DNA of 28,911 bases from contig BNTW01000030.1 of the NCBI GenBank assembly GCA_025996895.1, forward strand, positions 1-28,911. The letters are read 5' to 3'. The stretch comes from Bacteroidia bacterium (GTDB taxonomy: Bacteria; Bacteroidota; Bacteroidia; Bacteroidales; Azobacteroidaceae). Below the pieces are notes generated by a model. The model had not been told where the DNA came from and did not search any database. It saw only the letters and a program-made list of their open reading frames with translations. Below are positions 1-28,911 of this stretch, in pieces (the first letter of the stretch is position 1; each line of letters opens with the position of its first letter). Position numbers and translations under genes: made by a program.

Positions 1-59
1 CTTTGCTTTTCGTTTAAATGGGGAGAGATTAACGATAACTTTTCTTTGAGATTTTCCAT
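1..59 (-). CDS. Transposase N-terminus (partial, runs off left edge)
   Basis: The frame starts at ATG 59-57 and covers 19 codons before the edge. It is identical to the frame at 28853-28911. The family is uncertain; the segment SPHLNEKQ recalls the ISAzo13 family. Nothing catalytic is inside the window. Confidence 0.5.
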   Translation of the reverse strand, partial: MENLKEKLSLISPHLNEKQ

Positions 60-127
60 GACGCAAAGTTAGCTATAATTTTTGATACTAACACTATAAA
101 TGTAAAATTAATTTACGGACATTTCCT
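1..127 (-). mobile_element. End of an insertion sequence (left copy, partial)
   Basis: These 127 bases are the exact reverse complement of 28785-28911, so both window ends enter the same IS. On the minus strand there is a TAACTTTG promoter box (71-64) and an ATG at 59-57. It opens a frame beginning MENLKEKLSLISPHLNEKQ that runs off the left edge. The N-terminus resembles ISAzo13-family transposases from memory, which is weak evidence on 19 residues. The ATG lies only 4 nt beyond the promoter box, so the transcript would be nearly leaderless. The outer IS boundary is set at 127/128, where the two copies diverge. Confidence 0.85.
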
Positions 128-147
128 AAGATGAAATTTTGAACGAA

Positions 148-219
148 CTATTGAGGAATAATAAAGGTAATAAACCGTAATTTATTCCGCTGTTCCTTGT
201 CGCTGATAATGTTTGCCAT
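148..219 (-). pseudogene. Possible remnant of a DUF3791-family gene start
   Basis: A short minus-strand frame of 23 codons begins MANIISDKEQRNKLRF and ends FIIPQ followed by TAG at 150-148. This start resembles, from memory, Bacteroidetes DUF3791 proteins, which are roughly 70-80 residues long and often sit beside DUF3990 toxin-like genes. The rest of the gene is missing: after the stop only about 20 bases remain before the IS boundary. A TAACTTTG promoter box sits about 130 nt upstream (356-349). The frame is very short and the assignment is tentative. Confidence 0.3.
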
Positions 220-348
220 ATTATAATTCGTTTGTAAAATTGTTGTCAAATAGCGTAATGCTATTTTTATATATCTTATTTTCAGTGCTTTACGCACACA
301 TTTCTTTTTTTATTTCATTTGCAAAAAAATATATTTAAAATTTGGGAG

Positions 349-356
349 CAAAGTTA
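349..356 (-). promoter_or_regulatory. Bacteroidetes -7 box, minus strand
   Basis: TAACTTTG reads on the minus strand and matches the TAnnTTTG consensus. It points leftward toward the possible DUF3791 remnant. No well-spaced TTG is seen upstream, so this is a moderate call. Confidence 0.4.
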
Positions 357-474
357 GCATAAAATCTTCAGATTCCACACAAACGCATAAAAATTGGCGG
401 GACTATCGGTCTCGCCAATCTGTCCAATCGATAGTTTTCTTATATTTGCAGTAGAAACATAAACAAATAAAGAT

Positions 475-1371
475 ATGAAAACATCAGGATTAGACGTGCA
501 CAAAGATAGTATATTTTGTGCGATTTGCGACGGGAAAAGTTATTCAGGGGTAAAAGAATTTACAACGACGAGTGTTTCGATTCGTTCTCTTGGCCAATAT
601 TTGAGGTCGGAAAAAGTGAAAAGAGTTGCTATGGAAAGTACCTCGACTTACTGGGTTCCCATCTGGGATATTCTGTATGAAATGGAGTTTGAATTGAAGT
701 TGGTTAATCCGCTTCATATCAAGCAGCTGCCGGGCAGAAAGAGCGATGCCAAAGACGCTCAATGGATAGCGGAGTTGCTGTTTAAGAATATGTTGCGAGG
801 CAGTTTGGTACCAAGTCCATTGATACAGGAATTGCGAACTTACACACGAGAGTACCGCAATTTGGTCAATCAGCGGACAAAGGTTTTAACGCAAATGGAC
901 AGGCTTCTGGTCATGTGCGGCATCCGTTTAAGCAGTTGCATCAGCAACATTGACTCCAAGAGCTTTATCTTGGTTGTTGAAGCGTTAATACGCGGAGAAA
1001 CCGACCCTGAGAAATTAGTTAAACTGGTTTATGGCAATCGCAGGAACAAGGAATCAGGGAAACTCAAGGAGAGCCTGACCGGGCAGATGAAAGCCCATCA
1101 CCGGCTAAAGTTGATGACCTGCAAACAGCAGTTCGATTTGATTGAACAACAAATTGCATTATATCTTTCGGAGATGCAAAAACTTTGCGATACGCATTTT
1201 AAGGAAGATATTGACAACCTGACCACCCTGCCGGGCGTAAGCCTGATATCGGCCATGATTATCATAGCCGAAACAGGAGGAGATATGAGTGCCTTTGAGA
1301 CGAGCGGAAAATTTACCGGATGGACGGAATATGAACTTTTGCTCATAATTACCTACTATTCAATATCTTAA
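475..1371 (+). pseudogene. IS110-family transposase, 3'-truncated
   Basis: The product is a DEDD-type IS110 recombinase. It starts MKTSGLDVHKDSIFCAI, the typical first catalytic Asp region, and carries MESTSTYWVPIWDIL and KSDAKDAQWIAELL motifs. The C-terminal helix-hairpin region TLPGVSLISAMIIIAETGGD is also present. The IS110 match runs through SGKFTGWT (to about base 1326), then changes to an unrelated tail EYELLLIITYYSIS. About 100 residues are therefore missing, including the end of the Transposase_20 domain with its conserved serine. The copy is almost certainly inactive. A promoter box TATATTTG at 441-448 lies just upstream. The right IS end is not recognisable. Confidence 0.9.
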
Positions 1372-1527
1372 AAAGAACAATTACGTTACAGGTTACGATT
1401 TAGCGAAAAACATTTTTGCCTGTTTTTGGCTGCCGTTGACCGGCTTTTGTCTGCATGTAATCTGGGTTCAAAATTACAACTCTTTTTTGAAATAACAAAA
1501 TCATTGAATATTAATTTTTTACAGTGA

Positions 1528-1575
1528 GTGCAAGGTGCAAGCGCATATTTATATATATGCGCTTGCACCTTGCAC
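1528..1575. repeat. 48-bp perfect palindrome
   Basis: The 21-bp arms GTGCAAGGTGCAAGCGCATAT (1528-1548) and its exact complement (1555-1575) surround a 6-nt loop. Each arm contains a small tandem repeat (GTGCAAG twice). It lies 6 bp beyond the helicase stop codon. There is no T-tract on either strand, so it is not a classical intrinsic terminator. It could still act as a 3'-end stabiliser or transcription barrier, or be a MITE/REP-type repeat. Confidence 0.8.
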
Positions 1576-1581
1576 CTCAAA

Positions 1582-3013
1582 CTATATCAAATTCCTTTTG
1601 TTTTTTTCATGATACCACATACCTTCTTTGGGAGCATTAGGCAATTTACTGAGACGCTTTTGAATATATCGAATGTGTATCATGGTCAAGCAATTATTTG
1701 TATTCTCCATGTGTTCTGTAAACCGGTAATATGCTGAAATGGGTTTGTGTCTGTTAGAAAGCGCTATTGACAAATAACTTTCAAAAAGAAATAATTCTTT
1801 TATTTCTTTTGTAAGTTCAATCAGTTCCATTCCTTTCATTTCTTCAGGAAGATGTACTTTGCGGATAATTTCATCTTGATTAATAGCCGCAACGGTTATT
1901 TCATTGTTTTTGCGGCGTTTTCGTTTTTTCTTTCCTTCAAGTGTCCAAACCCTGTCCTGTTGGCAGAAGCCATGCTCTAACCAAAGACCGGCGTTATCCA
2001 AAATGATTCCTTCCGATTTGTTTTCAGCTGGACGCATACAACGCCCCACCTGTTGCAGATACAATCCCAATGATTGGGTTGGACGTGCCAATTGAACCGC
2101 TTCGCAGTCGGGAACATCAAAGCCTTCCGAAACAATATCCACGTTGCTTAAAACCTTAATACGTCCTTCTCTAAATAATTGCAATAGATGTTCGCGTTCT
2201 TTTTTAGGAGTATTAGCATCAATATGTTCTGCCTGAATACCTGTCCTGCGGTAGTTTTCTACAATCTGTTTGCTGTGTTCTATATTCACAGCAAAAACAA
2301 TTATTTTTTTGCCGTTCGCCTTTCTTTGATAGCTTTCGACCAAGTCAGCCATCAGGTTTTCGTTTTGCATCAATTCTCCCAATTCATCTTGGGCATAATC
2401 ATTCATTTTAATTTTTATTGAAGATAAATCCGGCGTTATGCCAACTATGTGTCTTACTTTTACAAGATAACCCGCTTTGACAAATTCGCTCAACTGTCCG
2501 GTAGAAATTAACGTGTCAAACAAATCGGAAAATCCTTCTCCATTCATGCGAATAGGAGTCGCTGTTACTCCCAAGAAGCGGGCTTCAGGATATATATCCC
2601 ACAGTTTTTTGTATGTTGCTGCTTTTGCATGATGACATTCATCTATGATAACAATATCAGCTTGAGGATAATCGCGTTTGGATAGTCGCAACCTGTACCT
2701 CTTTCTCCATATCCGGTTGAATCGTGCCTGAAATAATCCCAACTGCTACCTGAAAGTGAGACAGGCGCTCAGCAATCTGTTCCACCAATTCTTTACGATG
2801 TACGACAATCAATACTTTTTTCTCTTTCAAGCGTGCACGTCGAACAATTTCGGAGAAAACGGTAGTTTTCCCCGTACCAGTCGGCATCTGAAAAAGAACA
2901 TTCATCCGGTTTTGTGTACGAGGATTCCAAGCATCAAAAATTGCTCGAATACCTTCATTCTGATATGGACGTAAAGAAACCAATTTTTTATAACTTGTTT
3001 TTGAATAAATCAA
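1582..3013 (-). pseudogene. SF2 DEAD/DEAH-type helicase, frameshifted
   Basis: Two minus-strand frames make one SSL2-like (COG1061) helicase. The N-part, 3013 to about 2675, has MPTGTGKT (Walker A, residues 43-50) and VLIVVHRKELVEQI. The C-part, about 2685 to 1582, has VIIDECHH (motif II), VTATPIR (motif III) and QQVGRCMRP (motif VI). They join at base 2675-2685, a single copy of CTATCCAAACG. Restoring a second adjacent copy of this 11-mer gives VATIQTLSKRDYPQAD in one frame and a 480-residue protein. An 11-bp tandem repeat seems to have collapsed to one copy. The start overlaps the metallophosphoesterase stop by 4 nt, so it is the last gene of the operon. As sequenced it would yield a 118-residue N-fragment. 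Reversible slippage or an assembly error is possible. Confidence 0.85.
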
Positions 3014-3774
3014 ACTTCAAAACAAGCATCCGCTTTGAACGAATGATGTTCCCCATGATGAACATAACCTAACTGATTGCACAGTAACCGTGTTTTCCCA
3101 ATTAGAGCCTTTCCTCCATTATAGTGCGTATGCCCGAATATCCAATAATCGGCAAGGCTGTGTTCGACAAAATCGTCCATACGGACAACGAAAGCGGAAT
3201 TAATCGTACTTTCGATAAATCTTGGGTCGCGAAATCTATCTGTCGGGCAGTGATGAGTAACGATTATCTTGTTCTTTGCCAAAGATTGGCTTAACGATTC
3301 TTTCAGCCAAGCAAAACAAAGTTGATGGATTACTTCATAATCCTGTGAAGTAAAACGGCGATTGTCATATATAATTCGATGGCAATCTGCTACACCCATT
3401 TGTACCGGCATCAGCTGTGCAATATCAATGGCACACCAAAGCGTTGTGAAAAATAATTCCGTTTGACCTGCTATTATGCTTTTATTGTTCAGGTAACGGA
3501 CATTGGGACGCAGAAAATATTCAAAATTAACAAGACTGTCGGAAAGTTCCGTTTCATTGTAATATTCATGATTTCCGGGAATGATGTAGGTTTCCTGAAA
3601 GTTGTCTGCACACCAGTCAAAGAACGGATGTTGCTCCAAACTGTTTTTTCCAAACAAGATAATATCCCCGGCTAAAACAAGGATGTCGCCAAACACAGGC
3701 ATGGGACTTTCCTGCAAATAGAGCGTATTTGCCTTGAACTCCAAATGTAAATCGGAAGCGTATTGTATGCGCAT
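3010..3774 (-). CDS. Calcineurin-like metallophosphoesterase
   Basis: A 254-residue protein with the full metallophosphoesterase metal-site set: SDLHLE (D8, H10), AGDI (D37), GNHEYY (67-72), VTHH (182-185) and GHTHYN (214-219). It is predicted to hydrolyse phosphomono- or diesters with two metal ions; the substrate is unknown. There is no signal peptide, so it is cytoplasmic. It lies 3 nt after the nucleotidyltransferase gene and overlaps the helicase start by 4 nt, which implies translational coupling. Similar stand-alone phosphoesterases occur in phage and mobile-element operons, where they may act on nucleic acids or nucleotides; that role is inferred here. Confidence 0.88.
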   Translation of the reverse strand: MRIQYASDLHLEFKANTLYLQESPMPVFGDILVLAGDIILFGKNSLEQHPFFDWCADNFQETYIIPGNHEYYNETELSDSLVNFEYFLRPNVRYLNNKSIIAGQTELFFTTLWCAIDIAQLMPVQMGVADCHRIIYDNRRFTSQDYEVIHQLCFAWLKESLSQSLAKNKIIVTHHCPTDRFRDPRFIESTINSAFVVRMDDFVEHSLADYWIFGHTHYNGGKALIGKTRLLCNQLGYVHHGEHHSFKADACFEV

Positions 3775-3777
3775 AAG

Positions 3778-4554
3778 TTATAATTGAAATAGATTTTCTG
3801 TTTTTTGAACAAAATCCTGCATAGGAACTTCTACTACTCCCATCGCTTTGGCAATAGCTTTTGTACTGATGGGATCAGCCTGAAGTTCTGCAAGAAAATC
3901 TGTCAAAGTAGCTTTGATGTCATCCGATACATCATAGCGTTCTTCTCCTGAAAACAGGAATGAAAGCCGGTATATGTCTTTCTTGTGCTTGTCAATATCG
4001 TCCTGATGCACCTGTTGCCCTTCTTCCTTTCGTTTTTTATTGTTCAAATAAGCCTTAGCTTTCAGCACAATCAAGGCATCTTTGTCAAGTACTTGGATTC
4101 CTTCAATTTCCCGCGAGTGTTCAACGGCATAATGATAATAATCATCGTCCATCAGTATCGCTGAAAAACTGGATAAATATTCTTCTTCCATGTTGAAGTG
4201 TATAATGTGAACGCTTTCAGGCATTTGAATTCCATCTGGGACTCTTGAAAACAACTCTATGTACGCAGGAAAGGAAACATCTGTTGGCTCAATAAAACGG
4301 AAAAAACTTCGTTTCATTCCATCTTTTGTATCTATTTGGCACACTTTATAACCACCTGCCTTTATGAATGTCCAAAATTGCCGGACATATTCCGTATTGG
4401 TGGCTTCACAAACGACAATCATGTCAATATCCTTTGTTGCCCGTCCCTGCAAATCGGCATCTTCCAGATTCAGATTGCAGGCAGTTCCGCCAATTATCAC
4501 ATAGTTGGCGTTAAATTCACCCAAATATTCCCTTATTTTATCAATTCCTACCAT
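3778..4554 (-). CDS. Nucleotidyltransferase, AbiEii/COG4849-like
   Basis: A 258-residue protein with a polymerase-beta-type nucleotidyltransferase core near the N-terminus: YVIIGGTACN (18-27) followed by GRATKDIDMIVV (37-48), giving the DxD pair D42/D44. The rest is mostly helical with a Lys-rich segment near residues 170-190 (YLNNKKRKEE). Proteins of this type include AbiEii-like toxins and predicted nucleotidyltransferases paired with a winged-helix partner. Its start overlaps the upstream regulator gene by 7 nt, matching the antitoxin-then-toxin order of AbiE systems. Whether it transfers nucleotides to tRNA or another substrate cannot be told. Confidence 0.8.
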   Translation of the reverse strand: MVGIDKIREYLGEFNANYVIIGGTACNLNLEDADLQGRATKDIDMIVVCEATNTEYVRQFWTFIKAGGYKVCQIDTKDGMKRSFFRFIEPTDVSFPAYIELFSRVPDGIQMPESVHIIHFNMEEEYLSSFSAILMDDDYYHYAVEHSREIEGIQVLDKDALIVLKAKAYLNNKKRKEEGQQVHQDDIDKHKKDIYRLSFLFSGEERYDVSDDIKATLTDFLAELQADPISTKAIAKAMGVVEVPMQDFVQKTENLFQL

Positions 4555-5546
4555 ACCATTTTATTTATCATTTCTGTTATTTCTTTTTTTACCCGCTCAT
4601 CATCCGTATCTTTATAGCAAAGCGATAACGAAAGGCAGTCAATAAATTGCTTATCGGCTAATAATATCGGATTATATTTCCATATTTCCAAGCGGATATT
4701 TCCGTCTTCCGGATGTAGAAATTCCTGCAATTCCTCCTGATGTTCCGAAAAAAAATTCCTGTCAATGGCAAATGAAGACAGTGAAGAATCCGCAATAAAA
4801 GTATAGTGAGCCAATGCGGTATCATAAGAAGCAGAAAGCGAAACGTTTGCCGGAAGATGTTTTTTTTCGATATACCAAATCTTTTGAACCGGCGAAGTCA
4901 TTAACGGCGAAACGCTATCCCACAATTCTCGACCTTTCTTGTTGAAACGCAAAACCTTACTGCGTTCATTTATTTGTTCGACCTCACAAACAGACAATCT
5001 TTGAAGTTCCGCCACCACAACCGATATGGTTTTCTTGGAATAGTTTAATGCTTCTGCTACATCTTTGAACGGTAAACCTTCCAACGAGGCTTTTTGCAGA
5101 TGATACAGGATTAAAAACTGAGCGGAAGGTGAAAGATTTTCTTTTGCTGCAAATTGCTGAATACTACCGCTTTCATTGAGATACATACGCAATGAGGGGA
5201 TATATATCTGTTTGTCTGGAACAACAAAATTCGCTTTGTGGCTAATTAAGGTTCGCCGCCGGATGCTGTCCATTGACTTGAACTGTATAAGTGTCTGCTT
5301 ACCTGTTTGCTTGTTGATTTGGTTGGCAAACTTGACAATTCGCGAAGTGGATAAATCTACTTCGACTGATGGAGTCAGCAATAAAAATTCTTCCCCCTCA
5401 ATTTCTACAAGCAAAAAATTGAAAGTCCCTTTCAGATATTGGGGCAAGCTTTTTACCAATTCATTTGCAGACCCTTTATCCCTGAAATTAAGTCCAATCG
5501 TTTTACCGATATACTCTCCAATCAAACAGTTACCCTTATTTTGCAT
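4548..5546 (-). CDS. Winged-helix regulator, AbiEi-like antitoxin candidate
   Basis: A 332-residue protein. I chose the start at 5546 (MQNKGNCLIGEY) because a longer frame up to 5738 would run through a clear promoter (TAACTTTG at 5577-5570). The N-terminal 110 residues are unrecognised. A winged helix-turn-helix follows at about 145-212 (FKDVAEALNYSKKTISVVV). The last 120 residues are also unassigned. It is the first gene of the four-gene operon and overlaps the nucleotidyltransferase, so it plausibly autoregulates and may neutralise its partner. The DNA-binding domain is confident; the antitoxin role is inferred from order and coupling. Confidence 0.7.
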   Translation of the reverse strand: MQNKGNCLIGEYIGKTIGLNFRDKGSANELVKSLPQYLKGTFNFLLVEIEGEEFLLLTPSVEVDLSTSRIVKFANQINKQTGKQTLIQFKSMDSIRRRTLISHKANFVVPDKQIYIPSLRMYLNESGSIQQFAAKENLSPSAQFLILYHLQKASLEGLPFKDVAEALNYSKKTISVVVAELQRLSVCEVEQINERSKVLRFNKKGRELWDSVSPLMTSPVQKIWYIEKKHLPANVSLSASYDTALAHYTFIADSSLSSFAIDRNFFSEHQEELQEFLHPEDGNIRLEIWKYNPILLADKQFIDCLSLSLCYKDTDDERVKKEITEMINKMVW

Positions 5547-5569
5547 AATTACTATATATAGAAACTGTG

Positions 5570-5600
5570 CAAAGTTAAGGTAATTATATGAGATATACAA
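5570..5600 (-). promoter_or_regulatory. Promoter of the regulator/NTase/MPE/helicase operon
   Basis: On the minus strand TTG (5600-5598) is followed after exactly 20 bp by TAACTTTG (5577-5570), the Bacteroidetes -33/-7 pattern. Transcription would begin near 5563, about 16 nt before the ATG at 5546. Confidence 0.75.
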
Positions 5601-5825
5601 GTCAATTATCAACAATTTATCTTGCGACAAAAAATATTGGGAATTTTTTCGTCTAATCTGCCTGTTTTTACAAACCAATAAAAATATAATATATTGAATA
5701 TAAGCATATTGATATTTCGAAAATATTAATTTCGTCATTTTTTTATCCCAAATTGGGAATTTGAGTTTTTCGGACTACCGACCTTTGCAAAAAAATATTT
5801 GGATATGTCTTTCGCTAAAAAAAGT

Positions 5826-7077
5826 TGACTCACAAAAGAGTTCATTATGCATTTACACACAAAAAAACAACGACAGTATTTTAAAGAAGTGATTAGGTTA
5901 CATTATGAAAAAGGCTATGGAGAAGATCGCATTTCGCGCATTTTACCGATAGGTCATTCTACGGTTTCAAGATGGATTGCTATCTTTGCAGCGGAAAAAG
6001 GTAAAAAAACTGTTCAAATGCACAAGACTAATCCACAAAAACAGCCGTCCACTTCCACCACTCAAGTTAAGGATATCCAATCCCTTCAGGCGGAGGTTTC
6101 CCGTTTGCAGGCACAGCTCAAGCACGAGCGGTTGCGAGCGGATGCATACGATGAGATGATACAAGTGGCAGAGTCCAAGTTCAATATCGCAATAAGAAAA
6201 AAAGCTGGCGTCAAACGGTAGAGAACCTGCATGCAAAGAACGCGAGGGAGTATCCGATAGACGGTCTTTGCAAGCTGTTTGGCGTAAGCAAGCAGGCATA
6301 TTACAAGCATGATGAGCATGCGGTTCTTCTGAAAGTCGCGCAGGAGGAGTTCGTGTTACAGTACATCTATGGCATACGGAAAAAAGATCCCGGCATAGGC
6401 GGAATGAAGCTCTGGTACATGTACCGGAAAGCGTTTGGCGACAACAGTCCGGTAGGTCGCGACCGCTTTGAAGATATCGTTGACAAGTATGGTCTCAAGG
6501 TCAGGACAAGGGTAAGGAAACCCAAGACAACGGACTCCACACACGGTCTGCCGGTCTATCCGAACCTCATCAAGGATTTTATCCCCGATGCACCCAACCG
6601 GTTATGGGTAAGTGATATAACCTATATTACCATTTGGCTGAATGAATACACTTATGTTTTCTGCTATTTGTCGATGATACTGGATGCCTATACGGAAGAA
6701 ATTGTCGGTTGGAGTGTGGGACCTACGCTGGCAACAACCTATCCAATAGAATCTCTCACTAAGGCTTTAAAGCGTATTGAAGGACAGGAGAACATCCATC
6801 TCATCCATCACTCGGACAGGGGCTGTCAGTATGCAAGCCATGAGTATGTATCTATTTTGAAACGGTATGGCATACGCATCAGTATGACAGAGAGTTCAGA
6901 CCCGAAGGACAATGCACAGGCGGAGCGGATCAACAACACGATGAAGAATGAACTTCTCAAGGGAGTTGTCTTCCATAACATTGAAGAAGTAATAACTGCT
7001 GTAACTGTGGCTGTTGACTTTTACAATCAGGAAAGACCGCACATGAGTATTGACATGATGACACCGGCTGACGCATT
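5826..7077 (+). mobile_element. IS3-family element, right end lost
   Basis: The element carries overlapping orfA and orfB. The exact left end is not resolved; TGACTCACAAAAGAG at 5826 is a possible start, but upstream sequence to about 5740 could also belong. On the right, homology of OrfB ends at MTPADA near 7077, about 15 residues before the usual C-terminus. The following sequence belongs to minus-strand genes of the neighbouring element. No terminal inverted repeat pair could be found. It separates the four-gene operon from the integrative-element module. Confidence 0.75.
5847..6221 (+). CDS. IS3-family transposase OrfA
   Basis: A 124-residue protein with an N-terminal helix-turn-helix (GYGEDRISRILPIGHSTVSR, residues about 26-45). 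A leucine-zipper-like coiled coil follows (IQSLQAEVSRLQAQLKHERL, about 78-97). These are the usual DNA-binding and dimerisation parts of OrfA. Near its end the run A AAA AAA G (6197-6204) is a slippery site. A -1 shift there enters the OrfB frame. Confidence 0.9.
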   Translation: MHLHTKKQRQYFKEVIRLHYEKGYGEDRISRILPIGHSTVSRWIAIFAAEKGKKTVQMHKTNPQKQPSTSTTQVKDIQSLQAEVSRLQAQLKHERLRADAYDEMIQVAESKFNIAIRKKAGVKR

Positions 7078-7246
7078 ATCCTGCGACACTCTTTTTTTGT
7101 CATCGTTTCCATGTTTTTATCAGTTAATTGTTGATACCTCGTTGTCAATAAATGAGAAACGGAAACCACAGGAATATTGTACGGCGACAATCTCAATGCC
7201 GTCAATGACCACCCTGTTTGATAACAGATTTCTACACAAATGGTGA
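6203..7246 (+). CDS. IS3-family transposase OrfB (DDE), fused foreign tail
   Basis: OrfB is read after a -1 shift at 6197-6203 and begins SWRQTVENLHAKNAREYPID. It has the HTH_21 segment (GIGGMKLWYMYRKAF) and an rve integrase core with D in WVSDITYI, D in HHSDRGCQY and E in QAERINNTMKNEL. The DDE triad is therefore intact. An internal ATG at 6353 opens the same frame. True IS3 sequence ends at MSIDMMTPADA (about 7077). The last 55 codons read through antisense into neighbouring genes. The protein probably has a substituted C-terminus and doubtful activity, and the IS lacks a recognisable right end. Confidence 0.85.
   Translation, partial: SWRQTVENLHAKNAREYPIDGLCKLFGVSKQAYYKHDEHAVLLKVAQEEFVLQYIYGIRKKDPGIGGMKLWYMYRKAFGDNSPVGRDRFEDIVDKYGLKVRTRVRKPKTTDSTHGLPVYPNLIKDFIPDAPNRLWVSDITYITIWLNEYTYVFCYLSMILDAYTEEIVGWSVGPTLATTYPIESLTKALKRIEGQENIHLIHHSDRGCQYASHEYVSILKRYGIRISMTESSDPKDNAQAERINNTMKNELLKGVVFHNIEEVITAVTVAVDFYNQERPHMSIDMMTPADALSCDTLFLSSFPCFYQLIVDTSLSINEKRKPQEYCTATISMPSMTTLFDNRFLHKW
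7078..7112 (-). pseudogene. First codons of a gene cut by the IS3 element
   Basis: An ATG at 7112-7110, 7 nt downstream of the preceding gene's stop, opens METMTKKECRRIM. Beyond that the frame runs into antisense IS3 sequence. It looks like the start of the next gene in the minus-strand operon, lost when the IS arrived. Too little remains to identify it. Confidence 0.35.
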
Positions 7247-7485
7247 TAATCATCGTCAAACAAAGGGTATCCTTTATAGTTTCTGCTTTCAAGCAGTTTG
7301 TCGGCAATGTATAGTTGTTTTTCCGTCAATGTTTCACTGTCATCGCTTGGAACAATACGACCTGAACGATTAACGGCATTTGTCATATTATCACTTGCAA
7401 AAAGTTTGTTCGCAAAATTCCGTTCCATATTTCGCTGTATTATTTTTTCCTGTTGGACTGCTTTTTTTAAATTCCTGTAATCCAT
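7120..7485 (-). CDS. Hypothetical mobile-element protein, 121 aa
   Basis: I do not recognise a family. The protein is hydrophilic with a basic, helical N-terminus (MDYRNLKKAVQQEKIIQRN). A middle segment TLTEKQLYIADKLLESRNY resembles the helical segments of small conjugative-element proteins. There is no signal peptide or membrane span. It follows the PcfJ gene by 34 bp in the same direction and is probably co-transcribed. Confidence 0.6.
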   Translation of the reverse strand: MDYRNLKKAVQQEKIIQRNMERNFANKLFASDNMTNAVNRSGRIVPSDDSETLTEKQLYIADKLLESRNYKGYPLFDDDYHHLCRNLLSNRVVIDGIEIVAVQYSCGFRFSFIDNEVSTIN

Positions 7486-7519
7486 TATTTTTCCTCCTCG
7501 TTTTTATTATTTATAATTA

Positions 7520-8794
7520 TCAAGCCGCCAATGCTAATTTTCTCTTTATCTTCGGCATTTTCTTATTTACAAGGGCAATTATCCTGTCGTGGTACTCGGT
7601 GTTTTTGTTGCATACGCCCCTGCTTTGTACCACCCGCATTTGAGAGAGTGAAAACTCTACTGTTTCAATCTTTTGTCCATTGATACAGGCGGAAAGTATC
7701 AGGCTGTCGGGTTTCAAATGGTATTCGCTTGCAAATACGCAATGGTGCATTACATCGCCCTCTGTCATTATGTCTTCCACGCTGTCGAGTGTCCGAACTT
7801 CAATCACGCCATCGGTAAACCCGATACCGAAAAATTTGGATTTCATTTCCCTGAAACGAATTTCATCTTCCAATGCCTTTTCTCTTGCCTTTTCCCTGCG
7901 TTCCCTTTCCTGCCATTCCCGCTTTTTCTTCACATAACGGTCGTGTTCGGCTTTCAGGTCGGTGGGGCAAACATATTTAGCGTTGTGTAAATCCTTTCCG
8001 AAAAAACGCAACAAACCAATGTAATCACGCCATATAGAGGCGTCTTCTACTGTATAACCGTTGTGCAGGCAGATTTTGATTGAAGTCCAATAGTTTGTTA
8101 TATGCTTAAAACCATTGTTTACAAAAAAATTCAACAAATTGATTTGTCCTGCTTTTAACAGCGTTTCGGCGTGATTGTCCGTCAATAAGGCATGGAATAA
8201 ATCGAAAGGCGTAACCTTGTCAATAGGCTTTTTATACCCGCTGCGCTTTAATTCGGGGATTAACTTTTGGCGCGGATAAACTGCGGTCGGAATAGCATTG
8301 TATAACGGCTTTTCGGGACGTATTTCAAGAGCCGTCTCAAAACGCCATGTGTCTGCAAAACAGGTCAATGCCCTTAATCTGGCTATGGTTGCCGATTTGC
8401 CGTTGGGCGCAATCCACCGCTGAATGACTTCCGAATGGAAATACCGCGCCTTTTTTCCCGCTTTGGCATAAATTGTCAGGTAAAAGAAGCGCAACACCTG
8501 AAAGCCACCGCAAACGGTAACTGTGCAGAAATATTCGTAATCCCTGAATACCCGCCGTCTTGTGCCGTCTATTTGCAGTTTGGTATGGCAATGAGGGCAA
8601 ACACATTTTTCGCTAACATTCTTGTCTTTCCATGAATACCCACACTCCAAACAGGTAATAACGTTGTTTTTCGTTTTCTTTCCAATATGGGCAAAGCAGT
8701 TTTGATATGCCCATTTTACCTGCGTTTCGGATATGGCAGGCAGTTTTTTACTCCATTCAAAAACCTGCTGTTGAAATTTGTTTTTCGGTTTCAT
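7520..8794 (-). CDS. PcfJ-like protein
   Basis: A 424-residue protein with a zinc-ribbon-like site (CLECGYSW then CVCPHCHTK, about residues 48-71). Its C-terminal PcfJ domain contains DIMTEGDVMHHCVFASEY and VVQSRGVCNKNTEYH. PcfJ was named from the enterococcal conjugative plasmid pCF10, and relatives are common in Bacteroidetes integrative elements; the molecular function is unknown. The MHHC and VVQSRG motifs look like a conserved active or binding surface. The start overlaps the PcfK-like gene by 4 nt, so the pair is translationally coupled. Confidence 0.88.
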   Translation of the reverse strand: MKPKNKFQQQVFEWSKKLPAISETQVKWAYQNCFAHIGKKTKNNVITCLECGYSWKDKNVSEKCVCPHCHTKLQIDGTRRRVFRDYEYFCTVTVCGGFQVLRFFYLTIYAKAGKKARYFHSEVIQRWIAPNGKSATIARLRALTCFADTWRFETALEIRPEKPLYNAIPTAVYPRQKLIPELKRSGYKKPIDKVTPFDLFHALLTDNHAETLLKAGQINLLNFFVNNGFKHITNYWTSIKICLHNGYTVEDASIWRDYIGLLRFFGKDLHNAKYVCPTDLKAEHDRYVKKKREWQERERREKAREKALEDEIRFREMKSKFFGIGFTDGVIEVRTLDSVEDIMTEGDVMHHCVFASEYHLKPDSLILSACINGQKIETVEFSLSQMRVVQSRGVCNKNTEYHDRIIALVNKKMPKIKRKLALAA

Positions 8795-9207
8795 AGGGCA
8801 AATAAATTTAGTTGGTTGGCAACTTCGGATTGTTTCGCTTGGGGCTTGCGCAAAGGCTGTTTCAGTCGGTTGTATGCCTCATTTTGCGCCTGTTGCATTG
8901 CCTCTTGCCGTGCCTGCTGTTTTTCTTCGGCGGTCAGTTCTACGGTGTGATTGACTACCACCCTGCAATCAAAATTTTTCCCCACTTCGATAACGTCTTC
9001 ATCGTAGTAATGTACCGCCATCGAATAAATTTCCTCGTCTGCAAAACCGTTGCAACCACTTTTTTGTACGGTATTGAAAATGTAGGTAATGCAGTCGTCA
9101 ATGTTTTTGCCTGTCTTTGCGTAGGATACGGCAAACAATACATCCGTTTTTGCCCTGTTGTCCAAATAATCTTGGATTGTCTGTTTAAATACTTCCGTTG
9201 ATTTCAT
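8791..9207 (-). CDS. PcfK-like protein
   Basis: I take the start at 9207 (MKSTEVFKQTIQDYLDN), giving 138 residues. A longer frame to 9294 adds a hydrophobic stretch that does not look native. The body has the PcfK pattern of a short helical domain (DDCITYIFNTVQKSG, then NGFADEEIYSMAVHYYDE). It ends in a Gln/Ala-rich helix and a C-terminal NQLNLFAL. It overlaps the PcfJ gene by 4 nt. PcfK and PcfJ are regularly paired in mobile elements. Confidence 0.82.
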   Translation of the reverse strand: MKSTEVFKQTIQDYLDNRAKTDVLFAVSYAKTGKNIDDCITYIFNTVQKSGCNGFADEEIYSMAVHYYDEDVIEVGKNFDCRVVVNHTVELTAEEKQQARQEAMQQAQNEAYNRLKQPLRKPQAKQSEVANQLNLFAL

Positions 9208-9236
9208 ATTTCCTTGTGTTATAATGATTAATAAAA

Positions 9237-9461
9237 TTACCATTTGATAGACCACCAACCGTTGGCAGTAGCGCCGTTGGGCGTTATTGTGCATAATTCG
9301 CCCTCTACATAATTGTCTATCAGCGAATTTATGATTTGTTCCAAATCCATTGCCGTCAATGCAAGTCCTTTACCGTATAATCGCCATTCGATTATGTTAC
9401 CGCAAATTTTCTGTATGCCTTTTGATACGGATTGCCGTTTTGTTTTTACTGCTGTTTTCAT
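9237..9461 (-). CDS. Small conserved mobile-element protein, 74 aa
   Basis: The start MKTAVKTKRQSVSKGIQKIC is strongly basic. The middle (LTAMDLEQIINSLIDNYVEGE) is helical and the end is ITPNGATANGWWSIKW. I believe similar small proteins occur beside PcfK/PcfJ in Bacteroidetes elements, but no function is known to me. It lies 4 bp after the DUF3873 gene and 29 bp before pcfK. Confidence 0.65.
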   Translation of the reverse strand: MKTAVKTKRQSVSKGIQKICGNIIEWRLYGKGLALTAMDLEQIINSLIDNYVEGELCTITPNGATANGWWSIKW

Positions 9462-9465
9462 TGTT

Positions 9466-9687
9466 TTACTTGTTTAATTTATTATCGTTTAACCATTTGT
9501 CCCTCTTTACTCTGCACCCCTCCAAAGTCGGGGCGACGGTTGAAAACAGTTTGCTGTCTGTATGTCGGTAGTCGTATTGATAAAAAACTGTATTCGGGCG
9601 GTGTGCAGGGCGGAATGTCGTATAATTTTCCTGTCCTGCCTGACAAACGGAACAACCGTTTTGATTGATTGAGTTTTCTGTTCTCAT
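9466..9687 (-). CDS. DUF3873 protein, 73 aa
   Basis: With the start at 9687 (MRTENSINQNGCSVCQAGQE) the protein has the hallmarks of DUF3873: CSVCQAGQENYTTF, RPAHRPNTVFYQYDYRHTD and FSTVAPTLEGCRVKRDKWL. The family is almost confined to Bacteroidetes integrative elements and has no known role. The longer frame to 9753 overlaps the preceding gene and is rejected. Confidence 0.85.
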   Translation of the reverse strand: MRTENSINQNGCSVCQAGQENYTTFRPAHRPNTVFYQYDYRHTDSKLFSTVAPTLEGCRVKRDKWLNDNKLNK

Positions 9688-9695
9688 TGCTGTAA

Positions 9696-10244
9696 TTATT
9701 TGATTGTTAATAAATTTCTTAATGCCTGTTCTTTGGATTTTGAGAAAATCCAACCTGCCTGTTTTTCGCCGTTGTACGTTAATCTTGGGTTAAACCGTCC
9801 GCCTAACGCCTTTAATTCGTCCTTAATGGGGCGAGTGTCGCCGAAAACGGCTAATGCCATTTGGGAGTAATCCGCTATCACAAAATCGCCTGTTACGGTT
9901 TCGGGCGTGGCGGTGTTCGTTTCTGCCTGAACCTTGTACTCCGCTTCGCCCTGCAATAGCAATACTTCAAAGGCATCCATAAATTCGGGTGTTTCATCAT
10001 TGTAATACATTCCAATCCCGAATTTTTCCGAAAGCGGTCGGGGAAGGTCTGTTTGTGTAAACTCCCTTGTTTCAATGTTGATTAAGTGGTAAATAAGACT
10101 GTCGCCCCTGTTTTCAACCCGATAAACCACATAGCGTTCTTTGCTCATTCCGTAACCGTAGCCGGTTACGATTTGATTTTCACTTAATACCTGCTTTGAG
10201 GTATCATAAGTTTTCCCTGAAAATAAAACTGTTACTTTTGACAT
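9696..10244 (-). CDS. Hypothetical mobile-element protein, 182 aa
   Basis: This is a soluble protein of two parts. The N-terminal 100 residues contain ERYVVYRVENRGDSLIYHLI. After a Thr-rich linker (TNTATPETVTGD) comes a C-terminal module, IADYSQMALAVFGDTRPIKD then GGRFNPRL and GWIFSKSKEQ. This C-terminal module recurs in proteins of Bacteroidetes mobile elements as I recall it, but has no assigned function. It shares the operon with DUF3873 and PcfK/PcfJ. Confidence 0.7.
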   Translation of the reverse strand: MSKVTVLFSGKTYDTSKQVLSENQIVTGYGYGMSKERYVVYRVENRGDSLIYHLINIETREFTQTDLPRPLSEKFGIGMYYNDETPEFMDAFEVLLLQGEAEYKVQAETNTATPETVTGDFVIADYSQMALAVFGDTRPIKDELKALGGRFNPRLTYNGEKQAGWIFSKSKEQALRNLLTIK

Positions 10245-10255
10245 AATGAATTGTA

Positions 10256-10534
10256 TTAAAATATTAGTAATGAAATAATTAAAATCAGTATTGCAATCGA
10301 AACAAGGGTAATAAAGAGGGATATAACCAAACTCAAAACCCGCAAAATCAGCCTCAAAAGTTTGTAGCCGAGATATACCCCCACTACTGCCGAGAAAGTA
10401 CCGCCAAAGCCGAAAATCAGCCCGAAAACCACTGCCAAACCCACTAAAACCAAACCGATACTTATGTTGATTCCAAAGCGGAGTGAGTTTTTTTGTTTCA
10501 ATATTTTTTCGTTGTTTCGCATAATCAATGACAT
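10256..10534 (-). CDS. Small membrane protein, 92 aa
   Basis: After a short polar N-terminus (MRNNEKILKQKNSLRF) the protein is almost entirely hydrophobic. There is a Gly-rich span (LVLVGLAVVFGLIFGFGGTF) and then one long or two short helices up to the C-terminus. The start could be 10534 or the ATG at 10522. It is the first gene of the minus-strand operon after the structured region, and its function is unknown. Confidence 0.6.
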   Translation of the reverse strand: MSLIMRNNEKILKQKNSLRFGINISIGLVLVGLAVVFGLIFGFGGTFSAVVGVYLGYKLLRLILRVLSLVISLFITLVSIAILILIISLLIF

Positions 10535-10544
10535 TTTTTTTACT

Positions 10545-10968
10545 TCTGCTTCATCCGTCGCATCGGTCGTTTTTTTGTTTCTGAGGGCTATCGGGTGTAG
10601 GAGGTAGGCGTGTCAAGGTTTTTTCAAAAAATACTACCCGCAGGTGTGGAGATTTTTTGGAAAACCCGAAGGGCTTGACCTTTACATGCCGTTAAGCCTC
10701 CGTAAGCACCTTTGCCCTCAAAACAAAAAATGACCACACACAGCGGCGGAATTGCAATAAATTATGTGGAATGATTATTAAGAGAAACAGCGAAAAAATT
10801 TATGACAAGGGAATTTGTTTTATTGCCGTGTGATACGGCAATCTTTGCAAGTGTATGAATAACAGAGAGTAGCGGCGTGTTCATACTCTTGCTTTTATTG
10901 TGCCGGAAACTTGCTTTGCTGTTTGGAGGGCAATGGAAAACGCAAAGCGTGTTTCGGCAGGGTGGAAA
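10545..10968. other. Structured non-coding region in the mobile element
   Basis: No gene is visible here. Several inverted repeats follow one another. GTCAAG/CTTGAC (10612-10617, 10674-10679) encloses CAAAAAAT/ATTTTTTG (10625-10632, 10652-10659). ATTGCCGT/ACGGCAAT (10822-10829, 10835-10842) is an 8-bp hairpin. GTATGAA/TTCATAC lies at 10853-10859 and 10880-10886. A long imperfect stem of about 17 bp joins 10902-10919 to 10942-10958. It lies between a terminator and the operon start at 10534, so it could be a structured leader, an ncRNA or a processing/transfer site. I recall similar sequence in other Bacteroidetes elements, which needs a search. Confidence 0.6.
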
Positions 10969-10970
10969 CG

Positions 10971-10997
10971 AAAAAAGCCCGATTGAGTGTCGGGCTT
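10971..10997 (-). terminator. Intrinsic terminator after the RhuM-like gene
   Basis: On the minus strand an 8-bp stem AAGCCCGA/TCGGGCTT (10997-10990 with 10982-10975), loop 7 nt, runs straight into TTTTTT (10976-10971). It begins 23 nt past the stop codon of the gene at 11021-11440. Confidence 0.85.
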
Positions 10998-11020
10998 CTG
11001 TGAATGAATGAATTACGATT

Positions 11021-11440
11021 TTAATTCCACCAGTAATTTTGTGCAGGCATATATGCCCAAACGAGTTTTACGCTCTGTTTCGGCGATTTATCCTTTCGTA
11101 AATGTTCCCGCAAGGCGGAATTGACGAACTGCCGAAAGACTTTTGCTTCCAATGTATTAACCCGATAACTGACAAAAATAAGGACTTCCATATTGTAATA
11201 CATTGTTTGGCGTTCCTTGCCGTTGTTATCGGTATAACGGTTATTGTGGCAAACATCGCTTTCCCAAAGGAGTTTGTCCTTAAAAATGCTGCGCAAATTT
11301 GCATCAATTTTCTGAACAAAACAGTTTAGCAAATGTGCCATTTCGTATTTTGTCAGCCACAAATTATTGTTTGCCAACTCTACTTCCAGCAAAGGCGTTT
11401 TGCCGTCTTTGTAAATGAATTTGATACTTCCTTTTTCCAT
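11021..11440 (-). CDS. RhuM-like protein (short)
   Basis: The 139-residue protein matches the RhuM (virulence RhuM) pattern: LWLTKYEMAHLLNC, then VQKIDANLRSIFKD, YYNMEVLIFVSYRVNTLEA and FRQFVNSALREHL. The usual family length is about 300 or more, so this is a short form holding only the first domain. The family is common on mobile elements and resembles phage Rha/KilA-N regulators. It lies 4 bp after the ORF6N gene and is followed by a strong terminator. Confidence 0.78.
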   Translation of the reverse strand: MEKGSIKFIYKDGKTPLLEVELANNNLWLTKYEMAHLLNCFVQKIDANLRSIFKDKLLWESDVCHNNRYTDNNGKERQTMYYNMEVLIFVSYRVNTLEAKVFRQFVNSALREHLRKDKSPKQSVKLVWAYMPAQNYWWN

Positions 11441-11444
11441 AATA

Positions 11445-11999
11445 TTATTCCTCCTTCTTTTTGGTTGTTCTCTTAACCGTATGCTCTACGGACAGCAGGG
11501 CAAGGTTAAGTTTTACCGTTGTTTCCGTTTCCGTTGTTTCACGGTCGCTCAAAAGCAGGTCGGAAATAATCTCGCCGCTCTTTTGCAACATTGATTTTTG
11601 CTGTTCTTCACCGTGCCTGTGCAGTTCCGAAATATTACGCGACAATTCCCTGACTTTGGCAAAAGTTTCGATAATTTCTATTGTTCTTTCCGTTGCCACA
11701 GGGCTTTTCAGAATGGTGGCGAGCATATACAAGCCGCGTTCCGAAAAACTTTTTGCATTGTATTTTGCATGTTTCCCTCGCCCTGCATTTTCTAAGGTCG
11801 AAATTTTCGACCTTAAAGAACGCATTTCATCATCCGTCAGCGTAATAATATACCCTTCGGGAAATTTGTCGGGGTTGTTCTTTACCGCTTCGTTGATACG
11901 CTTGGTTTCAACGTTGTACAGTTCCGCTACATCATTGTCGAGGATAACCTGTTGTCCCTGAACAATGATAATTTTGTCTTTAATTCTTTCTAAATTCAT
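11445..11999 (-). CDS. ORF6N domain protein
   Basis: A 184-residue protein with an N-terminal ORF6N domain (about 5-90): IIIVQGQQVILDNDVAELYNV, VKNNPDKFPEGYII, and FSERGLYMLATILKSPVA. The C-terminus is helical and charged (ISELHRHGEEQQKSMLQKSG) and ends KRTTKKKEE. ORF6N domains are DNA-binding modules of phages and integrative elements. The gene follows the integrase by 42 bp in the same direction and may be read from the same transcript. Confidence 0.88.
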   Translation of the reverse strand: MNLERIKDKIIIVQGQQVILDNDVAELYNVETKRINEAVKNNPDKFPEGYIITLTDDEMRSLRSKISTLENAGRGKHAKYNAKSFSERGLYMLATILKSPVATERTIEIIETFAKVRELSRNISELHRHGEEQQKSMLQKSGEIISDLLLSDRETTETETTVKLNLALLSVEHTVKRTTKKKEE

Positions 12000-12041
12000 G
12001 ATTGAAATTTTTTAAATGAATATTATTGATTTACTATATAA

Positions 12042-13577
12042 TTATGCTATACAGGGAGTTATATACTCCAATAAGTTTTTGTGCCGTAAAAGCGGTTTAT
12101 CACTGTCTTCCATTCTTTGGATTTCGGAAACAACCGTCAATTTGGTGTTGCTGTCAGTGTGCGTCCACAGGTATTTTAATATTTCGGACTGCCCGTCTTT
12201 ATAGAGATACAAAGCAGTTATCTTTTCAAACCAGTTCAACTGCTGCCAGATTTCTTTCAATATGCCGAATTGTTCTTCCGAAATGTTTATGGAAAACGTA
12301 TCTATAATGTTGATAAATGTTTTCAGGGAAACTTCCTCTTCTTTCATTCCATTATCCTTCATATTAAACAGTGTTTCCATTGTGGTCAGTTTGCCTGCGA
12401 GCATTGCCATATCTTTACCTACTTTCTCATCGGTAACGCGAGCGTAAATCTGAGTGGTCTTAATGCTGGTGTGTCCCAACATTTTGCTGACGCTTTCGAG
12501 GGCTACGCCTTTTGTCAATGCGAGCGTGGCGAAAGTATGCCGCGCGAGGTGCGAGGTTATGTTTTTGGTTATGCCGCATTTTTGGGCAATCTTTTTTAAT
12601 AAAATGTTATACACTTGCCTTTGCGGTACAGGTAAAACCTTGTTATCGGGCAAAAGATTCTTATACTTGCTCATAATCATTTGAGGGATTTCCAAAAGGG
12701 GTACTTGAAATTCGGTCTTCGTCTTTTGCCGCTTGCCCTTTATCCACATTTTACCGTCAAAAGACTGTTGGATTTGTGCGTATGTCAAATTGAAGACATC
12801 AATGTGTGGCAAACCGGTAAAGCAACAGAAAATAAACACATTACGGGCTTCTTCTTCTTTTTTCCTGCTGGGAAGAAAGTTGATAAGTGTTTCCACTTCC
12901 GCCTGTGTCAAATAACCTCTATCTACTTTTTGAAATTGAATAGTTTCCGTAAATGGATTGCGCATTATCAATTCTTCATCGTAAGCGATACTGATGATAT
13001 GCCGAAGACATTTCAGTTGTTTGATGCGTGTGTTGGGTGCAAAATCGTAGTTGGCGCAAAGGTATGCCTCGAAATCGGATATAAACTTCTTGTTGACTTC
13101 TTTTAGGGGAACGTCCGACAGATTATAATAGCGTTGAATGAAATCGGCGAGGCGGGTGCGCGTGAGGCAATAATAGTCGTGCTGGGATTTGCAAATATCT
13201 ACGCCTATCATTAATTTGCGTTCTTTGTTGTGCCGGTCGAACAACTCCAGAATGGTGTGCTGCTTGTATTCGATACCCAGAAAAATGTTTTTTATCCGCT
13301 CGGCGGTAACATAATTGTCGCGTTCCTGCAAGTCGCGGTAAGCCTTGACAATGGTTGCCTTGGTGTTCTCGATAAGGGCGTTTATTCGGGTGGCTTCCGC
13401 CGTCCGTCCGGTTGCCTTGCCGGTTTCCACATCCCACAATTTGGGATTGACGTCGCATTTCATTCCGAAACGCGCTTCCTTGCCGTCAACGGTTATCCGG
13501 CAATAGAGCGGAACATTTCCGTTGGTCTTTTGCTTGTCTCTTTTCAGGAAAAAGAGAACTTTGAATGTACTTCTCAT
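12042..13577 (-). CDS. Tyrosine recombinase (integrase), long C-terminal tail
   Basis: A 511-residue Bacteroidetes-type integrase. It has an N-terminal arm-binding domain (FFLKRDKQKTNGNVPLYCRITV), a core-binding SAM-like domain (about 105-215) and a catalytic domain. Visible catalytic residues are H343 and R346 (HLARH), H369 (LGHTS) and Y378 (TTQIY). At the Arg I position it reads CFTGLPHIDVFNLT with no Arg, as in IntDOT-type enzymes. Typical relatives end about 25 residues after the Tyr, but this one continues 107 residues with ISEEQFGILKEIW and a Trp-rich helical stretch. A TAATTTTG box lies at 13606-13599 upstream. It is the first gene of the element module and probably catalysed its integration at the adjacent right end. 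Confidence 0.92.
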   Translation of the reverse strand: MRSTFKVLFFLKRDKQKTNGNVPLYCRITVDGKEARFGMKCDVNPKLWDVETGKATGRTAEATRINALIENTKATIVKAYRDLQERDNYVTAERIKNIFLGIEYKQHTILELFDRHNKERKLMIGVDICKSQHDYYCLTRTRLADFIQRYYNLSDVPLKEVNKKFISDFEAYLCANYDFAPNTRIKQLKCLRHIISIAYDEELIMRNPFTETIQFQKVDRGYLTQAEVETLINFLPSRKKEEEARNVFIFCCFTGLPHIDVFNLTYAQIQQSFDGKMWIKGKRQKTKTEFQVPLLEIPQMIMSKYKNLLPDNKVLPVPQRQVYNILLKKIAQKCGITKNITSHLARHTFATLALTKGVALESVSKMLGHTSIKTTQIYARVTDEKVGKDMAMLAGKLTTMETLFNMKDNGMKEEEVSLKTFINIIDTFSINISEEQFGILKEIWQQLNWFEKITALYLYKDGQSEILKYLWTHTDSNTKLTVVSEIQRMEDSDKPLLRHKNLLEYITPCIA

Positions 13578-13648
13578 AAAAACTCATTTTTTAAGTTACA
13601 AAATTACTGTATTTACTTTTAAATGAGTTCTATGCAACATAGACAATA

Positions 13649-13739
13649 TCAGACAGTTATCTGCCAATTTCGGACTGTTTGCGCCCCTTTTTGTCTTCCG
13701 TTTTTAAGGGGTACGAGTTGGGGCGCAAACTTTGTCTGA
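13649..13739. repeat. Nested inverted repeats beside the integrase
   Basis: GTTTGCGCCCC (13677-13687) and GGGGCGCAAAC (13720-13730) form a perfect 11-bp inverted repeat. It is enclosed by TCAGACA (13649-13655) and TGTCTGA (13733-13739). The position, between the integrase promoter and the disrupted neighbouring gene, suggests recombinase or excisionase binding sites at the element end, or a bidirectional terminator. No attachment core can be fixed because the other end is missing. Confidence 0.6.
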
Positions 13740-13791
13740 AAACGTCTTTTTTATGTCTTTTCCCAAAGTCGGAAATGAAAGGTCTTTTTAC

Positions 13792-14196
13792 TTATAGTGC
13801 TGTGTTTGAATGATTTTTCCTACTTGTGTCCCACCTTGTCTGCATGGGCGATTTTTTAGTGATATATCTATCAGGGTTGTTTAAAGCAAACGCATACGGC
13901 GAAATCCAGTAATACTTTTCACAATGCGGATCAATCGTCATGGCGGTAGTTGCAGACGAAATATTTGCATCATTCTCACTCACAAATCCTGCGATTTGAT
14001 TTGTTTTTGTGTTAAACAAAACATTTCCGATTTCAACCACATCGGTTTGGTCGTGAAATTCTTCAAATTCGCCTTTAGACGAAGTATATAACAACTGTTT
14101 ATTGTAGCCCAATTTAGCAAAAGCAGGCATCTTGGTTTGTGCTTGAAGACAAAACGAAACCGATAACAGGGCGATTGACAATAATACTTTTTTCAT
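13792..14196 (-). pseudogene. Rhs-core-like exported protein, 3' end replaced
   Basis: The N-terminus MKKVLLSIALLSVSFCLQAQ is a signal peptide. The body has TKMPAFAKLGYNKQLLYTSS and FNTKTNQIAGF, then a Rhs-repeat core signature, CEKYYWISPYAFALNNPDRYI. Relatives continue with DP.G after this point. Here the frame turns into TKKSPMQTRWDTSRKN and stops. The break near 13861 probably marks where the integrative element joined. A TATATTTG box at 14231-14224 gives the gene its own promoter. Confidence 0.7.
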
Positions 14197-14223
14197 GACT
14201 ATTACTTTTTAATGATTGATTGG

Positions 14224-14231
14224 CAAATATA
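14224..14231 (-). promoter_or_regulatory. -7 box of the Rhs-core-like gene
   Basis: TATATTTG on the minus strand lies 27 nt before the ATG at 14196. It fits the TAnnTTTG consensus. Confidence 0.5.
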
Positions 14232-14279
14232 TGAATAAATTTCTAATTGTCATAGAATTACTTTAATGTAATTTTTCCA

Positions 14280-15473
14280 TTAGATTATATTCATTTGCAT
14301 TATTAAATTCATCATCACTTCATCACTCACAGCGACATTTTCGTGTATCGTATCCAATTGTCCGAATAGCGATTTAACCTTGTCCAACGGTTGTCCGGTT
14401 TTCAATGAAAATCGTTGGAAGAAATCTTCATTGTGACTTTCATTGATACTGTCTATCCCATACCGGTGCTTCAAATCTTCCGCCCAATATATCTGTTTTT
14501 TCAGGATAATATCAGCATTGTTATTTTTCCGGATATAAAGTGCCGCGATGGAATTGACGAAGGCAAGTAATTTGTTTGCAGGCGGTTGGATGACCGGAAT
14601 GATTTTTTGTTTGCGCTTGGCGGTAAAAATCAGCAACAGCAGCACTGCAATTAATGTCAGATAAAATGCCCATCGCAACGGTTTTTGACTTAGCAGATAA
14701 CGGAACGGCGAGCGAACAGCTGTCCCTTGCGAACCGACACCGTAATATTCCGTTCGTATCAACGGTTTGTCTTGCAGATACGCCAGCGAATTGCCAATAA
14801 ATCCATTGATGGAATCGCTCAACATCGTGTAATTGGTAAACAGCAAGGGCGTGCAAGAGACAATCAAATTTCCCTTTCCCATCGGATAATGCAGCATCAC
14901 CCGCCTCTTCGTATTCATTTCAACCACTGTATATACCGAATCTTGCGTGTAGCCGCCTGTAAAATAATACGAACTCATGGAAGTCGGTAGTAGATATGTT
15001 GCCGGAGGAAGATTGGGCGCACAAAACCGAAAAGTGTCTTTGGGTTGTTCTATTGTTAGATTATAATTGAACACCGCACTGTAATCGAAATTCGTGAACA
15101 GTTTCAAGCTATCTTCTATGGCGCCCAAATAAAGGCTTGCCGCAATCAACGCATTTCCTCCTTGCCGGATATAATCCAGCAAAACCTCCATTTCTTCTTT
15201 GTACGGTTTGAACTCGTGAGCAAGAATAAGCAAATTGGCATTCTCCAACTCCCCGGCATCCTTCAACGCTTTTATACTTTGATAAGAATGTGTATAGCCT
15301 TTTTCCCACGATTTTTCCAGCACTTTATCAAAAGCATAATCACCAAAAGGCTGTTTATCCCCGGTGTTAAAAGTCGGCTGCCAAGTATGTTGCACCGGCG
15401 CATCTTTATTCAATTGATACATAATCAGGAATATAATTCCGAGAATAGCGAGATAGAGGATATATTTTTTCAT
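14280..15473 (-). CDS. DUF4350 domain membrane protein
   Basis: A 397-residue protein with an N-terminal membrane anchor (YLAILGIIFLIMYQL). A DUF4350 domain follows (about 35-250; GDYAFDKVLEKSW, LLILAHEFKP, LLDYIRQGGNALIAAS, YPMGKGNLIVSCTPLLFTNY). There is a second span near 270-290 (WAFYLTLIAVLLLLIF) and a cytoplasmic helical tail. In Bacteroidetes such genes stand with DUF4129, a MoxR ATPase and a DUF58 protein. Here it overlaps the DUF4129 gene by 4 nt and is the last gene of the operon. The MoxR and DUF58 genes are not present downstream. Confidence 0.82.
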   Translation of the reverse strand: MKKYILYLAILGIIFLIMYQLNKDAPVQHTWQPTFNTGDKQPFGDYAFDKVLEKSWEKGYTHSYQSIKALKDAGELENANLLILAHEFKPYKEEMEVLLDYIRQGGNALIAASLYLGAIEDSLKLFTNFDYSAVFNYNLTIEQPKDTFRFCAPNLPPATYLLPTSMSSYYFTGGYTQDSVYTVVEMNTKRRVMLHYPMGKGNLIVSCTPLLFTNYTMLSDSINGFIGNSLAYLQDKPLIRTEYYGVGSQGTAVRSPFRYLLSQKPLRWAFYLTLIAVLLLLIFTAKRKQKIIPVIQPPANKLLAFVNSIAALYIRKNNNADIILKKQIYWAEDLKHRYGIDSINESHNEDFFQRFSLKTGQPLDKVKSLFGQLDTIHENVAVSDEVMMNLIMQMNII

Positions 15474-16105
15474 GCTACTCGCCGGATTATTTGGTTACTC
15501 AATGTGGCAAACTCTTTAAAATCTTCCTCTGTCGCTACTCCGTTTCCATAGCGATAATAGACAAATTGCTGGGACAGCGATTTAAAATTCGGTTTCAAAT
15601 CCGGACGTTTCAGTTCGTGAACGTATTCGTTGACCGTTTTATTGGTGTCCCACGAAATCTGCTCATTTTCGTGCAGATTTTTCAGTACTTGCAGATATTT
15701 CCAACGGATCGCCTCCGGATAATTTCCTGCTGCCTGCGCGTTTCGGATAAGTTCATCGAAATCCAACTGATGAATATCCTCGTCTTCTACTTGAAAGCCG
15801 ATTTTTCGTTTGCGGTTGATGTAGAAAAAGGACGGTTTATAGTGGTAAAGCAGCCAAATAATGAGCACGACAATAATGCCCAACACTATCCAGAAACCGA
15901 TATTCACCTGTTCGTGGGTAATATTGGGATTGATATGTTTGGTCAACCAATCCCAAAACACATTCAATAATTGTTCAAAAATAGACGGCTCTTCGATTTC
16001 AGCATGATAATAATCCAACGTTTTATCCTGCTGCAATTCTTGTAGTGTCGCCGAATCGAACGTGACCGGTTGAACAAATAATGATATGGCTGCCAAATTA
16101 ATCAC
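15470..16105 (-). CDS. DUF4129 domain membrane protein
   Basis: A 211-residue protein. It has a hydrophobic N-terminus, an extracytoplasmic segment (LDYYHAEIEEPSIFEQLLNV) and one clear transmembrane helix (IGFWIVLGIIVVLIIWLLY, about 68-86). The cytoplasmic DUF4129 domain follows: QAAGNYPEAIRWKYLQVLKN, INEYVHEL-like KTVNEYVHEL, FVYYRYGN. It overlaps both neighbours by 4 nt, indicating translational coupling. It is thought to work with the DUF4350/MoxR/DUF58 set in envelope functions; the exact role is unknown. Confidence 0.82.
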   Translation of the reverse strand: MINLAAISLFVQPVTFDSATLQELQQDKTLDYYHAEIEEPSIFEQLLNVFWDWLTKHINPNITHEQVNIGFWIVLGIIVVLIIWLLYHYKPSFFYINRKRKIGFQVEDEDIHQLDFDELIRNAQAAGNYPEAIRWKYLQVLKNLHENEQISWDTNKTVNEYVHELKRPDLKPNFKSLSQQFVYYRYGNGVATEEDFKEFATLSNQIIRRVA

Positions 16106-16998
16106 AAATTATCAAATTCGTCAATGCCCGATTGTACCGATATGCCATCTTCCTTTTCCACAATGCTAAAATATTGGAAGGATAAAAAGACGATCGTAAT
16201 CGGTGTAGCCAAGAGCGTTGCGAAAGATGCCACTATGGCAAGAACATAAGCAATAATAGTGCCAACAACGCCCAATTGCAAGGTTATACTCAATAGTGAC
16301 CAAATTTGATAACCTCCTGCCAATATAATGGAGAAAACAGCAGCAATAATACCCGCAACCAATAGCACTAAAAACGTACTTCCCCAATGTCGGAGTCCCA
16401 AAGAAATGCCTGTTTTAAAAGAATCCCACGCGGAATAGTCGCTATAATAAGCCGGAAAAAATGTAAGAGTTAATCCCGGAAGAAAGGCAATTACTAAACC
16501 GAAAATAATCAGCTTAAAAATACCGGCTCCTATTGAAGAGGCTGAGCCTAATCCGAAAGAAATGATTCCTACCACAAAAGCCAGGACAACAATCACTAAA
16601 ATCAGAATTAGCCCGATTACAAATGTTTTTCCGGCAAAGTCATACACGCTGTCCTTCAAATCGCCCCATTTTGTATTTTCCGTCAATGCCCCTTCTCCAT
16701 AGCGATTGATCATGGTCGCCGTGATGGAATAAACAAACAGACTCAATACGGCTGCTATGACAAAAAACAGCAAAGTATTCAACCCAAATTCCACCACATT
16801 ACCAGCCCCTAACGCCACAGTTTTGGCAGCAGCAGAATAATTATTCAAGAAAATCCCTTGCAAAACAGCCAAAGGCGCACCGATAATCAAGATATTCTTA
16901 TACAATATCTTCCAATTCTGACGAAGAAAATCAGCCGCAGCCGACAACACTTCTCCCACACTTCTACTCTTGTAGAATTCAATTTTTCCTGTTTCCAT
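16102..16998 (-). CDS. Multi-pass membrane protein
   Basis: A 298-residue protein with a short cytoplasmic N-terminus (FYKSRSVGEVLSAAADFLRQ) and about six transmembrane segments. These include NTLLFFVIAAVLSLFVYSI, FVIGLILILVIVVLAFVVGI and FLVLLVAGIIAAVFSIILAG. It ends in a charged cytoplasmic tail (VEKEDGISVQSGIDEF). The layout is that of glycerophosphodiester-phosphodiesterase-type membrane domains, but no enzyme motif is present. It sits 3 bp after spoIIM-like and overlaps the DUF4129 gene by 4 nt. Confidence 0.7.
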   Translation of the reverse strand: METGKIEFYKSRSVGEVLSAAADFLRQNWKILYKNILIIGAPLAVLQGIFLNNYSAAAKTVALGAGNVVEFGLNTLLFFVIAAVLSLFVYSITATMINRYGEGALTENTKWGDLKDSVYDFAGKTFVIGLILILVIVVLAFVVGIISFGLGSASSIGAGIFKLIIFGLVIAFLPGLTLTFFPAYYSDYSAWDSFKTGISLGLRHWGSTFLVLLVAGIIAAVFSIILAGGYQIWSLLSITLQLGVVGTIIAYVLAIVASFATLLATPITIVFLSFQYFSIVEKEDGISVQSGIDEFDNL

Positions 16999-17001
16999 GA
17001 T

Positions 17002-17958
17002 TTATATTGTTTTAATTTTTAATTTTCTCGGATATACTATATAATAAAACACCACAACACTCAACGATAAAAGGATGATTAACAGCCGCACAACAGTCGG
17101 AAATTCCGTGTGCCGGGTGACAAAAGATTCCAAAAATCCGGCGATAATAAACAGGGGAACCGTACCGATCACTATTTTTACGCCTCGCCTCGCACTTCGC
17201 TGAAAAGACACCAACCGGGAATAGGTTTTAGGAAACAGCCAACCGTTCCCCATCGTGATTCCGGCTGCCCCGGCAACAATAATTGCGGAAATTTCCAACG
17301 TTCCATGTATCCAAACCGCGAGTAACGAATCCAATAATACTCCGTGCTCGTAAAAAACATAATGAAAACTGCCCAACATTATCCCATTCTGAATAAGCAT
17401 ATAAGCCGTAGCGATGGAAGTAAAAATGCCGGCAATAAATGCAAAAAAAGAAACCCGGATATTGTTTATCGTGATGCCAAAAAACCTAATCCCTTCATCC
17501 ATACTTTTATAGACAGCCATCGGGTCGTCATTGGCAATGTTCGCCAAAGTCATATCCACATATTGGTCGCCCATGATGAGGCGCGCGTAGGCATCGTCAT
17601 TTGCCGCTGAAAAAGCACCTGTCAACATTGAAATTACAAAAATCAAGAACGAATACAACAACTCCTTGCGCGTATGATACATCACTTCCGGTACCTCTCG
17701 CGTCCAAAAAGTCACGATACGGGAAAAGTTCTCTTTCTTTTTCCGGTAAATAAATTGATGCAGTTTTGCCGACAATCCATTCAGATAACGGCTAACGGGC
17801 GAAGACGGATAATGTGATTGCGCAAACGACAAATCGTTGGTCACGTCAATATAAATATCCGCCAAAACATCGGGCGATTGTTGCCCGATAGCATGAAGGG
17901 AACGTTCGTAACCTTCCCATTTTTCTTTATTTTGACGAATAAATACTGCCTCTTTCAT
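17002..17958 (-). CDS. Stage II sporulation protein M-like membrane protein
   Basis: The 318-residue protein opens MKEAVFIRQNKEKWEGYERS and has the SpoIIM signature: FFGITINNIRVSFFAFIAGIF, NGIMLGSFHYVFYEHG, and VWIHGTLEISAIIVAGAAGI with the conserved HG..E. Four to five membrane spans are visible. Despite the name, relatives are widespread in non-sporulating Bacteroidetes next to RDD and DUF4129 genes. Here it begins the four-gene minus-strand operon and diverges from the RDD gene. A minus-strand TATTTTTG box lies at 17988-17981. Confidence 0.88.
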   Translation of the reverse strand: MKEAVFIRQNKEKWEGYERSLHAIGQQSPDVLADIYIDVTNDLSFAQSHYPSSPVSRYLNGLSAKLHQFIYRKKKENFSRIVTFWTREVPEVMYHTRKELLYSFLIFVISMLTGAFSAANDDAYARLIMGDQYVDMTLANIANDDPMAVYKSMDEGIRFFGITINNIRVSFFAFIAGIFTSIATAYMLIQNGIMLGSFHYVFYEHGVLLDSLLAVWIHGTLEISAIIVAGAAGITMGNGWLFPKTYSRLVSFQRSARRGVKIVIGTVPLFIIAGFLESFVTRHTEFPTVVRLLIILLSLSVVVFYYIVYPRKLKIKTI

Positions 17959-18044
17959 CCTTACCCATAAATAAGATGTACAAAAATAAATCTTATTTCA
18001 CATTAAAGCACTATTTTTGCATACCTAATTTTAAAAAAACAGAA

Positions 18045-18761
18045 ATGGAATCATTGAATATACTCACCGGGCAGAACGTAACGATACAATATGAACCGGC
18101 TAACCTCCTGCGGCGCATGTGTGCCTTATTGTTGGATTATCTCTTTATGGGTTTTTATATTTTCCTTGTGCTTTATTTCTATTTCGTATTAATTTATCCG
18201 AATTCTATCGAAGACCCTATCCTAATTGTTCTTGGCATTATTTTGTATTTACCTATAATGACTTATCATTTCCTTTTTGAGTCTATGATGGACGGAAGAA
18301 CGCCGGGGAAAATCATCGCAAAAATCAAAGTAACCAACGTGGACGGCTCCACACCCGGATTACTTGCCTATTTCCTGCGATGGATACTTCTACCGATAGA
18401 CATGTTTCCCTACGGAGGAATTGGCGCATTATGTATTCTTTTCTCGAAAAATCATCAACGATTAGGCGATATGGCAGCCGGGACATCAGTCGTGAGAACT
18501 GCATCCACCACACCACTCACTATCCATTCGCTGCTCTATGAATTTGACGATGACTATACACCGACTTTCAAAGATGTAGATTTACTTTCCGAAGGACAAA
18601 TACTGTTCATTTCCAATCTATTACAAAATTCCAGCGATGATATTATTGCGTATTCCGCCATTGAATTAGCCGATAAAATCAAACGCAAACTGAATATTCA
18701 AACGGATATGGACGACCGGACGTTTTTGGAAACGATAGTGAAAGATTATAATCTAAAATAA
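18045..18761 (+). CDS. RDD family membrane protein
   Basis: I start at 18045 (MESLNILTGQNVTIQYEPAN) because a TATTTTTG promoter box (18012-18019) lies inside the longer frame that begins at 17976. The 238-residue protein has LLRRMCALLLDYLFMGFYIF (the R..A...D pattern of RDD), GRTPGKIIAKIKV and a second helical hairpin ending QRLGDMAAGTSVV. A soluble C-terminal tail of about 80 residues follows. Its role is unknown; it is the usual partner of the SpoIIM/DUF4129 operon and is divergently transcribed from it. Confidence 0.85.
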   Translation: MESLNILTGQNVTIQYEPANLLRRMCALLLDYLFMGFYIFLVLYFYFVLIYPNSIEDPILIVLGIILYLPIMTYHFLFESMMDGRTPGKIIAKIKVTNVDGSTPGLLAYFLRWILLPIDMFPYGGIGALCILFSKNHQRLGDMAAGTSVVRTASTTPLTIHSLLYEFDDDYTPTFKDVDLLSEGQILFISNLLQNSSDDIIAYSAIELADKIKRKLNIQTDMDDRTFLETIVKDYNLK

Positions 18762-18768
18762 AATCTTT

Positions 18769-18776
18769 GTACCTTT
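18769..18776 (+). promoter_or_regulatory. -7 box of the GHL10 gene
   Basis: TACCTTTG matches the TAnnTTTG consensus and lies 10 nt before the ATG at 18787. It shows that the upstream ATG at 18775 cannot be the start. Confidence 0.6.
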
Positions 18777-18786
18777 GCAAACAAAA

Positions 18787-20280
18787 ATGCGAATGAGTCG
18801 TAAATTGTTGTATCTTTTCCTTTTCGTTTCCCTGTCCTCTTTTGCCCAAATCACGCCCAAACGGGAGTTTCGGGGGGCGTGGGTCAGTATTATTTATCAA
18901 GACCAATATCCTCAACTGTCGGTGCCGGAGATGAAACAGTATTTTATTGCGATGCTCGACAGTCTGCAAGCCTGCAATATGAATGCGATTTTATTTCAAG
19001 TGCGTCCTTCGGCAGATGCGGTGTATGCTTCTACTATTGAGCCGTGGAGCAAACATTTGACCGGACAACAGGGGCGTGCGCCAAAAGACAATTTCGACCC
19101 GATGGCATTTGTGATTGAGGCGGCACACGACCGGCATATTGAATTTCACGCATGGATAAATCCGTATCGGGTAACGTCTTCCGCCAACGAACCACTCCAT
19201 CCCGGACATATTTATTTCAAACATCCCGAACGGTTTGTCACTTACGGCGGCAAAATCTATTTCGACCCCGGTTTGCCGGAAAACAGAGAATATATTTGTC
19301 AAGTCGTGCGCGATATTGTGAGCCGTTACGATGTGGATGCGATACATACAGATGATTATTTTTATCCCTATCCCATTGCAGGCGAACAGTTTCCGGATGA
19401 TAAAAGTTTTCACAGATATGGTCATCTACAAGGTTTTTCATCCAATCAACGAGCCGATTGGCGAAGAAATAATGTCAATGATTTGATACGGGAAATTAAA
19501 CGCACCATCGTTTTAACAAAACCGTGGGTGCGATTTGGCGTGAGTCCGTTTGGTATTTACCGCAACAAAAAAAATACGCCCGACGGCTCAGGAAGTGCAA
19601 CTAACGGTTTGCAAAATTATGACGACCTCTACGCTGACGTAAAATATTGGGTAGAACAAGGTTGGATAGATTACAATATTCCGCAGATTTATTGGGAAAT
19701 CGGCAATAAGGCAGCCGATTACGATGAATTAATTCGTTGGTGGACGCGCAATAATTACGGCAAACATTTGTATATCGGACAAGACGTGGCTCGCACGATG
19801 AAAGCAGGCGATTTGGCGCAAAAAATGCAGCTGGAACGTTCTCTTCCGGGTGTTTACGGCAATTGCTGGTGGCCCGTGTATGAAATTTTGAAAAATAACG
19901 GCAACAGTAAATCGCATTTACAGAACAACTATCAACGTTATCCGGCATTGATTCCGCCATACACACATCAGCACCATCGTGCCCCAAAAGATGTGAAATC
20001 GCTGAAAACCGAATGGACGGCAAACGGTTACGCGCTGAATTGGAAACGCAACGGCGACCCAAGTAATCCCGAAAAAGCACAATATTACGTCATTTACCGT
20101 TTCGGAAATAAAGAAAAAACGAATTTGGACGACCCGTCAAAAATAGTTGCAATCACACGAAATACGTCTTATCTGCTTCCGTATCAAAGCGGTAAGGAAA
20201 AATACAAATATGTGGTGACTTCGGTGGATCGTTTTCACAACGAAACAAAAAAAGGAAAATCTAAAACCGTAAAACTGTAA
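18787..20280 (+). CDS. GHL10/DUF187 family glycosidase, exported
   Basis: A 497-residue protein starting MRMSRKLLYLFLFVSLSSFA, a signal peptide. Family features are KREFRGAWVSIIYQDQYP, NAILFQVRPSADAVYAS, FHAWINPYRV, and VDAIHTDDYFYPYP with conserved acidic residues. Then come FGVSPFGIYRN and DYNIPQIYWEIG. These mark the TIM-barrel GHL10 (PF02638) family. A C-terminal fibronectin-like domain (about 410-497) follows. Relatives are predicted to cleave envelope or peptidoglycan-linked glycans. The stop overlaps the next start by 1 nt (TAATG). Confidence 0.9.
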   Translation: MRMSRKLLYLFLFVSLSSFAQITPKREFRGAWVSIIYQDQYPQLSVPEMKQYFIAMLDSLQACNMNAILFQVRPSADAVYASTIEPWSKHLTGQQGRAPKDNFDPMAFVIEAAHDRHIEFHAWINPYRVTSSANEPLHPGHIYFKHPERFVTYGGKIYFDPGLPENREYICQVVRDIVSRYDVDAIHTDDYFYPYPIAGEQFPDDKSFHRYGHLQGFSSNQRADWRRNNVNDLIREIKRTIVLTKPWVRFGVSPFGIYRNKKNTPDGSGSATNGLQNYDDLYADVKYWVEQGWIDYNIPQIYWEIGNKAADYDELIRWWTRNNYGKHLYIGQDVARTMKAGDLAQKMQLERSLPGVYGNCWWPVYEILKNNGNSKSHLQNNYQRYPALIPPYTHQHHRAPKDVKSLKTEWTANGYALNWKRNGDPSNPEKAQYYVIYRFGNKEKTNLDDPSKIVAITRNTSYLLPYQSGKEKYKYVVTSVDRFHNETKKGKSKTVKL

Positions 20281-21224
20281 TGACGAATTTTCTATTTTCT
20301 CTGAATGTAGTTGCACCGCTGTTTGTGATAATGACGGCAGGTTATCTGACCCGAACGTCAGGATTTGCCAACGACAGTTTTTTCAAGCAGTTGAACAAAA
20401 TAGTGTTCAATTTGTTTTTGCCGGTCATGTTGTTTCAAGACATTCGGACATCCTACTCCGGCGATTTTTCGGACACGAAACTGATTTATTCCGCAATCAT
20501 TGGTGTTGTTGCCACGATTTTGGTTTCATTTCTCATTGTTCCGATACTTGTAAAACGAAAAGGACGGCGAGGCAGTATCATTCAAGCCGTTTATCGCAGT
20601 AATTTCTTGATTTACGGTTTGCCGATTGCCCGCGGAATGTACAACGACGAGGCGGTAGCAACTGTTTCGATGTTGATGTGCATCGTGATACCTTTATATA
20701 ATGTGTCGGCAGTAATTATTCTTTCGATGTTTTCCGAAACCGGAAAGAAAGTGACTTTTGGCAAAATTATGCTTGATATTGCACGTAATCCGTTGATACT
20801 TGGCTGTGTTTTTGGTCTTTTGGGCGGCATCACACACGTTAATTTACCGAATATGCTGGATATTCCGCTGAAACAATTTGCGAGTGTTTCGGCAATTATG
20901 GCGTTGTTTGTTATGGGTGGCGAATTTAAATTTGCCAGTCTGCGCAATAATATTGTTCCGGTGGTGCTGGTCACATTTGCCCGATTGATAGTCGTTCCGG
21001 TTGTTATTTTAACCGTTTTGGTGGCTATTGGTTTCCGCGATGTGCAATTAGCCGTGCTGGTCAGCCTGTTTGCCACGCCTGCCGCAATGGCGAGTTATAT
21101 CATGGCAACGAACATGGGAAATGACGGACAATTGGCGAATCAAATCGTGGTTCTGTCCACCGCTTGTTCGTGTGTCACGATTTTCTTCATTATTTATTTC
21201 CTGAGAAGTTGGGGATATTTATAA
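20280..21224 (+). CDS. AEC family transporter (auxin/malonate efflux type)
   Basis: A 314-residue membrane protein with about ten spans. Features are MTAGYLTRTSGF, NKIVFNLFLPVMLFQDI, VYRSNFLIYGLPIARGMY and NPLILGCVFGLLGG. It ends with SLFATPAAMASYIMATNMGND, typical of the AEC family, whose members export auxin-like or dicarboxylate anions. The substrate is not predictable. It shares a TAATG overlap with the glycosidase gene, so the two are translated from one transcript. Confidence 0.9.
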   Translation: MTNFLFSLNVVAPLFVIMTAGYLTRTSGFANDSFFKQLNKIVFNLFLPVMLFQDIRTSYSGDFSDTKLIYSAIIGVVATILVSFLIVPILVKRKGRRGSIIQAVYRSNFLIYGLPIARGMYNDEAVATVSMLMCIVIPLYNVSAVIILSMFSETGKKVTFGKIMLDIARNPLILGCVFGLLGGITHVNLPNMLDIPLKQFASVSAIMALFVMGGEFKFASLRNNIVPVVLVTFARLIVVPVVILTVLVAIGFRDVQLAVLVSLFATPAAMASYIMATNMGNDGQLANQIVVLSTACSCVTIFFIIYFLRSWGYL

Positions 21225-21238
21225 TTTTATTATCTTTG
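21209..21238 (+). promoter_or_regulatory. Promoter of tRNA-Thr (and possibly ileS)
   Basis: TTG (21209-21211), 19-bp spacer, TATCTTTG (21231-21238). The tRNA begins 20 nt downstream. No terminator is evident before ileS, so the transcript may continue into it. Confidence 0.75.
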
Positions 21239-21258
21239 CGGTCGCAAACCCAACAATT

Positions 21259-21331
21259 GCCACTGTAGCTCAGTCGGTAGAGCAACGCATTCGTAACGCG
21301 TAGGTCAGCAGTTCGAATCTGCTCAGTGGCT
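21259..21331 (+). tRNA. tRNA-Thr (anticodon CGU)
   Basis: The 73-nt cloverleaf has acceptor arms GCCACTG/CAGTGGC, D-arm GCTC...GAGC, anticodon loop TTCGTAA (CGT, reading ACG), and T-arm around GTTCGAATC. The CCA end is not encoded. The base pair next to the anticodon loop (31-39) reads A-C, a mismatch. It lies between the AEC transporter gene and ileS. Confidence 0.93.
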
Positions 21332-21362
21332 CCTAACCTTAGTTCATTGTAAATTTACAATT

Positions 21363-24300
21363 ATGAGCAAAAAGTTCGCTGAATACAACAAACTCGACTT
21401 GTCAGAAGTCAATCAAGAGATTTTGAAACGCTGGGAAGAACAAAATATCTTCCGCAAAAGTTTGGAAATTCGGGAAGAGGCACCTTCTTTCGTGTTCTAC
21501 GAAGGACCGCCTTCCGCTAATGGAATGCCGGGCATACACCACGTCATTGCGCGAAGTATCAAAGATATTTTCTGTCGCTACAAGACCATGAAGGGCTATT
21601 TGGTGAAACGAAAAGCCGGATGGGACACGCACGGATTGCCGGTGGAACTGGGCGTGGAAAAGGCTTTGGGCATTACCAAAGAGGACATCGGCAAGAAAAT
21701 TTCTGTCGAAGAATACAACGCTGCCTGTCGCAAAGAAGTGATGCGGTTTACCAAAGAATGGGAAGATTTGACTAGTAAAATGGGCTATTGGGTGGATATG
21801 AACGACCCGTATATCACTTACGATAATCGCTATATCGAAACCCTTTGGTATTTGCTTAAAGAACTGTATAACAAAGGATTATTATACAAAGGATATACTA
21901 TTCAACCCTATTCGCCCGCTGCGGGAACAGGGTTGAGTACCCACGAACTCAATCAGCCGGGTTGTTATCGTGACGTGAAAGACACAACTTGTACGGCACA
22001 ATTCAAAATTGTGAATCCGTTGCCTGCGATGGCGAAAAACGGCGAGGCATTTTTCTTGGCGTGGACCACTACTCCGTGGACGTTGCCTTCAAATACAGCA
22101 CTTTGCGTGGGTCCCAATATCGAATATGTTGCCGTGCAAACCAATAATCCCTACACCAATCAACCGATGACGGCTGTTTTGGCGAAAGATTTGTTGCCGG
22201 CTTATTTCAAGGAAATTCCGGAAATTATCGCGACTTGGAAAGGCGAAGAATTGGCGGGTATGGAATATGAACAACTCATTCCGTGGGTAGTCCCAGCCCC
22301 TCCCCAGCCCTCCCCTCAGGGGAGGGAGCCCGGTTCTCCCCCTGAGGGGGAGTTAGAGGGGGCTGCATTTCGTGTGATTACCGGCGATTTTGTAACTACC
22401 GAAGACGGTACGGGTATCGTGCATATCGCACCGACTTTTGGTGCGGATGACGACCGCGTGGCAAAAGCCAACGGTGTCCCGCCCTTGATGATGACCGACA
22501 AAGACGGCAATCGTCGTCCGATGGTTGACCTGACCGGTAAATTTTTCCTGTTGGAAGATTTAGACCCTGAATTTGTCAAGACTTCGGTCAATGTGCCTTT
22601 TTATGCCGAATATGCCGGACGTTATGTGAAAAATGCTTATATTCCAGCCCCTCCCCAGCCCTCCCCTCAGGGGAGGGAGCCCGGTTCTCCCCCTGAGGGG
22701 GAGTTAGAGGGGGCTACATTGGATGTTGATATTTGCGTGATGCTGAAACAACAAAACCGCGCTTTCAAAATCGAAAAACATACCCACAATTATCCACATT
22801 GCTGGCGTACCGACAAACCGGTATTGTATTATCCCTTAGACAGTTGGTTTATCAAAACGACTGCCGTGAAAGACGAAATGATTGCGCTCAACAATACCAT
22901 TAATTGGAAACCGCAATCGACCGGTTCGGGACGTTTCGGCAAATGGCTCGAAAATTTGCAGGACTGGAATTTGTCGCGTTCGCGCTATTGGGGCACTCCA
23001 TTGCCGATTTGGCGCACGGAAGACGGTGCGGAAGAAAAATGTATCGGCTCTGTAGCGGAATTGATAACAGAAATCAACAAATCCGTTGCGGCAGGTGTGA
23101 TGCCCGAAAATCCATACAAAAATTTCCAACCGGGCGTTTATACGAAAGAAAATTATGCGGTCGAAAACATCGACTTGCATCGTCCGTTTGTCGATAATAT
23201 CGTTTTGGTTTCCGAAAGCGGCAAACCGATGAGACGCGAATCGGACTTGATAGATGTCTGGTTTGATTCGGGCGCAATGCCGTTTGCACAACTGCATTAT
23301 CCGTTTGAAAACAAGGAACTCATAGATGACCAAGGGGATTCCCGCCTGCGCGGGAATGACAGTCCCAATTATCCGGCAGATTTCATTTCCGAAGGAGTCG
23401 ATCAAACGCGCGGCTGGTTTTTCACGTTGCACGCTATCAGCACGATGATAAAAAAATCGGTAGCGTTCAAAAACGTGGTTTCTACCGGTTTGGTATTGGA
23501 CAAAAACGGCAACAAAATGTCCAAACGTTTGGGCAATGCCGTTGACCCGTTTTCCACGATTGCCACTTTCGGCTCCGACCCCTTGCGCTGGTATATGATA
23601 ACCAATGCCAGTCCGTGGGACAATCTCAAATTCGATCCCGAAGGCATAGAAGAGGCTCGCCGCAAATTTTTCGGCACGCTGTATAACACCTATTCGTTCT
23701 TCGCATTGTACGCTAATGTGGACGAATTTACCGGACAGGAAACGGAAGTTCCGTTCGACCAGCGTCCCGAAATCGACCGCTGGATATTGTCGCTCTTGAA
23801 CTCCTTGATTAAGGAAGTTGATGAACAATACGCCGCCTACGAGCCTACGCGCGCCGGACGAGCCATCAACGATTTTGTCAACGACAACCTGAGCAACTGG
23901 TACGTGCGCCTCAACCGCAAACGTTTCTGGGGCGGCGGAATGAGTACCGACAAATTGTCGGCATACCAAACGCTGTACGCGTGTCTGAAAACTGTTGCGC
24001 AACTGATGTCGCCTATCGCACCGTTTTACGCGGATAAATTGTATTTAGACTTAACAGCCCCCTCTAACTCCCCCTCAGGGGGAGAACCGGGCTCCCTCCC
24101 TTGTGGGGAGGGCTGGGGAGGGGCTTCTGTGCATTTGACCGATTTCCCGACAGCCAACGAGTCTGTCATCGACAAATCCTTGGAAGAACGGATGCAAATC
24201 GCGCAGGATATTTCTTCGATGGTGTTGGCATTGCGCAGAAAAGTGAATATCAAAGTGCGTCAACCGCTGTCGTCTATTATGATTCCGATTATGGATAATC

Positions 24301-24914
24301 ATCAAAAAGAGGCAATAGAGGCTGTCCAAGCATTGATTTTGAACGAAGTAAACGTCAAAACTATCAATCAAGTGGATAATGCCGCCGGAATTTTGGTCAA
24401 AAAAATCAAACCGGATTTCAAGAAATTGGGACCGCGTTACGGCAAAATCATGAAAGATTTGGCGGCTGCGATTGCCGGATTACCGCAGGAAGAAATCCTG
24501 AAATTGGAACAAAACGGCAAATTGCTGGTTCCGGTAGCGGGGCAAGCCGCGGAAATAACAACTGATGACGTAGAAATCATTTCGGAAGACATTCCGGGCT
24601 GGTTGGTAACCAACGAAGGTGCATTGACGGTAGCATTGGACATTACGATAACCGAAGAACTGAAAAAAGAAGGCATTGCCCGCGAATTGGTCAACCGGAT
24701 ACAAAACATCCGCAAGTCCAACGGCTACGAAATTACCGACCGCATCCAGGTGCTCATTCAATCGGACGACCGCATCAATGCTGCCGTAGCCGAATATAAA
24801 GCCTATATTGCCAATCAAGTATTGGCAAATTCGGTGGAATTAGCCGCGTTGACGGATGGTACGGAATTGGATTTGGATGAGTTTAAATTGTTGGTAAAAG
24901 TCGAACGGGTATGA
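21363..24914 (+). CDS. ileS: Isoleucyl-tRNA synthetase with four in-frame repeat insertions
   Basis: This 1183-residue enzyme charges tRNA-Ile. It has the HIGH-type motif MPGIHHV (55-61), WDTHGLPVE, the CP1 editing domain (TTPWTLPSN; GDFVTTEDGTGIVHIAPTFG), YYPLDSWF, DVWFDSGAMPFAQLHYPF, EGVDQTRGWFFT and KMSKR (718-722). A C-terminal anticodon-binding domain follows. Unusually it contains foreign loops: residues 311-334 and 428-451 are identical 24-residue Pro/Gly/Glu-rich inserts. Residues about 898-921 come from the same DNA element inverted, and residues about 657-667 (QGDSRLRGNDS) come from a REP-like palindrome. All sit where homologues have short variable loops, and the frame is open throughout. 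The protein is probably functional because no other copy is visible. Confidence 0.96.
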   Translation: MSKKFAEYNKLDLSEVNQEILKRWEEQNIFRKSLEIREEAPSFVFYEGPPSANGMPGIHHVIARSIKDIFCRYKTMKGYLVKRKAGWDTHGLPVELGVEKALGITKEDIGKKISVEEYNAACRKEVMRFTKEWEDLTSKMGYWVDMNDPYITYDNRYIETLWYLLKELYNKGLLYKGYTIQPYSPAAGTGLSTHELNQPGCYRDVKDTTCTAQFKIVNPLPAMAKNGEAFFLAWTTTPWTLPSNTALCVGPNIEYVAVQTNNPYTNQPMTAVLAKDLLPAYFKEIPEIIATWKGEELAGMEYEQLIPWVVPAPPQPSPQGREPGSPPEGELEGAAFRVITGDFVTTEDGTGIVHIAPTFGADDDRVAKANGVPPLMMTDKDGNRRPMVDLTGKFFLLEDLDPEFVKTSVNVPFYAEYAGRYVKNAYIPAPPQPSPQGREPGSPPEGELEGATLDVDICVMLKQQNRAFKIEKHTHNYPHCWRTDKPVLYYPLDSWFIKTTAVKDEMIALNNTINWKPQSTGSGRFGKWLENLQDWNLSRSRYWGTPLPIWRTEDGAEEKCIGSVAELITEINKSVAAGVMPENPYKNFQPGVYTKENYAVENIDLHRPFVDNIVLVSESGKPMRRESDLIDVWFDSGAMPFAQLHYPFENKELIDDQGDSRLRGNDSPNYPADFISEGVDQTRGWFFTLHAISTMIKKSVAFKNVVSTGLVLDKNGNKMSKRLGNAVDPFSTIATFGSDPLRWYMITNASPWDNLKFDPEGIEEARRKFFGTLYNTYSFFALYANVDEFTGQETEVPFDQRPEIDRWILSLLNSLIKEVDEQYAAYEPTRAGRAINDFVNDNLSNWYVRLNRKRFWGGGMSTDKLSAYQTLYACLKTVAQLMSPIAPFYADKLYLDLTAPSNSPSGGEPGSLPCGEGWGGASVHLTDFPTANESVIDKSLEERMQIAQDISSMVLALRRKVNIKVRQPLSSIMIPIMDNHQKEAIEAVQALILNEVNVKTINQVDNAAGILVKKIKPDFKKLGPRYGKIMKDLAAAIAGLPQEEILKLEQNGKLLVPVAGQAAEITTDDVEIISEDIPGWLVTNEGALTVALDITITEELKKEGIARELVNRIQNIRKSNGYEITDRIQVLIQSDDRINAAVAEYKAYIANQVLANSVELAALTDGTELDLDEFKLLVKVERV
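22293..22364 (+). repeat. 72-bp palindromic element inside ileS, copy 1
   Basis: A GC-rich element with outer ends AGCCCC/GGGGCT and two inner hairpins, CCCTCCCC-TCA-GGGGAGGG and CTCCCCC-TGA-GGGGGAG. At 72 bp it adds exactly 24 codons, beginning PAPPQPSPQGREPGS, with no stop. It is identical to copy 2 (22644-22715). It sits in the CP1 editing domain between PWV and AFRVITGDF. Confidence 0.92.
22644..22715 (+). repeat. 72-bp palindromic element inside ileS, copy 2
   Basis: Identical over all 72 bp to copy 1 and read in the same phase, adding the same 24 residues. It interrupts the loop between GRYVKNAYI and TLDVDICVML. Confidence 0.92.
23335..23360 (+). repeat. Short REP-like palindrome inside ileS
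   Basis: ATTCCCGC-CTGC-GCGGGAAT (23338-23357) inside GGGGATTCCCGC...GGGAATGAC. This resembles widespread bacterial repeats that read DSRLRGND one way and VIPAQAGIP the other. It adds about ten residues between ENKELIDD and PADFISEGV. Confidence 0.82.
24056..24125 (-). repeat. 70-bp palindromic element inside ileS, inverted copy 3
   Basis: The reverse complement of copies 1 and 2 over 70 bp with two substitutions, both in one hairpin whose stem is still mostly paired. It is read in the opposite sense and still open, beginning APSNSPSGGEPGS. It lies between YLDLT and VHLTDFP in the C-terminal part. Confidence 0.9.
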
Positions 24915-24940
24915 TTCCGATAGAAAAGCAACTATGCTGT

Positions 24941-26422
24941 ATGAAGCGGACAATTAGTTTAATATTTGCTGTATCATTGTTTTTAACAGGGTACAGTAAA
25001 TCGAAAGTGCTGATTACCGGACAAATTGCCGATACAAGCAGTTTGGAAGTGGTTTATTCAGTTCCTTTGAACGGCACATGTTTTTTTAGAGATACTTTGC
25101 AAGCCGATAATACGGGCAACTTTCAATTGAAATTAGACATTGTTCAACCGGCTTTTGTACAGTTGCGGACAGCAAATTCTCAAAAACAAGTACGTTTGTT
25201 GATTGAGCCCAATGAAAAATACCACGTGATTTTATCCAAGGAAAACAAGGCGGAAATAAGTGGATCAAATGCGAAAGGGCAACTTTGGTACAACTCCCTG
25301 CCTGCTCCCGATTTTATTGAGGAAGAAGGCAAATCCTTTCGGAACGACACTTCGTTGGCGATTATCCAAGAAAAAATAGCGCAATTGAAACATTCCGATT
25401 TGGAAAATCTTCAGCAATTGCTGGAAGAACAAGCCATTTCTTCTACATTTTTTCAGTTGGCTAAAAATGATCGTGATTGCTATTATGCGTCATTGGAAGC
25501 ACGGACTTTATTAATAAAATTCTACAATTACATTCCGAGAACAGCCGATGAAGCCCTTTCGGAAAGTGGGAAAGAGCTGTTGAAACGTTTAGGCGATATT
25601 TATGCACGCTATTCCCCCAATGACAAGGCATTATTGGCATCTCCTTTTTGGGGAGAATATGCGGAATATTATCTGGGAGATTACCTGCTGTTGGGACAAT
25701 TAACGCAAGAAAATGGGTTTCAGCAGTTGAAAGAAATCGCTCAATTATATCAAAACGGACAAGGCAATACACTGGTTTTCGCAGAATCTAAAAAGCACTT
25801 AACCGGTGCAGTGCGTGAGTTTTTTCAGGCAAAAACGCTACTGTATGTCGGTTCTCAGATGAATTACGAAAAAGAATTAATCCCTTTGTTTGCGCAATTT
25901 CAAAAAGATTATCCCAAAAGTGCCTACACTCCGTATCTGCAACCGGAGATGGATGCTGTGACGCGATACCATCAAGTAATTGAAAATCCTTTTGATGCAA
26001 CCATCCAATTTGTGGATAATTATGCGGAAATCAACACTTTAGAAGAGGCTATTCGCACAGTAAAAGGCAAGAAAATTTACATTGATATTTGGGCAACTTG
26101 GTGCGGTCCTTGCAAAAAGGAATTTGCTTACAACAAGGCGTTGAGCAAGTTATTAGCCGAAAAAGACATTCAGCAATTGTATATTTCCATCGACAAGCCT
26201 AATGCTGAAGAGAAATGGAAAGAAAACATTAAATTCTATCATCTTGAAGGCAGTCATATTCTTGCTAATCAGTCACTTGAAACTGATTTAAGGAAACGCT
26301 ACGACAAGAAAAAAGGAGAAACTATTGCTATTCCCTGGTATATTTTAGTGGATGAAAACGGCACAATTATAGAGGAGCATGCTAAAAGCCCTGCTAAATT
26401 AGTTGCACGGGACTATCCATAA
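24941..26422 (+). CDS. TlpA-like thiol-disulfide oxidoreductase, exported
   Basis: I start at 24941 (MKRTISLIFAVSLFLTGYSK), a signal sequence. An upstream ATG at 24911 overlaps the ileS stop but adds a non-signal segment. The 493-residue protein has an N-terminal DUF4369-like region (ITGQIADTSSLEVVY), a helical middle part and a C-terminal thioredoxin fold with WCGPC at 387-391. A cis-Pro region IPWYILVDENG follows. It probably reduces or isomerises disulfides outside the cytoplasm. The lipobox position reads LTGYS without Cys, so it is likely periplasmic or anchored by an uncleaved helix. It follows ileS by 26 nt. Confidence 0.85.
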   Translation: MKRTISLIFAVSLFLTGYSKSKVLITGQIADTSSLEVVYSVPLNGTCFFRDTLQADNTGNFQLKLDIVQPAFVQLRTANSQKQVRLLIEPNEKYHVILSKENKAEISGSNAKGQLWYNSLPAPDFIEEEGKSFRNDTSLAIIQEKIAQLKHSDLENLQQLLEEQAISSTFFQLAKNDRDCYYASLEARTLLIKFYNYIPRTADEALSESGKELLKRLGDIYARYSPNDKALLASPFWGEYAEYYLGDYLLLGQLTQENGFQQLKEIAQLYQNGQGNTLVFAESKKHLTGAVREFFQAKTLLYVGSQMNYEKELIPLFAQFQKDYPKSAYTPYLQPEMDAVTRYHQVIENPFDATIQFVDNYAEINTLEEAIRTVKGKKIYIDIWATWCGPCKKEFAYNKALSKLLAEKDIQQLYISIDKPNAEEKWKENIKFYHLEGSHILANQSLETDLRKRYDKKKGETIAIPWYILVDENGTIIEEHAKSPAKLVARDYP

Positions 26423-26523
26423 GATTGTGTCGTATTATCGCAGTTTCAATGTAAATTTATCTTCTGATGTTTAATTTATTTGTTTGATTATCCGGACAAA
26501 GTATTTTGTAAAAAAATATTTTC

Positions 26524-26604
26524 TGCCAAATCTACCTAAAATATACCACATTCGGCAGATAATTTTTAAATAGCTTGCCAAATCAATATTTTTTTATACC
26601 TTTG
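26524..26604 (+). promoter_or_regulatory. Promoter and operator-like sites of the ATPase gene
   Basis: TTG (26575-26577), 19 bp, TACCTTTG (26597-26604) form the promoter. TGCCRAAT motifs occur at 26524-26531 (+), 26550-26557 (-) and 26576-26583 (+). The first two plus the segment ACCACATTCGGCAGATAATT match the region before the S41 gene in sequence and spacing. Confidence 0.65.
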
Positions 26605-26625
26605 CGGCGAAAAATAATTTGAATT

Positions 26626-28044
26626 ATGAAAAATATAATTGGCAGGAAATCAGAGATAAATCGGCTTACGGAATATCTAAATTCCGACAAAGCCGAGTTA
26701 TTGGTGGTCTATGGCAGGCGTAGGATTGGCAAAACGTTTTTGATCAAACGGTTTTTTGGCGAAAAATTTACTTTCTATTTTTCGGGAGCCGAAAATGCAA
26801 GCAAAAAGCAGCAACTTTTTAATTTTACTACTACACTAAACAAATACAGCACAGCCAATTACCCACTTGCAGAGGATTGGCAAACGGCTTTTGTGCAGTT
26901 GGAAGAATATTTGCGAAATGTCAAAACCAAAGGTAGAAAAGTAATTTTTATAGACGAATTGCCGTGGTTAGATAACGCCAAATCAGGATTTTTGTCGGCA
27001 TTTGAGTATTTTTGGAACACATTTGCTTCCGCGCAAAAAGATATTTTTTTGGTAGTGTGCGGCTCGGCTACTTCGTGGATTACCAACAAAATTCTTAAAA
27101 ATCGTGGCGGTTTGCATAATCGCGTAACCCGTCAGATTCGTTTAGAGCCATTTACACTGAACGAAACAGAGCAGTTTTTGAAATCCAAAAAAATAGTGAT
27201 GTCGCGTTTTCAAATTCTCGAATGTTATATGATTTTGGGAGGTGTGCCCTATTATTTGGAACAGTTGGAAAAATCGTTGGGATTGTCGCAAAATATTGAT
27301 AATCTGTTCTTTAAAAAAAATGCCATATTGCGTGATGAATATGAGAAACTCTATTCTTCGCTGTTCAAGTCGCCGCAGAAATACAGGCAAATCATTGAGG
27401 CGTTGGCACAAAAACGCAAAGGTTTAACCCGTGATGAAGTCTCGAAGTTTTCGCACATTTCAATCGGCGGCGGTTTAACCGGTATTTTGGATGAGTTGGA
27501 ACAGTGCGGATTTATTTCAATTAACAACCATTTCGCCACTAAAAAGAAATATCAATTGTATCAACTAACGGATTTTTATTCACTGTTTTATCTCAATTTT
27601 GTAAAAGATAAACAAGGTACAAATAGCGATTATTGGAGCAGTTTAACGGGCAGCAGTGCGTATAAAGCGTGGTCGGGATATTCGTTTGAGTTGCTGTGCC
27701 AAACACACATTGAACAGATTAAGAAAGCGTTAAGTATCGGAGGCGTAGTTTCATACACTTCGGGTTGGCGTAGCAAAGAGGCGGAAAGCGGTGCACAAAT
27801 TGATTTGCTTATCGACAGAAACGACAATATTATCAATCTTTGCGAAATGAAATATTCAAATAAACCATTTGTGATTACAAAAAGCTATGATGAAAATCTG
27901 CGAAACAAATTGGGTGCTTTTGTGGAAGAAACCAAAACGCGCAAAACCGTACATATCACAATGATAACAACTTACGGAATAAAACACAATGAGTATTGGA
28001 ATAATATTCAGAGCGAAGTTACTATGGAAGATTTGTTTGATTAA
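26626..28044 (+). CDS. DUF234-type ATPase with PD-(D/E)XK-like C-terminus
   Basis: A 472-residue protein with Walker A GRRRIGKT (30-37), Walker B VIFIDELPWLD (106-116) and the AAA_14/archaeal-ATPase pattern FTLNETEQFLKSK and LGGVPYYLEQL. A winged-helix segment (LTRDEVSKFSHISIGGGLTG) comes next. The C-terminal DUF234-like domain has QIDLLIDR (D393) and CEMKY (E407, K409), the D...ExK shape of a restriction-endonuclease fold. Such proteins are common as single genes in Bacteroidetes and archaea and their role is unknown. It has its own promoter. Confidence 0.88.
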   Translation: MKNIIGRKSEINRLTEYLNSDKAELLVVYGRRRIGKTFLIKRFFGEKFTFYFSGAENASKKQQLFNFTTTLNKYSTANYPLAEDWQTAFVQLEEYLRNVKTKGRKVIFIDELPWLDNAKSGFLSAFEYFWNTFASAQKDIFLVVCGSATSWITNKILKNRGGLHNRVTRQIRLEPFTLNETEQFLKSKKIVMSRFQILECYMILGGVPYYLEQLEKSLGLSQNIDNLFFKKNAILRDEYEKLYSSLFKSPQKYRQIIEALAQKRKGLTRDEVSKFSHISIGGGLTGILDELEQCGFISINNHFATKKKYQLYQLTDFYSLFYLNFVKDKQGTNSDYWSSLTGSSAYKAWSGYSFELLCQTHIEQIKKALSIGGVVSYTSGWRSKEAESGAQIDLLIDRNDNIINLCEMKYSNKPFVITKSYDENLRNKLGAFVEETKTRKTVHITMITTYGIKHNEYWNNIQSEVTMEDLFD

Positions 28045-28053
28045 AAAATAACC

Positions 28054-28134
28054 TGCCAAATCTACTATAAAAACACCACATTCGGCAGATAATTTTTAAA
28101 AAACTTGAAATTTGCCGAATTTGTTATATCTTTG
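28054..28134 (+). promoter_or_regulatory. Promoter and operator-like sites of the S41 gene
   Basis: TTG (28105-28107), 19 bp, TATCTTTG (28127-28134). TGCCRAAT motifs occur at 28054-28061 (+), 28080-28087 (-) and 28113-28120 (+). The first two have the same 26-bp spacing as in the ATPase promoter. Confidence 0.65.
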
Positions 28135-28175
28135 CCATCTAAAAAATCACTTTAATAAAATTTTGATTGAGAATC

Positions 28176-28799
28176 ATGCACTGTTTTATTTCAAGAAAAA
28201 TAAGTTTAGCACTGATTGTGCTCGGTTCGTTAACGATCTTTTCATCGTGCGAAGAACAGGAATCCATAAGTGAAAAAATCCGCCGAAATCAGAATGTCAA
28301 CGACTGGATATTGGAGAACATGGAAATGTGGTATTTGTGGAACGACAAACTGCCGGTAAAAACCAATAAAAACCTTGAGCCGGAAAAATATTTTGAATCC
28401 TTGCTTTACAAAGAGGGCGATCGTTTTTCGTGGATTCAAGAAAATTTCACTGAATTATTGGAGTCGCTTTCCGGCGTACAACTGGAGGCGGGGTATGATT
28501 TCTCTTTGGGACTATTGGACGACAATTCGTTAGTCGGGCTGATTAACTATGTAAAGCCCAATTCGCCCGCATCGCAAGCCGGGTTGAAACGAGGCGATTT
28601 TTTCCTCACTATCAATGGTGTTCAACTGCCAAAGAACAATGATGAAACGTTGCGGAATTTGCTTAATGCACTTTCTGCCAATCATACCTTGGGAATTATT
28701 ACGCAAAATACCATTAGAGAAGTATCCCTCTCAGTCGTTAAATACGAAGAAAATCCGATTTTGTTGGATACCGTTTACGAAATAAGGAAATGTCCGTAA
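28176..28799 (+). pseudogene. S41 peptidase lipoprotein, cut by IS
   Basis: The ATG at 28176 gives a lipoprotein signal with lipobox TIFSSC (Cys24). Next is the S41 N-terminal helical domain (NVNDWILENMEMWYLWNDKL). A PDZ domain follows (about 100-180; LVGLINYVKPNSPASQAGLKRGDFFLTING). The frame turns into IS sequence at 28785 and stops at 28799, so the whole catalytic Ser/Lys domain is missing. The remaining product would be a secreted lipoprotein with a PDZ domain only. Confidence 0.88.
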
Positions 28800-28911
28800 A
28801 TTAATTTTACATTTATAGTGTTAGTATCAAAAATTATAGCTAACTTTGCGTCATGGAAAATCTCAAAGAAAAGTTATCGTTAATCTCTCCCCATTTAAAC
28901 GAAAAGCAAAG
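28785..28911 (+). mobile_element. End of an insertion sequence (right copy, partial)
   Basis: Exact reverse complement of bases 1-127. It carries a TAACTTTG promoter box (28841-28848) and the transposase start at 28853. The inserted end is AGGAAATGTCCGTAA, directly after the S41 codons DTVYEI. Confidence 0.85.
28853..28911 (+). CDS. Transposase N-terminus (partial, runs off right edge)
   Basis: Nineteen codons beginning MENLKEKLSLISPHLNEKQ, then the window ends. Identical to the left-edge frame; family tentatively ISAzo13-like. Confidence 0.5.
   Translation, partial: MENLKEKLSLISPHLNEKQ

Follow-up and report, generated by a model that had tools for sequence, protein, structure and literature searches.

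In-frame palindromic inserts in a Bacteroidia isoleucyl-tRNA synthetase gene as probable ORF-less relatives of elements encoding a DUF559 nuclease

The window analyzed here, a stretch of 28,911 nucleotides, is contig C30 of the draft genome G000 of a Bacteroidia bacterium (3.12 Mb in 258 contigs, 97.7% complete). It contains an isoleucyl-tRNA synthetase gene (ileS) with an uninterrupted open reading frame, whose product matches the synthetase, anticodon-binding, and C-terminal domains PF00133, PF08264, and PF19302. Within this gene lie three copies of a double-hairpin element without an ORF of its own, together with a different palindromic repeat (Table 1). Two further repeats are present in the window. 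An inverted 127-bp repeat (1-127 and 28785-28911) starts and ends the contig and is common to the ends of other contigs, probably reflecting an assembly overlap inside a mobile element. In addition, a 93-nt direct repeat, 76% identical between its copies (26513-26605 and 28043-28135), is located upstream of two genes and may represent a shared promoter region.

Table 1. Features of the ileS region, in window coordinates.
Feature	Position	Strand	Remarks
tRNA-Thr (CGT)	21259..21333	+	Adjoins ileS on the upstream side; context only
ileS, isoleucyl-tRNA synthetase, 1183 aa	21363..24914	+	Open ORF; Pfam; second, non-syntenic ileS copy of the genome
Copy 1, ORF-less double-hairpin element	22295..22366	+	IleS loop 1 (editing domain), residues about 311-334
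Copy 2	22646..22717	+	Equals copy 1 except for the last bases; IleS loop 2, residues about 428-451
Different palindromic repeat, GATTCCCGCCTGCGCGGGAATGAC	23337..23360	+	IleS loop 3
Copy 3, inverted, two changes	24055..24126	-	IleS loop 4, residues about 898-921

A repeat search recovers the direct copies at 22293-22369 and 22644-22720 (99% identity) and the inverted copy at 24055-24125 (97% complementary), which confirms the coordinates and identities of the three copies, two direct and one inverted with two changes, reported in an initial annotation of this DNA. The same annotation placed the copies in loops of IleS with the frame kept open, and this agrees with the open 1183-aa ORF and with the shorter length of those loops in relatives. 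The structure model of the window IleS is of insufficient quality (mean pLDDT of 57), and loop positions were therefore taken from alignments with solved IleRS and with relatives. The element was also thought to be open when read from either strand, but a TGA closes copies 1 and 2 in the reverse frame used by copy 3. One of the two base changes in copy 3 is silent and the other converts TGA to TGT, an apparent stop loss that fits survival of stop-free insertions. The different REP described in the same gene is confirmed, and the pattern used for it has no other exact match in G000.

A second ileS is found in G000 at C2:58912-62322 (L081). It is 82% identical to the window copy, lacks the 72-bp element, and shares neighbor genes with four of the five stretches compared from relatives. 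The window ileS shares neighbor genes with none of these five stretches, and both copies fall within one eight-row tree group. Consequently, the essentiality that the initial annotation attributed to the window gene does not follow, as the genome holds another, syntenic and element-free copy. With a dN/dS of 0.06 to 0.07 against G006, G002, and G030 (dS of >1), the window ileS nevertheless looks functional. The C2 copy has a longer branch than the window copy and carries a different palindromic repeat, CHSALDAESPAKQ, in loop 3.

The three window segments are absent from all 30 other IleS rows aligned; in the same alignment, loop 2 of G002 holds a different insert, and many rows vary in loop 4. 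Among the best 120 database homologues, with named sources including Candidatus Symbiothrix, Candidatus Azobacteroides, and Dysgonamonadaceae, the median lengths of loops 1, 2, and 4 are 7, 13, and 15 aa, compared to 27, 29, and 29 aa in the window protein. Each element therefore replaces part of a loop. Clean insertion at residues 311-334, 428-451, and 898-921, which the initial annotation expected an alignment to reveal, is not what the DNA shows, since loop sequence is replaced by each copy. Similarly, residues are gained as proposed, but the net gain is about 20, 16, and 14 for loops 1, 2, and 4 rather than 24 codons each time. Loops at least 9 residues above the median occur in 1 of 106 (loop 1, the window protein only), 9 of 112 (loop 2), 6 of 118 (loop 3), and 24 of 100 homologues (loop 4), counts that include the window protein and the other G000 IleS among the best 120 and drop rows without a flanking motif. 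In this group, repeats of several types have repeatedly settled in these IleS loops. An origin of the segments as ancient conserved IleS sequence, the outcome named initially as speaking against an insertion, was tested and is not supported by the 30-row alignment and the loop lengths. Two homologues show other peculiarities: the in-frame insert in loop 2 of G002 (L052) has ends, TTCGGCGAAGGCTCTGCCTTCGTCG and its complement, that look like inverted repeats, and P0005 is a 1319-aa IleS homologue with a long internal tandem duplication, which is either real or an assembly error.

Outside the three ileS sites, no full-length 72-bp unit occurs in G000, where 21 further matches cover a single hairpin. 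A match to the element is present in 13 of 58 genomes, its own included, and at 23 of 26 loci of relatives a stop-to-stop frame of at least 100 codons, a weak criterion, runs through it. Hosts in the genus, named from 15 loci scanned out of 18 taken further, include genes for RF3, DNA polymerase I, FGAM synthase, ATP synthase gamma, and ValRS; one TonB receptor gene carries two element copies. Palindromes thus lie in frame in several unrelated genes of the genus, in support of the proposed likeness to Rickettsia palindromic elements (RPEs). Of the "active protein-tolerated repeat family" put forward earlier, the family and its tolerance are borne out, but the full unit has not expanded elsewhere in G000. 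Of the single-hairpin matches in G000, 20 loci (L004-L023) were inspected, and 17 of them share a near-identical leader with a composite hairpin element 36 to 55 nt before an ATG. The frames behind these leaders are long, most have a signal-peptide-like start by eye, and many begin with MRTIKF; these genes may represent an expanded family of secreted proteins that share a 5' region.

Matches to the element tend to cluster. In total, 14 of 66 pairs are at most 2 kb apart, compared to 0.09 expected, where pairs within a cluster are not independent and where the test omitted the 21 single-hairpin G000 matches and the one-match genomes (except G028); adding the former would raise the expectation by about 0.35. 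Some of these pairs may be the two ends of one element. Clustering within 2 kb in other genomes, the three near-identical copies in one gene with no other full-length copy in G000, and the simple tandem repeats that occupy the same loops in some relatives would also suit local duplication, by which replication slippage or template switching at hairpins, together with gene conversion, spread a chance palindrome in ileS. Given that the same element type is present in other genomes and genes, and that the same ends are found with a nuclease ORF between them (see below), we regard this origin as distinctly unlikely. Local duplication may still account for local spread of a mobile element.

The nuclease in question is DUF559 (PF04480), which we take to be a PD-(D/E)XK/Vsr-like nuclease; its match to REase_MTES_1575 is below the cutoff. 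In G030, a member of the same genus, a 1294-aa IleS contains DUF559 in loop 3 (residues 653-759; E value of 5.5e-36) and hairpin sequences in loops 1 and 2. PF04480 is matched in 12 of 39 relatives and in at least 124 of 295 genomes of the order, and among the matches listed for these 295 genomes, at least 25 lie in frames of >300 aa. The in-frame cases considered here, also 25 in number, comprise 23 of the listed long-frame matches plus those of G030 and G010, leaving out two long-frame matches without an identified host (L167 and L168), weak matches in other protein types (L105, L106, L107, and L110), and fragments (L111-L113). Their hosts are leuS (nine), ileS (five), hsdR (three), N6/N4 methylases (two), and one each of valS, hsdM, a type ISP gene, an Eco57I-like gene, a DegT aminotransferase gene, and an epimerase gene. 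Family searches named 21 of these hosts; three leuS genes (L153, L159, and L160) were identified from a motif, and the G010 hsdR was assigned by eye. Restriction-modification genes make up 8 of the 25 (L161, L163-L166, L148, L151, and L098, the last of these assigned by eye). PF04480 is also listed inside a methionyl-tRNA synthetase and a B12-dependent methionine synthase (P0231 and P0208), further hosts of the same kind.

The insertion sites are recurrent. All nine leuS inserts are situated directly before the FTTRPDT motif or a variant of it, and all five ileS inserts between the DVWFDSGAMPYAQ and PADFIAEG motifs, in the same loop 3 that holds GATTCCCGCCTGCGCGGGAATGAC in the window gene. The DUF559 insert of P0053 uses a different IleS loop (loop 4), and the ValRS inserts L262 and L264 precede the TTRPET motif. 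The match to the leuS editing domain is cut at its start in 7 of 118 genomes. Five of these are DUF559 cases, and the remaining two have a 182-aa insert (G063) and a tandem repeat (G079). Database LeuRS proteins with PF04480 are encoded on contigs of up to 4.9 Mb, for example, that of Formosa agariphila KMM 3901 on 4.2 Mb. G000 itself has a single, free-standing DUF559 copy, on another branch of the tree. Its leuS (L220, contig C12) carries a perfect, in-frame palindrome of ~32 nt, TTGTAGGGGCAGGGCGCGCCCTGCCCCTACAA, at the exact leuS site that holds DUF559 in other genomes. No link of DUF559 with palindromic repeats or tRNA synthetases was found in the titles and abstract openings of the open-access PubMed Central articles surveyed.

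Read in reverse, the window element consists of one half, 4 to 7 nt, and a second half. The flanks of DUF559 in G249 match these halves in the same order and orientation, with one substitution and two gaps between the window half and the upstream flank and three substitutions for the downstream flank. The summed score equals 98, compared to 55 for the best of 300 dinucleotide shuffles and 52 for the best of 514 control positions; the next best flank match, that of the DUF559 copy in the G208 ileS, scores 78. The upstream G249 flank contains more than one palindromic unit. Moreover, the G249 gene with DUF559 also carries an in-frame ORF-less copy that is 81% identical to that of the window. It is the best full-length match outside G000 among the 295 genomes of the order, of which 11, its own included, show any match to the window element. 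At loop 4 of IleS, P0053 reads DLTAPLNPPSGGD-DUF559-GGFRGAS, compared to DLTAPSNSPSGGE...GWGGAS in the window, and in the G139 leuS a scar retains the two outer ends of an element found intact in G238, a member of the same family. Between the ends of the window copies, no nuclease ORF is present in the 4 to 7 nt that separate the halves, and these copies would therefore be ORF-less derivatives rather than full members. At the inserts, no target-site duplication was recognised in the DNA compared; loop bases are replaced instead.

Hairpins at the borders of DUF559 extend beyond these examples. GC-rich hairpins with a stem of at least 7 are found on both sides of 23 of 56 DUF559 copies, compared to 0 of 1283 control positions (17 of 25 in-frame and 6 of 31 free-standing copies). 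For 80 loci from named records, at a stem of at least 6, both sides carry a hairpin in 59 (33 of 876 controls) and at least one side in 75 (220 of 876 controls). Hairpins on both sides here occur at 25 of 44 loci called in-frame, meaning frames of at least 260 aa of which some are fusions at gene starts, and at 34 of 36 free-standing loci; the 15 leuS loci of this set have a hairpin on both sides in 2 cases and on at least one side in 12. These data bear on whether the palindromes are ordinary REP- or MITE-like repeats moved by an unrelated transposase, with DUF559 a passenger between them. Many palindrome copies do lack DUF559 nearby, and loops accept many kinds of repeats, because several unrelated palindromic repeats share the same IleS loops in the genus. 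The excess of hairpins on both sides of DUF559 in both sets, and the match of the window element's ends to one DUF559 element on both sides and in order, render such a passenger role unlikely. Instead, the shared ends suggest that the window copies are very probably ORF-less forms of the DUF559 element family.

Nuclease ORFs in conserved genes resemble the homing endonucleases of inteins and introns, which raises the possibility that the inserts are spliced out or, alternatively, are old conserved IleS sequence. Both are extremely improbable: the segments are missing from the 30 IleS rows compared, no Rfam intron family was found by cmscan in 11 loci (the only hit being a tRNA), no intein/Hint or other splicing domain appears in the Pfam lists of 11 nuclease-bearing proteins, and the reading frame is continuous through both junctions of in-frame DUF559. 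An assembly chimera or a contaminant contig, which may in one variant come from a close relative within the bin, would be compatible with the second ileS in the bin, with the inverted repeat at the two contig ends, and with a window IleS protein known from one contig only. Yet these ends overlap the ends of C36 (127 identical bases) and C124 (133 bases, 98%) in a manner that resembles the assembly graph of this bin, and three other window proteins are single-copy in it. As in-frame DUF559 inserts are also present in isolate genomes, on contigs of up to 4.9 Mb, we consider an artefact very unlikely.

A DUF559 tree built on a small number of columns, with many forks unresolved, groups 18 in-frame copies from leuS, ileS, valS, hsdM, DegT, and epimerase genes (SH-aLRT of 97). 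Copies in restriction genes (hsdR, mod, ISP, and Eco57I type) fall outside this group, and in-frame copies are separate from most free-standing ones. Nuclease and LeuRS identities correlate at 0.62 over 20 hosts and at 0.91 over 12 Flavobacteriia, values that match what vertical inheritance would predict; only the eight Bacteroidales hosts show no correlation (-0.27, p = 0.17). Codon comparisons at shared residues hint at movement in some cases. For the pair Flavivirga aquimarina and F. jejuensis, the nuclease has the same codon at 93 of 101 positions and LeuRS at 540 of 833 (p = 1.7e-9), and similarity is not raised in the flanks of the nuclease. Three other pairs go in the same direction (p = 0.001, 0.004, and 0.014) and three are without difference, all seven pairs having been picked after dS values were seen. 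Residues D363, E374, D376, and H380 are invariant in the 36 LeuRS-embedded copies, and nuclease dN/dS is low in LeuRS-embedded pairs with usable dS, in line with a nuclease that is, by these measures, under purifying selection. In a model of the Formosa agariphila LeuRS (mean pLDDT of 75), the nuclease is folded between two stretches with a pLDDT of <50 (296-315 and 429-441).

Taken together, we propose, with a probability of roughly 65% for the statement as a whole, that the window inserts are ORF-less members of a Bacteroidota mobile-element family, located in frame, unspliced, and possibly homing-like. The full form would comprise a C-rich lead with a hairpin, a DUF559 nuclease ORF, and a hairpin with a G-rich tail, in frame with the host gene across both junctions. 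Its ends would encode peptides rich in Gly, Pro, and Ser that serve as flexible linkers, which would allow a host enzyme to function unspliced with an insert in a surface loop. The nuclease would cut element-free alleles or nearby DNA, and repair would copy the element in, as in homing. ORF-less copies would arise by internal deletion and then be copied in trans or close by, accounting for the clusters within single genes, and only loop insertions with an open frame would survive. The odds that spread is nuclease-driven and homing-like are about even, and the recurrence of sites could also be explained by what the host protein tolerates. A broader scheme falls slightly short of even odds: a selfish class that homes to conserved positions in essential genes and is maintained through translation rather than splicing, its ends serving as mobility signals and linkers, DUF559 as an internal domain of the host protein, and ORF-less palindromes as remnants or hitch-hikers. 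The DUF559 domain would, with the same slight reservation, reside within LeuRS, IleRS, ValRS, or restriction enzymes.

Several known systems resemble these elements in part. The double-hairpin elements of Allomyces mitochondria consist of two hairpins, are located in genes, and are thought to be mobile. We know of no nuclease-bearing form of them. The two hairpins in genes are as described here, but the Allomyces elements are mitochondrial and are likened by description only. A second parallel is offered by REP elements with RAYT transposases (REP/BIME systems). RAYT is a tyrosine/HUH-type enzyme, whereas the gene between palindromes here is DUF559. In both cases, palindromes flank a nuclease-like gene and many copies lack an ORF; however, REPs are described as extragenic in the parts of the literature drawn on, in contrast to the full-length window copies in the ileS coding frame (PMC3733652 and PMC6006769). 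Bacterial MITEs are likewise ORF-less derivatives with the ends of a longer element and sometimes form in-frame fusions, according to the sections used of PMC10969869, but the longer element here encodes a DUF559 nuclease instead of a known transposase. Homing endonucleases share the position of a nuclease in conserved genes, recurrent sites, and signs of horizontal movement (PMC3943268, as excerpted), and one insertion site is indeed observed in 9 of 9 leuS and 5 of 5 ileS DUF559 cases. Unlike inteins and group I introns, the inserts come without an intein domain or intron in the sets searched, seem to stay in the protein, and have palindromic ends. RPEs, finally, are ~150 bp and form in-frame fusions with protein genes, so that both systems place short palindromes in frame in unrelated protein genes; the portion of that account used here names no nuclease-bearing form, in contrast to the 72-bp Bacteroidota element with its DUF559 form (PMC10969869). 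By this analogy in behavior, rather than by membership, the window inserts taken alone would work like RPEs. Considered in its entirety, the DUF559 element family may form a separate class.

Carriers of the nuclease-bearing form include marine Flavobacteriia isolates with long contigs. To our knowledge, no mechanism is established for the movement of bacterial in-frame palindromic repeats such as RPEs, and a nuclease-bearing form with matching ends at the same sites makes their movement testable. If the proposal is true, a nuclease domain lies inside many annotated LeuRS and some IleRS proteins, and no splicing device is needed for a gene to host a selfish endonuclease.
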